Of a stretch of 64,000 nt of DNA, positions 1 to 64,000 are shown in pieces (the stretch's first letter is position 1; each line of letters begins with the position of its first letter). This stretch comes from Aquabacter cavernae. GTDB lineage: Bacteria > Pseudomonadota > Alphaproteobacteria > Rhizobiales > Xanthobacteraceae. A program made the translations under genes and the position numbers. The notes under the pieces were generated by a model. It did no database searches, was not told the DNA's origin, and saw nothing but the letters and a program-made list of their open reading frames with translations. Location: assembly GCF_003993795.1 (NCBI RefSeq), contig NZ_RWKV01000015.1, positions 124,001 through 188,000 of the forward strand, read 5' to 3'.

Positions 1-1086
1 GAGGCGGTGTCGGTGCTCGATATCGAGGACTATGCCAGCTTCAAGGTGATCCGCCGCGCCCGCGCGGGTGCCCATCCGGTCTCGGAAATGGCGCGCCACG
101 TCACAGCGCAGGGCTATGCCCGCACCGCGCCCTTGCTGGGCGAGGTGCAGCGCATGGACCCGCAGGGCAACACGGCGGTGCTCGCGGTCCTGCTGGGCTA
201 TGTGCGCAGCCAGGGCGATGCCTGGAACTGGATCATCGACCAGTTGCGGCGCGCCCTCACCGCCGCCTCCCAGGGCGGTGGCGACATCGAGCAGGTGTTC
301 GAGGAACAGTCGTCCGGCCTGATCCCGTTCGCGCGGGCGGCGGGCCGCAGCCTCGGGGAATTGCACGCCATCCTCGCCCGGCCCTCGCAGGATCCCGCCT
401 TCCGTCCCCAGATGGCAGGGCCGGAGGCGGTGGAACGCTGGGCCGAGGACGCGCGCACGGCCCTGGACGGCGCGTTTGCCGCCCTGGAGACACTCCCCCC
501 CGATGCGCCGGAACGGCCGACAGCCGACGCCATCCTGGCCGTCCGCGATCGGCTCATGAACGCCTGCGCCACGCTGGCGGGGTCCGGCGCGGGCGCGCCG
601 CTCACCCGCGTGCATGGCGACTTCCGGCTGGAACGCCTGCTGGTGGCGGGCGGGGATGCCTTCGTGGCCGATTTCGACGGCCCCGCCGACCTTCCCCTGG
701 AGGCGCGGCGCCGCAAGGACAGTCCCTGGACGGACACAGCGACGCTCATCGCCAGCCTGTTCCGAGCGGCCGCCCATGTGGATGCCTCCGGCATCGAACT
801 GCACGGCTTGACCGGCCCCGACCGGCGCCGCGCGCTCATGGGCGCCTTCACCGCCCGCGCCCAGCGGGCCGTTCTTGGCGGCTATGGCGAGGCGAGCCAG
901 TCTCCGTCCGGCGCCGACCGCGCCTTGCTGGACCTCTTCCTCATGCGGGCGGTGGCGCAGCAGATCGCCGCCGAAGGGGGCATCCCCGCGCGCTATGCGG
1001 TGCATCACCTCCACGCCCTCGCGATGCGCCATGCGGGCGCCGCCGAATCCGAACCGGAGGAGACCCGCGACGAGGTCACCGCATGA
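1..1086 (+). CDS. Maltokinase domain, C-terminal part (probable TreS-maltokinase fusion), cut by left edge
   Basis: The reading frame is open from base 1, so the gene begins outside the window and 361 codons are visible. The protein shows the maltokinase pattern: PLLGEVQ and LGYVRSQGDAWNW early, HGDFRLERLL in the catalytic loop, then VADFDGPADLP and RRRKDSPWTDTATLIASL. Maltokinases phosphorylate maltose to maltose-1-phosphate for GlgE, and are often fused to trehalose synthase TreS. The catalytic loop reads HGDFR where the family usually has HGD(L/Y)H. It lies upstream of glgB on the same strand. Whether a TreS domain precedes it cannot be seen here. Confidence 0.82.
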   Translation, partial: EAVSVLDIEDYASFKVIRRARAGAHPVSEMARHVTAQGYARTAPLLGEVQRMDPQGNTAVLAVLLGYVRSQGDAWNWIIDQLRRALTAASQGGGDIEQVFEEQSSGLIPFARAAGRSLGELHAILARPSQDPAFRPQMAGPEAVERWAEDARTALDGAFAALETLPPDAPERPTADAILAVRDRLMNACATLAGSGAGAPLTRVHGDFRLERLLVAGGDAFVADFDGPADLPLEARRRKDSPWTDTATLIASLFRAAAHVDASGIELHGLTGPDRRRALMGAFTARAQRAVLGGYGEASQSPSGADRALLDLFLMRAVAQQIAAEGGIPARYAVHHLHALAMRHAGAAESEPEETRDEVTA

Positions 1087-1429
1087 CACCCGCCCCTCAC
1101 CCGACCCGGGACCATCGCCATCTTCGGCTGGTCATGCCGCCGCCGTTCGCGCCCCTCTCCCCTCGCGGGAGAGGGTGCCGAGCGACAGCGAGGCGGGTGA
1201 GGGGGCTGGCGCCGCCTGGCGCAAGCAGTCTGAAGCGCGCGCAACCGGACGCGCCCCGTCACCCCAGCCCTCTCCCGCACCGAAGTCGGATGTTTCCGAC
1301 TTCGGCACGTGAGCCATCCGAACGCGGCAACAGCCGCGTTCGGCGGGAGAGGGAGCGGGTCGCGCCCCGGACCATGCAATGTCCGACTATCGCGACGCTC
1401 CCGCACCACCACACACAAGGGAGGCTGTC
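1087..1429. repeat. Intergenic region with two REP-like palindromes
   Basis: This 343-base gap before glgB contains no gene I can support. It holds one REP-like element at about 1153-1206 (CCCTCTCCCCTCGCGGGAGA core and a GTGAGGGGG tail) and a second, more complex one at 1270-1351. A Shine-Dalgarno GGGAGG at about 1419-1424 serves glgB. Confidence 0.7.
1270..1351. repeat. Nested three-stem palindromic element
   Basis: An outer stem CTCTCCCGC (1270-1278) pairs with GCGGGAGAG (1343-1351). Between its arms are two perfect 11-bp hairpins: CCGAAGTCGGA-TGTT-TCCGACTTCGG at 1280-1305 and CCGAACGCGGC-AACA-GCCGCGTTCGG at 1318-1343. The outer arms match the core of the simpler REP-like elements elsewhere in the window, so this looks like a REP whose loop is replaced by two hairpins. 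Confidence 0.8.
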
Positions 1430-3643
1430 ATGAGCCGCCAGGACAGCAGCGTCGCCGATGCCGGCCTTCGGGACGCGGACATGGCCCAGATCGTGGAGGG
1501 CCGCCACGGCGACCCCTTCGCGGTGCTGGGTCCCCATGCGGTGCCCGGCGGCGTGGAGGTGCGCACCTTCCAGCCGGGCGCGGAAAGCGTCGCGGCCATA
1601 GACAAGACGGGCGCGGTCATCGCCCCCCTGGCGCGCATTCATCCGGGGGGCCTGTTCGCCGCCCGCCTGAAGGGCAAGGCCATGCCGCCCTACCGGCTGC
1701 GCATCGTCTGGCCCGGCGGGGCGGTGCAGGAGACCATGGACCCCTATGCCTGCCCCTCTTTGCTCGGCCCGCTGGACCTCCATCTTCTGGGGGAAGGCAC
1801 CCATCTCGGCTTCTCCGACGTGCTGGGCGCCCATGTGATGGACTGCGGCGGCACACAGGGCGTGCGCTTCACGGTGTGGGCGCCCAATGCCGCGCGGGTC
1901 AGCGTTGTCGGCGATTTCAATGGCTGGGACGGTCGGCGCCATCCCATGCGGTGCCATGCGGGCATCGGCGTGTGGGAGCTGTTCATTCCCGGCCTGGCAG
2001 TGGGGGCGCGCTACAAATACGAGATCCGCGCCGCCGACGGGCGCCTGCTTCCCCAAAAGGCGGACCCGGTGGCCCGCGCCACGGAGATGCCGCCCGCCAC
2101 CGCCTCCCGCGTGCCCGATCCCGCCCCCTTCGCCTGGACCGACGACGCCTGGATGGCCGAGCGCGCCGACCGGCAGTCAGCGGACGCGCCGCTCTCCATC
2201 TATGAGGTCCATGCCCCCTCCTGGCGGCGCATGGCGGACGGGCGAGCGCCCAATTGGGACGAACTGGCCGACCGGCTCATTCCCTATGCCACCGACATGG
2301 GCTTCACCCATGTGGAATTGCTGCCCATCACCGAGCATCCGTTCGGCGGCTCCTGGGGCTACCAGCCGCTGGGCCTGTTCGCCCCCACCGCCCGCCACGG
2401 CGCGCCCGCCGATTTCGCCCGCTTCGTGGACCGCTGCCACGCCGCCGGACTGGGGGTAATCCTCGACTGGGTGCCCGCCCATTTCCCCGGCGACGCCCAC
2501 GGCCTCGCCCAGTTCGACGGCACCGCGCTCTATGAGCATGCGGACCCGCGCGAGGGCTTTCACCAGGACTGGAACACGCTCATCTACAATCTCGGACGCA
2601 CCGAGGTATCCGCCTTCCTCATCGCCAGCGCCCTGGACTGGGTCCGGCGCTTCCATGTGGACGGGCTGCGGGTGGATGCGGTCGCCTCCATGCTCTATCG
2701 CGACTATTCCCGCAAATCCGGCGAATGGGTGCCCAACGTCCATGGCGGGCGGGAAAACCTGGAGGCGGTGGCCTTCCTCAAGCGCCTCAACGAGACGCTG
2801 GCCCGCGAGGCGCCCGGCGCCGTCACCATCGCCGAGGAATCCACCGCCTGGCCGGGCGTGACCGCGCCCGTTTCCGAGGGCGGGCTCGGCTTTTCCTACA
2901 AATGGAACATGGGCTGGATGCACGACACCTTGCGCTATATCGGCAAGGATCCGGTGCATCGCCGCCACCATCATGACGACCTGACCTTCGGGCTCGTCTA
3001 TGCCTTCTCCGAGCATTATGTGCTGCCCCTCTCCCATGACGAGGTGGTGCACGGAAAGGGCTCGCTGCTCGCCCGCATGCCGGGGGACCGATGGCAGGCT
3101 CTGGCCAACCTGCGCGCCTATCTCGGCTTCATGTACGGCCATCCCGGCAAGAAGCTGCTCTTCATGGGCGCGGAGCTGGCCCAGCCCGGCGAGTGGAACC
3201 ACGATTCCGAACTGCCCTGGGGCCTCCTCGATGACCCCGCCCATGCCGGGGTCCGGGCGCTGGTGCGCGACCTCAACACGCTCTACCGCGCCACCCCCGC
3301 TTTGCATGCCCTGGACAGCGCGCCGGAGGGCTTCCGCTGGATCATCGGCGACGATGCGGGCAATTCGGTCTTCGCCTTCCTGCGGCTCGGGGCGGGCCCG
3401 CCGGTGCTGGCGGTGTGCAACATGACGCCCGTGCCCCGGCACGATTACCGCATCGGCCTGCCCCAGGGCGGCCTCTGGGAGGAGGCGCTGAACACGGATG
3501 CCCACACCTATGGCGGCTCCGGCATGGGCAATGGCGGACAGGTGCGCGCGCAGGCGGAGCCGAGCCACGGCATGGAACATTCCGCCCGGCTCACGCTTCC
3601 CCCTCTCTCCACCCTCTTCCTGCGCCCGGGGGCCGCCTCATGA
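1430..3643 (+). CDS. glgB: 1,4-alpha-glucan branching enzyme
   Basis: The enzyme makes alpha-1,6 branches in glycogen by cutting and transferring alpha-1,4 chains. The 737-residue product has an N-terminal CBM48-type region ([20 protein letters not shown]) and a GH13 barrel. [12 protein letters not shown] carries the nucleophile, Asp416; EEST near residue 469 carries the acid; SHDEVVHGK carries the third carboxylate. ATG 1430 is chosen because GGGAGG lies just upstream; an in-frame ATG at 1379 has no such signal. The stop overlaps the glgX start (ATGA), so the two are probably translationally coupled. Length fits the family. Confidence 0.96.
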
Positions 3644-5754
3644 CCTTGCCGCCGCTCCCCGAGCGCCTGGAAGCCGGGCATCCCCACCCGCTCGGCGCCA
3701 CGCCGGACGGCCTCGGCACCAATTTCGCGGTCTTCTCGGCCAATGCGGAGAAGGTGGAGCTGTGCCTGTTCGACCCGCGCGGGCGGCGCGAGGTGGCGCG
3801 CCTCGCCTTGCCCGAATGCACCGACGAGGTCTGGCACGGCTACCTGCCCGGCGCCTTCGAGGGCCTCATTTACGGCTATCGCGCCCACGGCCCCTACGAT
3901 CCCGCGCGCGGCCACCGCTTCAACCCCAACAAGCTGCTGCTGGACCCCTATGCCCGCCAGATCACCGGGCCGCCGCGCTGGTCGGACGTGCTGTTCGGCT
4001 ATCGCATGGGCGCGGGGCGCGGCGACCTCGCCATGGACCGGCGCGACAGCGCCCCGGCCATGCCCAAATGCGTGGTGGTGGCCAATGCCGCCGAATGGGG
4101 CGAGGACCGCCCCCCGCTCACCCCCTGGGCGGACAGCGTCGTCTATGAAACCCATCTGCGCGGCATCTCCATGCGCCGCGAGGATGTGCGCCCCCACGAG
4201 CGCGGCACCTTCGCGGCCCTCGCCCATCCCCGCTTCATCGACCATCTCCAGCGCATCGGCGTAACGGCGGTGGAGCTGATGCCGGTGCATGCCTTCCTCC
4301 AGGATCATTTCCTGGTGGAGAAGGGGCTGCGCAATTACTGGGGCTATTCCACCCTCGCCTTCTTCGCGCCCGAGCCCGCCTATCTCTCCACCGGCTCGCT
4401 CCAGGAGATGCGCGCCGCCATCCGCCGCCTGCATGCGGCGGGCATCGAGGTGATCCTCGACGTGGTCTACAACCACACCTGCGAGGGCAATGAGCTGGGG
4501 CCGACCTTCTCCTTCAAGGGCCTCGACAATGCCAGCTACTACCGGCTCATGCCGGGAGACGAGCGCTACTACATCAACGACACCGGCTGCGGGAACACGG
4601 TGAACCTGTCCCATCCCCGCGTACTGCAGATGGTGATGGATTCCCTGCGCTATTGGGTGGAAGCCTTCCATGTGGACGGCTTCCGCTTCGATCTCGGCGT
4701 GACGCTGGGGCGCGAGGGGACCGGCTTCGATCCCGGCTCCGGCTTCTTCGACGCCATCCGCCAGGACCCGGTGCTCGCCCGCTGCAAGCTCATGGCCGAG
4801 CCGTGGGACATCGGCCCGGACGGCTACCAACTCGGCCGCCTGCCGCCGGGATTTGCCGAATGGAACGACCGGTTCCGCGACGGCGTGCGGCGCTTCTGGA
4901 AGCGCGATCCCGGCCTGCGGGGCGAGATGGCGGGGCGGCTCGCCGGGTCGGCCGACCTGTTCGACCGGCGCTGGCGCAAGCCGTGGGCTTCGGTGAACTA
5001 TGTAGCCTCCCATGACGGCTTCACCCTCGCCGACCTCGTCTCCTTCAACGAGAAGCACAACGAGGCCAATGGCGAGGACGGCCGCGACGGCCATGACGGA
5101 AACCATTCCTTCAACTGGGGCGCGGAAGGGCCGACCGAGGACGAGGGCATCAACGCCCAACGCGCCCGCGTCACCCGCGCCATGCTGGCCACCGTCATGT
5201 TCGCCCAGGGCACGCCCATGGTGCTGGCGGGCGACGAATTCGGCCGCACCCAGCACGGCAACAACAATGCCTATTGCCAGGACAACGACATTTCCTGGGT
5301 GGACTGGGAGCAGGCCCGCTCCCCCGAGGGCCGCGCGCTCACCGCCTTCGTGGCGCGCCTCGCCGAGCTTCGCCGCCGCTATCCCATCCTGCGCGCGCCC
5401 CGCTTCCTCCATGCGCTGGAGGAACTGGCGCCGGGCCTGAAGGATATCGGCTGGTTCGACGAGCATGGCGTGGAGATCCCGCCCGAGGGCTGGCATCTGG
5501 ACGGCGCACTCACTCTGGGCCTGCGCCGCGCGGGTCCCACCCCCCAGGGCGGCATCGAGGTTCTGCTCCTGCTGCTCAACGCCTCCGACGGAGCGGTGAC
5601 GTTCCGCCTGCCGGAACCCGCGCTCACATGGCGCCTGCTGGTGGACAGTGCCGCCGGCCTCGTCTCCGAGGAGCGCGCCATTCAGGGCGAGACCCATCTG
5701 GGAGCCTCCAGCGTGCGCCTGCTGGCCGCGCACCTGGACGCGCCGCCCCTCTGA
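3640..5754 (+). CDS. glgX: Glycogen debranching enzyme (isoamylase type)
   Basis: This GH13 enzyme hydrolyses alpha-1,6 branches of limit dextrins; homologues in trehalose clusters are called TreX and supply linear chains to TreY. The 704-residue product begins with a CBM48 domain ([20 protein letters not shown]). It has [26 protein letters not shown] with Asp351 as nucleophile, AEPWDIG with Glu387, and [18 protein letters not shown] 3640 overlaps the glgB stop by four bases. The context points to a glycogen-to-trehalose or glycogen turnover operon. Confidence 0.95.
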
Positions 5755-5771
5755 GACCGAAGGGCCCGATC

Positions 5772-7841
5772 ATGGACGAACAGCTCATTCACCTCGCCCG
5801 CCGCGCGGGCCTCTCGCCGGACTGGCACGACGCCTTCGGGAAGCCGCGCACCGTGCCGCCCGACAGCCTGCGCGCCATCCTCGCGGCCCTGGACCTGCCC
5901 GCCGGCACCCCGGCCCAGATGGACGAAAGCCTCGCGCGCCTCGCCTTGGAGGCCCGCGCGGAGACCCCGCCGCTGGTGACCGCCGACGCGGGCACGCCCG
6001 TGTCAGTCCCCCTCGCGGGGCCGGACGGGCCGGTGCGCTACCGCCTGACCCTGGAGGACGGCGGCGTGGTGGAGGGCGAGGCGTCCCGTGACGCGGGCGT
6101 GCTCACCGTGCCCGGCCTGGAGCCGCCCGGTTATCACCGTCTGGAAGCGGACGGGGTGGAAACGGTTCTCGCCGTCGCACCGGCCCGCTGCTTCAGCGTG
6201 GGGGATGCCGCCGGGCGGGAACAGGCCCGGCTCTGGGGCCTCGCCGTGCAGCTCTATGGCCTGCGCCGTGACGGGGATGGCGGCATCGGCGATTTCACTG
6301 CCCTGTCCCAATTGGCGGGCAAGGCCGCTGCGGCGGGGGCGGACGCGCTGGTGCTGAGCCCCATCCATGCGGGCTTTGCCGCCGACCCGCATCATTTCAG
6401 CCCCTATGCGCCCTCCAGCCGGCAATTCCTGAACCCGCTTTATGCCGATCCCGGCATGGTGTTCGGCGACGCCGCGCTGGATGCCGCCCGCATGGCAGTG
6501 GGCGAGGCCCCGCGCCCGCCGGAGAACGGCTTCGTGGACTGGCCTTCGGCAGGCCCCGCCAAGCTCGCCTTGCTGCGCTACCTGTTCGAGGAAGCCCTTC
6601 CCCGATCGGAGGCGCTGAAGGCGGACTTCCGGGCGTTCCGTGACGCGGGCGGGGCGGGCCTGGAAGGCCATGCGCGCTTCGAGGCCATCCATGACAGCCA
6701 GTTCCGCGCCGATCCCACCCGCTGGAACTGGCGCAGCTGGGGCGCGGGCCTCACCGACCCGGCGAGCGCGGCGGTGGACGCCTTCGCCCGCCAGAATGCC
6801 CCCGAAGTGGCGTTCCACGCCTTCCTGCAATGGGTGGCGGACCGGAGCCTCGCACAGGCCCAGGCGGATGCGCGGGCGGCCGGAATGGCCATCGGCCTCG
6901 TGAGCGATCTGGCCGTCGGCACCGATGGCGGCGGCAGCCAGGCCTGGAGCCGTCAGGCGGACATGCTCATCGGCCTCGGCGTCGGCGCGCCGCCGGACCT
7001 GCTCAACGGCCTCGGCCAGAATTGGGGCCTCTCGGCCTTCTCCCCCCGCGCTTTGGCGCGCAGCGGCTTTTCCGCCTTCCGCGACATGCTGGGCGCGGTC
7101 ATGGCCCATGCGGGCGGGGTGCGCATCGACCACATCATGGGCCTGAGGCGCCTCTGGCTGGTGCCGGAGGGCTTCCCGGCCACGGCGGGCGCCTATCTCG
7201 CCTATCCGTTCGAGGATCTGGTGCGCCTCGTGGCGCTGGAATCCCACCGCCGCCGCGCCATCGTCATCGGCGAAGATCTCGGCACCGTGCCGGAAGGGTT
7301 CCGCGAGGTGCTGGCGGCGCGCGGCATATCGGGCATGAAGGTGCTCTGGTTCGAACGCCACGCCGACGGCGGCTATACCGGCGCGCAGCATTATTCGGCG
7401 GAGGCCATCGCCGTCACCGGCACCCATGACCTGCCCACCGTGACGGGCTGGTGGAAGGGCCGGGACATCGACTGGCGGGTGCCGCTGGGTATCGTGGGCG
7501 AAGGCCAGGACGAGGCCAGCGAGCGCGCCGCCCGCGCCGAAGACCGGCAAGCCCTGTGGCGCACCATCGCCCCCGAGGGCACAGACCGCCATGCCCCTCC
7601 GGAGGCGGGCGAAACGGTGGTGGAAGCGGCTTTGAGCTTCATCGGCCGCACCCCCGCGCCGCTCGCGGTCATCCCGCTCGAGGATGCGCTGGCGCTGGAC
7701 GAGCAGCCCAACCTGCCGGGCACCGTGGACGAGCATCCCAACTGGCGCCGCCGCCTCGCGCCGGACGCCGACCGCCTGCTGGACGACCCGGCGGTGCGCC
7801 ATCGCCTGAAGCTGCTGGACGATGCGCGGAGAGGCGCGTGA
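5772..7841 (+). CDS. malQ: 4-alpha-glucanotransferase (amylomaltase)
   Basis: MalQ (GH77) transfers maltodextrin chains between acceptors and releases glucose. The 689-residue product is the long form, with an N-terminal extension before the GH77 barrel. RIDHIMGL carries nucleophile Asp453, VIGEDLGTVP carries Glu501 and TGTHDLPT carries Asp553. It starts 17 bases after glgX and its stop overlaps the treY GTG start. In many related clusters treZ would be expected near treY; here malQ sits beside treY and no treZ is present. Confidence 0.94.
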   Translation: MDEQLIHLARRAGLSPDWHDAFGKPRTVPPDSLRAILAALDLPAGTPAQMDESLARLALEARAETPPLVTADAGTPVSVPLAGPDGPVRYRLTLEDGGVVEGEASRDAGVLTVPGLEPPGYHRLEADGVETVLAVAPARCFSVGDAAGREQARLWGLAVQLYGLRRDGDGGIGDFTALSQLAGKAAAAGADALVLSPIHAGFAADPHHFSPYAPSSRQFLNPLYADPGMVFGDAALDAARMAVGEAPRPPENGFVDWPSAGPAKLALLRYLFEEALPRSEALKADFRAFRDAGGAGLEGHARFEAIHDSQFRADPTRWNWRSWGAGLTDPASAAVDAFARQNAPEVAFHAFLQWVADRSLAQAQADARAAGMAIGLVSDLAVGTDGGGSQAWSRQADMLIGLGVGAPPDLLNGLGQNWGLSAFSPRALARSGFSAFRDMLGAVMAHAGGVRIDHIMGLRRLWLVPEGFPATAGAYLAYPFEDLVRLVALESHRRRAIVIGEDLGTVPEGFREVLAARGISGMKVLWFERHADGGYTGAQHYSAEAIAVTGTHDLPTVTGWWKGRDIDWRVPLGIVGEGQDEASERAARAEDRQALWRTIAPEGTDRHAPPEAGETVVEAALSFIGRTPAPLAVIPLEDALALDEQPNLPGTVDEHPNWRRRLAPDADRLLDDPAVRHRLKLLDDARRGA

Positions 7842-10672
7842 GCGCGCCCCGCGCCACCGCGCGCCTCCAGTTCCATGCGGGCTTCACCCTGGACGACGCC
7901 GTTCCCCTGCTGGACTATCTGTCGGCGCTGGGCATCAGCCATCTCTATGCCTCCCCGCTCCTCACCTCGCGGGCGGGCTCGCACCATGGCTATGACACGG
8001 TGGACCACGGCACGCTGGACCCGGACGTGGGCGGGGAAGCCGCCCTCCGCCGCCTCGTGGCCGCGCTGCGGGCCAAGGGCATGGGCCTCGTCCTGGATAT
8101 CGTGCCCAACCATATGGGGGTCGGCGGCGCCGACAACCGGGTGTGGCTGAACGTGCTGGAATGGGGGCGGGAGAGCGCCCAGGCCGACATGTTCGACATC
8201 AACTGGACCCCGGACGATCCTGCCCTCGCAGGCAAGGTGCTCGCGCCCTTCCTGGGCGCGCCCTATGGGGAGGCGCTGCGCACGGGCACGCTGACGCTGG
8301 CCTATGACGGCGCGCGCGGCGCCTTCGAGGCGCGCCATTACGAACACGCCTTCCCCATCTGCCCCCGCCAGTATGGGGACATCCTCGCGGGCGCCGCCGA
8401 TCCCGCCCTCGCCGCGTTCGCGGACGCCTTCGCCGCCGTCCCGCCGGGCCCGGAGGGCAAGGCGCAGGCGGAGGCCCTGAAGGAGCGCCTCGCCCTCGCG
8501 GTGGAGGCGGCGGGGCCGGACCTTCTCGCCGCCCCCCTCGCCGCCTTCGACGCAACCCGTCCGGACGGCTGCCGCAGGCTGCATGCTTTGCTGGAGCGGC
8601 AGAATTTCCGCCTCGCCTGGTGGCGCACCGCCAATGACGATCTCAACTGGCGCCGCTTCTTCGACATTACCGGCCTCGCGGGTCTCCAGGCGGAACGCCA
8701 GGACGTGTTCGAGCAGTCCCACGCCTTGCTGTTCCGCCTCTATGGGGAAGGGCTCGCGGACGGCTTCCGGGTGGACCATGTGGACGGGCTCGCGGACCCC
8801 GCCGGCTATTGCCGGCGCATGCGCCGCCGCATGGAGCAGTTGGAGCCCAACCGCCCCGCCGAGGCGCCGCCGGGGGGCTATCTGGTGGTGGAGAAGATCC
8901 TCCATCCCGGCGAGCGCCTGCCGGAGGCGTGGCCGGTGGACGGCACCACCGGCTACGACTTCATGGACGAGGTGGCCGCTGTGCTCCATGACGGCGGCGC
9001 GGCGGATGCGCTGGAGCATGTGTGGAGCCGCGCGGCGGGCGACGGGACAGCCTATGCCGCCCATCGCGAGGCCGCCCGCCGGCAGGTGCTGCGGGACGGG
9101 TTCGGCGCCGAGATGCAGGCCGCCACCCGCGCCCTCCACAAGGTGGCGCAGGCCGATCTCGACACCCGCGACATCACCCGCGCCGCCATCCGGCGCGCCC
9201 TCAACGAACTGCTGGTGGCCTTCCCGGTCTATCGCACCTATGCGGACGCCGCCGGGCGCAGCGCGCAGGACTGGGCCTTCATGTCCGAGGCGCTCAGCAA
9301 GGCGCGCACGCGGCTCGCGCCCATGGACCATCCGGTGCTGGACCTCCTCGACGGCTGGCTGGGCGGGGAGGCATCGGCCGGGCTTGGAGACATGATGGAG
9401 GCGGGGACCCGCGCCTATGCCGTCGCCCGCTTCCAGCAGCTCACCTCGCCCATCGCCGCCAAGTCCATGGAGGATACGCTCTTCTACCGCCATGGCCGGC
9501 TGCTCTCGCGCAACGAGGTGGGCTCGGACCCCGGCCATCTCGCCATGTCGCCCGCCGCCTTCCATGCGGCCGCCGCCGCCCGCCGCGCGCGTCTGCCGGG
9601 CGCCATGCTGGCCACCGCCACCCATGACCACAAGCGCGGCGAGGATGCCCGCATGCGGCTCGCGGTGCTGAGCGAGATCCCCCGCGAATGGTCGCTGGAG
9701 CTGGACGCCCTCATGGCCCTCGCCGCGCCGCTACGGGTGGAACTGCCCGAAGGCCCAGCGCCGGAGCCGCCCGACGAGGTGATGCTCTACCAGACCCTGA
9801 TCGGCCACTGGCCGCACGCTCTGGAGGCGGAGGACGAAGCGGGGATCGCGGATTATTTCGGCCGTGTGGCCGGCTGGCAAGAAAAGGCGCTGCGGGAGGC
9901 CAAGAGGCGCACCAATTGGGTGTTTCCCGACGCGACCTACGAAGACGCCTGTCGCGCCTTCCTTGACGCCGTCGGCGGCCCGCAAGGCGCCGCGCTGCGG
10001 GCGCGGCTGTGCGCCTTCGCCCGGCGGCTCGCCCCGGCGGGGGCCGTGAACAGCCTTGCCCAGACCGTGCTCAAGCTCACCGTGCCGGGCGTGCCGGACC
10101 TCTATCAGGGCACGGAATTCTGGGACCTCTCTTTGGTGGACCCGGACAATCGCCGCCCGGTGGATTTCGCCGCCCGCGCCCATGCCCTCGGCGAAGGCGC
10201 GGACCCCGTGTCGCTCCTGCCCCACTGGCGGGACGGACGGGTGAAGCAGGCCATCCTGGCGCGCCTGCTGGCCGCGCGCGCCGCCGAACCGGCCCTGTTC
10301 GCGCAGGGAAGCTACGAGCCCCTGGAGGTGGAGGGACCTGCCGCCGAACGGGTCGTCGCCTTCCTGCGGCGGCATGGTGGGACGACGCTCCTCGTGGTAG
10401 CCGCGCGCCTCTCGGCCGCTGCGCTCGGGCCGGATGCCGGACTGCCGCTGGCGCCGCCCGCCGCCTTTGCCGGGACCACGCTGCGCCTGCCGGAAAACCT
10501 CCCGCCTTTCACGGACCTGTTGACCGGCGCCCCCCTGCCGGGCGAGGCTTCGTCCGGCGATGTGCCGACGCTCCTGCGCGCCCTTCCCGTGGCGGTTCTC
10601 GCCGGGCGGGACGCAGAACAGGAACCCGGCGTTGCCGCGTTCTCGGCACGGACGGAAGCGAGGACAGGATGA
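7838..10672 (+). CDS. treY: Maltooligosyltrehalose synthase
   Basis: TreY converts the reducing-end glucose of a maltodextrin into a trehalosyl end; TreZ then releases trehalose. The 944-residue product opens with TARLQFHAGFTLDDAVPLL and SRAGSHHGYD, typical of this GH13 subfamily. RVDHVDGLADP carries Asp313, LVVEKIL carries Glu352 and ATHDHKRGEDAR carries Asp597. PGVPDLYQGTE lies near the end. The GTG start forms a GTGA overlap with malQ, which fixes the start in the absence of a nearby ATG. The partner treZ is not in the window. Confidence 0.94.
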   Translation: MSAPRATARLQFHAGFTLDDAVPLLDYLSALGISHLYASPLLTSRAGSHHGYDTVDHGTLDPDVGGEAALRRLVAALRAKGMGLVLDIVPNHMGVGGADNRVWLNVLEWGRESAQADMFDINWTPDDPALAGKVLAPFLGAPYGEALRTGTLTLAYDGARGAFEARHYEHAFPICPRQYGDILAGAADPALAAFADAFAAVPPGPEGKAQAEALKERLALAVEAAGPDLLAAPLAAFDATRPDGCRRLHALLERQNFRLAWWRTANDDLNWRRFFDITGLAGLQAERQDVFEQSHALLFRLYGEGLADGFRVDHVDGLADPAGYCRRMRRRMEQLEPNRPAEAPPGGYLVVEKILHPGERLPEAWPVDGTTGYDFMDEVAAVLHDGGAADALEHVWSRAAGDGTAYAAHREAARRQVLRDGFGAEMQAATRALHKVAQADLDTRDITRAAIRRALNELLVAFPVYRTYADAAGRSAQDWAFMSEALSKARTRLAPMDHPVLDLLDGWLGGEASAGLGDMMEAGTRAYAVARFQQLTSPIAAKSMEDTLFYRHGRLLSRNEVGSDPGHLAMSPAAFHAAAAARRARLPGAMLATATHDHKRGEDARMRLAVLSEIPREWSLELDALMALAAPLRVELPEGPAPEPPDEVMLYQTLIGHWPHALEAEDEAGIADYFGRVAGWQEKALREAKRRTNWVFPDATYEDACRAFLDAVGGPQGAALRARLCAFARRLAPAGAVNSLAQTVLKLTVPGVPDLYQGTEFWDLSLVDPDNRRPVDFAARAHALGEGADPVSLLPHWRDGRVKQAILARLLAARAAEPALFAQGSYEPLEVEGPAAERVVAFLRRHGGTTLLVVAARLSAAALGPDAGLPLAPPAAFAGTTLRLPENLPPFTDLLTGAPLPGEASSGDVPTLLRALPVAVLAGRDAEQEPGVAAFSARTEARTG

Positions 10673-11064
10673 GCGCAGGAACCGGCGGGAACACGCCCAC
10701 CAAGGACCAGCAGGATCGTGAGCTGGACGAAGCGCTGGAAGAGAGCTTTCCGGCGAGCGACCCGCCCGCCTTGACCAATCCCAGCAGCTTCACCGGCGGT
10801 GAACCCTCGCCCGAGACGCTGGCGGAACGGGAAAAGGCCGCGCAGGATCGGAAGTTGGACGAGGAACTGGAAGAGAGCTTCCCCGCCAGCGACCCGCCTG
10901 CTCTGACCAATCCCTCCAGCTTCACCGGCGCCGAAACGCCGTCCGACAAGGCGGCGGCGGAGAAGGCTGCGCAGGACCGGGAGCTGGATGCGGAACTGGA
11001 CGACAGCTTTCCGGCCAGCGACCCGCCCAGCCTGCTGCGCAAGCACCATTCGGACGATGCCTGA
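10669..11064 (+). CDS. Small acidic protein with three ESFPASDPPA-type repeats
   Basis: The 131-residue product is three tandem units of about 42 residues. Each begins QDR(E/K)LDEELEE(S) and continues SFPASDPPALTNPSSFTG; the third ends in a diverged basic tail. The motif (L)EESFPASDPPA occurs singly in many small proteobacterial proteins of unknown function. ATG 10669 overlaps the treY stop (ATGA), so it is the last gene of the glycogen/trehalose operon. The composition (rich in Asp, Glu, Pro, Ser) suggests a soluble, partly disordered protein. A role in osmotic or desiccation stress would fit the operon but is inference. Confidence 0.82.
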   Translation: MSAGTGGNTPTKDQQDRELDEALEESFPASDPPALTNPSSFTGGEPSPETLAEREKAAQDRKLDEELEESFPASDPPALTNPSSFTGAETPSDKAAAEKAAQDRELDAELDDSFPASDPPSLLRKHHSDDA

Positions 11065-11128
11065 GGGGCTTTAGAGCCTTTGCGTGTTTGCTGGAAACGT
11101 GTGGGCCTGTCGTTACGGGCGCAACGTT

Positions 11129-11317
11129 CCTCCCTCTCCCCGTGCGGGAGAGGGTTGGGGTGAGGGGGCCACCGTCACGACCGTGGCCGGAAGGGTGCGC
11201 CAAGCGGTGCCCACCCCCTGACGCTTCAATCAAATCGCGAAGGGCTCCAGCAGCGGCAGCGCCACGGGCTTCGCCCGCCCCCTCCCCATCCCTCCCCCGC
11301 AAGCGGGAGAGGGGGTG
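11129..11317. repeat. Inverted pair of REP-like palindromes
   Basis: One copy at about 11129-11172 (CCCTCTCCCCGTGCGGGAGA core) and an oppositely oriented copy at about 11278-11317 (CCCTCCCCCGCAAGCGGGAG core) lie in the gap between the convergent treY operon and paaZ. The rest of the 289-base gap shows no gene. Confidence 0.75.
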
Positions 11318-11353
11318 GTGTCGTGTGGGAAGACGAGCGGCCCCCCAAAAACC

Positions 11354-13396
11354 TCACGCAGCCACGGGCCGCGCGCTCATGGTGAGCAGGTCGTAGCGGG
11401 CCACCGTCTCGCCATCCTGGTTGAACACTTCCGCGTCCCAGCGCACCTCGCCATATTCCGGCTTGCGGGCGGCCTGCTTCTGCTTGACCGTGAGGCGCAC
11501 GCGGATGGCGTCGCCCGGCGAGACGGGCTTGAGGAAGCGCAGGGTGTCCAGGCCGTAATTGGCCAGAAGCGGGCCCGGCGCCGGGTCCACGAACAGGCCC
11601 GCCGCAAAGGACAGGATCAGGTAGCCGTGCGCCACCCGGCCCGGGAAGAAGGGGTTCGCCTTGGCGGCCTCCTCGTCCATGTGGGCATAGAAGGTGTCGC
11701 CGGTGAACTCTGCGAAATGCTCGATATCCTTCAGCGAGATGACGCGCGAGGGCGTCTCCACCGTGTCGCCCACCTTGATGGTGTCGTAGTCGAGCTTGAA
11801 GGGGTGGCTCTGCGGCGCGGGAGCCGGAGCGCCCTTGATCCAGCTCTTGGTGAGCGCGGCGAGGCGGCCGGGCGAGCCCTGGAGGGCGGTGCGCTGCATG
11901 TAGTGGCTCACGCCGCGCAGGCCGCCCATCTCCTCGCCGCCGCCCGCGCGGCCGGGGCCGCCATGGACGAGGCCGGGGAGCGGCGAGCCGTGGCCGGTGG
12001 ATTCCTTCGCGCAATCGCGGTCGAGCACCAGCACGCGCCCATTATAGGCGGCGATGCCAAACACCAGCGCCTCGGCCACCGCTTCGTCATAGGTATAGAC
12101 GGAGGCGACGAGGCTGCCCTCGCCCTTGGCCACCAGCGCCACCGCATCCTCCAGCCCGTCATAGGGCATGAGGGTGGCGACGGGACCGAAAGCCTCGGTC
12201 TGGTGGGGCGCGCGGGCGGTGCGCGGGGTCAGGCAGGCCAGCAGGATGGGAGCCATGAAGGCGCCCGCCTCCGCATCCCCGCCCACGGGCGCGACGCTCG
12301 CCGGATCACCGAACACGATCTCAGCCTCGGCGGCGATCTCCTCCACCGCCTCGCGCACGCTGGCGCGCTGCGACTGGCTGGCGAGCGGGCCCATGCGCAC
12401 GTCGTCGCGGCGCGGATCGCCCACCGACACGGCGGCGAGCTGGGTCGAGAGCGCGGCGGCCACCGCGTCCTTCAGGTCGCGCGGCACGAAGATGCGGCGG
12501 ATGGCGGTGCACTTCTGGCCCGCCTTCACGGTCATCTCGCGCACCACTTCCTTCACGAAGAGGTCGAATTCCGGCGTGCCCTCCACCGCGTCCGTGCCCA
12601 GCACCGCGGCGTTCAGGCTGTCGCGCTCGGCGATGAAGCGCACCGCATTCACCGAGACCGCCGGATGGTTGCGCAGCGCCTCCGAGGTGGCGGCCGAACC
12701 CGTGAAGGAGAGCACGTCCTGCCCCGTGAGGTGGTCCAGCAGGTCGCCCGTGGAGCCGCAGACGAATTGCAGCGATCCCGCCGGCAGCAGGCCGGAGCCG
12801 ATCATCAGCTTCACCACGGCCTCGGCCACATAGGAGGTGGCGGTGGCGGGCTTGGTGATGACGGGGACGCCCGCGAGGAAGGCCGGGGCGAACTTCTCCA
12901 GCATGCCCCAGCAGGGGAAATTGAAGGCGTTGATATGCACCGCCACGCCGTTCAGCGGGGTGAGGATGTGGGTGCCGACGAAGGTGCCGTTCTTGGACAG
13001 GCCCTCGGTGGGCCCTTCCACCACGAAGCGCTCGCTGGGCAGTTCCTTCCGCCCGCGCGAGGCGAAGGCGTAGAGCGTGCCGAAGCCGCCGTCGATGTCG
13101 AAGAAATTGTCCCGCTTGGTGGAGCCGGTATCCGCCGAGAGCGCATAGAGCGCCTCCCGATGCTCGCCCAGATATTTGGCGAGCGCCCGCAGGATATCGG
13201 CGCGCTGGTGGAAGGTGAGCGCGCGCAGGGTCGGGCCGCCCACAGTGCGGGCATGGTGGACCATGGCGGCGAAGTCGAGCCCCTTGGTGGAGGTGCGCGC
13301 CGCCAGTTGCCCGTCAATGGCGCTGGGAATATCCACGAGCCCCTCGGTGGGCGTGAACCAGCGGTCGAGGGCGTAGCTTTCGAGGATCTTGGTCAT
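11354..13396 (-). CDS. paaZ: Bifunctional oxepin-CoA hydrolase / 3-oxo-5,6-dehydrosuberyl-CoA semialdehyde dehydrogenase
   Basis: PaaZ opens the oxepin ring of the phenylacetate pathway and oxidises the aldehyde formed. The product is 680 residues, essentially the E. coli length. An aldehyde dehydrogenase domain ([40 protein letters not shown] with the catalytic Cys near residue 295) is followed by a MaoC-type hydratase domain ([28 protein letters not shown]). ATG 13396 is preferred over the GTG one codon upstream because AAGAGA is well spaced before it. It is the last gene of a leftward operon with the hydratase/dehydrogenase and thiolase genes. Confidence 0.95.
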
Positions 13397-13443
13397 CACG
13401 TATCTCTTCGCGGGTTCCTTGGGCGTCCTTGGGGGGCGTTGCC

Positions 13444-15528
13444 TCAGGCGTTGGTCTTGCGCCAGGCGGCAAAGCTGCCGCCCGAGCGGGCGAGGTCGAT
13501 GAGAAGCTGGGAGGGGGCCGAGCCGGCGCCACCGGCGGCATGAGCGGCTTCCACTTCCGCGAGCACGGCGGGAAGGCCCATCTGGTCGGCGGCGAACATG
13601 GGGCCGCCCTTCAGGCGCGGGAAGCCGTAGCCGTTGACGAAGGCGAGATCGATGTCGGAGGCCCGCAGCGCGATGCCTTCCTCCAGCTCCTTCGCACCCT
13701 CGTTCGCCATCACGCAGACGAGGCGGCGCTGGATCTCCCCGGGCGTGAAGGCGCGCGGCGCGATGCCCCGCTCCGTCCGCACGGCGGCGATGAGGTCGGC
13801 GGTGCGGGGATCGAGGCTCTTCTTGCCCGCCGTGTCATAGGCATACCAGCCCGAACCGGTCTTGCGCCCGAGCCGCCCCGCCTCGCACAGCAGATCGGGG
13901 ATCGTCACATAGCGCTCGTTGGGATCGCGCGTGGCCGCCCGGCGCTTGCGCATGGCGAAGGCGATGTCGAGGCCGGACATGTCGGACACCGCGAAGATGC
14001 CCATGGCGAAGCCGTAAGACTCCAGCGCCGCGTCCACCTCTTCCGGGGCGGCGCCGTCTTCCACCAGATATTCCGCGTGGCGGCGATAGACGGCATAGAT
14101 GCGATTGCCGATGAAGCCGTCGCAATTGCCCGCCACCACCGGCTGCTTGCCGATCTTCTTGGCAAGGCCCAGCGCGGTCGCCAGCACGTCCGGCGCCGTC
14201 TTGGCGCCGCGCACCACTTCCAGCAGCTTCATGAGATTGGCGGGCGCGAAGAAGTGCAGCCCCACCACGTCTTCGGGACGCGACGTGAGGTCCGCGATGG
14301 CGTCGAGGTCGAGATAGGAGGTGTTGGAGGCCAGCACCGCGCCGGGGCGGACGACCGTGTCCAGGCGGCGGAAGATGTCCGCCTTCACGTCCATGTCCTC
14401 GAACGCCGCCTCGATGACGAGATCGACGGCCGACAGGCTGTCCCAGTCGGCGGTGGGGACGAGGCGCGCGAGGCGCTCGTCCACCTGCGCCGCGCTGACC
14501 CGTCCGCTCTTCAGCGGCCGGTCATACAGGCCGCGCACGCGGGTCGCGCCCGCCTGGGCGGCGTCTTCGTCGCGCTCCACCAAGGTCACGTTGAGGCCCG
14601 CATCCAGCAGGGCCGAGGCGATGCCCGCGCCCATGGTGCCCGCGCCGATGACCGCCACAGAAGCGAAGGGCCGCGCCGCCGCGCCCTCGATGCCGGGCAC
14701 CTTGCCCGCCTCGCGCTCGGCGAAGAAGAGATGGCGCAGGGCCTTGGCCTCAGAGCTTTCGCGCAAAGCGAGGAAAGCGGCACGCTCGCGGGCGAGCCCG
14801 TCGGCGAAGGTGCCTTCGCGGGCCGCGCGGATGACCCGCACCGCCTCGCCGATGGCGGGCTGGCCCTTGGCGCCCTTCAGCGCCGCATCCGCCGCCGCCT
14901 GCTCGGCCGCCGCATCGCCCTCAGGCACGGGCAGCGCCGAGAGCGGGCGCTTTTGCGCGGTCGCGGCAAAATCGAGCGCCGCCGCCAGGGGATCGTCGGC
15001 CACGGCATCCAGAAGACCGAGGGCATGTGCCTCCTTCGCCTTCAGGATGCGCGCCTCGCAGACGAGCGGAATGGCCGCCGCGATGCCCACGATGCGCGGC
15101 AGGCGCTGGGTGCCGCCCGCGCCGGGAATGATGCCGAGCCGCGTCTCGGTGAGGCCCAGCAGCGCCTTGGGGGAGCCGATGCGCGCATCGCAGCCCAGCG
15201 CCACTTCCAGGCCCCCGCCCAGGGTCGCGCCGTCAATGGCGGCGATCACCGGCTTGTCCAGGCCCTCGATGGCGGCCACCACGTCCGGCAGGAAGGGTTC
15301 GTCCGGCGGCGCGTTCATCTCGCGGATGTCCGCCCCGGCGATGAAGCGCCCCGGCCCGCCGCTGAGCACCACAGCCGTAACGGTGGGGTCGGCCTTGAGG
15401 GTCGCCATCGCCTCCACGAGGCCCGTGCGCACGCCCTTGGAGAGGGGGTTCACGGGGGCATAGGCGATCTCCACCACCGCCACGGAGCCGTGGCGGCGCA
15501 GGGTGACGGGCGCGGGCGCGGCGTTCAT
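13444..15528 (-). CDS. Bifunctional enoyl-CoA hydratase / 3-hydroxyacyl-CoA dehydrogenase
   Basis: The 694-residue product has an N-terminal crotonase domain (FIAGADIREM, GATLGGGLEVALGCD, ETRLGIIPGAGGTQRLPR). A Rossmann domain (VAVIGAGTMGAGIASALLDA) and two C-terminal dehydrogenase domains (HFFAPANLMKLLEVVRG, GNRIYAVYR) follow, the FadB/FadJ layout. Lying between a thiolase and paaZ, it probably performs both the PaaF and PaaH steps, turning 2,3-dehydroadipyl-CoA into 3-oxoadipyl-CoA. That is inference from context; a general beta-oxidation role is the alternative. It starts one base after the thiolase stop. Confidence 0.9.
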   Translation of the reverse strand: MNAAPAPVTLRRHGSVAVVEIAYAPVNPLSKGVRTGLVEAMATLKADPTVTAVVLSGGPGRFIAGADIREMNAPPDEPFLPDVVAAIEGLDKPVIAAIDGATLGGGLEVALGCDARIGSPKALLGLTETRLGIIPGAGGTQRLPRIVGIAAAIPLVCEARILKAKEAHALGLLDAVADDPLAAALDFAATAQKRPLSALPVPEGDAAAEQAAADAALKGAKGQPAIGEAVRVIRAAREGTFADGLARERAAFLALRESSEAKALRHLFFAEREAGKVPGIEGAAARPFASVAVIGAGTMGAGIASALLDAGLNVTLVERDEDAAQAGATRVRGLYDRPLKSGRVSAAQVDERLARLVPTADWDSLSAVDLVIEAAFEDMDVKADIFRRLDTVVRPGAVLASNTSYLDLDAIADLTSRPEDVVGLHFFAPANLMKLLEVVRGAKTAPDVLATALGLAKKIGKQPVVAGNCDGFIGNRIYAVYRRHAEYLVEDGAAPEEVDAALESYGFAMGIFAVSDMSGLDIAFAMRKRRAATRDPNERYVTIPDLLCEAGRLGRKTGSGWYAYDTAGKKSLDPRTADLIAAVRTERGIAPRAFTPGEIQRRLVCVMANEGAKELEEGIALRASDIDLAFVNGYGFPRLKGGPMFAADQMGLPAVLAEVEAAHAAGGAGSAPSQLLIDLARSGGSFAAWRKTNA

Positions 15529-15529
15529 C

Positions 15530-16738
15530 TCACACCCGCTCGATGAGGGCGGCGATGCCCTGGCCGACGCCGATGCACATGGTGGCCACCGCGCGCTTGC
15601 CGCCGCGGGCCTCCAGGGCGCTCACCGCCGTCATGGCGAGGCGCGCGCCGGACATGCCCAGCGGATGGCCGAGCGCGATGGCCCCGCCATGGGGGTTCAC
15701 ATGATCCGCATCGTCCGGCAGGCCCAGCTGGCGCAGCACGGCCAGCGCCTGGGAGGCGAACGCCTCGTTCAGCTCGATGAGGTCGATATCGTCCAGCGCC
15801 AGCTTGTTCTTCTCCAGCAGCTTCAGCGTCGCCGGGGCCGGGCCGATGCCCATGATGCGCGGCGGCACGCCCGCCTGCACCACGGAGATGACGCGGGCGC
15901 GGGGCGTGAGGCCATAGCGCTTCACCGCCTCTTCCGAAGCGATGATGAGCGCGCCCGCCCCGTCATTGACGCCCGAGGCATTGCCCGCCGTCACCGAGCC
16001 ACCCTCCTTGCGGAAGGGGGTCTTCAGCGCCGCCAGCTGCTCCAGCGTGGTGTCGCCGCGCGGATGCTCGTCCTTATCCACGACGGTGACCGCGCCCTTC
16101 TTGCCCTTGATCTCGATGGGCGCGATCTCGCGGGCGAAGAAGCCCGCCTCCTGCGCCGCCTTGGCGCGCTGCTGGGAGCGGTAGGCGAACAGGTCCTGGT
16201 CGGCGCGCGAGATCTGGAAATCGGCGGCCACGTTCTCGCCGGTCTCCGGCATGGAATCCACGCCGTACTGGGCCTTCATCAGCGGGTTCACGAAGCGCCA
16301 GCCGATGGTGGTGTCATAGATCTCCGCCTGGCGGGAGAAGGCTTCGGTGGCCTTGCCTTGGACGAAGGGCGCGCGGGTCATGCTCTCCACGCCGCCCGCG
16401 ATGATGAGGTCGGCATCCCCCGTCATGATGGCGCGCGCGCCGATGCCCACGGCGTCGAGGCCCGAGCCGCACAGGCGGTTCACGGTGGTGCCGGGCGCGC
16501 TCACCGGCAGGCCGGCCAGCAGCGCCGCCATGCGGGCCACGTCGCGATTGTCCTCGCCCGCCTGGTTGGCGCAGCCCAGGATCACGTCGTCCACCGCCTC
16601 CCAGTCGATGCCGGGATTGCGCGCCTTCAGCACGCGGATGGGATGGGCGGCCAGATCGTCGGCGCGCACATCCTTGAGCGCGCCGGCATAGCGGCCGATG
16701 GGCGTGCGCGCGAAATCGCAGATATAAGCGTGCGTCAT
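15530..16738 (-). CDS. pcaF: 3-oxoadipyl-CoA thiolase
   Basis: This 402-residue thiolase cleaves 3-oxoadipyl-CoA to succinyl-CoA and acetyl-CoA, and in phenylacetate clusters (as PaaJ) also 3-oxo-5,6-dehydrosuberyl-CoA. [11 protein letters not shown] carries the acyl-accepting Cys near residue 92; [17 protein letters not shown] and [10 protein letters not shown] carry the other active-site residues. ATG 16738 has GGAG about ten bases upstream. It is the first gene of the leftward paa operon, and the PaaR-like palindrome lies about 200 bases upstream. Confidence 0.93.
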
Positions 16739-16907
16739 GACGATCTCCGGGAAGAGGGATGAAGGCGGGGAAGCGCCGGGGAGGCGGATGTACAGCCGGA
16801 GCCTGCGCGCGCGCCAGTCCGGCACCCCTCGCGCATCGACGCGGCTCGCCGAGCCTGCCGTGCCTTGCCCATGCCATCCTCCCTGCGGCGAAGCATTCTC
16901 GCTCGTG

Positions 16908-16936
16908 TTGACAAGCGTGCCCCTTGAGCTAAAGAT
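16908..16936 (+). promoter_or_regulatory. Candidate promoter of paaG operon
   Basis: TTGACA at 16908-16913 is a perfect -35 box. Seventeen bases later AAAGAT (16931-16936) is a weak -10. The -10 abuts and overlaps the palindrome at 16935-16956, as expected for a repressed promoter. Confidence 0.5.
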
Positions 16937-16956
16937 TAACCGATCGATCGGTTAAT
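16935..16956. promoter_or_regulatory. PaaR-like operator palindrome
   Basis: A perfect 22-bp palindrome with core ACCGATCGATCGGT and AT-rich ends lies between the divergent paa units. TetR-family PaaR repressors of phenylacetate genes in Alphaproteobacteria bind sites of this kind, as I recall the family. No tetR gene is in the window, so the cognate regulator must be elsewhere. Confidence 0.75.
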
Positions 16957-16993
16957 TCAAGAGCCCATACCACGGGCCATATGGGAGGAAAGA

Positions 16994-17782
16994 GTGGATA
17001 GCGTCCTATTGGTGGACCGCCGCGACGGCTGGACCGTGCTGACCCTGAACCGGCCGGATCGCCTCAATTCCTTCAATGAAGAGCTGCACCTCGCGCTGCG
17101 CGCCGCCCTCGACGAGGCCGCCGCTGACGAGAGCTGCCGGGCCGTGCTGCTGACCGGCGCCGGGCGCGGTTTCTGCGCGGGCCAGGATCTCTCCGCCCGC
17201 GCCGGCCTCACCGAGGCGCCGGACCTCGGCGCCACCATCGAGACCTTCTACAATCCGCTCGTGCGCCGCATCCGCGCGCTGAAGAAGCCCGTCATCTGCG
17301 CCGTCAACGGCGTGGCGGCGGGCGCGGGCGCGAACCTCGCCTTCGCCTGCGACATCGTGCTGGCGGCGAAATCCGCCAAGTTCATCCAGGCCTTCTCCAA
17401 GATCGGCCTCGTGCCCGATTCGGGCGGCACCTTCTTCCTACCGCGCCTCGTGGGCGATGCCCGCGCCCGCGCGCTCATGCTGCTGGCCGAGCCGGTCTCC
17501 GCCACCCAGGCCGCCGAATGGGGCATGGTGTGGAAGGCGATCGAGGATGCCGACCTCATGGCGGAAGCGGAAAAGCTCGCCGCCCATCTCGCCACCCAGC
17601 CCACCTATGGCCTCGCCCTCACCAAGCAGGCGCTGAACGAGAGCGCGGGCAACACGCTGGACACCCAGCTGGACCTGGAGCGCGACCTGCAGCGTCAGGC
17701 CGGCCGCTCGCCCGATTATGCCGAGGGCACCAAGGCCTTCATGGAGAAGCGCACCCCCAATTTCACGGGCCGCGCGACATGA
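16994..17782 (+). CDS. paaG: Ring 1,2-epoxyphenylacetyl-CoA isomerase
   Basis: PaaG isomerises ring-1,2-epoxyphenylacetyl-CoA to oxepin-CoA and also shifts double bonds in later intermediates. The 262-residue crotonase-fold protein has the family length. GRGFCAGQDLSAR and NGVAAGAGANLAFACDIVLA form the oxyanion-hole region; GLVPDSGGTFFLPRLVG carries the catalytic Asp of PaaG-type enzymes. The GTG start has GGAGGAAA upstream. It overlaps paaI by four bases. Confidence 0.94.
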   Translation: MDSVLLVDRRDGWTVLTLNRPDRLNSFNEELHLALRAALDEAAADESCRAVLLTGAGRGFCAGQDLSARAGLTEAPDLGATIETFYNPLVRRIRALKKPVICAVNGVAAGAGANLAFACDIVLAAKSAKFIQAFSKIGLVPDSGGTFFLPRLVGDARARALMLLAEPVSATQAAEWGMVWKAIEDADLMAEAEKLAAHLATQPTYGLALTKQALNESAGNTLDTQLDLERDLQRQAGRSPDYAEGTKAFMEKRTPNFTGRAT

Positions 17783-18255
17783 GCGACGCCGAAACCCTCC
17801 GCACAGAGACCCTGCGCTCGCCCGACGAGATCGCGCGCCTGTGCGCGGAAACCATGTGGAAGACCGACGGCGCCAGCCAGGGCCTCGGCGTCGAGATCCG
17901 CGAGATCGCGGCGGGCCGCGCCGTGCTCGCCATGCGCCTCGCCGACCACATGGTGAACGGCCACGGCTCCGCCCATGGCGGCTACATCTTCGCGCTGGCG
18001 GACAGTGCTTTCGCCTTCGCCTGCAATACCTATGACGAGCGCACCGTGGCGGCGCACTGCTCCATCAGCTTCCTGCGGCCCGGCAAGCGCGGCCACGAAC
18101 TGGTGGCCACGGCCCGCGAAGTGACCCGCGCCGGGCGCTCGGGCATCTACGACATCAGCGTGACCCAGGACGGGGTGCTGATCGCCGAATTCCGCGGACA
18201 TTCGCGGTCCATCGGCGGCGCGATCATCCCGCAGGACGAGAAAATCAGGGATTAA
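17779..18255 (+). CDS. paaI: Hydroxyphenylacetyl-CoA thioesterase
   Basis: PaaI is a hot-dog-fold thioesterase that clears dead-end CoA esters in phenylacetate breakdown. The 158-residue product contains NGHGSAHGGYIFALADSAFA, the 4HBT active-site segment, and ISFLRPGKRGHELVATA. Its ATG overlaps the paaG stop, and paaK starts 12 bases downstream, so the three genes form one operon. Confidence 0.93.
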   Translation: MSDAETLRTETLRSPDEIARLCAETMWKTDGASQGLGVEIREIAAGRAVLAMRLADHMVNGHGSAHGGYIFALADSAFAFACNTYDERTVAAHCSISFLRPGKRGHELVATAREVTRAGRSGIYDISVTQDGVLIAEFRGHSRSIGGAIIPQDEKIRD

Positions 18256-18267
18256 GCGGAGGAGACG

Positions 18268-19602
18268 ATGAACATGGTGCCCGCAGCCAAAAGCTTTGAA
18301 GGCGATGTGCGCGGTGGCCTCGACGCCGCCGAGCGCGCCTCCCGCGACGAGATCATGGCGCTCCAGCGCCAGCGCCTCGCCTGGTCGCTCAAGCACGCCT
18401 ACGAGAACGTGCCGCACTACCGCCAGCAGTTCGACGCGGCGGGCGTGCACCCGGACGATTTCAAGGATCTGTCCGACCTCGCCAAGTTCCCCTTCACCGT
18501 GAAGAAGGACCTGCGCGACAATTATCCCTTCGGCCTGTTCGCCGTGCCGCGCGAGAAGCTGGCGCGCATCCATGGCTCGTCGGGCACCACGGGCAAGCCC
18601 ATCGTGGTGGGCTATACCGCCGGCGACATCGACATGTGGGCCAATGTGATGGCCCGCTCCATCCGCGCGGCGGGCGCGCGCCCCGGCATGATGGTGCATG
18701 TGGCCTATGGCTACGGCCTGTTCACCGGGGGCCTGGGCGCCCATTACGGCGTGGAGCGGCTGGGCTGCACGGTCATCCCCATGTCGGGCGGCATGACCGA
18801 GCGGCAGGTGCAGCTCATCCATGACTTCAAGCCCGAAGTCATCATGGTGACGCCGAGCTACATGCTGGCCATCCAGGACGGCTTCGCCAAGGCCGGCCTC
18901 GACCCGCGCGAAAGCTCGCTGAAATACGGCATCTTCGGCGCCGAGCCCTGGACCAACTCCATGCGGGTTGAGATCGAGAAGGCGTTCGCCATGGACGCCA
19001 CCGACATTTACGGCCTCTCCGAGGTGATCGGCCCCGGCGTCGCGCAGGAATGCGTGGAGACCAAGGACGGCCTGCATATCTGGGAAGACCACTTCTACCC
19101 GGAGATCATCGACCCGGTGACCGGCGAAGTGCTGCCGGAAGGCTCCAAGGGCGAGTTGGTCTTCACCTCCCTCACCAAGGAGGCGTTCCCGGTCATCCGC
19201 TATCGCACCCGCGACCTCACCCGCCTGATGCCCGGCACGGCGCGGCCCGGCATGCGGCGCATGGAGAAGGTCACCGGCCGCTCGGACGACATGATGATCC
19301 TGCGCGGGGTGAACGTGTTCCCCACCCAGATCGAGGAAGCCCTGCTCGCCACCGAATGGTGCGCCGGCCACTTCCAGATCGAGCTGACCCGCCGCGGCCG
19401 CATGGACGAGATGACCATCCATGCGGAGGCCCGCGAGGAGCATTGGGACGGCGAGGGCCTCACCGCCCATGCCGAACGGCTCATCCACCGCATCAAGGCT
19501 ACCGTGGGCATCAGCACCCGCGTGAACATCCAGGCTCCCGGCTCCATCGAGCGCTCCGCCGGCAAGGCCAAGCGCGTGGTGGACAACCGCCCGAAGGAGT
19601 GA
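18268..19602 (+). CDS. paaK: Phenylacetate-CoA ligase
   Basis: PaaK activates phenylacetate with ATP and CoA, the entry step of the pathway. The 444-residue AMP-forming ligase has the phosphate loop GSSGTTGKP near residue 104, the adenylate motif DIYGLSEVIGPGVAQEC and the hinge TGRSDDMMILRGVNVFPTQIEE... read as GRSDDMMILRGVNVFP. GGAGGAGACG precedes the ATG. It is the third gene of the rightward paa operon. Confidence 0.96.
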   Translation: MNMVPAAKSFEGDVRGGLDAAERASRDEIMALQRQRLAWSLKHAYENVPHYRQQFDAAGVHPDDFKDLSDLAKFPFTVKKDLRDNYPFGLFAVPREKLARIHGSSGTTGKPIVVGYTAGDIDMWANVMARSIRAAGARPGMMVHVAYGYGLFTGGLGAHYGVERLGCTVIPMSGGMTERQVQLIHDFKPEVIMVTPSYMLAIQDGFAKAGLDPRESSLKYGIFGAEPWTNSMRVEIEKAFAMDATDIYGLSEVIGPGVAQECVETKDGLHIWEDHFYPEIIDPVTGEVLPEGSKGELVFTSLTKEAFPVIRYRTRDLTRLMPGTARPGMRRMEKVTGRSDDMMILRGVNVFPTQIEEALLATEWCAGHFQIELTRRGRMDEMTIHAEAREEHWDGEGLTAHAERLIHRIKATVGISTRVNIQAPGSIERSAGKAKRVVDNRPKE

Positions 19603-19634
19603 GGGCGTCCCGTCTTCAAGGCGGCAGGCCCCAT

Positions 19635-19676
19635 TTCCCCTCCCAACCCTCCCCCGCACGCGGGAGAGGGCGGGAC
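19635..19676. repeat. REP-like palindrome
   Basis: A single copy with core CCCTCCCCCGCACGCGGGAG lies between the convergent paaK and the KdgF-like cupin gene. Confidence 0.65.
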
Positions 19677-19707
19677 AGGCCGGGCGATCCGGCAGCGCCC
19701 GGCGGCC

Positions 19708-20055
19708 TCAGCCCGTGACGAATTCCTGGCGCATGGGCGTGAACACGTCGATCAGCACCCCCGGCTCGATGCAGATGGAGCCGTGCCAGAGGCCGGAGGG
19801 CACGTAGAAGCTGTCGCCCGCCTTCAGCCGCGCGGTCTTGCCGTCCACGGTGATGTCGAACACCCCGCTCTCCACGGACGTGATCTGCACATGGGGATGG
19901 TCGTGGAACACGCCGCACGGCCCCGCCTCGGTGCACACCACGCGCACCAGCATGATCTCGTCATTATAGGTGAGGATCTGCCGCTCCACATTGTCCGTGA
20001 TGGTTTCCACGGGTGTGGTATCGGCGAAGCCGAAATACTGGCCCTTCTGGGACAT
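19708..20055 (-). CDS. kdgF: KdgF-like cupin, unsaturated uronate conversion
   Basis: The 115-residue single-domain cupin has the metal-binding pattern FHDHPHVQITSVESG and a second cupin motif GDSFYVPSGLWHGSICIEPG. Small cupins next to kduI and kduD are usually KdgF, which speeds the ring opening of 4,5-unsaturated uronates to 5-keto-4-deoxyuronate. The position at the end of the dctPQM-kduI-kduD operon supports this. The assignment rests on context and length; another sugar-binding cupin role is possible. Confidence 0.7.
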   Translation of the reverse strand: MSQKGQYFGFADTTPVETITDNVERQILTYNDEIMLVRVVCTEAGPCGVFHDHPHVQITSVESGVFDITVDGKTARLKAGDSFYVPSGLWHGSICIEPGVLIDVFTPMRQEFVTG

Positions 20056-20066
20056 GATCTTCTCCT

Positions 20067-20819
20067 TCAGCGGGCAAGCCAGCCGCCATCCACCGGCAGC
20101 ACCACGCCATGCACATAGCTGGCGGCGGACGAGGCCAGGAACACCGCCGCCCCGCCCAGTTCCGAGGGCTGGCCCCAATGGCCCGCCGGGATGCGGGCGA
20201 GGATGTCGGCATTGCGCTTGGGGTCTTCGCGCAGGGCCTGCGTATTGTTGGTGACGAAATAGCCGGGCGCGATGGCGTTCACATTGATGCCCCGGCCCGC
20301 CCACTCGCAGGCGAGCAGGCGCGTCAGCCCCGCAAGGCCGCTCTTGCTGGCCGTGTAGGAGGGGATGCGGATGCCGCCCTGGAAGGAGAGCAGCGAGGCG
20401 ATGTTGATGACCTTGCCGCCCTGCCCGTCCGCGATCCAGCCGCGCGCGAAAGCCTGGGTGAGGAAGAAGGCGGACTTCAAGTTCACGTCCATCACCGCAT
20501 CCCAGTCGGCTTCCGTGAAGTCGATGGCGTCGGCGCGGCGGATGATGCCCGCATTGTTCACGAGGATGTCCACCCGCCCCCCGGCGGTGGCTTCCGCCAC
20601 GATGCGCTCAACGGGTTCCAGGGAGCCGAGGTCCGCCTGAACCTCCACGAAGCTGCTGCCCACATCCGTGACGCCCCGCCGCGTCTCCTCCATGGAGGAA
20701 CGGCCCACCGCGACGATGTCCGCCCCCGCTCCCGCCAGAGCGAACGCGATGGCCTGGCCGAGGCCGGTATTGGCCCCGGTGACCAGCGCCCGCTTCCCCG
20801 AAAGGTCGAAGGGGCTCAT
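20067..20819 (-). CDS. kduD: 2-dehydro-3-deoxy-D-gluconate 5-dehydrogenase
   Basis: KduD reduces 2,5-diketo-3-deoxygluconate to KDG with NAD(P)H. The 250-residue short-chain dehydrogenase has the cofactor motif TGANTGLG, NNAG, a catalytic Ser in NIASLLSFQGG and YTASKSG with Tyr and Lys. These match the KduD subfamily (RRADAIDFTEADWDAV, LACEWAGRGINVNAIAPGYF). Its ATG overlaps the kduI stop by four bases. Confidence 0.93.
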   Translation of the reverse strand: MSPFDLSGKRALVTGANTGLGQAIAFALAGAGADIVAVGRSSMEETRRGVTDVGSSFVEVQADLGSLEPVERIVAEATAGGRVDILVNNAGIIRRADAIDFTEADWDAVMDVNLKSAFFLTQAFARGWIADGQGGKVINIASLLSFQGGIRIPSYTASKSGLAGLTRLLACEWAGRGINVNAIAPGYFVTNNTQALREDPKRNADILARIPAGHWGQPSELGGAAVFLASSAASYVHGVVLPVDGGWLAR

Positions 20820-21655
20820 CGCAGCGTGTCCATGGCCACCATGTCCATGTCCGTATAGTCGATATTGTCGCCGCCCATGCCCCAGATGAAGGTGTAGGCG
20901 CGGGTGCCGACGCCGGAATGGATGGACCAGGGCGGGGAGAGCACCGCCTGCCCGTCCGCCACCACCAGATGGCGCGTCTCGGTGGGCTCGCCCATGAGGT
21001 GGATGACGCGGGCGTCGGCGGCCACGTCGAAATAGAGATAGACCTCCGAGCGCCGGTCATGGACGTGGCACGGCATGGTGTTCCAGGTATTGCCCTCGGC
21101 GAGCTGGGTCATGCCCATGACCAGCTGGCAGGACTTCACCACGTCCGGGTGGATCATCTGGTAGATGGTGCGCTTGTTGCAGGTGGCCTGGTCGCCCAGC
21201 TCCATGCTCTTGGCCTCACCGATCTTCACCACCTTGGTCTCGTAGCGGGCGTGGGCGGGCGTGGAGAGCAGGTAGAAGCGCGCCGGATGGTCCGGATCGT
21301 CGGAGAGGAAGGACACGTCCTTCGTGCCCATGGCCACATAGAGCGCGTCGCGATGGCCGAGCGCATAGGTCTCGCCGTCCGCCTCCACCTTGCCGGGCCC
21401 GCCGATATTGAACACGCCCAGTTCCCGCCGATCGAGGAAGTTGGGCGAGCCGATGGTGGCCTTGTCGCTCTCCAGCTTCAGCGGCGAGGCCACGGGCATC
21501 GCGCCGCCCACCACGAAGCGCTCGATATGGGAATAAGCGAGCTGCACGGTGGCGGGCTGGAACAGGCCCTCGATGAGGAAATTGGCGCGCAAATCGTCCG
21601 TGTCGAAGAAGCGCACGGCTTCCGGGTGATGCACATGGCGCACGTCGGTGATCAT
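20816..21655 (-). CDS. kduI: 5-dehydro-4-deoxy-D-glucuronate isomerase
   Basis: KduI isomerises 4-deoxy-L-threo-5-hexosulose uronate to 2,5-diketo-3-deoxygluconate. The 279-residue product shows the KduI zinc site PCHVHDRRSEVYLYF and further family landmarks VGGAMPVASPLKLE, GTKDVSFLSDDP and PPWSIHSGVGTRAYTFIWGM. It starts 29 bases after dctM ends and overlaps kduD. Confidence 0.95.
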   Translation of the reverse strand: MITDVRHVHHPEAVRFFDTDDLRANFLIEGLFQPATVQLAYSHIERFVVGGAMPVASPLKLESDKATIGSPNFLDRRELGVFNIGGPGKVEADGETYALGHRDALYVAMGTKDVSFLSDDPDHPARFYLLSTPAHARYETKVVKIGEAKSMELGDQATCNKRTIYQMIHPDVVKSCQLVMGMTQLAEGNTWNTMPCHVHDRRSEVYLYFDVAADARVIHLMGEPTETRHLVVADGQAVLSPPWSIHSGVGTRAYTFIWGMGGDNIDYTDMDMVAMDTLR

Positions 21656-21684
21656 GGGAAATCCTCGCGGATGATGGCCGCCGC

Positions 21685-22965
21685 TCAGCGGAACAAGGAG
21701 GGCAGCCAGAGGGAAACGGCGGGCACGTAGGTGACGACCATGAGCACCGCGACGGAGGCGCCGAAGAAGGGCCAGATGGTCTTCATGGCCTCGCCTATGG
21801 AGATCTTGCCCACCGCGCAGCCCACGAACAGCACCGAGCCCACGGGCGGCGTGTTGAGGCCGATGCCGGCATTCAGGATCAGGATGATGCCGAACTGCAC
21901 CGGATCGATCCCGAACGCCTTGATGAGCGGCAGGAAGATGGGGGTGCAGATGATGATCATCGGCGCCATGTCCATGAAGGTGCCGAGCACCAGCAGGATG
22001 ATGTTGATGAGCAGCAGGATGACGTACTTGTTGTCCGACACCGACTGCATCAGCTCGATGGTGGCCTTGGGCACCTGCAGGAAGGCCATGAGCCAGCCGA
22101 ACGCCCCGGCGGTGCCGATGACGAGGAGCACCATGGCGGTGGTGCGCACCGCGCCCAGCGTCGCATGGACGAAGGACGACCAGTCGAGCCCGCGATACAC
22201 CAGGAGCGTCACCAGCAGCGCGTAGATGACCGCGATGCAGGAGCTTTCCGTGGCCGTGAACACGCCCGAGCGCACGCCGCCGAAGATGATGGCGATGAGC
22301 ACGATGCCCGGCAGCGCGCCGATGACCGCCCGCAGCACGCCGTACCAGCCGGGGAAGACGCCAGCGGGATAGCCGCGATTGCGCGCCACCACATAGGCCG
22401 TGATCATCAGCGCCGCCGCCAGCAGCATGCCGGGGATGATGCCCGCCGTGAACAGGTCGGCGATGGAGATCGTCCCGCCCGCCGACAGCGAGTAGATGAT
22501 CATGTTGTGGGAGGGGGGCACCAGCAGCGCGATGATGGCGGCATTCACCGTCACGTTCACCGCGAAGTCCTTGGCATAGCCGTGCTTGGCCATCTGCGGG
22601 ATCATGATGCCGCCGATGGCGGAGGCATCCGCCACCGCCGAGCCGGACACGCCGCCGAACAGGAAGGACGCCACCACGTTCACCTGGCCGAGGCCGCCGC
22701 GCAGATGGCCGACCAAGGCGGCCGCCATGCCGATGAGCCGGTCGGCGATGCCGCCGCGCATCATCAGGTCGCCGGCGAAGATGAAGAACGGAATCGCCAG
22801 CATGGAGAAGGCGTTCATGTTCGAATTGATCTGCTGGAACACCACCACGGGCGGCAGGCCCATATAGAGGACGGTGGCCAGCGAGGCGATGCCGAGGCAG
22901 AAGGCGACGGGCGTGCCGATGAGGAGCAGCGTCGTGAAGACGCCGAAGAGGACGGTCATGGCCAT
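21685..22965 (-). CDS. dctM: TRAP transporter large permease (DctM)
   Basis: The 426-residue product is an almost continuous series of hydrophobic helices typical of DctM, the membrane channel subunit of TRAP transporters. Landmarks are AIPFFIFAGDLMMRGGIADRL, GGVSGSAVADASAIGGIMIP and LNAGIGLNTPPVGSVLF. ATG 22965 has GGAG seven bases upstream. Context with kdu genes suggests a uronate or unsaturated uronate as substrate, which is inference. Confidence 0.93.
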   Translation of the reverse strand: MAMTVLFGVFTTLLLIGTPVAFCLGIASLATVLYMGLPPVVVFQQINSNMNAFSMLAIPFFIFAGDLMMRGGIADRLIGMAAALVGHLRGGLGQVNVVASFLFGGVSGSAVADASAIGGIMIPQMAKHGYAKDFAVNVTVNAAIIALLVPPSHNMIIYSLSAGGTISIADLFTAGIIPGMLLAAALMITAYVVARNRGYPAGVFPGWYGVLRAVIGALPGIVLIAIIFGGVRSGVFTATESSCIAVIYALLVTLLVYRGLDWSSFVHATLGAVRTTAMVLLVIGTAGAFGWLMAFLQVPKATIELMQSVSDNKYVILLLINIILLVLGTFMDMAPMIIICTPIFLPLIKAFGIDPVQFGIILILNAGIGLNTPPVGSVLFVGCAVGKISIGEAMKTIWPFFGASVAVLMVVTYVPAVSLWLPSLFR

Positions 22966-22982
22966 GGGAGGGCTCCGGGCCT

Positions 22983-23528
22983 TCAGTCGATGGGGTGCTC
23001 GGTGCCGAGCGGAACCTCGGCCACCTTCGGGGTCGTGAGATCGGTGACGAGCCGCTCCAGCGAGAACAGCGCCATCAGCGCGCCGCCGCCCACGAGCGGC
23101 AGGTAGTCCATGCCCTGGGGCACATCGATGCCCGCCATCTTGGCGCTCCATGTGCCCATGGCGAGCAGCCAGCCGTACCAGGCCATGGCGATGCCGAAGC
23201 CGATGATCAGCAGGTGCGTGGTGATCTCCATGGCGCGCCGCAGCGGCGGGGTGGCGAAGTGCAGGCCGATCTCGAAGCCGAGATGGTCGCCTTCCTTCAC
23301 GCCCACCGCCGCGCCGAGCAGGATGAACCAGCTCATGAGCAGCAGGGAGAAGGGCTCCGTCCAGCTGGGGGAGTCGTTCAGGAGATAGCGGCCCGTCACC
23401 TGCCATGCGACGGCAACGGTCATAACCAGGAGGCCGATGCCGGAGATCCACAAAGCGGCGCGGCTGAGCCAGCGCACCACGAAGCGGAGGGTGAGCAAGG
23501 CGGGATGAGGAGCGGTATGGGACGCCAT
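22983..23528 (-). CDS. dctQ: TRAP transporter small permease (DctQ)
   Basis: The 181-residue protein has four predicted membrane segments and the DctQ pattern TGRYLLNDSPSWTEPFSLLL, with FSLERLVTDLT near the end. It lies between dctP and dctM and completes the three-part transporter. Confidence 0.9.
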   Translation of the reverse strand: MASHTAPHPALLTLRFVVRWLSRAALWISGIGLLVMTVAVAWQVTGRYLLNDSPSWTEPFSLLLMSWFILLGAAVGVKEGDHLGFEIGLHFATPPLRRAMEITTHLLIIGFGIAMAWYGWLLAMGTWSAKMAGIDVPQGMDYLPLVGGGALMALFSLERLVTDLTTPKVAEVPLGTEHPID

Positions 23529-23585
23529 GGCGCTCTGCCTTTGGAGGGTCGTCAGTGTCAGGGGATGAGGTGTGCCGGCGTTCGC

Positions 23586-23608
23586 GGCCCGGCGCAGGGC
23601 GCCGGGCC
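23586..23608. promoter_or_regulatory. Stable hairpin between dctP and dctQ
   Basis: GGCCCGGCGC-AGG-GCGCCGGGCC is a perfect 10-bp stem with a 3-base loop placed just after the dctP stop. It has no T-run, so it is more likely an RNA-stabilising or attenuating hairpin that keeps the binding protein more abundant than the permease. That role is inference. Confidence 0.5.
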
Positions 23609-23619
23609 GGCGCGCTGGA

Positions 23620-24600
23620 TCACTGCACGGCGCGGATGCGCTCCACGAGGCTCTTCATCTCGGGGGTGGTGACGAACTTGTCGTAGACCGGCTTCATCGC
23701 GTCGATGAAGGGCTGCTTGTCCACCTCGTTGATCTGCGCGCCGCCCTTGATCACGATCGCCTTGGCGTCCGCGTCGCGCTTGGCCCACAGCTCGCGCATC
23801 TTGAGGGTGGCCGCCTTGCCCGCTTCCTTGAACAGCGCCTTGTCGGCAGCGGAGAGCTTGTCCCAGCTCATCTTCGACATGACGAACACTTCCGGCGCCA
23901 TGGAATGCTCGGTGAGCGAGAAATACTTCGCCACCTCGTAATGCTTCACGGACTCATAGGAGGGGAAGTTGTTCTCCGCCCCGTCCACGAGGCCGGTCTG
24001 CAGCGCGGAATACAGCTCGCCGAACGGCATGGGCGTCGCATTGGCGCCGAGCGCGTTGATCATGGCGATGAAGAGGTCCGACTGCTGGACGCGGATCTTC
24101 ATGCCCTTCATGTCGGCCAGCGTCTTGATGGGGCGCTTGGAATTGTACATGGAGCGCGCGCCGGAATCGAAGAAGCCCAGCACCACGAGGCCGTGCGGCT
24201 CGAACGCCTTGGCGATCTCCTCGCCCAGCGGCCCGTCCACCACCTTGTACATGTGCTGCACGTCGCGGAACAGGAAGGGCAGGCCCAGCACGGCGGTCTG
24301 GGGAATGAGATTGTTGAAGGGCGCGGTGTTCACGCGGTTCAGGTCGATGACCCCGAAGCGGGTCTGCTCGATGGTCTCCTTCTCGCCGCCCAGCTGGCCG
24401 GCGAAGAACACCTGAACCTTGAACTTGCCGTTGGTCTTCTTTTCGAGTTCCTGCCCGAAATACTTCACCGCCTCGACGGTGGGATATCCATCGGGATGGA
24501 TGTCGGCGGAGCGCAGCGTCACGCTTTGGGCCTGAGCCGAGGCGAGCGGCGCGATGGAAAGGGCAGCAGCCAGCGCGAGCGCGCGGCGACGGGTCAGCAT
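23620..24600 (-). CDS. dctP: TRAP transporter substrate-binding protein (DctP)
   Basis: The 326-residue product has a signal peptide with an n-region MLTRRRALAL and a likely cleavage after ASAQA. The mature part is a DctP-family periplasmic binding protein: FAGQLGGEKETIEQTRFG, VNTAPFNNLIPQTAVLGLPFLF, and TDLVDGAENNFPSYES-like segment read as GLVDGAENNFPSYESVKHYE. ATG 24600 has GGGAGAA upstream. It is the first gene of the leftward operon and faces a GntR gene. The probable ligand is a uronate. Confidence 0.93.
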   Translation of the reverse strand: MLTRRRALALAAALSIAPLASAQAQSVTLRSADIHPDGYPTVEAVKYFGQELEKKTNGKFKVQVFFAGQLGGEKETIEQTRFGVIDLNRVNTAPFNNLIPQTAVLGLPFLFRDVQHMYKVVDGPLGEEIAKAFEPHGLVVLGFFDSGARSMYNSKRPIKTLADMKGMKIRVQQSDLFIAMINALGANATPMPFGELYSALQTGLVDGAENNFPSYESVKHYEVAKYFSLTEHSMAPEVFVMSKMSWDKLSAADKALFKEAGKAATLKMRELWAKRDADAKAIVIKGGAQINEVDKQPFIDAMKPVYDKFVTTPEMKSLVERIRAVQ

Positions 24601-24732
24601 GAGCGTTCTCCCTAGATGAACTTCTATGTCTTTTTCCCAGCCGGCCTTGGGGCCATGTTCTTGTTGGGATCGCTTCCGCGATCCAGAATGCCGGGTTAGC
24701 CCCGTCGTTTGCGCGGGACAGGCGCCTTTGTA

Positions 24733-24748
24733 TGGTAGTATATAATCA
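24733..24748. promoter_or_regulatory. Candidate GntR operator and -10 box
   Basis: TGGTAGTATATAATCA is an imperfect palindrome (TGnT...AnCA ends around a TATA centre) in the gap between dctP and gntR. It contains TATAAT at 24741-24746, a perfect -10 for the rightward gntR gene. Overlap of operator and -10 suggests autoregulation and control of the TRAP operon. Confidence 0.5.
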
Positions 24749-24754
24749 CGCGCA

Positions 24755-25441
24755 ATGGGGAGGATTCCTTTGGACGCCATCCGGGTTCCGACGAGCGGGT
24801 CGGCCGCGCAGAAGGTTGAAGCGGAGCTGCGCCGCGCCATCGTGACCCTGGCCCTGCCGCCGGGGACGCGCCTGTCGGAGGCCGAGATCGCGGAGCGTCA
24901 CGGCGTGTCGCGCCAGCCGGTGCGCGAGGCGCTGATCGGCCTTGCCCGCACCCGCCTCGTGGAGATCCTGCCCCAGCGCGGCACCGTGGTGGTGCGCATT
25001 TCGGTGAAGAAGATGATGGAGGCCCGCTTCGTGCGCGAGGCCATCGAGACCGCCGTGGCGCGCCGCGCCGCCGGGGGCTTCGACGCCAATGCCCGCACGC
25101 GCATCGACGATCTGCTGGACCTCCAGGCCAAGGCGGCCGCGCGCGGCGCCCACGAGACCTTCCAGCACTATGACGAGATGTTCCACATGGCCCTCGCCGA
25201 GGGGGCGGGCTGCGCGCTTGCCTGGGAGGCCATCGCCGACATCAAGGCCCATATGGACCGCGCCTGCCACCTCACCCTGAAGGGCTCCATGGCCCCGCTG
25301 GTGGACCAGCACCGCGCCATTATCGCCGCCGTGGATGCGGGCGACGGGGACGCCGCCGCCGAGGCCATGCGGCAGCACCTCTCGGAAATCCTGCGCGCTT
25401 TGCCCAAGGTGGAGACCGAGCACCCGGACCTGTTCGAGTAG
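24755..25441 (+). CDS. GntR-family regulator with FCD domain
   Basis: The 228-residue product has an N-terminal winged helix (LPPGTRLSEAEIAERHGVSRQPVREALIGL) and a C-terminal all-helical FCD domain whose metal and ligand residues are in YDEMFHMALAEGA and VDQHRAIIAAVDAGD. It is divergent from dctPQM-kduID-kdgF and is their likely regulator, responding to a uronate. ATG 24755 is given, but a TTG at 24770 has a far better Shine-Dalgarno (GGGGAGGA) and fits the TATAAT at 24741, so translation may begin there, giving 223 residues. Confidence 0.88.
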   Translation: MGRIPLDAIRVPTSGSAAQKVEAELRRAIVTLALPPGTRLSEAEIAERHGVSRQPVREALIGLARTRLVEILPQRGTVVVRISVKKMMEARFVREAIETAVARRAAGGFDANARTRIDDLLDLQAKAAARGAHETFQHYDEMFHMALAEGAGCALAWEAIADIKAHMDRACHLTLKGSMAPLVDQHRAIIAAVDAGDGDAAAEAMRQHLSEILRALPKVETEHPDLFE

Positions 25442-25486
25442 GCGGGGCAGGCACGTGGAAGATTTAGGCTGATGCGCGGCCCAAAG

Positions 25487-25602
25487 CCCTCTCCCGCTTG
25501 CGGGGGAGGGTTGGGAGGGGGCTGCGCCAGGTAGAGGCCCGCGGCGCAGCTGCCCCCCGAAACCTTCCCCCTCCCCAGCCCTCCCCCGCAAGCGGGAGAG
25601 GG
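25487..25602. repeat. Inverted pair of REP-like palindromes
   Basis: Copies at 25487-25521 and 25567-25602 face each other. Each has the core CTCTCCCGCTTGCGGGGGAG or its complement with a TTGGGAGGGGG tail. They lie in the 224-base gap between the convergent gntR and uxaA genes. Confidence 0.8.
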
Positions 25603-25665
25603 AGTTGCCGGGGGCGCCTGCGCGCTCTGTGCGACCCGAAAAGCTGATGTGACGGAGCACCCCCA

Positions 25666-27198
25666 TCACATCACCGCGCCGATCTGCCAGGGCACGAACT
25701 CCGCGTCCCCGTAGCCCAGTTCCTCGGACTTGGTGTGCGCGCCGGAGGCCACCGCCACCACGCGCTCGAAAATCTCCCGCCCCTTCGCCTCCAGCGACAC
25801 GCCCTCCAGCACGTCGCCGCAATCGATGTCCATGTCCTCGGACATGCGGGCGGCGATGTCGGAATTGGTGGCGAGCTTGAGGGACGGCGTGGGCTTGCAG
25901 CCGAAGGCGGAGCCGCGCCCGGTGGTGAAGCAGATGACGTTCGCCCCGCCCGCCACCTGCCCGGTGGCGGCCACCGGGTCGTAGCCGGGCGTGTCCATGA
26001 AGACGAAGCCGGGCGTCGTCACCGGCTCGGCATATTCATAGACGGCGGCGAGGTTCGCGCTGCCGCCCTTGGCCGCCGCGCCCAGGGACTTCTCCAGAAT
26101 GGTGGTGAGCCCGCCCGCCTTGTTGCCCGGCGAGGGATTGTTGTTCATCTCCCCGCCATTGCGCTCCGTATAGTCCTCCCACCACTTGATGCGGGCCACC
26201 AGCTTCTCGCCCACCTCCCGGCTGGCGGCGCGGCGGGTGAGCAGATGCTCGGCGCCGTAGATTTCCGGCGTCTCGGAAAGGATGGACGTGCCCCCGTGGC
26301 GCACCAGAAGGTCGGAGGCGACCCCCAAGGCGGGATTGGCGGTGAGCGCGGAATAGCCGTCCGATCCGCCGCACTGGAGCGCCAGCACCAGTTCCGACAA
26401 AGGCCGCGCCTGCCGCTTCCAGGCCGCGGCGGCGGGCAGCATCTCGGTGAGCGCGCCCACCACATGCTCCACGGTGCGGCGCGTGCCGCCCTCTTCCTGG
26501 ATGGTGAGGGTGCGGAAAGCGTCGGTCTCGTCCACGCCGTATTCGGACTTGAAGCGGGCGATCTGGAACATCTCGCAGCCGAGGCCCACCATCACCACCG
26601 CCGCGAAATTGGGGTGGGTGGCATAGCCCCAGAGCGTGCGGGAGAGGACGTCGAACCCCTCCCCCTTGGAGGCCATGCCGCAGCCCGTGCCGTGCACGAT
26701 GGGCACCACCCCGTCCACGCCGGGAAAGGCGTCGAGCACGCCGGACCGCTCCAGCTCCCGCGCGGCGAAGCGCGCCACCGAGGCCGAGCAGTTCACCGAG
26801 GTGAGGATGCCCAGATAATTGCGCGTACCGGTGCGTCCGTTGGAGCGGCGGAAGCCCATGAAATGCCCGCGCTCCGCTTCCGGCAGCAGGACCTCGTCCC
26901 GCGCATCGGCGCAGAAGGCATAGTCGCGGGCGAAATCGTGCAGCACCACGTTGTGCACATGCACATGGGCGCCGGGCGCGATATCGCCCGCCGCGAAGCC
27001 GATCACCTGGCCGAATTTCAGGATGGCGGCGCCGTCAGCCACGGGGGCGAGCGCGAATTTGTGGCCGCGCGGAATGCGGGCGGACAGGGTCACGCCGCCG
27101 GCGCGCGTGCCCTCGGGCAGCGTCTCCAGCGCAACGGCCACATTGTCCTGCGGCGACAGCCGCAGGATGCGCGGCGCATCCGTTTCCAGCTCCGACAT
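25666..27198 (-). CDS. uxaA: Altronate dehydratase
   Basis: UxaA dehydrates D-altronate to KDG in galacturonate catabolism. The 510-residue product has an N-terminal SAF-like domain (GFAAGDIAPGAHVHVHNVVLHDF). The dehydratase body follows: GFRRSNGRTGTRNYLGILTS, GTGCGMASKGEGFDVLSRTL, LQCGGSDGYSALTANPALG and NNNPSPGNKAGGLTTILEKS. Conserved Cys and Asn residues fit the metal site. Galactarate dehydratase is the close alternative; uxaC and the UxuB-type gene nearby favour altronate. ATG 27198 has GGGAGGGTGGGA upstream. It is divergent from the second gntR. Confidence 0.88.
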   Translation of the reverse strand: MSELETDAPRILRLSPQDNVAVALETLPEGTRAGGVTLSARIPRGHKFALAPVADGAAILKFGQVIGFAAGDIAPGAHVHVHNVVLHDFARDYAFCADARDEVLLPEAERGHFMGFRRSNGRTGTRNYLGILTSVNCSASVARFAARELERSGVLDAFPGVDGVVPIVHGTGCGMASKGEGFDVLSRTLWGYATHPNFAAVVMVGLGCEMFQIARFKSEYGVDETDAFRTLTIQEEGGTRRTVEHVVGALTEMLPAAAAWKRQARPLSELVLALQCGGSDGYSALTANPALGVASDLLVRHGGTSILSETPEIYGAEHLLTRRAASREVGEKLVARIKWWEDYTERNGGEMNNNPSPGNKAGGLTTILEKSLGAAAKGGSANLAAVYEYAEPVTTPGFVFMDTPGYDPVAATGQVAGGANVICFTTGRGSAFGCKPTPSLKLATNSDIAARMSEDMDIDCGDVLEGVSLEAKGREIFERVVAVASGAHTKSEELGYGDAEFVPWQIGAVM

Positions 27199-27292
27199 TC
27201 CCACCCTCCCGCGCCCTGGTTGGCCCAAGGCTGCGTTCCGTCGCGGACACCCTCAGGGGACATGACCCAAGAGGAGGCCGCATTGACGCTTC

Positions 27293-27310
27293 TGATATGC
27301 TAATATATCA
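27293..27310. promoter_or_regulatory. Candidate GntR operator between uxaA and gntR
   Basis: TGATATGCTAATATATCA is an 18-bp near-palindrome (14 of 18 positions symmetric). It includes TGCTAATAT, an extended -10 for the rightward operon. It is the only AT-rich segment in the 149-base divergent gap. Confidence 0.5.
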
Positions 27311-27347
27311 GTGCTGAAAGCAAAACAAGAATGGTTCGGAGGAAAGC

Positions 27348-28124
27348 GTGGCGCGCGGCGCAAAGGGAGCGGCAGCTCCGGCCGGAGGGACAGGCGTGCC
27401 GCGCATCGAGAAAGTGCGCGGCGTCACGGCGTCCCAGCGCATCTATGAGGCGCTGCGCGGCCAGATCATCGGCATGGAGATCGCCCCCGGCACGGCGCTG
27501 CAGGAAAAGCAGATCGCGCTGGTCTGCGGGGTCAGCCGCACCCCGGTGCGCGAGGCCATCCTGAAGCTGGCGGACGAGCGCCTCGTGGACATCTTCCCCC
27601 AATACGGCACCTTCGTCTCGCGCATCTCCCGCCCCGCCGTGCGCGACGCCATGGTGATCCGACAGGCGCTGGAGCGCACCGCCGTGCGCGAGGCCGCGCG
27701 CCATGCGGGCAAGGCCGACATCGCCCGGCTCAAAGCGGGCCTCACCTTGCAGCAGGCGGCCCATGAGAGCGGGCGCCTCGCCGACTTCCACAAGGCGGAC
27801 GAGGATTTCCACCAGATGGTGGCCGAGATTGCGGGCCATCCCAATCTCTGGCGGGTGGTGCGCGCGGAGAAGGCGCAGGTGGACCGCTGCCGCATCCTCA
27901 CCTTGCCCGCCGCCGACCGGCGCGCCTCGGTCATGGCCGAGCATGCGGGCATCGTGAAGGCCATTGCCGGCCATGATCCCGCCGCCGCCGAGACCGCCAT
28001 GGCCCGGCATCTGGACCGCGTCCTGCCCAGCGTGGACGCGCTGGCCGACGCCCATCCCGACTTCTTCGACGTGCCGGAAACGGAGGGGCCTGCACCGCTC
28101 CTCGCCGCAGCCATCCCGAGGTGA
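27348..28124 (+). CDS. GntR-family regulator with FCD domain
   Basis: The 258-residue product has a winged helix (APGTALQEKQIALVCGVSRTPVREAILKL) and an FCD ligand domain (KADEDFHQMVAEIAGHPNLW, AEHAGIVKAIAGHDPAAAE). The GTG start is supported by GGAGGAAAGC. It is the first gene of a rightward operon with uxaC and the UxuB-type gene, and is divergent from uxaA, so it probably controls both in response to a hexuronate or its product. Confidence 0.88.
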   Translation: MARGAKGAAAPAGGTGVPRIEKVRGVTASQRIYEALRGQIIGMEIAPGTALQEKQIALVCGVSRTPVREAILKLADERLVDIFPQYGTFVSRISRPAVRDAMVIRQALERTAVREAARHAGKADIARLKAGLTLQQAAHESGRLADFHKADEDFHQMVAEIAGHPNLWRVVRAEKAQVDRCRILTLPAADRRASVMAEHAGIVKAIAGHDPAAAETAMARHLDRVLPSVDALADAHPDFFDVPETEGPAPLLAAAIPR

Positions 28125-28129
28125 CGTCC

Positions 28130-29566
28130 ATGACGCTGAACGCCATGCCCCTGTCCGCCACTGCGCTCCTCCATCCCGACCGGCTGTTCCCCGCCGAGCC
28201 CGGCGTGCGTGCCATTGCCCGGCGGCTCTATGAGCGCATCGCCCACCTGCCCATCGTCTCGCCCCACGGCCACACGGACCCGCGCTGGTACGCGCAGAAC
28301 CAGCCCTTCCCCGACCCCGCCAGCCTGTTCGTGGTTCCCGACCATTATGTGTTCCGCATGCTCTACAGCCAGGGCATCCCGCTGGAAGCATTGGGCGTGC
28401 CGCGCCGCGACGGCGGGCCGGTGGAGCGCGATCCGCGCGCCATCTGGCGGCTGTTCGCGGCCAATTACCACCTGTTCCGGGGCACCCCGACCCGGCTGTG
28501 GCTGGACCATGCCTTCTCCACCTTGTTCGGCCTGGAGGAGCGGCTGTGCGCGGAGACAGCGGACTTCACCTATGACGTGATCGCGCAGGCCCTCCACACT
28601 GACGCCTTCCGCCCGCGCGCTCTGTTCGAGCGCTTCAATATCGAGGTGATCGCCACCACCGAGAGCCCGCTGGACGACCTGAAATGGCACCGCATGATCC
28701 GCGACAGCGGATGGACCGGGCGCGTGGTCACCGCCTATCGCCCCGACCCGGTGGTGGACCCGGACTTCGAGGGCTTCCGCGCCAATCTGGTGAAGCTGGG
28801 CGAGATCACCGGGGAGGACACGCTCTCCTGGACCGGCTATCTCGCCGCCCACCGCACGCGGCGCGCCTATTTCCGCAGCTTCGGCGCCACCTCCACCGAC
28901 CACGGCCACCCCTCCGCCGCCACCGCCGACCTCTCCCCGTCGGAAGCGGAAGATCTGTTCGACCGGGTGAAGGCCAGCAGCGCCTCGCCCGAGGATGCCG
29001 AGCTGTTCCGCGCCCAGATGCTCACCGAGATGGCCCGCATGTCGCTGGAGGACGGCATGGTCATGCAGATCCATCCCGGCGCGGTGCGCAACCACAATGA
29101 CGGCCTGTTCGCCCGCCACGGCCGCGACATGGGCGCCGACATTCCCGCCCGCACCGATTATGTGCGCGCGCTGAAGCCCCTGCTGGACCGGTTCGGCAAT
29201 GAGAGGGATCTGACCATCATCCTCTTCACCCTGGACGAGACCAGCTATTCCCGCGAGCTGGCGCCGCTGGCGGGCCATTATCCCGCGCTGCGGCTGGGCC
29301 CCGCCTGGTGGTTCTTCGACAGCCCGGAAGGCATGCGCCGGTTCCGCGAGCAGACCACGGAGACCGCCGGTTTCTACAACACGGTGGGCTTCAACGACGA
29401 CACCCGCGCCTTCCCCTCCATTCCCGCCCGCCACGACGTGTCCAGGCGCGTGGACTGCGCCTTCCTCGCCACCCTCGTCGCCCAGCACCGGCTGGACGAG
29501 GACGAGGCCCATCAGGTGGCGCACGACCTCGCCTACCGTCTCGCCAAATCCGCCTACAAGCTGTGA
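28130..29566 (+). CDS. uxaC: Glucuronate/galacturonate isomerase
   Basis: UxaC interconverts glucuronate and fructuronate, and galacturonate and tagaturonate. The 478-residue product begins with HLPIVSPHGHTDPRWYA, the metal-binding strand of this amidohydrolase-like family, and has LFERFNIEVIATTESPLDD, MQIHPGAVRNHN and SIPARHDVSRRVDCAFLA. ATG 28130 has AGGTGA upstream; a GTG at 28121 overlapping the gntR stop is the alternative. It is co-transcribed with gntR and the next gene. Confidence 0.94.
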   Translation: MTLNAMPLSATALLHPDRLFPAEPGVRAIARRLYERIAHLPIVSPHGHTDPRWYAQNQPFPDPASLFVVPDHYVFRMLYSQGIPLEALGVPRRDGGPVERDPRAIWRLFAANYHLFRGTPTRLWLDHAFSTLFGLEERLCAETADFTYDVIAQALHTDAFRPRALFERFNIEVIATTESPLDDLKWHRMIRDSGWTGRVVTAYRPDPVVDPDFEGFRANLVKLGEITGEDTLSWTGYLAAHRTRRAYFRSFGATSTDHGHPSAATADLSPSEAEDLFDRVKASSASPEDAELFRAQMLTEMARMSLEDGMVMQIHPGAVRNHNDGLFARHGRDMGADIPARTDYVRALKPLLDRFGNERDLTIILFTLDETSYSRELAPLAGHYPALRLGPAWWFFDSPEGMRRFREQTTETAGFYNTVGFNDDTRAFPSIPARHDVSRRVDCAFLATLVAQHRLDEDEAHQVAHDLAYRLAKSAYKL

Positions 29567-29577
29567 GGGAGCGCGCC

Positions 29578-31050
29578 GTGCGCCTGTCCGACGCCACCCT
29601 TCCCCGCCTGCCCGCCGCCATCGCCCGTCCGCGCTATGACCGGAGCGCGGCGAAGGTGGGCATGGTGCATCTGGGCGTCGGCGCCTTCCACCGGGTGCAT
29701 CAGGCGGTCTATGCGGACGACCTTCTCGCCGCCGGGCACATGGACTGGGCCATTTGCGGGGCCAGCCTGCGCTCGCCCGACACCTCGGAGGCCCTCGACC
29801 CGCAGGACGGGCTCTATACGCTGTGCGTGCGCTCCGGCGCGGGGGATGATCTGCGGGTCATCGGTTCCCTCAAGCGCACCCTCGTGGCCCCGCGCGACCC
29901 CGCCGCTCTGCTGGCCGCCATGGCGGACCCGGCGGTGCGCATCGTCTCCCTCACCGTCACCGAGAAGGGCTATTGCCACGACCCCGCCTCCGGCGAGCTG
30001 GACGAGGCGAACAGTGACATCCTCGCGGACCTCGCGACCCCGCAGCGCCCGCGCAGCGCGCCGGGCCTGTTGGTGGAGGCACTCCGGCTGCGCCGGGCGG
30101 CGGGCCTCGCGCCTTTCACCGTGTTGTGCTGCGACAATCTCCCCGCCAATGGGGAGACGGTGGCGCGCGTCACCCGCCGCTTGGCGGCCCTGCGGGATGC
30201 GGATCTCGGCGCCTATGTGGCGGGCGAGGTGGCCTTCCCCTCCACCATGGTGGACCGCATCGCCCCCGCCACCACGGACGCCGACCGCGCCTTCGTGGCC
30301 GAGCGCCTGGGGGTGAGCGACGCCTGGCCGGTCATGGCCGAGCCGTTCAGCCAATGGGTCATCGAGGACCATTTCCCCAATGGCCGCCCGCCCTTCGAGG
30401 ATGTGGGCGTCGAGATGGTGGCGGACGTGGCCCCGTTCGAGCACATGAAGCTGCGCCTGCTCAACGGCGCCCATTCCAGCCTTGCGTATCTCGGCTATCT
30501 GGCGGGCTGCGAGACCATCGCCGACACCATGGCGCTGCCCGCTTTCGCCCGCCTCGTGGAGCGCCTGCAGGACGAGGAGATGACGCCCACGCTCCATGTG
30601 CCGGGGGGGACCGACATCGCCGCCTATAAGCGCGCTTTGCGGGCGCGTTTCCGCAATCCGGCGCTCCGCCACCGCACCTGGCAGATCGCCATGGACGGCT
30701 CCCAGAAGCTGCCCCAGCGCCTGCTGGCCGCCGCGCGCGAACGCCTCGCCGCAGGGGCCGACATCCGCTTCATCGCGCTCGGCGTCGCGGGCTGGATGCG
30801 CTACGTGACCGGCCGGGACGAGCAGGGTTCGCCCATTGATGTGCGCGACCCCCTCGCCGCCCGCCTGCGCGCGGCAGCGGAGGGCGCGGGCGACGATGCC
30901 GCGCGGCGCGCGACAGCCCTGCTGGAGGTGCGCGAGGTGTTCGGCGCCGACCTGCCGGGCGACCCGCGCTTCGTCGCTGCGGTCACCGGCCATCTCACCG
31001 CCCTCCAGTCGCGCGGAGCGGCGGCAACCGTTGCGGCGGCGGTAGCATAA
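29578..31050 (+). CDS. uxuB: Fructuronate/tagaturonate reductase (mannitol dehydrogenase family)
   Basis: The 490-residue product belongs to the long-chain mannitol dehydrogenase family. It has an N-terminal Rossmann domain (VHLGVGAFHRVHQAVY) and the catalytic segment FEHMKLRLLNGAHSSLAYLG. UxuB reduces fructuronate to mannonate; UxaB does the same for tagaturonate. Neither uxuA nor a separate uxaB is in the window, and the neighbouring altronate dehydratase implies it may act on tagaturonate as well. GTG 29578 has GGGAG upstream. Confidence 0.88.
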   Translation: MRLSDATLPRLPAAIARPRYDRSAAKVGMVHLGVGAFHRVHQAVYADDLLAAGHMDWAICGASLRSPDTSEALDPQDGLYTLCVRSGAGDDLRVIGSLKRTLVAPRDPAALLAAMADPAVRIVSLTVTEKGYCHDPASGELDEANSDILADLATPQRPRSAPGLLVEALRLRRAAGLAPFTVLCCDNLPANGETVARVTRRLAALRDADLGAYVAGEVAFPSTMVDRIAPATTDADRAFVAERLGVSDAWPVMAEPFSQWVIEDHFPNGRPPFEDVGVEMVADVAPFEHMKLRLLNGAHSSLAYLGYLAGCETIADTMALPAFARLVERLQDEEMTPTLHVPGGTDIAAYKRALRARFRNPALRHRTWQIAMDGSQKLPQRLLAAARERLAAGADIRFIALGVAGWMRYVTGRDEQGSPIDVRDPLAARLRAAAEGAGDDAARRATALLEVREVFGADLPGDPRFVAAVTGHLTALQSRGAAATVAAAVA

Positions 31051-31159
31051 AGACCTATTTCAACCCCGCCGGGCGAATGGCACTCTCGACATAAGGTCGG
31101 TGATCCCAGGCAATTGGGGCAGATAACGCCGACCATAAAAATCCGGGGAGAAACACGCC

Positions 31160-32917
31160 ATGTGGGGACGCACCCGACAGAGCAGCACACCCGCGTTCGC
31201 GCCCGTGCCGACACCGGCATCGCCGCCCGCCCCAGTGCCCGCCGACACCAAGCCCGCCGACGCGCCCCCCACCGAGGGCGCCGCGAACCAGGACCACATC
31301 ATGGACCTGATCGAGGCGGACATCCGGCGCGCCCGCGTGCGGCTCGGGGACACCGCCGCCTCCATGCGGGCCGCCGCCGCGGCGGGCGTCCGGGACATTT
31401 CCGCCATCCGCCGCGACTGCGACAATCTCGCCGACCAGACCGAGCAGGCCCGCACCAGCACGCAGACGCTGGCCGACACGCTCCATGCCTTCGCCGACAG
31501 CAATGAGGAGATCGACCAGCAGGCCCGCACCTCGGACCGGCTCGCCGCCTCCGCCGGGGACGCCGCCGCCGAGGCGAGCGCGGCCATCGTGGAGCTGCGC
31601 GGCGCCATCACCGAAATCCGCGCCGTGGTCTCGCTCATCTCCGACATTGCCGGCCAGACCAATCTGCTGGCGCTGAACGCCACCATCGAGGCGGCGCGCG
31701 CCGGCGAGGCGGGCAAGGGCTTCGCGGTGGTGGCGAGCGAGGTGAAGACCCTCGCCACCCAGACCCGCGCGGCCACGGGCGAGATTTCCGGCAAGATCGA
31801 GCGCCTCATGCGCGCGGCCGACACCAGCACAGGCGCCCTCAACCGCATCATCGGCACCATCGGCGAGATCCGCCCCGTGGCCGAGGCGGTGGCCGCTGCC
31901 GTGGCGGGCCAGACCCGCTCCATCTCCGAGATCGGCCTTGCCGCGGGCGAAGTGATGACCTTCGCCCAGACCGTGGACCAGGGCGCCCGCACCATGCGCG
32001 AGGCCACCGTGACGGCCGAGGCCACACAGGCCGCCATCGAGGCCAGCGCGGGCGAGATGGGTGCGGGCACGGACGAGATGTCCCGCCATCTGCTGACCGT
32101 TCTGCGCCAGACCCCCATGGGCAACCGCCGCCGTCATCCCCGCTGGCCGGTGGAGATTGCCGGGCGCGTGCGCAAAAGCGGGCAGAGCTTCGAGGTGCTC
32201 ACCTCGGACCTGTCCTTGGGCGGCGCATTGGTGAAGCTGAAGGACGGCGCGCTGGTGCCGGGCGATCGCTGCACATTGGAGCTTTCGGGCCTCGACCCGC
32301 AGGAGGCGCGGGTAGCGGGCATCAGCCCGCTCGGCTGCCACCTCGCCTTCCACACGCCGGGCGCGCCCAGCGTGCGCACGCGCCTCGCGGAGGTGGCGCG
32401 CGGCTATGAGGCCATTACCGGCCGTGCCACCAAGGGTGCGACCACCATCGGCCAATTGTTCGAGGCCGCGCTCGCCAGCGGCGAGATCACCGAGGCCGCG
32501 TTGTTCGATACCGATTATCGCCTCGTGCCCGGCTCCGATCCCCAGCAATACGAGACCCGCGCCCTCGCCTTCCTGGAACGGCGCCTGCCGACCATCCAGG
32601 AGGCCATCGCCGGCGAGGACCGCCAGTTGGCCTTCGCGGCGGCGGTGGACGTGAACGGCTATCTGCCGGTGCACAACGCCGCCTATTCCAAGCCCCAGCG
32701 GCCGGGCGAGCGCACCTGGAACCTCGCCCATTGCCGCAACAAGCGCATCTTCGACGACCGCGCCGGGCTGCTGGCCGCGCGCAACCTCGATCCGCATTTG
32801 ATCCAGGTCTATGCGCGGGATCTGGGCGACAGGGTGATCTTCATGCGCGAGGTGGACGCGCCCATCTTCGTGAACGGCCGCCACTGGGGCGGTTTTCGGT
32901 CGGCTTATACGCTTTAG
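31160..32917 (+). CDS. Soluble methyl-accepting chemotaxis protein with PilZ domain
   Basis: The 585-residue protein has no membrane segment. After a Pro/Ala-rich N-terminus comes a coiled-coil signalling domain with the chemoreceptor hairpin ([20 protein letters not shown], about residues 170-190). A PilZ-like domain follows with [15 protein letters not shown] and [12 protein letters not shown] (about 323-350), the pattern for cyclic-di-GMP binding. The C-terminal domain ends in [18 protein letters not shown] and [16 protein letters not shown], a sensor-type tail seen in other alphaproteobacterial receptors. It may couple cyclic-di-GMP to the chemotaxis array; that is inference. ATG 31160 has GGGGAGAAA upstream. 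Confidence 0.9.
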
Positions 32918-32964
32918 GTTCGGGGGACCTTCACGCTTTCCGGGCGGGTTTTCCAAGAATGCGG

Positions 32965-33060
32965 CGTCATGGCCGGGCTTGTCCCGGCCATCCACGCGGT
33001 TCCGCTGGGTGCGCGCTCAGCCCAGAGGCGTGGATGCCCGGGACAAGCCCGGGCATGACG
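32965..33060. repeat. 96-bp palindromic intergenic element
   Basis: The ends CGTCATGGCCGGGCTTGTCC and its near-complement (GACAAGCCCGGGCATGACG) form a long imperfect inverted repeat around a short spacer. A second copy is at 41359-41451. Elements of this look are common between genes in Rhizobiales genomes. Confidence 0.75.
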
Positions 33061-33152
33061 AGCCTGAAGGGCTGGAAGCCTTCCATCGCTTGAATGCATC
33101 GGTCGCGGAGCTTGTCCCGGTATAGGCGCCGGGCTGTTCTCTGCCCGGGCGG

Positions 33153-33295
33153 CCCCCTCCCCAGCCCTCCCCCGCAAGCGGGAGAGGGGGCTTTGCGTTG
33201 CACGGATGGAAAAGCGCCCTCCCACCGAAATGGAGCCCACCATTGCGCGGGCCATAAAAGCCCTCTCCCGCTTGCGGGGGAGGGTTGGGAGGGGG
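33153..33295. repeat. Inverted pair of REP-like palindromes
   Basis: Copies at 33153-33190 and 33261-33295 lie in opposite orientation. Together with the element at 32965-33060 they fill most of the 471-base gap between the chemoreceptor and the convergent GntR gene. I see no gene in this gap. Confidence 0.8.
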
Positions 33296-33388
33296 AATTG
33301 TCTGGGAGCAGAGTTAGGACACTCCTGCCACGGCCCCCAAGGAAGCTCCGTCCCGCACCACCTCAAGACGCAACCGCTTCCCGCCCCC

Positions 33389-34099
33389 TCACGCGCTCCT
33401 TGCCGCCTCCGCATAGGGAGCCAGCAGGTCGCGGATGCCGCGGTCCTTGTCGTGGGCGGCGGTGTCGATGGCGCGGGAGAGCACCGCCTCCAGATGGTCG
33501 TGCATGAGCGGCTCCAGCCGCGCCCAGTCGCCGGTCACCAGGCACGCCACAAGGTCGCGATGCTCCTGCACGGAACAGTCGGTCCAGCGCGGGCGGCCAT
33601 AGAGGCCGAGGATCAGCGCGCTGCGCCCCACCAACTGGCGCATATAGCGGGCGAGGAGCGGCGAGCCGGTCATCTCCGCCAGCACCAGATGGAACTCGGC
33701 CGCGTGGCGGATATATTCCGGGCGCCCCTCGCGGTGGGCGCGCTCCTCCGCCTCGATCTGCGCTTCCAGCCGCTTCACCTGGGCCGGGGTGAGGCGCCCG
33801 CACAGGCGGCGGATCACCAGATGCTCCACGTCCTGGCGCACGCTGAACAGGTCGCGCGCCTCTTCCAGCGAAGGCTTGGCGACGGTGGCGCCGCGATTGG
33901 GACGGATGTCCACCAGCTCTTCGCTGGCCAGAAGTTCCAGCGCGCGGCGCACCACCGTGCGGCTCGCGCCGAACTGCTCGCCGATCGTGTCTTCCGGAAG
34001 CTTCGTGCCGGGCTGGAGCACCTGCTCCAGGATCGCGAGGCGCAGGCCCGCATAGATTGCGTCGACTCGTTCGCCCCGCTGCTTCATGCCCGGCTCCAT
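33389..34099 (-). CDS. GntR-family regulator with FCD domain
   Basis: The product is 236 residues from ATG 34099; ATG 34087 and GTG 34132 are alternatives, and both ATGs have plausible ribosome sites. A winged helix (LQPGTKLPEDTIGEQFGASRTVVRRALELL) is followed by an FCD domain with RHAAEFHLVLAEMTGSPLL and CSVQEHRDLVACLVTGD. It is divergent from the ABC transporter and amidohydrolase genes. Two copies of one GTATAC-centred site lie in the gap, so it probably represses both itself and that operon. Confidence 0.87.
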   Translation of the reverse strand: MEPGMKQRGERVDAIYAGLRLAILEQVLQPGTKLPEDTIGEQFGASRTVVRRALELLASEELVDIRPNRGATVAKPSLEEARDLFSVRQDVEHLVIRRLCGRLTPAQVKRLEAQIEAEERAHREGRPEYIRHAAEFHLVLAEMTGSPLLARYMRQLVGRSALILGLYGRPRWTDCSVQEHRDLVACLVTGDWARLEPLMHDHLEAVLSRAIDTAAHDKDRGIRDLLAPYAEAARSA

Positions 34100-34147
34100 T
34101 CTCGCCTTCCATGGCACGAGACCGGGCGCCACTCAAGATGCGGCAAA

Positions 34148-34161
34148 AATCGTATACAATT
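34148..34161. promoter_or_regulatory. GntR operator copy 1
   Basis: AATCGTATACAATT, centred on the palindrome GTATAC, lies 49 bases upstream of the gntR start. The same 14 bases recur in opposite orientation at 34333-34346. FCD-type GntR proteins commonly bind ATnGTATACnAT-like sites. Confidence 0.7.
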
Positions 34162-34332
34162 TCAGAGACCCGTTACGAGCAATCCCGTCTGCCGCAAAGC
34201 GCCCTGCCTCGGCCAGATCCTGGGAAATGCAAGTGACTTGATCCTATTCCACGGGAGCGGTGGGCGGTGCGGGTCCGCAGATTGGTAATATGAGACTACC
34301 AACGCCCCGATCTCGGAAGCCGTCGCCCAGAT

Positions 34333-34346
34333 AATTGTATACGATT
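34333..34346. promoter_or_regulatory. GntR operator copy 2
   Basis: AATTGTATACGATT is the exact reverse complement of copy 1. It lies about 205 bases upstream of the substrate-binding protein gene. Centre-to-centre distance is 185 bases, which would allow DNA looping. The rest of the 451-base gap shows no gene. Confidence 0.7.
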
Positions 34347-34550
34347 ATGATTTGAAAATGCGCACAAACTGCCTAAGCTTTGTGCGCCAACCAGACTCCA
34401 TCCTGTCACGACCGGCGCCGGCGGGCGCATCGCAATGCCGTGATTCTATGGGCCTGGGCCGCCTCAAGCCATCCGCGCACTGTCCCCAAGGCCTTTGGCA
34501 CAGGGCTTGCGAAGATGGGGTCCCGCCTTCCCGGATGAGGAATGAAGCAC

Positions 34551-35744
34551 ATGGTCCGGTCCCTCCTGAAACCCCGTTTCGCCCTGTCGCGCCGCGCCGC
34601 CGTGCTCGGGCTCGGCGCGGCCGTCCTTCTGGGCGGCGCTCCGGCTTTCGCGCAGGAGACCATCAAGGTCGGCCTCGTGGCGGCCCTGTCGGGCCAGTCC
34701 GCCAAATCCGGCGAAGCCATCACGCGCGGCCTGGAAGTGGCCATCGACGAGATCAACGCCGCCGGCGGCGTGCTCGGCAAGAAGGTGGAGCTGATCCGCC
34801 GCGACGACGAGAGCAACCCCGCCAAGGGCGTGGTCGCCGCCCGCGAGCTGGTTCAGAAGGAGAAGGTGGCGGCCTTCTTCGGCGGCATCGACACCCCCGT
34901 CTCCCTGGCCATCGTGCCCTTCGCCAACCAGGCCAAGGTGCCCTTCATCAGCGTGTGGGCGGCCGGCACCGGCATCACCCGCAACGGCGCGGCGGAGAAC
35001 TATGTGTTCCGCGTCTCCGCCGTGGACGAGCTGGTGGACGAGGCCATGATCGATTACGCGGTCAAGACCTACAAGACCGCCAAGCCCGGCCTCATGCTCA
35101 TCAACAATCCCTGGGGCGAGAGCAATGAGAAGGGCCTCAAAGCCGCTTCCGCCGCCAAGGGCCTGACGCTCGCGGGCGCCGAGAAGTTCGACAATGCCGA
35201 CGTGGACATGGTGCCCCAGCTCACCCGCCTGAAGGAGGCGGGCGCCGACACCCTCTTCCTCATCGCCAATGTGCAACCCGCCGCCCAGGTGGTGAAGTCG
35301 CTGGACCGCATGGGCTGGAACGTGCCGGTGGTGTCCCATTGGGGCCCGGCGGGCGGCCGCTTCACCGAGCTGGGCGGACCCAGCGCGGAGAAGGTCCACA
35401 TGGTCCAGACCTATACCTTCTCGGGCAACCTCTCCAAGAAGGGCCAGACGGTTCTGGCGGCGCTGAAGACCAAGTATCCGCAGGTGACGACGCTGGCCGA
35501 CGTGACCCCGGCCGTGGGCATCGCCAACGCCTATGACGCCATGCACCTGCTGGCCCTGGCCATCGCCAAGGCCGGCACCACGGAAGGCCCCGCGCTGCGC
35601 CAGGCCTTCTACGAGATCGGCAGCTATGAGGGGCTGATCAAGTCCTACGCCAAGCCCTTCTCCCCCACCAACCAGGACGCCCTCTCCAAGGACGACTACA
35701 TCTTCACCCACTTCAAGGGCGCCGAAATCGTGCCCGTGAACTGA
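34551..35744 (+). CDS. ABC transporter substrate-binding protein, branched-chain amino acid type
   Basis: The 397-residue product has a signal peptide (basic start, hydrophobic AAVLGLGAAVLLGGAP, cleavage after AFA) and a Peripla_BP_6 fold: IKVGLVAALSGQSAKSGEAI, EINAAGGVLGKKVELIRRDD, and GVVAARELVQKEKVAAFFGG. ATG 34551 is chosen because GAGGA is nine bases upstream; ATG 34542 is too close to it. The ligand is unknown; the amidohydrolase downstream suggests a nitrogen compound such as an amide or heterocycle rather than an amino acid. Confidence 0.92.
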   Translation: MVRSLLKPRFALSRRAAVLGLGAAVLLGGAPAFAQETIKVGLVAALSGQSAKSGEAITRGLEVAIDEINAAGGVLGKKVELIRRDDESNPAKGVVAARELVQKEKVAAFFGGIDTPVSLAIVPFANQAKVPFISVWAAGTGITRNGAAENYVFRVSAVDELVDEAMIDYAVKTYKTAKPGLMLINNPWGESNEKGLKAASAAKGLTLAGAEKFDNADVDMVPQLTRLKEAGADTLFLIANVQPAAQVVKSLDRMGWNVPVVSHWGPAGGRFTELGGPSAEKVHMVQTYTFSGNLSKKGQTVLAALKTKYPQVTTLADVTPAVGIANAYDAMHLLALAIAKAGTTEGPALRQAFYEIGSYEGLIKSYAKPFSPTNQDALSKDDYIFTHFKGAEIVPVN

Positions 35745-35764
35745 GGGGTCGGCTCTCGGCAAAG

Positions 35765-35892
35765 CCCTCTCCCGCTTGCGGGGGAGGGTTGGGAGGGGGA
35801 AGCCCCAGGCGGGACCAGCGCACTTTCGCACCCGTCTCCCGCTCCCGGCGGAAACGCCCCCTCCCCAGCCCTCCCCCGCAAGCGGGAGAGGG
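35765..35892. repeat. Inverted REP-like pair inside the transporter operon
   Basis: Copies at 35765-35799 and 35857-35892 face each other between the binding-protein gene and the permease gene, which are 215 bases apart. This is the only REP pair in the window lying between genes of one apparent operon. Confidence 0.8.
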
Positions 35893-35959
35893 AGCGCGGC
35901 GCGCAAAGATGCGCATGCACGCGCACTCACCCCACAACAACAAGAGCCGAGGAGGCCCC

Positions 35960-36832
35960 ATGCTGATCGTTTCCGCCATCGTCTCGGGCCTGTCGCTGGG
36001 GGCCATGTATGGCCTCATCGCGCTCGGCTACCACGTCACCTACGCGGTCTCGAACACGGTGAACTTCTCCCAGGGCTCCTCCGTGATGCTGGGCGCCGTG
36101 CTCTGCTACACGCTCTGGATCACCTTCGGCTGGCCGGTCACCCTCGCCGTGGTGGTCGCCCTGTTTCTATGCGCGCTGTTCGGCCTCGTGGTGGAGCGCT
36201 TCCTGGTGCGCCCGTTCGCGGCGCGCGGCTCCAATGCGTGGCTCATGGCCACCGTCGCGGGCGGCATCATCCTCGACAATGCGGTCATGTTCTCCTTCGG
36301 CAAGGAGCCGCGCTCCCTGCCCTCCGTGCTCGCCCAGAAGCCGGTGAGCCTGTTCGGCGCGGGCGTCTATCCGCTGCAGCTCGCCATTCCCGTGGTGGGC
36401 ATCGCGGTGGCGCTGGGGCTGCATGTGCTGCTCAACCGCACACGGGCCGGCAAGCGCCTGCTGGCCGTGGTGCAGAACCCCTCCGCCGCCCGCCTCATGG
36501 GCATCGACGTGAAGCGCGCCATCGCCCTCTCCTTCGCCGCCTCCGCCGTGCTGGCGGGGCTCGCCGGCATGCTCATCGCGCCCCTCCTCTCCGTCTCGTC
36601 CGACATGGGGCTGATGTTCGGCATCAAGGCGTTTGCGGTGGCGATCCTGGGGGGCATCGGCTCGGCCTCCGGCATCATGCTGGCGGGCTTCCTCTATGGC
36701 CTCGCGGAAGCGCTCATCACCGCGCTGCTGGGCTCCTCCTACACCCAGATCCTGGTGTTCTCCGCCGTCATCGCGGCCCTCGCCTTGATGCCCAACGGCC
36801 TGTTCGGCCGCGCCGCCGTGAAGAAGGTGTGA
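35960..36832 (+). CDS. ABC transporter permease, LivH type
   Basis: The 290-residue membrane protein has about eight hydrophobic helices and the LivH pattern: SGLSLGAMYGLIALGYHVTY, NFSQGSSVMLGA, LLAVVQNPSAARLMGIDV and FAVAILGGIGSASGIMLAGF. ATG 35960 has GGAGG upstream. It ends one base before the fused LivM-LivG-LivF gene. Confidence 0.92.
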   Translation: MLIVSAIVSGLSLGAMYGLIALGYHVTYAVSNTVNFSQGSSVMLGAVLCYTLWITFGWPVTLAVVVALFLCALFGLVVERFLVRPFAARGSNAWLMATVAGGIILDNAVMFSFGKEPRSLPSVLAQKPVSLFGAGVYPLQLAIPVVGIAVALGLHVLLNRTRAGKRLLAVVQNPSAARLMGIDVKRAIALSFAASAVLAGLAGMLIAPLLSVSSDMGLMFGIKAFAVAILGGIGSASGIMLAGFLYGLAEALITALLGSSYTQILVFSAVIAALALMPNGLFGRAAVKKV

Positions 36833-36833
36833 G

Positions 36834-39284
36834 ATGGCCCGCTTCGTTCTGCCCCTCTCCATCCTCCTCGGTGCCGCCGCGCTCTGCGCCTTCTGCCTGT
36901 CGGCGGAAAGCTACACCCTGTTCGTCATCGCCCTCGTCGCGCTCACGGTCATCGTCGGGGTGGGCCTCAACATCCTGCTGGGCCTCGCGGGCCAGGTGTC
37001 GCTGGGCCATGTGGGCTTCTATGCCATCGGCGCCTATGTGTCGGGCATCCTGATCCTCCAGGGCTGGAACTTCTTCGCCGCCTTGCCCGTGGCCATGCTG
37101 GTGGCGGGGCTCGTGGGCGCGCTCCTCGCGCTGCCGGCGCTGCGGGTCTCCGGCCCCTATCTCGCCATGGTCACCATCGCCTTCGCCTTCATCGTCGAGC
37201 ACGGCCTCATCGAATGGAAAGCGGTGACCGGCGGGGCCAACGGGCTCATGGGCATCATGCCGCCCTCCATCGGCGGCCATGCCTTCGCGGAGCGGGAGAT
37301 GGCCCTGCTCTCCGTGGTATTGGCGGCACTGAGCCTCTTGGGCTTCTGGATGCTGTCCGGCGCGCGCCTCGGGCGGGCCATGCGGGCGGTGCGCGACAGC
37401 GAGGTGGCGGCCCAGTCCGTGGGGCTCAATCCCGTGGGCCTGAAGACGCTGGCCTTCGCCCTCTCGGCGGCGCTGGCGGGGCTGGCGGGCGCGGTGTTCG
37501 CCCCGCTCCTCATGTTCATCAGCCCCGGCTCCTTCCCCTTCTCCCAGTCCATCCTGTTCCTGTTCGCCGTGGTGCTGGGCGGGGCGGGCACGGTGCTGGG
37601 GCCGGTGATCGGCGCGCTGGTGGTGGCGGGCCTGCCCGAACTGCTCTCGGATCTCGCCGAATATCGCCTGCTCATCTTCGGCGCCCTGCTGCTCGCCGTG
37701 CTCTGGATCGCGCCGGAAGGCATTGTGGGCCTTCTCGCGCGGCTGAAGCGCACGGACCCGCGCCCCGCCCGCAACCGCGCCACCGACCTTGCCGCCTTCC
37801 TGCGCCCCGCAGCCGCCCCGCCGCTGACGGTGGACGGCATCGGCATCTCGTTCGGCGGGGTGAAGGCGGCCTCCGGCGTCAGCTTCACGGCGTCCCCCGG
37901 CGCCATCACGGCGGTGATCGGCCCCAACGGCGCGGGCAAGACCACCGTGCTCAACATGATCGGCGGCTTCTACCGGCCCGATTCCGGCACCATCCGCCTG
38001 GGCGCGGGGGCGAACCTTGCGGGCGCGCCCGCCTACAAGGTGGCCCGCGCGGGCATCGCGCGCACCTACCAGACCACCCAGCTCTTCGGCACGCTCTCGG
38101 TGCTGGAGAATATCCGCATCGCCGGCGCGGACGCCGCCACCGCCGAGGCGCTGCTCGCCTTCGTGGGTTATGGCGGCCCCGTCGCCGCCCGCGCCGACGA
38201 TTTGCCCCATGTGGACCGGCGCCTCGTGGAGATCGCCCGCGCGCTCGCCACCCGCCCGCGCGTGCTGCTGCTGGACGAGCCCGCCGCCGGGCTCATGCGG
38301 GCGGACAAGGATGCGCTCGGCATCCTGCTGCGCCGCATCGCCGAAATGGGCATCGCCGTGATCCTGGTGGAGCACGACATGACCATGGTCATGGGCATTT
38401 CCGACCATGTGGTGGTGCTGGATGCCGGGCGGCCCATCGCCTCCGGCACGCCCGCCGCCATCCGCGAGAACCCGCTTGTGATCGCCGCCTATCTGGGCGG
38501 CACGCAGACCCGCGCCCGCGGCCGCACCACCCCGTGGGACGGGTCGCGCGACGCCGTGCTCTCTGCCTTGCGCCTCACCGCCGGCTATGGCGCCGCGCCG
38601 GTTCTGGAGGATGTGGCGCTGGAAGTGCGCCCCGGCGAGCTGGTCGCGCTTCTGGGCGCCAATGGCGCGGGCAAGTCCACGGCCATGAAGGCGGTGTCCG
38701 GCCTGCTGCGGCCGGTCTCCGGCGACATCGTGCTGAAGGATGCCCGCATCTCCGCCTTGCCCGCCCACCGCATCGCCCGCATGGGCCTTGCCCTGGTGCC
38801 GGAGGGGCGGCAGGTCTTCCCCGAACTGTCGGTGCGCGACAACATCCTCCTGGGCTCCTCCGCCCGCTCCGACACGCCGGACACCGCGACGCTGGAACGG
38901 GAATTGGCCGCCCAGTTCGCCCGCTTCCCGCGCCTGAAGGAGCGGGCCGCGAGCCGCGCGGGCCTGCTGTCCGGTGGCGAGCAGCAGATGCTGGCCTTGG
39001 CACGCGGCCTCATGGCCAAGCCCGACATCCTGCTGCTGGACGAGCCGTCTCTGGGCCTCGCCCCCGCCATCATCAACGAGGTGTTCGACGTGCTGGCCGA
39101 GCTGCGCGAGGAGGGCGTCACCATCCTCCTCGTGGACCAGATGGCGGCCCTCGCCCTCACGGTGGCGGACCGCGCCTATGTGCTGGAAAGCGGCCGGGTG
39201 GTGAAGGCGGGCACGGCCCGCGACCTTTCCGGCGATGCAGCGCTGGAGGCCGCCTATCTCGGCGCCCGCCCCGCCGCCCAATAG
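36834..39284 (+). CDS. Fused ABC permease and two ATPases (LivM-LivG-LivF)
   Basis: The 816-residue product joins three subunits usually made separately. Residues 1 to about 305 are a LivM permease (LGLAGQVSLGHVGFYAIGAY, RAVRDSEVAAQSVGLNP). About 320-545 is a LivG-type ATPase with Walker A Lys369 (GPNGAGKTT) and Walker B LLLDEP (Asp481, Glu482). About 560-816 is a LivF-type ATPase with Walker A Lys614, signature LSGGEQQ (712-718) and Walker B Asp736-Glu737. The LivG half has DLPHVDRRLVEIARAL where LS(G/Y)G(D/E)Q is expected, so its signature is degenerate. Sequence across both junctions is continuous, with no frameshift. Confidence 0.93.
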   Translation: MARFVLPLSILLGAAALCAFCLSAESYTLFVIALVALTVIVGVGLNILLGLAGQVSLGHVGFYAIGAYVSGILILQGWNFFAALPVAMLVAGLVGALLALPALRVSGPYLAMVTIAFAFIVEHGLIEWKAVTGGANGLMGIMPPSIGGHAFAEREMALLSVVLAALSLLGFWMLSGARLGRAMRAVRDSEVAAQSVGLNPVGLKTLAFALSAALAGLAGAVFAPLLMFISPGSFPFSQSILFLFAVVLGGAGTVLGPVIGALVVAGLPELLSDLAEYRLLIFGALLLAVLWIAPEGIVGLLARLKRTDPRPARNRATDLAAFLRPAAAPPLTVDGIGISFGGVKAASGVSFTASPGAITAVIGPNGAGKTTVLNMIGGFYRPDSGTIRLGAGANLAGAPAYKVARAGIARTYQTTQLFGTLSVLENIRIAGADAATAEALLAFVGYGGPVAARADDLPHVDRRLVEIARALATRPRVLLLDEPAAGLMRADKDALGILLRRIAEMGIAVILVEHDMTMVMGISDHVVVLDAGRPIASGTPAAIRENPLVIAAYLGGTQTRARGRTTPWDGSRDAVLSALRLTAGYGAAPVLEDVALEVRPGELVALLGANGAGKSTAMKAVSGLLRPVSGDIVLKDARISALPAHRIARMGLALVPEGRQVFPELSVRDNILLGSSARSDTPDTATLERELAAQFARFPRLKERAASRAGLLSGGEQQMLALARGLMAKPDILLLDEPSLGLAPAIINEVFDVLAELREEGVTILLVDQMAALALTVADRAYVLESGRVVKAGTARDLSGDAALEAAYLGARPAAQ

Positions 39285-39350
39285 CCCTTCTCTCTTGCAG
39301 CCGCACCGGCAAAGGCCGGGCCGCCGGTTCCCTGTTCACGGAGTATCCCC

Positions 39351-40583
39351 ATGAGCCTCGACCACATCTTCCGCAATGCCCGGATCGCCGGGCGCGAGGG
39401 CAGCCTTGTCGATATCGGCATCAAGGACGGCCGCTTCGCCGCCATCGAGGTGGGGCTCGCGGCGGACGGCCCCTCCGAGGATCTCGGGGGCAAGCTGGTG
39501 GTGCCCGGCTTCTGCGAAACCCACATCCACCTGGACAAGTCCTGCCTGCTGGGCCGCTGCCAGTGCGAGAAGGGCACGCTGGAGGAGGCCATCGCTGCGG
39601 TGGCCGCCGCCAAGAAGGGCTTCACCGAGGAAGACGTGACGGAGCGGGCCACCCGCACCCTGGAAAAGGCCATTCTCCAGGGCACCCAGCGCATGCGCAC
39701 CCATGTGGAGGTGGACCCGCGCATCGGCCTCACCTCCGTGAACGCGCTCTTGAAGCTCAGGCAGGCCTATGCCTGGGCCATCGACCTGAAGCTCTGCGTC
39801 TTCCCCCAGGAAGGGCTGCTGGACGATCCCGGCTGCGAGGACGTGATGGTGGCCGCCCTGGAGCTGGGCGCCGACGTGGTGGGCGGCGCGCCCTATATGG
39901 ACAAGGACAGCCACGGCCAGATCGCCCGCATCTTCGCGCTGGCCAAGCGCTTCAATGTGGACATCGACTTCCACCTGGATTTCGGCCTCGACCCCTCCCA
40001 TCTCGACCTGCTGGAAGTGTGCCGCCTCGCGGAGGAGACAGGCTGGAGCGGACGGGTCGCCATCGGCCATGTGACCAAGCTCTCCGCCGTGCCCGAGGCG
40101 CGCCTCGCGGAGCTGGGCAAGCGCATGGCGCAGGCGGGCGTCGCGGTCACGGCCCTGCCCTCCACGGACCTGTTCCTCATCGGCCGGGAGTTCGACCACA
40201 ATGTGCCGCGCGGTGTGGCGCTGGCGCACAAGCTGAAGGAGATGGGCGTCACCTGCTCGCTCTCCACCAACAATGTGCTGAACCCCTTCACCCCGTTCGG
40301 CGACTGCTCCACGGTTCGGATCGCCAATCTCTATGCGAACGTGGCCCAGGTGGGCACGCCCGCGGGCATGGCGGACTGCCTGGACATGGTGAGCGCCTCG
40401 TCCGCCAAGCTCATGAACATCGCCGATTACGGGATCGCGGTCGGCAACGGCGCGAACATGGTGGTGCTGGATTGCGAGAGCCGCGCGGCGGCGGTGGCGG
40501 AACTCGCCCCCGTGCGCCTCGCCATGAAGGGCGGCAAGCGCACCGTGACCCGCCCGGCGCCGACGCTGCATGTGCCGGGCTGA
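39351..40583 (+). CDS. Amidohydrolase, cytosine-deaminase-like, with altered active site
   Basis: The 410-residue TIM-barrel hydrolase has the metal motif THIHLDK (His58, His60), a third His in DFHLDFG (His208) and His240 in IGHVTKLS. Compared from memory with E. coli cytosine deaminase, the position of the catalytic Glu in HCDE is Phe211, and the metal-binding Asp of GHDDV is replaced in LSTNNVLNPFTPFG (Asn307-Asn308). It may therefore act on a different amide or imine substrate. It follows the transporter gene by 66 bases and probably processes the imported compound. The start has GGAGTATCCCC upstream. Confidence 0.85.
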   Translation: MSLDHIFRNARIAGREGSLVDIGIKDGRFAAIEVGLAADGPSEDLGGKLVVPGFCETHIHLDKSCLLGRCQCEKGTLEEAIAAVAAAKKGFTEEDVTERATRTLEKAILQGTQRMRTHVEVDPRIGLTSVNALLKLRQAYAWAIDLKLCVFPQEGLLDDPGCEDVMVAALELGADVVGGAPYMDKDSHGQIARIFALAKRFNVDIDFHLDFGLDPSHLDLLEVCRLAEETGWSGRVAIGHVTKLSAVPEARLAELGKRMAQAGVAVTALPSTDLFLIGREFDHNVPRGVALAHKLKEMGVTCSLSTNNVLNPFTPFGDCSTVRIANLYANVAQVGTPAGMADCLDMVSASSAKLMNIADYGIAVGNGANMVVLDCESRAAAVAELAPVRLAMKGGKRTVTRPAPTLHVPG

Positions 40584-40635
40584 TGATCGCGGGCCAAGCA
40601 GGGGCGCCGGTTTCGGCGCCCCGTTCGCTGGATAT

Positions 40636-41061
40636 CTACGAGGTTTTCCACTCGGGCAGCGGAAAGATGCGGTCGTAGGCCCAGTTAAACGCGAATGCGA
40701 ACAGCATGTAGAACAGGGCGAACGACAGATCCATCACGAAGGCCTGCCACAGCGATACGCTGAGATACCAGGCGATGAACGGCATCAGGACGATCAAAAG
40801 GCCGACCTCGAAGACGATGGCATGGAGCACCCGCACCGGGCCGCTCTTCAGCGTGGTGCCGATGATGCGATCGAGGGCGATGTCGAAGCCCCAATTATAG
40901 ATGTAGTTCCAAAGGGTTGCGAGCGTCGCGCTGACCAGGGTCACGACGCCCATCTCGTGGAGCGGCATCTGGAAGGCCAAGGCCCCGAGCGGCGTGACGA
41001 GCAGAAGTCCGATGATTTCAAAGCTGACGGCGTGGCGGATGCGATCTCCGGGGGAGCGCAT
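40636..41061 (-). CDS. PACE family efflux transporter
   Basis: The 141-residue protein has four membrane helices made of two tandem bacterial transmembrane pair units. It carries the conserved helix-1 glutamate (HAVSFEIIGLL, Glu15) that binds substrate and proton in AceI, and WNYIYNWGFD and FNWAYDRIFP at the ends of the two units. PACE pumps export biocides such as chlorhexidine and possibly polyamines. GGAGG precedes ATG 41061. Confidence 0.9.
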   Translation of the reverse strand: MRSPGDRIRHAVSFEIIGLLLVTPLGALAFQMPLHEMGVVTLVSATLATLWNYIYNWGFDIALDRIIGTTLKSGPVRVLHAIVFEVGLLIVLMPFIAWYLSVSLWQAFVMDLSFALFYMLFAFAFNWAYDRIFPLPEWKTS

Positions 41062-41218
41062 TGTGACCTCCTCACAGCCGGGCCGTCCCGTGCATTCCAG
41101 GCCCCTTCGGGCGGAGGTCGTCCTCTCCAGGGGGCATATAGGACACGTTCGCGACGGGTCAATGGAGCGTCAGGTGAAACACGGAGGGGTGCTTTCGCCG
41201 GCCGCCTCTTCCCGGTTG

Positions 41219-41315
41219 CCCCCTCCCCACCCCTCCCCCGCAAGCGGGAGAGGGAGCTTTGCGTTGCGCGGGACGGAAGCCCTCTCCCGCTTGCGGGGGA
41301 GGGTTGGGAGGGGGA
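41219..41315. repeat. Inverted pair of REP-like palindromes
   Basis: Copies at 41219-41255 and 41280-41315 lie back to back with about 25 bases between them, the tightest pair in the window. Confidence 0.8.
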
Positions 41316-41358
41316 ATGCGAGGCCGGGGCCAATCATCGCGGCCTCCTGCACGCGCAC

Positions 41359-41451
41359 CGTCATGGCCGGGCTTGTCCCGGGTATCCACGCCTCCCCATG
41401 CACGCACCCGACGGCACCGCGTGGATGGCCGGGACAACCCCGGCCATGACG
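41359..41451. repeat. 93-bp palindromic intergenic element, second copy
   Basis: The ends CGTCATGGCCGGGCTTGTCC and GGACAACCCCGGCCATGACG form an imperfect inverted repeat like that at 32965-33060, with a different internal spacer. Confidence 0.75.
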
Positions 41452-41986
41452 GTGGTGAAATGGTGATAGGAAAAAAGACACAAGGACTATTGTCCTACAT
41501 CCCGATCTCCCCTATCATCACCCCACCTTGCACCAAGGAGGGGCGCGTCCGGAGCGGCCTGACGGGTGGTGCGGGGCGCGGGTGTCCGACGCGGCGGGGA
41601 ATAACGCCCCCCGCCGCGCGAGAAAGGAGGCCGAAGGGGTTGCGCACCGATCCGGGGCTGGTTCGCCCGGACGTGATGGGAGATCCACAAAAGCCCACGC
41701 GGCGCGGCCGACACGCCATAAATCCCCGCGCGGGAGCGGACGGAATGCTGGTTCCGACGTCACCCACCTTTCCCAAGGCATGCCTGCCGGCGTGCCGACC
41801 GCTCCCGCATCCCTCCCCCCCGCCCACACGGCGGGGATGAAGGCGCTGGAGCGTTCGCGAGACGGAAACGCGGAAAAACAGAGCGAGGGAGCGCAGCCGA
41901 CAGCCGGGCCGCATCTTTTGTTCGACCGATCAACAGGATGGGCTAGGAGAGATGCTCCCCTGCCCCCGCCACCCGAAGGGCCCGCC
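41452..41986. other. Gene-free stretch before the amidase gene
   Basis: I see no convincing gene, promoter or terminator in these 535 bases. An open frame runs through in the amidase frame but lacks the codon pattern and ribosome site of a real start. The base composition is less uniform than in the genes around it. Confidence 0.5.
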
Positions 41987-43171
41987 ATGCCGATCACCGA
42001 CACTCTCGACGCCTTCGTCCCCCACGGCCTCATCGAGCGCACGCCCACCGGCGAGGGCCCCCTCTCGGGCCGCACCTTCGCGCTGAAGGATTTCTTCGAC
42101 GTGGCGGGCGTGCCCACCGCCGCCGGAAGCCCGGACTGGCTGGCGAGCCACCCGGTGCCGCAAAAGAGTGCGTCCGTGCTCGACACGCTGCTGGCGGCGG
42201 GCGCCCGCCTCGTGGGCAAGACCCATACGGACGAAATCGCCTGGAGCCTCAACGGCGAGAACCACCATTACGGCACGCCCATCAACCCTGCCGCCCCCGG
42301 CCGCATTCCCGGCGGCTCCTCCTCCGGTTCGGCGGCGGCCACGGCGGGCGGGCTGGTGGATTTCGCCATCGGCTCGGATACGGGCGGCTCGGTGCGCCTG
42401 CCCGCCAGCTATTGCGGCATTATCGGCCTGCGCCCCACCCATGATCGCATCGCCATCGACGGCGCCGTGCCGCTGGCGCCCTCCTATGACAGCGTGGGCT
42501 GGTTCGCCCGTGATCCCGTCCTGTTCGAGCAAGTGGGCGCCGTGCTGTTCGGCGGGCTGAAGCGCGTGCCCGCGCCGGGCAAGCTGCTTCTCGCCACGGA
42601 CCTGTTCGCGGCCGCCGGCCCCGCCGTGGGGCAGGCGCTGGCCGATGGGGTGGCGCGCATCGTCGCGCTCTATGGCACGCCCGAAGAGGTGGATGTGGGC
42701 CAGGGGGCGCTTGGCGCATGGCGCAACGCCTTCCGCCTCATCCAGTCGGACGAGGCCTGGACCGCCCATGCGGACTGGGTGAAGGCCGTGAAGCCCAATT
42801 TCGGCCCCGGCGTGCGCGAGCGCTTCGCCGCCGCCGCGACCCTGGACCCGGCGGAGGTGGCGGACGCCCGCGTGCTGCGCGCCGACATCCGCGCCCGCAT
42901 GGACGCGCTCCTGGGCGAGGACCGGCTGATCCTGCTGCCCACGGCCGCCGGCATCGCGCCCCTGCGCAACTCGTCCGGCGAGGCGCTGGAAGCCTTCCGT
43001 GCCCGCTCGCTGGAAATGCTCTGCCCCGCCGGCCATGCAGGCGTGCCGCAGATCTCCCTGCCGCTCGGCACGCTGGACGGCTGCCCCGTGGGCCTCTCCA
43101 TCATCGCCCCGCGCGGCAAGGACGAGATGCTCCTGTCGCTTGCCCGCGCCGTGCTGGCGCCCGCGTCCTGA
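41987..43171 (+). CDS. Amidase signature family enzyme
   Basis: The 394-residue protein has the full Ser-cisSer-Lys triad: FALKDFFDVAGVPT (Lys), GGSSSGSAAATAGG (cis-Ser) and GSDTGGSVRLPASYCG (nucleophile Ser). Such enzymes hydrolyse amides of many kinds; the substrate cannot be read from the sequence. ATG 41987 has GAAGGG upstream. It lies 14 bases before a GAF-domain gene and may belong with the transporter and amidohydrolase genes in amide use. Confidence 0.9.
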   Translation: MPITDTLDAFVPHGLIERTPTGEGPLSGRTFALKDFFDVAGVPTAAGSPDWLASHPVPQKSASVLDTLLAAGARLVGKTHTDEIAWSLNGENHHYGTPINPAAPGRIPGGSSSGSAAATAGGLVDFAIGSDTGGSVRLPASYCGIIGLRPTHDRIAIDGAVPLAPSYDSVGWFARDPVLFEQVGAVLFGGLKRVPAPGKLLLATDLFAAAGPAVGQALADGVARIVALYGTPEEVDVGQGALGAWRNAFRLIQSDEAWTAHADWVKAVKPNFGPGVRERFAAAATLDPAEVADARVLRADIRARMDALLGEDRLILLPTAAGIAPLRNSSGEALEAFRARSLEMLCPAGHAGVPQISLPLGTLDGCPVGLSIIAPRGKDEMLLSLARAVLAPAS

Positions 43172-43184
43172 ACGGGAGGCCCGC

Positions 43185-43658
43185 ATGTCGCAGAGCGCAT
43201 CCCCAATCCCTCGGGACCCGGAGCTGATGGCCAAGATCGAGGCCATCCTCACCCGCCTGCTGGACGCCACCGGCGCCAGCCGCGGCACGCTGCGCGCGGA
43301 CGATCCCGCGCGCGGCTGGCAGGCGGACACGCCCGCCATGGAGGTGCTGCGCCACGGCGCGCCCACCATGATGAACGACGCCTCGGTGAATCACCGCGCG
43401 GCGGGCTCCATCCAGTGGATCATCAAGACCGGCGCGATCCTCAAGCAGGAGGATCTCACCAAGGTGGAGGCCAACCCGCCCTGGCAGCTCATGCAGGTGT
43501 TCAAGGCGAGATCCCAGATGGTGGGGCCGGTCTTCAAGGGTGATTGGGTCTATGGCTGGGTCTCCGCCCATGACGTGACCGGCCCGCGCCCCTGGACCGA
43601 AACGGACGAGGCGGCCATGAGGACGGCCATCGCCGACATCGGCGCCCTGGTCCTGTGA
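43185..43658 (+). CDS. GAF-domain protein
   Basis: The 157-residue protein looks like one GAF domain: LTRLLDATGASRGTLRADD at the start, then FKARSQMVGPVFKGDWVYGWVSAHD and WTETDEAAMRTAIADIG. It has no output domain, so it is probably a small-molecule sensor or a partner of the amidase encoded just upstream. GGGAGG precedes ATG 43185. Confidence 0.75.
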   Translation: MSQSASPIPRDPELMAKIEAILTRLLDATGASRGTLRADDPARGWQADTPAMEVLRHGAPTMMNDASVNHRAAGSIQWIIKTGAILKQEDLTKVEANPPWQLMQVFKARSQMVGPVFKGDWVYGWVSAHDVTGPRPWTETDEAAMRTAIADIGALVL

Positions 43659-43785
43659 GGCGGGAATGCCCATGCGCTGGAAAAGGGACGTGCCGCCTGG
43701 AAAGTCCCGTTTTCACATTGGCATTATGCAATATTCATATTGACCCCATGAACGACACCCCGCATAAGCCGCCGCGAGGTGCGCG

Positions 43786-44232
43786 ATGCTGACGAAGAAG
43801 GGAAAATACGGGTTGAAGGCCGCCGTCTTTCTGGCGCGCCTGCCGCCGGGAGGCTCCGTCCAGGTGGCGGAGATCGCCGAGACGAACAACATCCCGAAGA
43901 AATTCCTCGATGTCATTCTCAACGAATTGCGCAATGCCGGCTTCCTCGCCTCCAAGAAGGGGAAGCTGGGCGGCTATCGCCTCGCCAAGTCGCCGGACGA
44001 GATCATCGTCGGCGAGATGATCCGCACGCTGGACGGCCCGCTCGCGCCGCTGCCTTGCGCCAGCCGCAACGCCTATGTGCCCTGCGATGATTGCGATGTG
44101 GCCACCTGCGAGGTGCGCCGTCTCATGGTGCGCGTGCGCGACGCCATCGGCACCGTGCTGGACACCTACACGCTCGCCCAGATGCGCGACCTCTCCGAAG
44201 ACCAGATGAAGGCCTTCGTGGACTATATCTGA
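43786..44232 (+). CDS. Rrf2-family transcription regulator with four cysteines
   Basis: The 148-residue product has the Rrf2 winged helix (LTKKGKYGLKAAVFLAR, VAEIAETNNIPKKFLDVIL, SKKGKLGGYRLAKSPDEI). The C-terminal part contains Cys91, Cys100, Cys103 and Cys108 in PCASRNAYVPC and DDCDVATCEV. The spacing suggests an Fe-S cluster or thiol switch but is not identical to the three-Cys IscR pattern. An AT-rich stretch at about 43711-43745 upstream may hold the promoter and operator. The target genes are unknown. Confidence 0.88.
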   Translation: MLTKKGKYGLKAAVFLARLPPGGSVQVAEIAETNNIPKKFLDVILNELRNAGFLASKKGKLGGYRLAKSPDEIIVGEMIRTLDGPLAPLPCASRNAYVPCDDCDVATCEVRRLMVRVRDAIGTVLDTYTLAQMRDLSEDQMKAFVDYI

Positions 44233-44258
44233 GGCTGTCTCAGCATCGCTCGGGACGA

Positions 44259-44280
44259 AGCCGGGGACGCATCCCCGGCT
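44259..44280. terminator. Hairpin between convergent rrf2 and otsA
   Basis: AGCCGGGGA-CGCA-TCCCCGGCT is a perfect 9-bp stem with a 4-base loop. There is no T-run on either side, so termination is uncertain. Confidence 0.4.
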
Positions 44281-44286
44281 GCAAGA

Positions 44287-45762
44287 TCACAGAAAATCCG
44301 GACCGTGGACGCCCTGCCAGCCCGCGCCGTGGCCCATGCCCAGCAGCGTGGAGCGCTGCATCACCGTCGCGGGGGACGCCGTGCGCTCCGGCGGCACCAG
44401 GGCCTCCAGGAAGGTCTCGGCCCACTGGTCGATATCGTTGCGGCGGAGCACCGCCATCATGCGCTCATGGCGCTCGCGCCGCTCGTCCAGCGGCATGTCC
44501 AGGGCGCGCTTGAGCGCCGCCGCCATGCCCTCGGTCTCATGGGGATTGACCATGAGCGCCCCGCCCGACAATTCCGCCGCCGCCCCCGCGAATTGCGAGA
44601 GGAGCAACACGCCGGGATCGGCCGGATCCTGGGCCGCGACGAATTCCTTGGCCACGAGATTCATCCCGTCCCGCAGCGGCGTGACCATGGCCACATTCGC
44701 CGCGCGATAGAAGCCGCCCAGCGCCGAGCGCGAATAGGTGCGGTTCACATAGCGCAGCGGCGTCCAGGCCACGTCCCCGAAGGCGCCATTGATCTGCCCG
44801 GCCTTGTGGGAGAGGAACCGGTCCATCTCGATATATTCAGGCACCTCGGTGCGGCTCTTGGGGGTGATCTGGGCGAAGGTCACCTTGTCATGCCATTCGG
44901 GCGAGGTCCGCAGCAGCGTCTCATACGCCTCCAGCCTGTGGGGAATGCCCTTGGAATAGTCCAGCCGGTCCACGCCGATGATGAGCTTGCGCCCGCCCAG
45001 GCTGTTGCGGAAGCTCTTCACATAATCGGTGCGCCCGGCATGGCGGGCGCGGCGGGCGAAGGCCTCGGTCTCGATGCCCACGGGGAAGACCGCGATCCTC
45101 ACGCGGCGCCCGGCAATCTCATAGACCGACGGATCGGACGTCACCTGTCCGCCCCGGGTGATGAGATAGCGGCCGAAATTGTCCCGGTCATTCTCGGTCT
45201 GGAAGCCCACCAGATCGAAATGGGCGAGCGAGCCCAGGATCTCCCCGTGGCGCGGCAGGGTCTGGATCAGCTCCGGCGGCGGCATGGGAATGTGCAGGAA
45301 GAAGCCGATGCGGTTGGCATGGCCGCGCTCGCGCAGATATTTGGCGAGCGGCATCATGTGATAGTCGTGCACCCAGATCACGTCGTCCGGCTGGATGAAG
45401 CGCGAGGCATGGTCCGCGAACAGCCGGTTGACCCGGATATAGCCGGAGAGGTCGGCCCGCTGGAACTCGGCGAGGTCCACGCGGTAATGCAGGATCGGCC
45501 AGAGCACGCGATTGGCGAAGCCGTTGTAATATTCCTGGTAGTCGCTGTCCTTCAGGTCGATGACCGCATATTTGATGCGGTTGCGCGTGGTCACGGCCGG
45601 ACGGTCGGACGGCACGTCGGTGATGCGCCCGCTCCAGCCGAACCAGACGCCGGAGCGCTCCTTCAGCGCCGCATTGACCGCGACGGCCAAGCCCCCGGCG
45701 GTCACCTTGCCATTGGCCTCGGGAACGGCGACCCGGTTCGACACGACGATAAGGCGCGACAT
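44287..45762 (-). CDS. otsA: Alpha,alpha-trehalose-phosphate synthase
   Basis: OtsA joins UDP-glucose and glucose-6-phosphate to trehalose-6-phosphate. The 491-residue GT20 protein has the N-terminal TAGGLAVAVNAAL loop, WVHDYHMMPLAKYLRE, FFLHIPMPPPELI, VDRLDYSKGIPHRLEA and DGMNLVAKEFVAAQ. ATG 45762 has GGGAGG upstream and begins one base after the otsB stop. Both genes lie behind the EcfG-type promoter at 46636-46661. Confidence 0.96.
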   Translation of the reverse strand: MSRLIVVSNRVAVPEANGKVTAGGLAVAVNAALKERSGVWFGWSGRITDVPSDRPAVTTRNRIKYAVIDLKDSDYQEYYNGFANRVLWPILHYRVDLAEFQRADLSGYIRVNRLFADHASRFIQPDDVIWVHDYHMMPLAKYLRERGHANRIGFFLHIPMPPPELIQTLPRHGEILGSLAHFDLVGFQTENDRDNFGRYLITRGGQVTSDPSVYEIAGRRVRIAVFPVGIETEAFARRARHAGRTDYVKSFRNSLGGRKLIIGVDRLDYSKGIPHRLEAYETLLRTSPEWHDKVTFAQITPKSRTEVPEYIEMDRFLSHKAGQINGAFGDVAWTPLRYVNRTYSRSALGGFYRAANVAMVTPLRDGMNLVAKEFVAAQDPADPGVLLLSQFAGAAAELSGGALMVNPHETEGMAAALKRALDMPLDERRERHERMMAVLRRNDIDQWAETFLEALVPPERTASPATVMQRSTLLGMGHGAGWQGVHGPDFL

Positions 45763-45763
45763 G

Positions 45764-46582
45764 TCAGGACCTCCCTTCGGCAGCGGCGGCGAGGCGCCGG
45801 ATGAGCATGCGCACGGCCTGCGCCGTCTCGATGGTAAGGTCCGCTCCGGCAAGGCGCCGCCCGACGCTCACCGCGAGGCCGCCATGCTCGCGCACGGCCG
45901 CAAAGCCGGCCTCGTCGGTGACGTCGTCGCCGAAGAAGACCGGCACGCGACCGGCGAACGGCGGCTCGGCCAGGAAGGCGCGGACCGCCGCGCCCTTGTC
46001 CTGGCCGCGCGTCTTCACTTCAAACACCATGCGCCCGGGCAGCACTGCGAGGGTGCGCGCACGGGGCGCCACGATGCGCGCCACGGCCTCTTCCAACTCG
46101 GGCGCCACGGCGGGGGCCGCGCGATAATGCAGCGCCACGCTGGCGCCCTTGTCCTCCACGAGCACACCCTCGAACCGCACGGAGAGATCACGCAGCGCGG
46201 TGCGCACGTCATCCGGCAGGAGGGCGGCCACGAGGCGCGACTCGCCCTCGCCGGTGGGCCGGAACTGCGCGCCATGGATGCCGGACAGCGGGAGCTTCAG
46301 GGGCGCGAACAGGCGGTCCAGCACCGAGGCCTCGCGTCCGCTCACCAAGGCGAGGGCGCCGCCGGTGGCCTGCATCAGGACGGACAGGTGATCGATAAGG
46401 GTGGGGGGCACTTCGACCGCGTCGGGATGAGGCGCGATGTCGATGAGGGTGCCGTCCACGTCGAAGAAGAATGCATTCTGATCGACCGAAAGAAGGTCCC
46501 GCAGATCCACACTCCGCACCTCCGCTCCGATGGGGGGCGCCGGATCGCGCCGCGGGGAAATGGGCTGTGCCGAAGGGACCAT
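45764..46582 (-). CDS. otsB: Trehalose-6-phosphate phosphatase
   Basis: OtsB removes the phosphate from trehalose-6-phosphate. The 272-residue HAD-family protein has FFFDVDGTLIDIAPHP (Asp41 nucleophile, Asp43 acid), ALVSGREASVLD, and VFFGDDVTDEAGFAAV. ATG 46582 is preferred; upstream in-frame codons would place the start at or before the promoter. otsB comes first and otsA second, with one base between them. Confidence 0.94.
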   Translation of the reverse strand: MVPSAQPISPRRDPAPPIGAEVRSVDLRDLLSVDQNAFFFDVDGTLIDIAPHPDAVEVPPTLIDHLSVLMQATGGALALVSGREASVLDRLFAPLKLPLSGIHGAQFRPTGEGESRLVAALLPDDVRTALRDLSVRFEGVLVEDKGASVALHYRAAPAVAPELEEAVARIVAPRARTLAVLPGRMVFEVKTRGQDKGAAVRAFLAEPPFAGRVPVFFGDDVTDEAGFAAVREHGGLAVSVGRRLAGADLTIETAQAVRMLIRRLAAAAEGRS

Positions 46583-46635
46583 GCCGATTCGTTCTCCACT
46601 AAAAAATGCGAAAATATGGAATGACTTGCCATTGA

Positions 46636-46661
46636 AACGCCGCGAGTGGGGCAAGGGTTCC
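46636..46661 (-). promoter_or_regulatory. EcfG-type promoter of otsBA
   Basis: On the minus strand GGAAC (46661-46657), 17 bases, CGTT (46639-46636) match the general stress response consensus exactly. The predicted start site is about 45-50 bases upstream of otsB. Confidence 0.85.
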
Positions 46662-46744
46662 GAAACAGATCAAAAAACCGCCATGCTCATTTCAAAGGCG
46701 CTGGCGGGATTTACCGGAAAGCGTTGGCGTTCTTCGGCTTGGCT

Positions 46745-46769
46745 GGAACCGGCATGGCCCCCATGCGTT
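46745..46769 (+). promoter_or_regulatory. EcfG-type promoter of the 46798 gene
   Basis: GGAAC (46745-46749), 16 bases, CGTT (46766-46769) is an exact consensus match. It lies 28 bases before the ATG and is divergent from the otsBA promoter 84 bases away. Confidence 0.83.
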
Positions 46770-46797
46770 TCCAGGGGCACACCGGAGATCACGCCGC

Positions 46798-47280
46798 ATG
46801 AACTGGGTTCCCTGGCAACCGCCCGCCTCCCCGCTCGAGCAGAGACTGGATTCGCTCCGCAACGAGATGGTGCGCCTCGCGCGGGCCGTGGGAGAGCTTC
46901 CTTCCGGCCGCGCGCAGGCCTCCGCCGTGGCGGCGCGGCGTTTTGCCCATGACGTGTCGCACAAGGTGTCCGATGGTGGCCGCGCGGCCGGCACGGCCCT
47001 GACGGACGGCGCCGCGGCAGCCTGGAGCGGCGGGCGCACGGCCGCCGGCCGGCTTGACGCCGCCGCGCGCCACACACAGGAACAGATCGCACGCTACCCT
47101 GCCGCCACGGCAATCGCCGTGGTGGGGGTAGGCTTGACCCTGGCTTTTGTGCTTAGCTTGGCGGTGCGAAAACCCCGCCAGCGAACGTTTGCTTCGCCTG
47201 GTGGAAATGTCCGCCGACCGCCGGCGAAAGCGTCACGCGCGTTCGGACGGACGGCCCGGCCTAGCCGGCAAGATGTATGA
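46798..47280 (+). CDS. Tail-anchored small membrane protein, stress-promoter controlled
   Basis: The 160-residue product has an amphipathic Ala/Arg-rich N-terminal part (LEQRLDSLRNEMVRLARAVG). One membrane helix follows (YPAATAIAVVGVGLTLAFVL, about residues 100-120), then a basic tail. The layout recalls DUF883/ElaB-type proteins but I do not recognise a named family. GGAG lies ten bases before the ATG. It ends 11 bases before the lipoprotein gene, so the two probably form an operon. Confidence 0.72.
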   Translation: MNWVPWQPPASPLEQRLDSLRNEMVRLARAVGELPSGRAQASAVAARRFAHDVSHKVSDGGRAAGTALTDGAAAAWSGGRTAAGRLDAAARHTQEQIARYPAATAIAVVGVGLTLAFVLSLAVRKPRQRTFASPGGNVRRPPAKASRAFGRTARPSRQDV

Positions 47281-47291
47281 TGGAGAGCAAA

Positions 47292-47561
47292 ATGAGGGCG
47301 GCAATCATCGTTGTGGCAGCGGCGCTGGCTCTGGGCGGGTGCAGCCAGTATTCCGAATCTGACCGTGCGGTCGGCGGCGGCCTGATGGGTGCCGGTGCCG
47401 GCGCCCTGGTCGGCGGCCTGGCCACCGGCACGGCGGGCGGCGCCGTGGTTGGCGGCGTGCTCGGCGGCGCCACCGGCGCCATCGTCGGCGCGGCCACCAC
47501 CCCGAAGAATTGCTGGGCGCGCGACGCCTACGGCAATTCCTTCCGCGTGGCCTGTCCCTGA
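47292..47561 (+). CDS. Glycine-zipper lipoprotein
   Basis: The 89-residue product has a lipoprotein signal with lipobox ALGGC. A glycine-rich zipper segment follows (GGGLMGAGAGALVGGLATGT and GGVLGGATGAIVGAA), and then a short tail with CWARDAYGNSFRVAC. Such proteins sit in the outer membrane or periplasm and are often stress-induced. ATG 47292 has GGAG seven bases upstream. A strong terminator follows at 47587. Confidence 0.8.
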   Translation: MRAAIIVVAAALALGGCSQYSESDRAVGGGLMGAGAGALVGGLATGTAGGAVVGGVLGGATGAIVGAATTPKNCWARDAYGNSFRVACP

Positions 47562-47586
47562 GCAGTTACCCCGACCGGATCGATCG

Positions 47587-47617
47587 CGGGGCGCCTTCGG
47601 GCGCCCCGTTTTCGTTT
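47587..47617 (+). terminator. Intrinsic terminator after the lipoprotein gene
   Basis: CGGGGCGCC-TTCG-GGCGCCCCG (47587-47608) is a perfect 9-bp stem if the outer C-G pair is counted, with a TTCG tetraloop, followed by TTTTCGTTT. Confidence 0.85.
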
Positions 47618-47629
47618 CGGGCGCCGCAC

Positions 47630-47654
47630 GGAACCAGTGCTGTCCTGGGGCGTT
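47630..47654 (+). promoter_or_regulatory. EcfG-type promoter with no protein gene behind it
   Basis: GGAAC (47630-47634), 16 bases, CGTT (47651-47654) is an exact consensus match. It lies between two intrinsic terminators and points rightward into a region with no plus-strand gene. Confidence 0.8.
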
Positions 47655-47659
47655 GATAC

Positions 47660-47729
47660 GGCGTCGCTTATCATCGACACCTCCAAAACTGAAACGGGCG
47701 GGCGCCTCTCGGCAGCCCGCCCAATTTTT
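47660..47729 (+). ncRNA. Candidate general-stress small RNA, about 70 nt
   Basis: The segment begins just after an exact EcfG promoter and ends in the terminator at 47696-47729. The upstream terminator at 47587 isolates it from the lipoprotein operon. A weak 5-prime hairpin can form between GGCGTCG (47670-47676) and CGACACC. It is followed by an unpaired ACACCTCCAAAAC stretch whose CCTCC could pair with ribosome-binding sites. I find no open reading frame with a ribosome site. GsrN of Caulobacter, a sigma-T-dependent small RNA, is a precedent, but homology is not shown. Confidence 0.6.
47696..47729 (+). terminator. Intrinsic terminator of the candidate small RNA
   Basis: GGGCGGGC (47696-47703) pairs with GCCCGCCC (47715-47722) around an 11-base loop, followed by AATTTTT. 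The opposite strand also has a T-rich flank, so it may stop the convergent transglutaminase transcript too. Confidence 0.85.
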
Positions 47730-47749
47730 ATGGCGCCGTCCGCCACCCC

Positions 47750-48829
47750 TCAGGCGCTGAGCGCGGCCTGCTGCTGGACCTGCTCGGATTCGATCCGCAC
47801 GGCTTCGAGCTGACCGGATTCGACCTCAGCCGCCGGAGCCTCCTCGAAGGACAAGATGTCGGCGGGGGTGCAATCGGCGAACGAGCCGCGCAGGCTGGAT
47901 ACCACGGCCGGGGATAGCTGGACCGCCTCTCCCTCCACGCCGGAGAGCCGGGTGGAGACGAACACTTCCACATCCATCCCCAGGAACGCCTGCGGCGTGT
48001 CGGAGATGAAGCTGCCGACGATGGGGGATGCCTGGCGCGGATCACGCACCACCGCCACCCGCACCAGATGGTCCGTGCCGATGAGCGCGTTGGTGGGATC
48101 GAAATCCACCCAGCCCGCGCCCGGCAGATAGACTTCCGCCCAGGCATGGGTGGCGCCGGCGCCCCGGATCTCTTCCGAATGGTCGATATTGAGATCGAGA
48201 TGGGGGGTGTAGAGATAGCCCGTCACGAAGCGCGCGGCGAAGCCCAGCTCGCGCACGGTCTCGATGAACAGGAGCGCGAAGTCGCGGCAGGTGCCGGAGC
48301 GATGCGCCAGCGTCTGCGCGGGGGTCTGGGTGCCCTCCTCGATGCGCGCCTGATAGACGAAGTCGGATTTGACGGCGGCATTGATGGCGTGGAGCAGGTC
48401 CAGCGTGCCGATGGTCTCGCCGGGCTTCACGAAGGTGGCAAGCCACTCCTTCACCTCGCCCGAATCCTCGTACTGCGTGGTCAGCATCTGCGAGGCGTCG
48501 AACCGGTCGTCGCTGGAATAGACGAAGGGATAATTGGAGGCGACGGGATCGAGCAGGCCCTGGAGATCGGGCGTGGCATAGCTGTCCAATTCCAGCACGC
48601 TCTCGATCACCAATTCGCTCGCCGGGCCGTGGAAATCCACCAGCGCGATGGAATTGCCGAACACGTCGTAGATATATTTCACATCCCCGGTGGGCGAGAG
48701 CGTGAGGCGCGCCTCATGCAGCCGCAGGCCGTGGCTGTCCCGCGGGCGGAGCATCAGGCGATGCTGGCCGAACTGGACCGGCTCGGAATAGCGGTAGCGC
48801 GTCTTATGCTCGACGATAAGCCGGCGCAT
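47750..48829 (-). CDS. Transglutaminase-like family protein
   Basis: The 359-residue protein has an N-terminal beta-rich domain (HKTRYRYSEPVQFGQHRLML). The transglutaminase-like domain has Cys181 in HRSGTCRDFALLF, His228 in ATHAWAEVYLPG and Asp244 in VDFDPTN, a complete triad. Such proteins are probably cysteine proteases or peptide-modifying enzymes of unknown substrate. There is no signal peptide. ATG 48829 has GGAGG upstream; the in-frame extension to 48901 lacks one. Confidence 0.9.
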   Translation of the reverse strand: MRRLIVEHKTRYRYSEPVQFGQHRLMLRPRDSHGLRLHEARLTLSPTGDVKYIYDVFGNSIALVDFHGPASELVIESVLELDSYATPDLQGLLDPVASNYPFVYSSDDRFDASQMLTTQYEDSGEVKEWLATFVKPGETIGTLDLLHAINAAVKSDFVYQARIEEGTQTPAQTLAHRSGTCRDFALLFIETVRELGFAARFVTGYLYTPHLDLNIDHSEEIRGAGATHAWAEVYLPGAGWVDFDPTNALIGTDHLVRVAVVRDPRQASPIVGSFISDTPQAFLGMDVEVFVSTRLSGVEGEAVQLSPAVVSSLRGSFADCTPADILSFEEAPAAEVESGQLEAVRIESEQVQQQAALSA

Positions 48830-48989
48830 GGCGACCCTCCTGAGGGAAATGGCGTTCACGCAGGGGCGCGAGCGGAAGGTCCACATTAGCATGCGGCGCA
48901 CGCCCCCGGTGAAGGCATGCGCCGCGAAAGTCCTTTTCCTGTGGGCGGACCTCGCGGCCCGCCCGAAACCTGCGTGCGAACCGCAGGCC

Positions 48990-49163
48990 CTAGCCCATCC
49001 GACGGCCCCTCATCAGGCCCACAACGGCCGAGATGAGGAACAGGACGATGGCGACAAAGAAGATGATCTTCGCGATCTCGATGGCCGTGCCGGCGATGCC
49101 GCCGAAGCCGAGAACAGCCGCGACCAGCGCGACGATGAGGAAAGTAACCGCCCAACCCAGCAT
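48990..49163 (-). CDS. DUF1328 small membrane protein
   Basis: The 57-residue protein is two membrane helices ([20 protein letters not shown] and [20 protein letters not shown]) with a short basic tail RGRRMG, the DUF1328/YtjA pattern. These proteins are often stress-induced. GGAG precedes ATG 49163. On the minus strand about 100 bases upstream is a near-match to the EcfG promoter, GGAAC-N17-AGTT (49290-49265). Confidence 0.9.
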
Positions 49164-49349
49164 GGTGATCTCCTGTGTCAGTGACGGCGCGCGATGCGCG
49201 CCCGGATCGGTGATTTCTCCGCGCCTGTCGCCCGTAGCGCCCGTCGGGGGAGGAATGAGCCTGGAACTTGGCGGACGGGGCTCCGGTTCCACGCTGCGGC
49301 TCCGTTTTCGCCGCCCGTTAAAAAAAGTCATCGCCGCCCGCCCGGAGAC

Positions 49350-49375
49350 GGAACCAAACCGGCGGGCCGGAGGTT
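49350..49375 (+). promoter_or_regulatory. Near-match to EcfG promoter
   Basis: GGAAC (49350-49354), 17 bases, GGTT (49372-49375) differs from consensus by one base in the -10 and lies 33 bases before the 49408 gene. Confidence 0.4.
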
Positions 49376-49407
49376 GTTTGCGAATTCAACGAGGCAGGGA
49401 GATCAAC

Positions 49408-49683
49408 ATGCCCGCGCCCACCAATGCCCGCGGCGGCACCCAGGACTGGAAGACTCCGTCCTCGCCCCACGGCTATGATCTGTGCGAATTCGACCCGCGC
49501 CAGAGCGCGCGTGACGAGCGCAGGATGCGCACTCACGAACCGGACGAGGAGCGGCTGCGCCTCCGGCGCGCCCAGGCGGCGCTGGATACCAAGCTCCCCG
49601 GCCCCGCGCAGGATGTCCCGCCCGGGGCGGACGACGAGGAGAACGACGAGGTTTCCGGCACGTCGCGACTTTATCGCGACTGA
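49408..49683 (+). CDS. Small hydrophilic protein of unknown function
   Basis: The 91-residue product is charged and has no membrane segment: an N-terminal GTQDWKTPSSPHGYDLCEFD, then a basic ERRMRTHEPDEERLRLRRAQ helix and an acidic PPGADDEENDE tail. I do not recognise the family. GGGAG precedes ATG 49408. It lies just upstream of the EcfG promoter of the NepR-like gene. Confidence 0.6.
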   Translation: MPAPTNARGGTQDWKTPSSPHGYDLCEFDPRQSARDERRMRTHEPDEERLRLRRAQAALDTKLPGPAQDVPPGADDEENDEVSGTSRLYRD

Positions 49684-49697
49684 TGCCGGGTCTTGTT

Positions 49698-49722
49698 GGA
49701 ACTTCTTTGCACCTGTACCGTT
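49698..49722 (+). promoter_or_regulatory. EcfG-type promoter of the NepR-like gene
   Basis: GGAAC (49698-49702), 16 bases, CGTT (49719-49722) is an exact consensus match. It lies about 140 bases before the preferred start of the next gene. Confidence 0.83.
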
Positions 49723-49860
49723 TCACCACGGAACCGGGGTCGTGAGAGGCTAGCCTCCTGCGGCGCTCTTCATCCGGCCCCATCCGACAGACGACGATGC
49801 TCCATGCGACAGACGCGCCCCGATAGCTCCGAGACGCAAGTGCAGAAAGAGAGAGGCGCA

Positions 49861-50079
49861 ATGCGGGCCCCTCATCGGCGCGATATTTCGGCGCGCCAGG
49901 ATCTCCTCGGCAAGGAACTCCGCCAACTCTTCGATGGCTATACCAGCGAAGAGATGCCGGACGAATTGCTGAAGCTCGCCGAACAGCTGCAAGGGGCGTT
50001 CGAAAGCGGGAAGATCGCGAAGCCCGCCGCCGCCACGTCGGAGGATCCACCTCCGGCAGCGCCCCTGGATTCCAAATAG
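49861..50079 (+). CDS. nepR: NepR-like anti-sigma factor
   Basis: The 72-residue product contains RQDLLGKELRQLFDGY and EMPDELLKLAEQLQGAFE. This resembles NepR proteins, which have a LG..L+..(Y/F)D helix, a (V/M)PD and a second LL..L helix. NepR holds EcfG inactive until phosphorylated PhyR binds it. ATG 49861 has GAGAGG five bases upstream; ATG 49804 is the alternative (91 residues). It is not next to ecfG, which is unusual, but it has its own EcfG promoter. The family call is by eye and needs a profile search. Confidence 0.6.
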   Translation: MRAPHRRDISARQDLLGKELRQLFDGYTSEEMPDELLKLAEQLQGAFESGKIAKPAAATSEDPPPAAPLDSK

Positions 50080-50280
50080 AAGCTGCGCCATCCGCGCAGC
50101 CCTGCATGCCCGTTCGGGCTCGTCTCTGTGGAGGCGGGCCCGAACGGCGTTTGGGCGGAAGACCGAGCGGGTCTCCTGAGAAGAAGCTCTCGCGGATGAG
50201 GCGCAGGCGCCGAACACCGGCCTCAAAGGCCCGTGGATCCATGCGATAGGGAGGCGACCTTGCAAGGCGCCTCCTGCTAT

Positions 50281-50500
50281 GGCAGGTTGCCCCTAGGACA
50301 TTCAACTTACGTGAAAGCTAAAGCGCCCTAATGCCGGACGAAGGCGACAGTACAGGCGATAGTCGACACCGAATGAGGCTGATCTCCCGAAGTGGATGTC
50401 AGCCTCACATGTCCGAATTATCACATATGACGAACGACCGCCTCGGATGTTTCATCCGGGGCTTTTTGCGTTCGCACCACACCGCTCATAAGGTCTAGTC
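50281..50500 (+). promoter_or_regulatory. Structured leader before terC-type gene, possible attenuator
   Basis: The 421-base gap after the NepR-like gene ends in an intrinsic terminator (50440-50467) placed 33 bases before the next ATG. Upstream are two pairings: GAGGCTGA (50376-50383) with TCAGCCTC (50399-50406), and GGACAT (50297-50302) with ATGTCC (50408-50413), which would enclose it. This is the layout of a riboswitch or attenuator. TerC-family genes are often under the yybP-ykoY manganese riboswitch, but I do not see that consensus here. Confidence 0.5.
50440..50467 (+). terminator. Intrinsic terminator upstream of terC-type gene
   Basis: GCCTCGGATG-TTT-CATCCGGGGC forms a 10-bp stem with one T-G pair, followed by TTTTT. 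It could end the NepR-like transcript, a short RNA, or act as an attenuator for the gene starting at 50501. Confidence 0.85.
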
Positions 50501-52054
50501 ATGGAGCTTCTTGCAGATCCGAACATCTGGATCGGCCTCGTTACCCTCATCGTTCTCGAAGTCGTTCTCGGCATCGATAACCTGGTCTTCATTGCCATCC
50601 TGGCGGACAAGCTCCCTCCACATCAGCGCAACAAGGCGCGCCTGATCGGCCTCTCCCTCGCGCTTGGCATGCGCGTGGTTCTGCTCTTCTCCATCTCCTG
50701 GATCGTGCGGCTGACGCAGCCGCTCTTCTCCGTGGCCGAGTTCGACTTCTCGGGACGGGATATCATCCTGATCCTGGGCGGCGTTTTCCTCCTGGCCAAG
50801 GGCACGATGGAATTGCACGAGCGGCTGGAAGGCGCCCACAAGCCCAAGGAAGGCAAGGTGGTTCACGCCGTCTTCTGGCAGGTGATCGTCCAGATCGTGG
50901 TTCTCGATGCGGTCTTCTCGCTCGACAGCGTGATCACCGCCATCGGCATGGTGAACAACCTCTGGGTGATGATCACCGCCGTCTGCGTGGCCATGGCCGT
51001 CATGATGGCCGCCTCGAAGCCGCTCATGGCCTTCGTCTCCAAGCATCCGACCGTGGTGATCCTCTGCCTCGGCTTCCTGCTGATGATCGGCTTCAGCCTG
51101 GTGGTGGAAGGCTTCGGCTTCCACATTCCCAAGGGCTACCTCTATGCCGCCATCGGCTTCTCGGTGCTGATCGAGGCCGCCAACCAACTCGGCCGGCACA
51201 ATCGCGAGAAGCGCATCACCACGGGCGACCTCAGGGAGCGCACCTCGGAAGCGGTCCTGCGGCTGCTGGGTGGGCGCGTGGGCGAACAGCCGCTCGGTGA
51301 AACAGTGGATGCGATAGCCGAGCAAGCCTCCCAGGGCGATCTCTTCAAGCCTCAGGAAAAGGAGATGATCCGCGGCGTGCTCGATCTCGGCGAGCGCCCG
51401 GTCAGTTCCATCATGACTCCGGGCAACGAACTGGAATGGCTCGACCTCGACGAAAGCCCCGAGGAGCTGCGCGAGGCGATCCGCACGCTCACCCATAGCC
51501 GGGTCATTCTGGCCCGCGACAGCGTGGATGATTTCGTAGGCGTCGCCTTAACCAAGGAATTGCTGAACGCGGTCATCGACGGCAAGGCGATCGACTGGAC
51601 ACGCATGACGCGGCAGCCGGCCATCGTCCATGAAACCACCGACGTTCTGAAAGTGATGGAGCAGTTGCGCCGCTCGCCCGTGCAGATGGCCATGGTCGTG
51701 GATGAGCATGGCGCGCTCGAAGGCATCGCAACCCCCACCGACATCCTGGAGGCCATTGCCGGCGAATTCCCGGACATCGGCGAGGAGGCGGCGGCGCTGG
51801 AGCCCCAGGGCGAGGGCAGTTGGATCGCAGACGGCTTCATCGACATCCGCCAGCTCAGCAGCACGATCCAACACGATCTGGTTGATGATGCGAACCGATA
51901 CGCGACGCTCGCCGGCTATATCCTGACGCAGATCGGGCATCTGCCGCGGGAAGGGGAGAGCGTGGACGCCGACGGCCTGCGGTTCGAGGTGCTGTCCCTC
52001 GACAAGCGGAGCATCGGAAAGGTGCGGATCTCCGAAGCCGTGAGCGTGCCGTAG
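50501..52054 (+). CDS. TerC-family membrane protein with CBS and CorC-type domains
   Basis: The 517-residue protein has a TerC domain of about seven helices (residues 1-225: [18 protein letters not shown] and [17 protein letters not shown] carry the conserved acidic residues). A pair of CBS domains follows (about 290-420, [20 protein letters not shown] and [20 protein letters not shown]), with a CorC/HlyC-type domain at the end. This is the YegH/YoaE layout. Likely a metal-ion exporter, possibly manganese, inferred from the family. AAGG precedes ATG 50501. Confidence 0.92.
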
Positions 52055-52120
52055 CGGCCCTCACGCTGCCGGCCCTCACCCCGGTGTGAGGGAACGCGCG
52101 GCCGTCAGGTTGGAAAGGGT

Positions 52121-52144
52121 ACGGCGCGCCTTCACGCGCGCCGT
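52121..52144 (-). terminator. Hairpin after ecfG
   Basis: ACGGCGCGC-CTTCAC-GCGCGCCGT is a perfect 9-bp stem just downstream of the ecfG stop. On the minus strand it is followed by ACCCTTT, a poor T-run, so termination is only likely. Confidence 0.5.
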
Positions 52145-52163
52145 GCAGTCCGTTTGGAAGAGC

Positions 52164-52772
52164 CTAGCTGCGGGCGGCCGAAAGGGCGACGGAATCGCCC
52201 TCCACCACATCGGCGGTGTCTTCCGCGCCCATGAGCGTCAACAGCTTGGCGCGGGCGCGGTTTACGCGGCTCTTGATGGTGCCCAGCGCACAGCCGCACA
52301 CATCCGCCGCCTCCTCATAGGAGAGGCCGGCCGCGCCCACCAGAACCAGCGCCTCGCGCTGGTCGGAGGGAAGCAATTCCAGCGCCTCCTTCAGGGAGCG
52401 CAACGTCATGGACCATTCCTGGCCGGGTCCCATATTGGAATCCTGCTGGGCCAGCGTGGCCATGCCGTCATTCTCGCGGCGGCGCTTGCGGATCTCGGTG
52501 TAGTAGGTATTGCGCAGGATGGTGAACATCCAGGCCCGCAGATTGGTGCCCGGATCGAACTTATCGATGTTCGACAGCGCCTTGAGCAAGGTCTCCTGCA
52601 CCAGGTCGTCCGCCTGGGTGCGGTTGCGCGTCAGCGAGCGCGCAAAGGCGCGCAACGCCGGAAGCAATTCGAGCACCTGGTCGCGCAGCGCTTTCATCTC
52701 AGAGGAGGCCGCAGCCGCAGAGGTCACCGCCGTCGAGGTCTCGGCCGTCGAGGTCTTGTTGGCAACTTCCAT
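52164..52772 (-). CDS. ecfG: General stress sigma factor EcfG
   Basis: The 202-residue ECF sigma factor has region 2 (ALRAFARSLTRNRTQADDLV, DKFDPGTNLRAWMFTILRNT) and region 4 (LELLPSDQREALVLVGAAGL and SYEEAADVCGCALGTIKSRV), the EcfG subgroup pattern. It directs RNA polymerase to GGAAC-N16/17-CGTT promoters. ATG 52772 begins MEVANK. The promoter at 52914-52938 has its own consensus, so the gene is autoregulated. Unlike most such loci there is no nepR directly upstream. Confidence 0.93.
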   Translation of the reverse strand: MEVANKTSTAETSTAVTSAAAASSEMKALRDQVLELLPALRAFARSLTRNRTQADDLVQETLLKALSNIDKFDPGTNLRAWMFTILRNTYYTEIRKRRRENDGMATLAQQDSNMGPGQEWSMTLRSLKEALELLPSDQREALVLVGAAGLSYEEAADVCGCALGTIKSRVNRARAKLLTLMGAEDTADVVEGDSVALSAARS

Positions 52773-52913
52773 AGGACGTCTGCTATCCGTTTCGTGAGAT
52801 TGAAACACGCCAGCCACCCCTCACAAAATCTCCTGCCGCGTGCGTTCCGGCCCCTCTCTGGGCTGCTGCGACGGCGTAGGCCGCACGGGACGCACCGGCT
52901 GTGTTACGGAAGA

Positions 52914-52938
52914 AACGTAGGGCCGGACCACAGGTTCC
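52914..52938 (-). promoter_or_regulatory. EcfG-type promoter of ecfG
   Basis: On the minus strand GGAAC (52938-52934), 16 bases, CGTT (52917-52914) is an exact match. It lies about 140 bases upstream of the ecfG start, inside the gap to the KGG gene. Confidence 0.85.
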
Positions 52939-52971
52939 CTCCGCACACGAAAAAATCACCCCCCGCCCTCT

Positions 52972-53235
52972 TCATGACCGTGGGCTATGGGACGCCTGAC
53001 CGCCTTTCTGGCCGGCGCGGGAGGCCAGCCCCCGATTGCGCGAGAAGCTGCGATCCTCGTCCGCGACGCTGCGACCGCCCTTTCGGCCGGCGGCGGAGGC
53101 CAGCGCACGGTCCTGGGAGAAGCTGCGCTTTTCGGCCGGGACGCTCTCCCCGCCCTTGCGCGCAATGGCCCGCTGCTTCTCCGCATCCATGGCGGCGAAA
53201 CCGCGATTGGACGTTCCTTTGGTCTTCGAGGCCAT
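52972..53235 (-). CDS. KGG-repeat general stress protein
   Basis: The 87-residue product has three KGG repeats: GFAAMDAEKQRAIARKGGES, then SFSQDRALASAAGRKGGRS and SFSRNRGLASRAGQKGGQ. Proteins of the YciG/Con-10 group are small, soluble and induced by stress, with unknown mechanism. ATG 53235 has GGGAG upstream. An exact EcfG promoter lies about 80 bases upstream, between this gene and the sensor kinase gene. Confidence 0.9.
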   Translation of the reverse strand: MASKTKGTSNRGFAAMDAEKQRAIARKGGESVPAEKRSFSQDRALASAAGRKGGRSVADEDRSFSRNRGLASRAGQKGGQASHSPRS

Positions 53236-53314
53236 GGGACACTCCCTGTCTGGCCCAGGGCTTGGGTGGCCCGTGGGCGTCGCGGACCTTGTCCGGTGGA
53301 CGTTCTCCAAGACC

Positions 53315-53340
53315 AACGGCGTCGGGGGCCCGCCGGTTCC
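53315..53340 (-). promoter_or_regulatory. EcfG-type promoter of the KGG gene
   Basis: On the minus strand GGAAC (53340-53336), 17 bases, CGTT (53318-53315) is an exact match. Confidence 0.85.
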
Positions 53341-53372
53341 ACCACGGACGGCCCGGAGTGATCCGCGCGGGG

Positions 53373-55100
53373 TCAGCGGGTCTTGAAGCGGGGGGAGAAG
53401 CGCACCTGCGCGCGGCAGCCGGTGCCGGCGGGGACGACCTCAAGGGAACCGCCGATCTGGCGGGTGAAGCCGTAGGCGAGCGGGATCTTGGCCTCACTGA
53501 GACTGTCCCGCAGATCCTCGGAGGCGATCAGGCTGAGGACCACGAGCCCGCCCTCCTCCACGCCCTTGAGCGCCAGCCGCAAGGGCGGGCGGGCGCTGGC
53601 CCGGCCCATGGCCATGATGATCTCGGTGAGCAGCAAGGCGAGCGGGCCCGCAAGGTCGGTGGGCAGCACCACCTCGTCCGCCTCCACGGTGACCAGCACC
53701 GTGCGGTCGAGGGAGGCTTCCAGCAGGGCGCTCAATTCGCGCAGCAGTTCCAAAATCTGCACCTGCGACCCCTCGCTCGCCTCGAAAAGAATGCGATGGA
53801 CCACGGCGAGGGTATTGATGCGGATGCGCAACTGGTCGAACCGGGAGCGGTCCGCCTCGTCGCGCACGCCGGAGCCGTAGAGGCTGAGCAGGCTCACCAC
53901 CACCTGGAGGCTGTTCTTCACCCGGTGGTGGATCTCGCGCACCAGCGCGGTCTTCTCCGCCAGCCCCTCGCGCAGCTTCGCGTCCCGCTCGCGGATCGCC
54001 AGCGCCATGTCCTCGATGGCATGGCCGAGCACGCGGAACTCGCTCGGCGCCTGGTCCATGCGCGACGGGCGGAAGCCGTAATGGCCCTGCCCGTAGACCG
54101 CCGTCACGCGCCGCAGATAGAGCAGCCATTGCAGGACCATGCGGTCCGTGGCGAGCCAGATGGCGACGATGGTGAAGATCACCATGAAGATGGGCAGGAT
54201 GAAGCTGACCGCCACATGAAAGGTGGTCCACTGGAACAGTTCGTCGGAGGGCTGGGCGTAGGCGAGCAGCAGGTTGTGCCGCTCCAGCGTGGCCACCGCG
54301 AAGCTCCAGGAGCGACCGGAAATGTCCCGCGTCTCGCCCAGCTTGCCCACATAATCCGACAGGTCCTTGCCGTCGAACAGGCGGCGGCTGATGGCCGGCG
54401 CGTTGGAGACCAGTTGCTGCCCCTCGGCGTCGAACAAGGCCGCGACCCCCTCGCTGGACGGGGTCTCGCGCTTCAGCAGATTGTCCAGCCAGCCCGCATC
54501 GATGGCCACGGAGAGTGCACCGACGAAGTCCGACTGGGCATTATAGAGCGGCAGCGTGCCGATCATGATTTCCGAGCGCGTGACCGGGCTGATCTGGCGC
54601 TCGCCCAGGGTGAAGGCCTTGGACGCCTTCGCCCTCTGCCACCAGCCGCGCTGCGACATGTCGGTGCCGGCCTGGGTGAGGGCGGAACAGGTCACACGCC
54701 CCTCCGCATCGATGAAGGCGATGTTGGAGGCGAATGGCAGGCTGAGGGTGGCGCCATAGAGTGTCGCCGCGCAATCCTGGCCGTCGCTGTGCACGCCCGG
54801 CACGTTCTTCAGCGCCTGGAGCACGTTTTCGGCGGAGGCGAAGACGTTCTGCTGGCTGCCGGCGCCGGTGATGGCGCCCTGGAGCAGGCGATGCTGGGCC
54901 TCTTCGGTGGCGCGCCGCAATTGCAGCACGCCCTGCACCATGCTGGCAGAGGCAATGGGGGTGATGGCGATGAGGATCACCAGGATCAGACCCCGGCGGA
55001 CACTGTCCAGCAGATGGCGCGGATGGCCGGCGGCCGAGGCGAAGATCGCAGCCCGTTCACGATCGCGAAGACGGGTCGCCGCGCCTTTCACCCACCGCAT
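53373..55100 (-). CDS. HisKA_2 sensor protein (PhyK or PhyP type) with degenerate ATPase domain
   Basis: The 575-residue protein has membrane helices near residues 37-56 and 295-317 with a Cache-like periplasmic domain between (about 57-290). A HAMP-like linker follows, then a HisKA_2 dimerisation helix with the phospho-acceptor His in LVREIHHRVKNSLQVVVSLL (about 391). In the ATPase part, the expected TELxTNALKH is TEIIMAMGRA, so the N-box Asn is missing, and no DNGxG motif is seen. It may act as a PhyR phosphatase (PhyP) or need a partner. ATG 55100 has AGGTGG upstream. It is divergent from phyR. Confidence 0.85.
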   Translation of the reverse strand: MRWVKGAATRLRDRERAAIFASAAGHPRHLLDSVRRGLILVILIAITPIASASMVQGVLQLRRATEEAQHRLLQGAITGAGSQQNVFASAENVLQALKNVPGVHSDGQDCAATLYGATLSLPFASNIAFIDAEGRVTCSALTQAGTDMSQRGWWQRAKASKAFTLGERQISPVTRSEIMIGTLPLYNAQSDFVGALSVAIDAGWLDNLLKRETPSSEGVAALFDAEGQQLVSNAPAISRRLFDGKDLSDYVGKLGETRDISGRSWSFAVATLERHNLLLAYAQPSDELFQWTTFHVAVSFILPIFMVIFTIVAIWLATDRMVLQWLLYLRRVTAVYGQGHYGFRPSRMDQAPSEFRVLGHAIEDMALAIRERDAKLREGLAEKTALVREIHHRVKNSLQVVVSLLSLYGSGVRDEADRSRFDQLRIRINTLAVVHRILFEASEGSQVQILELLRELSALLEASLDRTVLVTVEADEVVLPTDLAGPLALLLTEIIMAMGRASARPPLRLALKGVEEGGLVVLSLIASEDLRDSLSEAKIPLAYGFTRQIGGSLEVVPAGTGCRAQVRFSPRFKTR

Positions 55101-55316
55101 GAAAAAATCCACCTGTCCACGCGCACGCCCCTCACAGGTGTCCGAAAGCCCGGCAACCGGAAGCGTGACCGCTTCCCTCCATTAGATCCCCATTCCAGAA
55201 CAGGCGATAAGGAAATCCTGAATGTCCGCACACGCAGCCGGGTTTCTCGCACCCGGCCTGCAATCCCCGGCATGCGAGGCTATAATGCGAAATTCGCGCT
55301 CGGGTTCCTGCCACAG

Positions 55317-55341
55317 GGAACTTTTCGCGCGCGGCTGAGTT
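55317..55341 (+). promoter_or_regulatory. Near-match to EcfG promoter before phyR
   Basis: GGAAC (55317-55321), 16 bases, AGTT (55338-55341) differs from consensus by one base and lies 30 bases before phyR. Confidence 0.45.
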
Positions 55342-55371
55342 GAAGCCGACTTTCTGAGAGGCGAGAGGCGC

Positions 55372-56163
55372 ATGCCACACCAACAGCTCATCAAGCAGCT
55401 TCCCCTTTTGCGGCGCTTCGCGCGCGCCCTGCTCGGCAGCCAAAAGGCCGGTGATGGGCTGGTCCAGGACACGCTGAAGGCCATCCTGGACGGAACCGCC
55501 GCGATTCGCCCGGAGCTGTCGCCGCGCGTCGCGCTCTACCGGGCCTTCTACGAGGTCTGGTCCCGCAGGCCCGCATCCGCCGGGGGCGCGGCGATCCGCG
55601 CCGACCTGCGCCTCCAGCAGCTCGGCTCCACCTCCCGCGTGGCCCTCCTGCTCACCGCCATGGAAGGCTTCTCCTTCGCGGAGGCCGCCTCCATCCTCTC
55701 CACCACCCTCGACCAGGTGGAGGCCATGGTGGTGGCCGCCCAGGCGGAGATCGATGCGCAGCTCGCCACCCGCGTCCTCATCATCGAGGATGAATGGGTG
55801 ATCGCACTCGACCTGAAGACCCTGGTGACCGAGCTGGGGCACGAGGTGGTGGGCGTCGCCCCCACCCATACAGCCGCGCTGGAGCTGGCCAGGAGCGGCG
55901 ATTTCGGGCTGGTGCTGGCGGACATCCAGCTGGCGGACGGCTCCTCTGGAATCGATGCGGTGAGCGACATCCTGGAGAGCTTCAACGTGCCGGTGATCTT
56001 CATCACCGCCTTCCCGGATCGCCTGCTGACCGGCGAGCGGCCGGAGCCGACCTATCTCATCACCAAGCCGTTCCTCAGCGAAAACGTAAAGGCCACCATC
56101 GCCCAGGCGCTGTTCTTCCACGAGGCCCGCACGGGCGCCGAGCCCACCGCCCGCATCGCCTGA
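55372..56163 (+). CDS. phyR: General stress response regulator PhyR
   Basis: The 263-residue protein joins an EcfG-like sigma decoy domain (about 1-130: QQLIKQLPLLRRFARALLGS, AFYEVWSRRP, AMEGFSFAEAASILSTTLDQ) to a receiver domain. The receiver has acidic pocket Glu139-Asp140, phospho-acceptor Asp184 (LVLADIQLADG), Thr212 (FITAFPD) and Lys232 (YLITKPF). When phosphorylated, the decoy domain binds NepR and frees EcfG. GAGAGG precedes ATG 55372. It is divergent from the HisKA_2 sensor gene, the usual arrangement. Confidence 0.95.
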   Translation: MPHQQLIKQLPLLRRFARALLGSQKAGDGLVQDTLKAILDGTAAIRPELSPRVALYRAFYEVWSRRPASAGGAAIRADLRLQQLGSTSRVALLLTAMEGFSFAEAASILSTTLDQVEAMVVAAQAEIDAQLATRVLIIEDEWVIALDLKTLVTELGHEVVGVAPTHTAALELARSGDFGLVLADIQLADGSSGIDAVSDILESFNVPVIFITAFPDRLLTGERPEPTYLITKPFLSENVKATIAQALFFHEARTGAEPTARIA

Positions 56164-56183
56164 TGCATGCCGGCGGCGCGGCC

Positions 56184-56208
56184 GGAACCCGGCCCGCCGC
56201 TTGGCGTT
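56184..56208 (+). promoter_or_regulatory. EcfG-type promoter of the DUF883-like gene
   Basis: GGAAC (56184-56188), 16 bases, CGTT (56205-56208) is an exact match, 58 bases before the ATG at 56267. Confidence 0.85.
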
Positions 56209-56266
56209 TTCGCACTTGCGTGACCTTTGCGTTCACGCGATTGTGCCCTCAATCGGAGACTTGACC

Positions 56267-56566
56267 ATGGCGGACATGCCGAAGACCGGACCCGCGGCGG
56301 CCGATGCCCATCTCGACGAGCTCAAGGCCGACCTCGCCGCCGTGAAGGCGGACCTCGCGCAACTCATGCAGACGCTGAGCCGCACCGCGCGCCACGGCGT
56401 GGACGGCGCGGGCGAGGAAGCCGAGGCGGCCATGGGCGAAGTGTCGGAATGGGCCGAAGGGCAATATGCGACGCTGCGGGATTATATCCAGGAGAAGCCG
56501 ATCACGGCCTGCGCCATCTCGGCCGGCGTCGGGGCAGTTCTCGGCCTGATCCTGCTGCGCCGATAG
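56267..56566 (+). CDS. DUF883/ElaB-like membrane-anchored protein
   Basis: The 99-residue protein has a long N-terminal helix (LDELKADLAAVKADLAQLMQ), a middle EMGEV-like acidic stretch and one C-terminal membrane helix (ITACAISAGVGAVLGLILLR) preceded by YIQEKP, the ElaB/YqjD pattern. E. coli members bind ribosomes at the inner membrane in stationary phase; here that is only a family hint. It lies behind an exact EcfG promoter and 12 bases before the next gene. Confidence 0.85.
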   Translation: MADMPKTGPAAADAHLDELKADLAAVKADLAQLMQTLSRTARHGVDGAGEEAEAAMGEVSEWAEGQYATLRDYIQEKPITACAISAGVGAVLGLILLRR

Positions 56567-56578
56567 GAGGGTTAGGCC

Positions 56579-56914
56579 GTGGTGGCTCGCGTCGCTCTGT
56601 TTTCCGTCGCCGGCATCTTTTTCTGCCTCGGAACGGCGTTTCTGGGCGTGGGCCTCTACTCCGCGCTGCTCCTTGCCATGGCGCCCTGGGCGGCGGGCCT
56701 GCTGACGGGGTTCATCGCCCTGGTCATTTCGGGCCTGTTCGCCATCGTCGGCGCGCATTGGAAAAGCAGCTCCAACTCGGCGCTGGGCAGCGCCGGCCTG
56801 GGGGCGGCGGCGGCCTCCCTCTCCCGCGTGGTGGAGACCAATCCCATGGTGGCCATCGGCGCCGCGGCGCTGGTCGGCATCGTCCAGGCCGTAATGTTCG
56901 GAAAACGCCGCTAA
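56579..56914 (+). CDS. Holin-superfamily-like small membrane protein
   Basis: The 111-residue product has two long membrane segments (VAGIFFCLGTAFLGVGLYSA and AAGLLTGFIALVISGLFAIV) and a weaker third (PMVAIGAAALVGIVQAVMFG). This resembles the phage-holin-like DUF1469 group often paired with DUF883 genes. GTG 56579 has AGGAGGG upstream; GTG 56582 is equally possible. It probably shares the EcfG promoter of the preceding gene. Confidence 0.75.
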   Translation: MVARVALFSVAGIFFCLGTAFLGVGLYSALLLAMAPWAAGLLTGFIALVISGLFAIVGAHWKSSSNSALGSAGLGAAAASLSRVVETNPMVAIGAAALVGIVQAVMFGKRR

Positions 56915-56929
56915 AAGTTTTCCGGCCGC

Positions 56930-56954
56930 GGAACTGCGCCTCGGGGAAGGCGTT
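56930..56954 (+). promoter_or_regulatory. Orphan EcfG-type promoter
   Basis: GGAAC (56930-56934), 16 bases, CGTT (56951-56954) is an exact match. It points toward the 3-prime end of the minus-strand receiver gene; no plus-strand gene or clear terminator follows. A transcript from it would be antisense to that gene. Confidence 0.65.
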
Positions 56955-57082
56955 TCATCAGGGAGCGGCGGGCGCGGCGGGAGTGCCCACCCCCCTTCCC
57001 CCTCCCCGGCTTTCGACGCGACCGCCGCTCACATCTCCCAAACGGTCACTTTTCCGGACGCGCACGCGCACCGCGTGGCATC

Positions 57083-57481
57083 TCAGTCCTGAACGGCCAT
57101 GATCCCGAGATCCGCGAGGCCATCCTTCAGGCAAGCGCCGTCATAGGGCTTGCTGACGAAGCAGATGGATCGCCCCTCCCCGAACACCGATTGAAGCTCC
57201 GTGAGGCCGTAGCCCGACGCCACCAGCACGGGCAGCGCCGGATGCAGGTGCCGCAGGGCCCGCACCACTTCGTCTCCGTTCATGTCGGGCAGTCCGAAAT
57301 CCACGATGGCGGCACGGATGGTCACGCCGGGGTCGCGCGCAACGGAAATCGCGTCGGCACCATTGGCGGCGTGCCGAACCCGGAAGCCGTCCTCCTCCAG
57401 GATCTGCTGCGCCATGATGGCGACGAACGGCTCATCCTCCACAAGGAGGATGGCCCCGCAGGCTTGCGGCCTATCGCTCAC
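57083..57481 (-). CDS. Single-domain response regulator
   Basis: The 132-residue product is a receiver domain alone: ILLVEDEPFVAIMAQQIL (acidic pocket), AAIVDFGLPDMNGDEVV (phospho-acceptor Asp), VLVASGYG and FVSKPYDG (Lys). There is no output domain, so it may act as a phosphate sink or partner of a HisKA_2/HWE kinase. GTG 57481 is a guess; GTG 57544 would add 21 residues. Its position close to phyR suggests the stress network. Confidence 0.82.
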   Translation of the reverse strand: MSDRPQACGAILLVEDEPFVAIMAQQILEEDGFRVRHAANGADAISVARDPGVTIRAAIVDFGLPDMNGDEVVRALRHLHPALPVLVASGYGLTELQSVFGEGRSICFVSKPYDGACLKDGLADLGIMAVQD

Positions 57482-57797
57482 GTCCTCCGCCCCTTCCCGC
57501 TTCCGCCCGCTCCTTCGCGCCGCCACCAGAAGGCGGCGTGCCACTCCCGGGCGCGAACGCCCCGCCGCGCAACACGCCGGAGCTTCAGCCTGGATCTTTC
57601 ACCGCCCTCTCATACCCCGGAGAGGGGGGTCAGATCACGTCGCGTCGATCTCATCGGAACAGGTTCCGGTCCGGCGCATGGCGCCACCGGCAGGGCACCC
57701 CCTAAATGCGTCACGAGCGTGACCGCCCAAAAGGAAAGGGCGGCGGTCCCGGAGGACCACCGCCCGATCATCAGCTCCCGGTCAGGCCGGGAGACGG
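57482..57797. other. Gap between receiver and PRC-barrel genes
   Basis: These 316 bases contain the terminator of the PRC-barrel gene at 57729-57765 and possible upstream codons of the receiver gene (to 57544). I see no other gene. A GGAACAGGTTCC palindrome at 57657-57668 has no matching -10 at the right distance. Confidence 0.5.
57729..57765 (-). terminator. Intrinsic terminator of the PRC-barrel gene
   Basis: On the minus strand GGGCGGTGGTCC-TCCG-GGACCGCCGCCC (57765-57738) forms a 12-bp stem with one mismatch, followed by TTTCCTTTT. Confidence 0.8.
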
Positions 57798-58343
57798 TCA
57801 GCGCGCCGTGGCGGGGGGCGTCATGGGCGCGCTGGTGGAGCCGGGGGCCGCGGTGCCAGAGGCGGCGGGCGGGTTCGGGGTGAATTCCTTGAACTCGGGC
57901 GCCGCCTTCAGCTCATCCTTGCTCTTGCGCAGGACCAGCTTGTCGCCGTCCGAATTGCGCACCAGTTCCAGCGAGTTGAAGGGCACGGCGACATCCTTCT
58001 CGCCCACGCCCAGGAAGCCGCCGACACCGATCACGGCGCCGACCACGTTGCCGTTGCGATCCATCAGCACGTCGTTCACCTCGCCGAGATTCTCGTCGGA
58101 GGAGCCGCGCACGGCGGTGCCGATCAGGTTGGTGGCGAGCCACTGCTCGCGATCCTGGGCATCGATGAAGGTGCCCGTGGCAGCCGCACTGGTATTGTGC
58201 GGCATCTTGATGGCACCGTCAGCGGCACCGGCGGCAGGCGCGGTGGTGGCACCGCTGGAGGGGGTGGGCGCGGTGGACTGGGCCAGAGCCGGCCCGGCGA
58301 TCAGCGCGGAAAGAGCGACAGCGGTCAGCAGGTGCGTGCGCAT
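57798..58343 (-). CDS. Secreted PRC-barrel domain protein
   Basis: The 181-residue product has a signal peptide (THLLTAVALSALIAGPALAQ) and an Ala/Thr/Pro-rich linker. A PRC-barrel domain follows (LIGTAVRGSSDENLGEVNDV, GNVVGAVIGVGGFLGVGEKD, VAVPFNSLELV), then a Pro-rich tail. Periplasmic PRC-barrel proteins are widespread in Rhizobiales stress regulons; the function is unknown. ATG 58343 has GGGAG upstream and an exact EcfG promoter lies 66 bases further. Confidence 0.88.
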   Translation of the reverse strand: MRTHLLTAVALSALIAGPALAQSTAPTPSSGATTAPAAGAADGAIKMPHNTSAAATGTFIDAQDREQWLATNLIGTAVRGSSDENLGEVNDVLMDRNGNVVGAVIGVGGFLGVGEKDVAVPFNSLELVRNSDGDKLVLRKSKDELKAAPEFKEFTPNPPAASGTAAPGSTSAPMTPPATAR

Positions 58344-58409
58344 AGGGATCTCCCTGTTCTTCCGGCACACCCTCGCGGCGCGCCAGTTGCATTGGATTAC
58401 GTTGAGGAA

Positions 58410-58434
58410 AACGCTCAATGCTCAGGTTCGTTCC
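58410..58434 (-). promoter_or_regulatory. EcfG-type promoter of the PRC-barrel gene
   Basis: On the minus strand GGAAC (58434-58430), 16 bases, CGTT (58413-58410) is an exact match. Confidence 0.85.
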
Positions 58435-58620
58435 GAGAAACTATGAATAACAACGAAAACAGAACCTTGGCCTTAAGGGAAAAACGCTCTTTTTACATGG
58501 AACAACCGTCTTTTATCGCCCACACTGCCCAACACCCCCTGGCGAGGGACGGCAGCGCGCCTATGTGATAGGGGCAGGCACGGGCCTGCGACGCCATTGA
58601 AGGACCCTCGGAGGACGCAC

Positions 58621-58887
58621 ATGACGCCCCTGTTCAAGATCGCCGCGCTGAGCGTGGTTCTGGCCGTTTCGGGTGTCGGCGTCGCCGCGGCGCAGACCCG
58701 CCCCATTGTCGTGCCCCAGATGGGGCCTTCCCCCGGCGTCCCCGGCCAGAACATGGCCCCCCCGGCGCCGCGCCAGAATCTCGCCCCCCCGCCCATGCGC
58801 ACGCCCCGGCCGGGCGAAGGGGATTCCACCGGCCGGATCCAGAACGACTACCGCTCGCGCATGCCCGCGCCCCAGGCGCCCCAGTAA
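58621..58887 (+). CDS. Small secreted proline-rich protein
   Basis: The 88-residue product has a signal peptide (FKIAALSVVLAVSGVGVAAA, cleavage near AAAQ). The mature part is short and disordered, rich in Pro, Gln and Arg (VPQMGPSPGVPGQNMAPPAP). I do not recognise a family. GGAGGA precedes ATG 58621. It is divergent from the PRC-barrel gene. Confidence 0.65.
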   Translation: MTPLFKIAALSVVLAVSGVGVAAAQTRPIVVPQMGPSPGVPGQNMAPPAPRQNLAPPPMRTPRPGEGDSTGRIQNDYRSRMPAPQAPQ

Positions 58888-59053
58888 CACGGGCACGCCA
58901 CGGCCTTCCCCCAGCCGGGGCCACAAGCGCGGCGCAGCATGAAAGTCACACTTCGCCAAGAAGTGCCTGACGCAGCGGAGACGGCCCATGCGCATGCTTG
59001 GAGGGCGGGGCCTGTTATGGCACCGTCCCTTAAGGGATCGCCCTGGGGGTTGA

Positions 59054-59536
59054 ATGTTCCGCGTCCTCTCCGATTTCATCGCCGACATCACGGGTGGAAG
59101 CCGCGACACGCAGGCGTTCGAGGAGAACGACTATCGCCTCGCCGCCGCCGCGCTCCTCGTCCATGTCATGTCCATCGACGGGTCCGTGACCCAGGTGGAG
59201 CGTGAAATCGTCCAGCGCATCTTGTCCGAGCGCTTCCAACTGAGCGCCGCCGACACCGAAAAGCTCGTGGAACTGGCCATCGCCAAGGATGCGGAGGCGG
59301 TGGACCTTTATGCCTTCACCAGCGTGTTGAACCGCGCGCTCGACGACGAGGGCCGCAGGCGCGTGGTCGAGATGATGTTCGAGGTGGCCTATGCCGATGG
59401 CGGGCTCACCGAATTCGAGGACAATCTGGTTTGGCGCGCGGCGGAGCTTTTGAACGTGGGCTCCCGCGACCGCGTGCGGATCCGTCGGGAAGTGCGAGAG
59501 GAGGCAGAAGGGGACATTGGACCGCGAAGCGACTGA
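59054..59536 (+). CDS. TerB-family protein
   Basis: The 160-residue product is an all-helical TerB domain: AAALLVHVMSIDGSVTQVER and MMFEVAYADGGLTEFEDNLV are the two paired acidic motifs, related to co-chaperone DjlA N-terminal regions. The family is linked to tellurite resistance and metal stress, without a known reaction. GGGGG is seven bases before the ATG. Its 3-prime end overlaps the next gene by 20 bases. Confidence 0.88.
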   Translation: MFRVLSDFIADITGGSRDTQAFEENDYRLAAAALLVHVMSIDGSVTQVEREIVQRILSERFQLSAADTEKLVELAIAKDAEAVDLYAFTSVLNRALDDEGRRRVVEMMFEVAYADGGLTEFEDNLVWRAAELLNVGSRDRVRIRREVREEAEGDIGPRSD

Positions 59537-60284
59537 CGATCTCCCATCGGAACTGGAGCCGTCCTGGGAGGCGGGCGCGCAGCGCCGCATCCTCGTCATT
59601 CTTCACCAGGCCCATTCCGTGCCCGGACGCCTGGGCGAGCGTCTCGAACGCCGCGGCTTCACGCTGGAGCCCCGCCGCCCCGCCGTGGGCGATCCGCTTC
59701 CCCAGGACCTGTCCGACTACGCTGCCGTAGTTGTGTTCGGCGGCCCGCAGAGCGCCAACGACACGCACGATTATATCCGCGCCGAAATCGACCTTGTGGG
59801 CCGCGCCATGGCGCGCGAAGTCCCGCTGCTGGGCATCTGCCTCGGAGCGCAGCTCATGGCGGTGCAATTGGGGGCGCGTGTGGGCCAGCATCGGGAAGGG
59901 CTGTGCGAGCGCGGCTATTATCCGCTTCGACCCACGCGGCTCGGCGAGCGTCTCCTGCCCTGGCCGACCCATGTCTATCACTGGCATGCGGAGGGTTTCG
60001 ACCTGCCCAAGGGCGCGGAGCTGCTGGCGGAAGGGGATGTCTTCCCCAATCAGGCGTTCCGCTATGGCCGCTCAGCCTATGCGCTGCAATTCCACCCGGA
60101 AGTGACGCAGGCCATGATGTGCCGCTGGACCACGGTGGGCGCCGCGCGCCTCACCCATCCCGGCGCGCAGCCGGCCGAGGCGCATCATGAAGGATGGTCG
60201 CGATATGACCCGGCGGTGTGCCGGTGGCTCGACGGCTTCCTGGACGGATGGATCGGCCTGACGGTGGCGAAGGCTGTCCCCTAG
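59517..60284 (+). CDS. Class I glutamine amidotransferase
   Basis: The 255-residue product has VVVFGGPQSANDTHDYIRAE, the nucleophile elbow LLGICLGAQLMA (Cys) and YALQFHPEVT (His-Glu), a complete triad. It is a stand-alone GATase domain like those annotated as GMP-synthase-like or gamma-glutamyl hydrolase-like proteins; the acceptor is unknown. The start is probably TTG 59517, inside the terB 3-prime end, with GAAGGGG just upstream; no ATG lies before the conserved domain. Confidence 0.87.
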   Translation: MDREATDDLPSELEPSWEAGAQRRILVILHQAHSVPGRLGERLERRGFTLEPRRPAVGDPLPQDLSDYAAVVVFGGPQSANDTHDYIRAEIDLVGRAMAREVPLLGICLGAQLMAVQLGARVGQHREGLCERGYYPLRPTRLGERLLPWPTHVYHWHAEGFDLPKGAELLAEGDVFPNQAFRYGRSAYALQFHPEVTQAMMCRWTTVGAARLTHPGAQPAEAHHEGWSRYDPAVCRWLDGFLDGWIGLTVAKAVP

Positions 60285-60473
60285 AGCACGTTCCGATCGG
60301 ATTGCATCGCAATCCGATCGGTAAAACGTTCTCTATCAAGAGAGTAGAGGCTGATTCACCGATCAGGTTGTTTCAACCTGATCGGATCAGGCTCTAGAGT
60401 GTTTCCGAGCCAAGCGTGAAGCGGTTCGCGTAAAGGAAACACGTAAAAACAAAAAGAGAGAGCGGAAGCGGGA
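60285..60473. repeat. Intergenic repeat with perfect hairpins
   Basis: CCGATCGGATTGC-ATC-GCAATCCGATCGG (60293-60321, 13-bp stem) and CCGATCAGGTTG-TTT-CAACCTGATCGG (60359-60385, 12-bp stem) flank a short CTCT...AGAG segment. The two stems share a CCGATC base, so they look related. Similar elements are common between Rhizobiales genes. Nothing else is seen in the gap. Confidence 0.8.
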
Positions 60474-60866
60474 TCAGCGGGACAGCGAGCCGCGCCCGCG
60501 GGAAGCGGCATTGGCGGACGACTGCGGCGTCATCGCGGAAATCACCTTGCGCACGGCGATGGCGATCCACGGCTCCGCCTCTTCACCCAGCACGGCGTGC
60601 GCAGCGGCGCGGGCATTGAGGCGAGCCGCCTGGGCCTGGGCCTCCCGCATGTCGGCGCACGACCACGCCTCATCGACGAAGAAGGCAACGCCGGGAAGCG
60701 GCTCGGCAGCCTTGCCGCGCCCATGGCCGACGGCCTCGGTTCCGTCGAAGAAGACGAAGGCCGACGGCGCCGCGCTTACGGCGCGCGCCACCACGAAGTC
60801 GGAGCTGTGGACGCTTGTGCCCCGCATGCGGCCAGCGCGGGTAAACAAAGGCAATTTCAGCATCAT
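60474..60866 (-). CDS. Conserved-looking protein of unknown function
   Basis: The 130-residue product has a mixed alpha/beta look (SDFVVARAVSAAPSAFVFFD, VAFFVDEAWSCADMREAQAQ, PWIAIAVRKVISAM) and a low-complexity tail. I do not recognise the family. ATG 60866 has AGGTGA six bases upstream. Codon use looks like that of its neighbours. It lies downstream of truA on the same strand, after a 78-base gap. Confidence 0.6.
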   Translation of the reverse strand: MMLKLPLFTRAGRMRGTSVHSSDFVVARAVSAAPSAFVFFDGTEAVGHGRGKAAEPLPGVAFFVDEAWSCADMREAQAQAARLNARAAAHAVLGEEAEPWIAIAVRKVISAMTPQSSANAASRGRGSLSR

Positions 60867-60944
60867 TACGCTCACCTGACGCTATCACCCCAGCGTATCG
60901 CGACCATAATGATGCAGCGCGAAATTTGTTCCGGATCCAAAGTG

Positions 60945-61727
60945 TCACAAATTGACCGGATTGATTTCAGTCTCCGCACCGGCCGCATCCTCATAATCCA
61001 CGTGGGCCAGATAGAGCCCGCAGGCCGGGGCCATGGGGCCGCAGCGGGTGCGATCGGCGGACTTCAGGACCGCGAACAGGTCATCCCCGCTCCAGCGCCC
61101 CTCCCCCACCCGCAGAAGGGAACCCACCATGGACCGCACCTGATGGTGCAGGAAGGACCGCGCGCTGGTGACGATGCGGATTTCCGTGCCGTGCCGGGCC
61201 ACGTCCAGCTGATCCAGCGTCTTCACCGGAGAGGCCGCCTGGCACTCGGCCGCGCGGAAGGCGGAGAAATCGTGCTGGCCCAGGAGACGCTGGGCGGCCG
61301 CGTGCATGGCCTGCGCATCCAGCGGCTGGGGCACACGCCACGCCCGGTCCCGCTCCAGTGACAGGTCCGGGCGGCGGTTCACCATGCGATAGAGATAGTG
61401 CCGCCGCCGCGCGGAGAAGCGCGCGTCGAAATCATCCGCCACCTTCTCGGCCGCCAGCACTGCCACGGGATGGGGCCGCAAATGGGCTGTCATGGCGTCG
61501 CGGACCGTGTCGGGCCGGAAATCGCGTTCGAGGTCGATATGCGCCACTTGGCCCGTGGCATGGACGCCCGCATCGGTGCGCCCGGCACCGGCCACATGCA
61601 CCCGCGTGCCGCACAGCCGCTCCAGTGCGTCCATCAGCACGCCCTGCACCGTGGGCAGACCCGCCTGGACCTGCCAGCCCGCGAACGGGGTGCCGTCATA
61701 TTCGATGGTGAGCTTGTAGCGGGGCAT
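60945..61727 (-). CDS. truA: tRNA pseudouridine synthase A
   Basis: TruA makes pseudouridine at tRNA positions 38-40. The 260-residue product has the catalytic [16 protein letters not shown] (Asp), RRRHYLYRM, and [20 protein letters not shown]. It begins nine bases after the fmt stop in the def-fmt-truA operon. Confidence 0.96.
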
Positions 61728-61736
61728 GCTCGCCCC

Positions 61737-62657
61737 TCAGCCCAGGCGACTTCCCGCGGGCAGCGGATTGCCACGCAGGAACATCTCCGCGCCCATGGGC
61801 TGCTTGCCCGCCTTCTGCAGGTCAGCCAGCCGTATCGCGCCCTCGCCGCAGGCGATCACGAGGCCATCCCCCACCACCGTGCCCGGCGCACCCGCGCCGT
61901 CCGCCAGGGCCGCGCGCAGCACCTTCACCCGCGTGCCGTCCTCCAGGGGGAACCAGGCGCCGGGAAAGGGCGAGAGGCCCCGGATGCGGTTGTGCACCTC
62001 GGCGGCGGGAAGCGACCAGTCGATCTTGGCCTCCGCCTTCTCGATCTTGCGGGCGTAGAGGACGCCCTCCTCCGGCTGGGGGGTGAAGTGCAGTCCACCC
62101 CGCTCCAGGGCCGCCAGCGCCCGGCCGATAAGGTCCGCGCCCAGCACCATCAGCCGGTCGTGCAGTTCGCCCGATGTCATGTCCGGGCTGATGGAGACCC
62201 GCTCCAGAAGGCCCACGGGGCCGGTATCGAGGCCCGCCTCCATGCGCATGACGGCGATGCCGGTCTCCCGGTCGCCCGCCATGACGGCGCGCTGGATGGG
62301 CGCCGCCCCGCGCCAGCGCGGCAGCAGGGAGGCGTGCAGGTTCAGGCAGCCCAGCGTCGGGATATCCAGGATGGCCTGGGGCAGGATCATCCCGTAGGCG
62401 ACCACCACCGCCACCTCCGCCTCCAGGTCGCGCACCTGCCGGGCGGCGTCCTCGGTGCGCAGCGTCGTGGGGGTGAAGACCGGAATGGCGAATTTTTCCG
62501 CCACCGCATGGACGGGGGACGGCACCAGTTCCAGCCCGCGCCGCCCGGCGGGCGCGGGCACGCGGGTATAGACCGCCGCGACATCGTGGCCGCGGGCCAC
62601 CAGCTCGGTGAGGGTCGGCACGGCGAAATCGGGCGTGCCCATGAAGACGATGCGCAT
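61737..62657 (-). CDS. fmt: Methionyl-tRNA formyltransferase
   Basis: Fmt formylates initiator Met-tRNA with 10-formyltetrahydrofolate. The 306-residue product has [36 protein letters not shown] (catalytic Asn/His region), [16 protein letters not shown] and the C-terminal domain with [12 protein letters not shown]. It starts 18 bases after def. Confidence 0.97.
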
Positions 62658-62675
62658 GTCGTTTTCCCGGCGGGC

Positions 62676-63194
62676 TCAGCCCGCCACCTCGCGCCGGGCC
62701 GCCTTCGCGAATTTCTTCGTCACGCGGTCGCGCTTCAGCTTCGAGATATGGTCGATGAAGAGCACGCCATTCAGATGGTCGATCTCGTGCTGCACGCAGG
62801 TGGCGAGAAGCCCGCTCACGCGCTGCTCCTCCACGCCCCCCTTCAGGGTGCGGTAGCGCACCGTCACCTCGGCCGGGCGCTCCACCTCCTCGTAATATTC
62901 GGGAATGGAGAGGCAGCCCTCGCTATAGACCGACATCTCCTCGGAGGCCGCGACGATCTCGGGATTGATGAGGGTCAGCGGCTGGCGGGCATCCTCTTCC
63001 CGCGACACGTCGATGGTGACCACGCGGCGCAGCACGCCCACCTGCGGCGCGGCAAGGCCGATGCCCGGCGCGTCGTACATGGTCTCGAACATATCCGCCA
63101 CGAGCGCCTCGATCTCGCGGTCGATGGTCTCCACCGGCGCGCACATCTGGCGCAGCCTGGGCTCGGGGATGATGAGAATGGGACGTATGGCCAT
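62676..63194 (-). CDS. def: Peptide deformylase
   Basis: Def removes the formyl group from new proteins. The 172-residue product has all three motifs: GIGLAAPQVG, EGCLSIP (metal Cys) and QHEIDHLNG (metal His residues and catalytic Glu). ATG 63194 begins MAIRPILIIP. First gene of the leftward def-fmt-truA operon and divergent from rmuC. Confidence 0.97.
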   Translation of the reverse strand: MAIRPILIIPEPRLRQMCAPVETIDREIEALVADMFETMYDAPGIGLAAPQVGVLRRVVTIDVSREEDARQPLTLINPEIVAASEEMSVYSEGCLSIPEYYEEVERPAEVTVRYRTLKGGVEEQRVSGLLATCVQHEIDHLNGVLFIDHISKLKRDRVTKKFAKAARREVAG

Positions 63195-63275
63195 GCTTGG
63201 CAGATAGGCGATCCGCCGTGCAGGGTCAACATGTTCGCCCTTTGTTCGAGCGGGGGAATCGTCTAAGGAAAAGGC

Positions 63276-64000
63276 ATGAGCGATATCGTCTTTCATCTGG
63301 GTGCGTATCCCGTCCCGCTGGGCCTGTTTCTCGGTGCCATCGGCGTGATGGCGCTGGTGCTGCTCGCCGCCCTTACCCTCTCCGCCCGCCGCGCCGCGCA
63401 GGCCCGCGCCCTGGAGGCGGAGGAACTGGCGGCTCATGCGCGCGAGATGGAGGCCCGGCTGCGGGATCTCGCCCGGAGCCAGGCGGAGACCACGGGCCGG
63501 GTCCAGAATATGGGCGAGGTGCTGGCGCAACGTCAGAGCGAGTTGGCCCGCGCGGTATCCGAGCGTCTCGATTCCACCTCGCACCGCCTGGGCGAGAGCT
63601 TTTCCACGGCCGCCCGCGCCACCCATGAAAGCCTCACCAAGCTGGCCGAGCGGCTGGTGATGGTGGAGAAGGCGGAAAAGAGCCTCGCGGACCTCTCCAC
63701 CCAGGTGGTGTCCCTGCGCGAAACCCTCTCCAACAAGCAGGCGCGCGGGGCCTTCGGGCAGGCCCGCATGGAGGCCATCGTCACGGACGGCCTGCCCAAG
63801 GACAGCTTCGCCTTCCAGTACACCCTCTCCAACGGCCGGCGGCCGGACTGCGCCGTCTTCCTGCCGGGCGATCATCGTCCCCTGCTGGTGGACGCCAAGT
63901 TCCCCCTGGAGGCAGTCACCGCCTTCCGCGAGGCCCAGACGCCCGAGGCGCGCAAGAGCGCAAGCACGCGCCTCTCCGCCGACATGCACAAGCATGTGGG
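63276..64000 (+). CDS. rmuC: DNA recombination protein RmuC, N-terminal part, cut by right edge
   Basis: The frame is open to the window end, giving 241 codons. The product starts with a membrane helix (VPLGLFLGAIGVMALVLLAA) and a long coiled coil (about residues 35-150). The RmuC nuclease-like domain then begins with FQYTLSNGRRPDCAVFLPGD and LLVDAKFPLEAVTAF, which carries a PD-(D/E)xK-type Asp and Lys. RmuC limits inverted-repeat recombination. AAGGAAAAGG precedes ATG 63276. Confidence 0.93.
   Translation, partial: MSDIVFHLGAYPVPLGLFLGAIGVMALVLLAALTLSARRAAQARALEAEELAAHAREMEARLRDLARSQAETTGRVQNMGEVLAQRQSELARAVSERLDSTSHRLGESFSTAARATHESLTKLAERLVMVEKAEKSLADLSTQVVSLRETLSNKQARGAFGQARMEAIVTDGLPKDSFAFQYTLSNGRRPDCAVFLPGDHRPLLVDAKFPLEAVTAFREAQTPEARKSASTRLSADMHKHV

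Follow-up and report, generated by a model that had tools for sequence, protein, structure and literature searches.

General Stress Locus and EcfG Promoter

The locus examined here raises the question of what a promoter for the general stress sigma factor would transcribe where no protein gene follows it. The DNA analyzed (the window, 64,000 nucleotides) belongs to a 4.5 Mb Aquabacter genome (G000), and its initial annotation had reported an exact EcfG promoter at 47630-47654 without a protein gene behind it. The match is exact, with the form GGAAC-N16-CGTT on the plus strand, and is also recognized in a comparison of nine homologs; the window copy of the predicted small RNA (sRNA) contains no open reading frame of its own on the plus strand. 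Tien et al. applied the same strict boxes, GGAAC and CGTT, to SigT (PMC5869019).

The general stress locus spans 44.3-56.2 kb of the window, and its core stress genes lie within 9 kb of the sRNA, with the ecfG-nepR-phyR set represented by a nepR-like gene at 2.1 kb, an ECF sigma factor gene at 4.4 kb, and phyR at 7.6 kb. On the upstream side are otsA and otsB for trehalose synthesis (44287-46654, minus strand; PF00982, PF02358), an EcfG promoter (46745-46769, plus strand; pattern match and locus inspection) before the upstream gene pair (46798-47561), and an OsmB-like glycine-zipper lipoprotein gene (47277-47561, plus strand; PF13488 and NF007830, both below cut-off). In all eight loci inspected, from three genera (G102 left out), this lipoprotein gene is the one immediately preceding the sRNA. 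On the other side, a transglutaminase-like gene (47750-48901, minus strand; PF08379, PF01841) is convergent with the sRNA. The convergent gene is a transglutaminase gene in the five genomes of genus g1 and in G021 (genus g18), and appears DUF1328-like, by eye, in G005 (genus g2).

Farther downstream, a nepR-like anti-sigma factor gene (49861-50079, plus strand; PF18557 and NF051865, both below cut-off) encodes a very short protein (72 aa) that matches NepR models weakly and was found in five of the 87 genera sampled (E <= 1e-5). Between this gene and a TerC-family gene, approximately 420 bases (50080-50500) contain no evident gene by eye, and the sigma gene is not adjacent to nepR, being located farther on and on the opposite strand. 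This ECF sigma factor gene (52164-52817, minus strand), probably ecfG as judged from context only, has an EcfG promoter ahead of it (52914-52938), and is followed by a PhyK-like HWE sensor kinase gene (53373-55112, minus strand; NF051872 below cut-off) and phyR (55372-56163, plus strand; PF22029 and PF22233, with NF006623 above cut-off).

Ten GGAAC-N15-18-CGTT sites occur in the window against 1.18 expected, a number that none of 100 shuffles reached. In the whole genome, GGAAC-N16-17-CGTT occurs 70 times, close to the 64 sites of the reversed control, so that a lone GGAAC/CGTT site carries little meaning; nine of these 70 strict sites fall inside one 11.8 kb stretch around the sRNA promoter, and the promoter cluster at this locus is real. 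A terminator-like stem with a T-run within 160 nt after the promoter was detected at three of the 68 distinct strict sites examined (70 in the genome), and at one of the three the stem overlaps the promoter.

Among the nine sRNA homologs, GGAAC and GTT are kept in every case, in the form GGAAC-N17/18-GTT throughout, and the position preceding GTT holds C in four of them, A in three, and T in two. The strict CGTT -10 box is therefore present in just four of the nine, with AGTT or TGTT in the other five, which counts against the reading as an EcfG-dependent sRNA. The spacer shows 33% identity (28 equal-length sequence pairs), with one length in eight of nine homologs. The stretch between the -10 box and the RNA hairpin (47655-47660, plus strand) shows 28% identity (36 pairs), yet it measures 6 nt in all nine, although the script allowed 5-7. 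A drifted spacer together with a fixed 6-nt length is what would be expected of a promoter with its start fixed at the hairpin. The near-consensus sigma-EcfG promoter typical of GsrN-like RNAs is present, as are the general attributes of a sigma-EcfG-dependent sRNA, namely a promoter, no ORF, a terminator, and a conserved RNA.

Anatomy and Fold of the Predicted sRNA

The predicted sRNA comprises about 69 nt (47661-47729, plus strand; putative 5' end), as outlined by three models (R1-R3) and by folding, which agree with an earlier proposal of an RNA of approximately 70 nt with a weak 5' hairpin. From 5' to 3' it would consist of a hairpin, ACCUCCA, a 9-nt linker, the terminator stem, and a T-run. 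The fold of 47660-47730 has a minimum free energy (MFE) of -31.9 kcal/mol and a z-score of -5.3, and z-scores over the nine sRNA sequences, including that of the window, range from -3.1 to -5.5.

The 5' hairpin (47660-47681, plus strand), with a GUCG...CGAC core and an 8-nt loop, is present in the MFE structure of eight of the nine sequences and shows 86% identity (8 equal-length pairs). It is weak in the window (GG-C-GUCG) and stronger in relatives, with up to eight pairs; in G002, with one core pair disrupted, it does not form in the MFE structure, and in G051 the pairing, by eye, is like that of G005. The loop is CUUAUCAU, and the C-containing motif lies outside it. This motif, the invariant and anti-Shine-Dalgarno-like RCCUCCA (47679-47685, plus strand), is kept in all nine homologs, with 92% identity (36 pairs), and extends from the foot of the 5' hairpin into the linker that follows. 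In the fold of the window RNA, the GG of the hairpin pairs with the CC of ACC, so that the start of RCCUCCA is held in weak outer pairs and the remainder is free. An unpaired ACACCTCCAAAAC, as initially described, is thus only partly borne out, since UCCAAAACUGAAAC alone is free in the MFE structure, while the weak stem takes up the C that precedes the motif and both Cs of ACC. The invariance of RCCUCCA is consistent with the suggestion, also made initially, that the motif could pair with Shine-Dalgarno sequences.

The intrinsic terminator previously placed behind the promoter (47696-47729, plus strand) was confirmed by sequence, fold, stem scan, and covariation; its stem (47696-47722) is followed by AATTTTT, which sets the predicted RNA end at about 47729, and plus-strand T-runs follow the stem in all nine homologs. 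It is absent from the output of the terminator-tool scan, probably because the stem is bulged. The same scan did list, at 47586-47609, the terminator after the upstream lipoprotein gene (about 47586-47619, plus strand), which agrees with the earlier view that a terminator precedes the sRNA gene.

Covariation was evaluated in two alignments. MAFFT left the 5' arms of the nine RNAs unaligned; several subsets were tried, and one well-aligned subset of five sequences was used to build model R2, with which the nine were aligned (A8). The covariation score of A8 exceeded 500 of 500 shuffles, and five pairs changed on both sides, a number reached by 2 of 500 shuffles, results that lean toward structure because A8 was fitted to structure. 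Four of these five pairs belong to the terminator stem (four of its seven helix pairs) and one to the 5' hairpin. The unfitted alignment A7, with five sequences, showed no significant covariation. The terminator has good support, whereas the case for the 5' hairpin depends less on covariation than on the retention of its pairs.

Conservation and Distribution among Relatives

The initial annotation had made its proposal depend on conservation in relatives, and the unit of promoter, hairpin with RCCUCCA, and terminator is present in nine genomes, which belong to Aquabacter and two closely related genera. Copies in G003 and G002 were detected by a DNA search of 101 relatives, and those in G004 and G001 were found by place, not by model; the sRNA is present in all five genomes of the genus examined. 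Model R1, built from the five RNAs of the genus without the promoter, gave matches at E <= 0.01 in 19 of 391 family genomes, comprising the five of the genus, two each of g2 and g18, and ten others. The four new copies in the sister genera each carry GGAAC-N17-GTT at the same distance upstream, and none of the 13 other matches outside the genus is preceded by the promoter. By score alone, the copy in G051 (R1, E 7e-4) does no better than the promoterless matches, a point against the sRNA reading.

Model R3, built from all nine copies, separated nine of the 391 family genomes at E <= 1.4e-8 from the next match at 1.8e-3, these nine being the same that built the model. In 397 genomes of the order it matched strongly in its own genome only, the next match being at 8.9e-5, and no promoter stood upstream of any of the 47 weak R3 matches from the family and order searches. 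Rare or distant members may have been missed because of stricter filters and the sampling of larger groups.

The sRNA was not found in any other genus sampled. Among these is g13, where the lipoprotein shows 77-79% identity but the two genomes inspected have no promoter-RNA unit after its gene. A scan of the stress loci of G059, G016, and G044 likewise found no unit; because only A, C, or G was accepted ahead of GTT, it missed even the TGTT copy of G005, and its failure to find a unit in g13 and g41 carries less weight. A pattern scan of genome contigs yielded 65 stretches, seven of which have the hairpin-terminator form and all come from the three genera, whereas the remaining 58 (five with a T-run only, 53 with neither) are attributed to chance. 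No open frame is shared across the homologs on either strand. Genus g52 (L272, L295) presents two weak matches with CGCCUCCAAAGCGA before a terminator but without an EcfG promoter, which may represent 3' ends or an unrelated sRNA. The Aquabacter sRNA is of a known kind and constitutes a new family of narrow range.

Comparison with Known sRNAs

The likeness to GsrN of Caulobacter drawn at the outset remains conceptually valid with regard to the EcfG promoter, the stress locus, and the C-rich pairing element, but is not supported as membership, given that the motif is located at the hairpin foot and linker and not in a loop of tandem Cs. Both RNAs have a strict EcfG/SigT promoter, a 5'-proximal C-containing element, and an intrinsic terminator, and predicted GsrN homologs are mostly located near ecfG-nepR-phyR, as is the Aquabacter sRNA (PMC5869019). 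However, GsrN is described as an RNA of approximately 100 nt with six tandem Cs in its 5' loop that is cut to 51-54 nt, compared with about 69 nt for the Aquabacter sRNA, and it pairs through those tandem Cs and activates katG (PMC5869019); the 5' hairpin loop of the Aquabacter sRNA exposes no such tandem cytosines. According to the same source, GsrN homologs identified by BLASTn are limited to Caulobacteraceae, and those beyond this family were selected not from their sequence but from transcription data, position, and promoter (PMC5869019).

No match above the gathering score of Rfam 15 was obtained in the 64 kb window, and the Rfam comparison initially recommended places the sRNA in no family, with 14-16 bits for ncS025 and ar14. 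The alpha-r14/NfeR1 family (RF02344) shares the anti-Shine-Dalgarno CCUCC (PMC10746234, PMC3927594), but the sRNA reaches 14.0 bits against a gathering score of 58.8, and alpha-r14/NfeR1 is described with three hairpins, each with CCUCCUCCC unpaired, where the Aquabacter sRNA has one motif. Regulation of alpha-r14/NfeR1 by LsrB and NtrC has been reported (PMC10746234, PMC3927594), as has repression through CCUCCUCCC motifs of NfeR1 at the ntrB translation start (PMC10746234). The alignment to ncS025 of Burkholderia (RF02869) is weak, with 15.8 bits against the 46 needed and an E-value of 1.2, and covers a similar hairpin, a CUCCAAA stretch, and a terminator. The RFM SmelC671 of Rhizobiales has the motif CUCCCUGU instead of RCCUCCA, and the passage on SmelC671 mentions no EcfG promoter (PMC3927594). 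Among the open-licence papers listed for Aquabacter small RNAs and for Xanthobacter and EcfG sRNAs, none was evidently concerned with such an RNA.

Target Search

Candidate targets were sought with the pattern TGGAGGYGT-N1-7-ATG, a Shine-Dalgarno sequence plus start codon complementary to the motif. It occurs 18 times in G000, one site being the minus strand of the sRNA itself, and by eye about five of the other 17 resemble real starts, in genes which we take to encode a MipA/OmpV-like protein, a TRAP permease, a membrane protein, a proline-rich protein, and a NUDIX protein. The NUDIX gene, present in nine of ten other genomes searched (missing from G002), was rejected as a conserved target; the site in G003 has one change, and none is seen in the other eight genomes over the 60 bases preceding the aligned start, although some of these starts are uncertain. 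A wider pattern, GGAGGYGTCGATG with one mismatch, was also discarded, and its 121 matches in G000, versus six for the reversed control, are attributed to common codons.

For the leaders of nepR, predicted duplexes lay below the shuffles by more than 1 SD in five of 11 genomes (G003, G059, G044, G005, and G051), the largest difference being 1.9 SD. No sRNA was found in G059 or G044, which, together with G016, where none was found either, were paired with the RNA of the window, and in G002 and G021 the stretch tested is not at a clear start codon. Neither the NUDIX gene nor the nepR leaders thus yielded a target. A CCUCC 7-mer could pair with very many mRNAs and is partly paired in the predicted fold, both of which count against specific pairing.

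Proposed Mechanism and Alternative Explanations

The PhyR/NepR/EcfG cascade is established as the stress cascade of alphaproteobacteria. As judged from its sequence, the locus probably encodes a sigma-EcfG-dependent, trans-acting sRNA of about 69 nt that would repress mRNAs at their Shine-Dalgarno regions. Under stress, PhyR would remove NepR from the sigma factor, and the freed EcfG would transcribe the sRNA from about 47660. The 5' hairpin, starting within 1-2 bases of the 5' end, probably shields that end, and RCCUCCA would pair with GGAGG-type Shine-Dalgarno regions of a set of mRNAs, whose translation would fall while the stress regulon is active; NfeR1, with its motifs acting at the ntrB translation start, offers a precedent for pairing of this sort (PMC10746234). 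The terminator stem and U-tail would terminate the sRNA and may bind Hfq.

The same EcfG-dependent sRNA could instead act mainly by activating leaders, in the manner of GsrN on katG, or by soaking up RNAs, a reading that we consider unlikely but of some weight. The pairing of the C-rich loop of GsrN with the G-rich katG leader provides a precedent for activation (PMC5869019), and the failure to find a repressed target agrees with either variant. However, the complementarity of RCCUCCA to the Shine-Dalgarno core favors occlusion of initiation, and an anti-Shine-Dalgarno-like 10-mer is reportedly the means by which SisA of C. crescentus represses many targets (PMC12559287).

Repression in trans is also to be weighed against explanations in which the stretch serves another purpose or none. 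It is improbable that the transcript acts in cis, mainly as a terminator or antisense for the opposite-strand gene. The sRNA does run toward the transglutaminase gene, which ends with its stop codon at 47750, but G005 keeps the RNA despite its different convergent neighbor, the T-runs lie on the plus strand in all nine homologs, and the best-kept elements, the hairpin and RCCUCCA, are outside the terminator. A small protein gene reading out of the sRNA stretch on the minus strand seems very improbable; GGAGG, five bases, and ATG are found there in seven of nine homologs, yet G005 and G051 have no ATG, and beyond the first residues the frames have different lengths and sequences. That a promoter-like site stands by chance ahead of an unrelated terminator is scarcely credible, since conservation in nine genomes already contradicts it and the clustering of strict sites around the locus argues against it, despite the lack of genome-wide enrichment of the pattern.

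Other C-Rich Elements with EcfG Promoters

A second conserved noncoding element (56930-57036, plus strand), past phyR and two small genes, begins with an EcfG promoter (56930-56954), after which 19-21 pairs form a hairpin (56963-57030) whose C-rich loop (GCCCACCCCCCUUCCCCCUCCCCG) has 24 unpaired nt. It is kept in G001 and G004, and in G003 it is cut by the contig end. The z-score of the fold is ordinary in the window (-0.9) and lower in G001 (-2.7) and G004 (-2.6); no terminator is evident within the element, which resembles the GsrN predictions near the stress locus. Away from this locus, an element at G000:C1:1116551 (L346:52-160, plus strand) has an EcfG promoter, a hairpin whose loop, CUUCCCCCCC, contains seven tandem Cs, and a strong terminator (z -7.0). 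Its syntenic copy in G003 (L386, minus strand), the one genome compared, keeps the boxes with a changed spacer and has six Cs. This element is a better GsrN candidate than the CCUCC sRNA of the same genome.

We tentatively suggest that the general stress response of Aquabacter may command at least three sRNAs with different C-rich modules (the CCUCC sRNA, 56930-57036, and C1:1116551), although we would not yet call this probable. If true, the three would form a post-transcriptional arm re-ranking the translation of G-rich leaders under stress. The CCUCC sRNA represents a family that is defined by sequence, located in a stress locus of Rhizobiales, and recognizable by its clear promoter signature and its short, invariant pairing motif, and an effect of EcfG on translation in other alphaproteobacteria thereby becomes directly testable.
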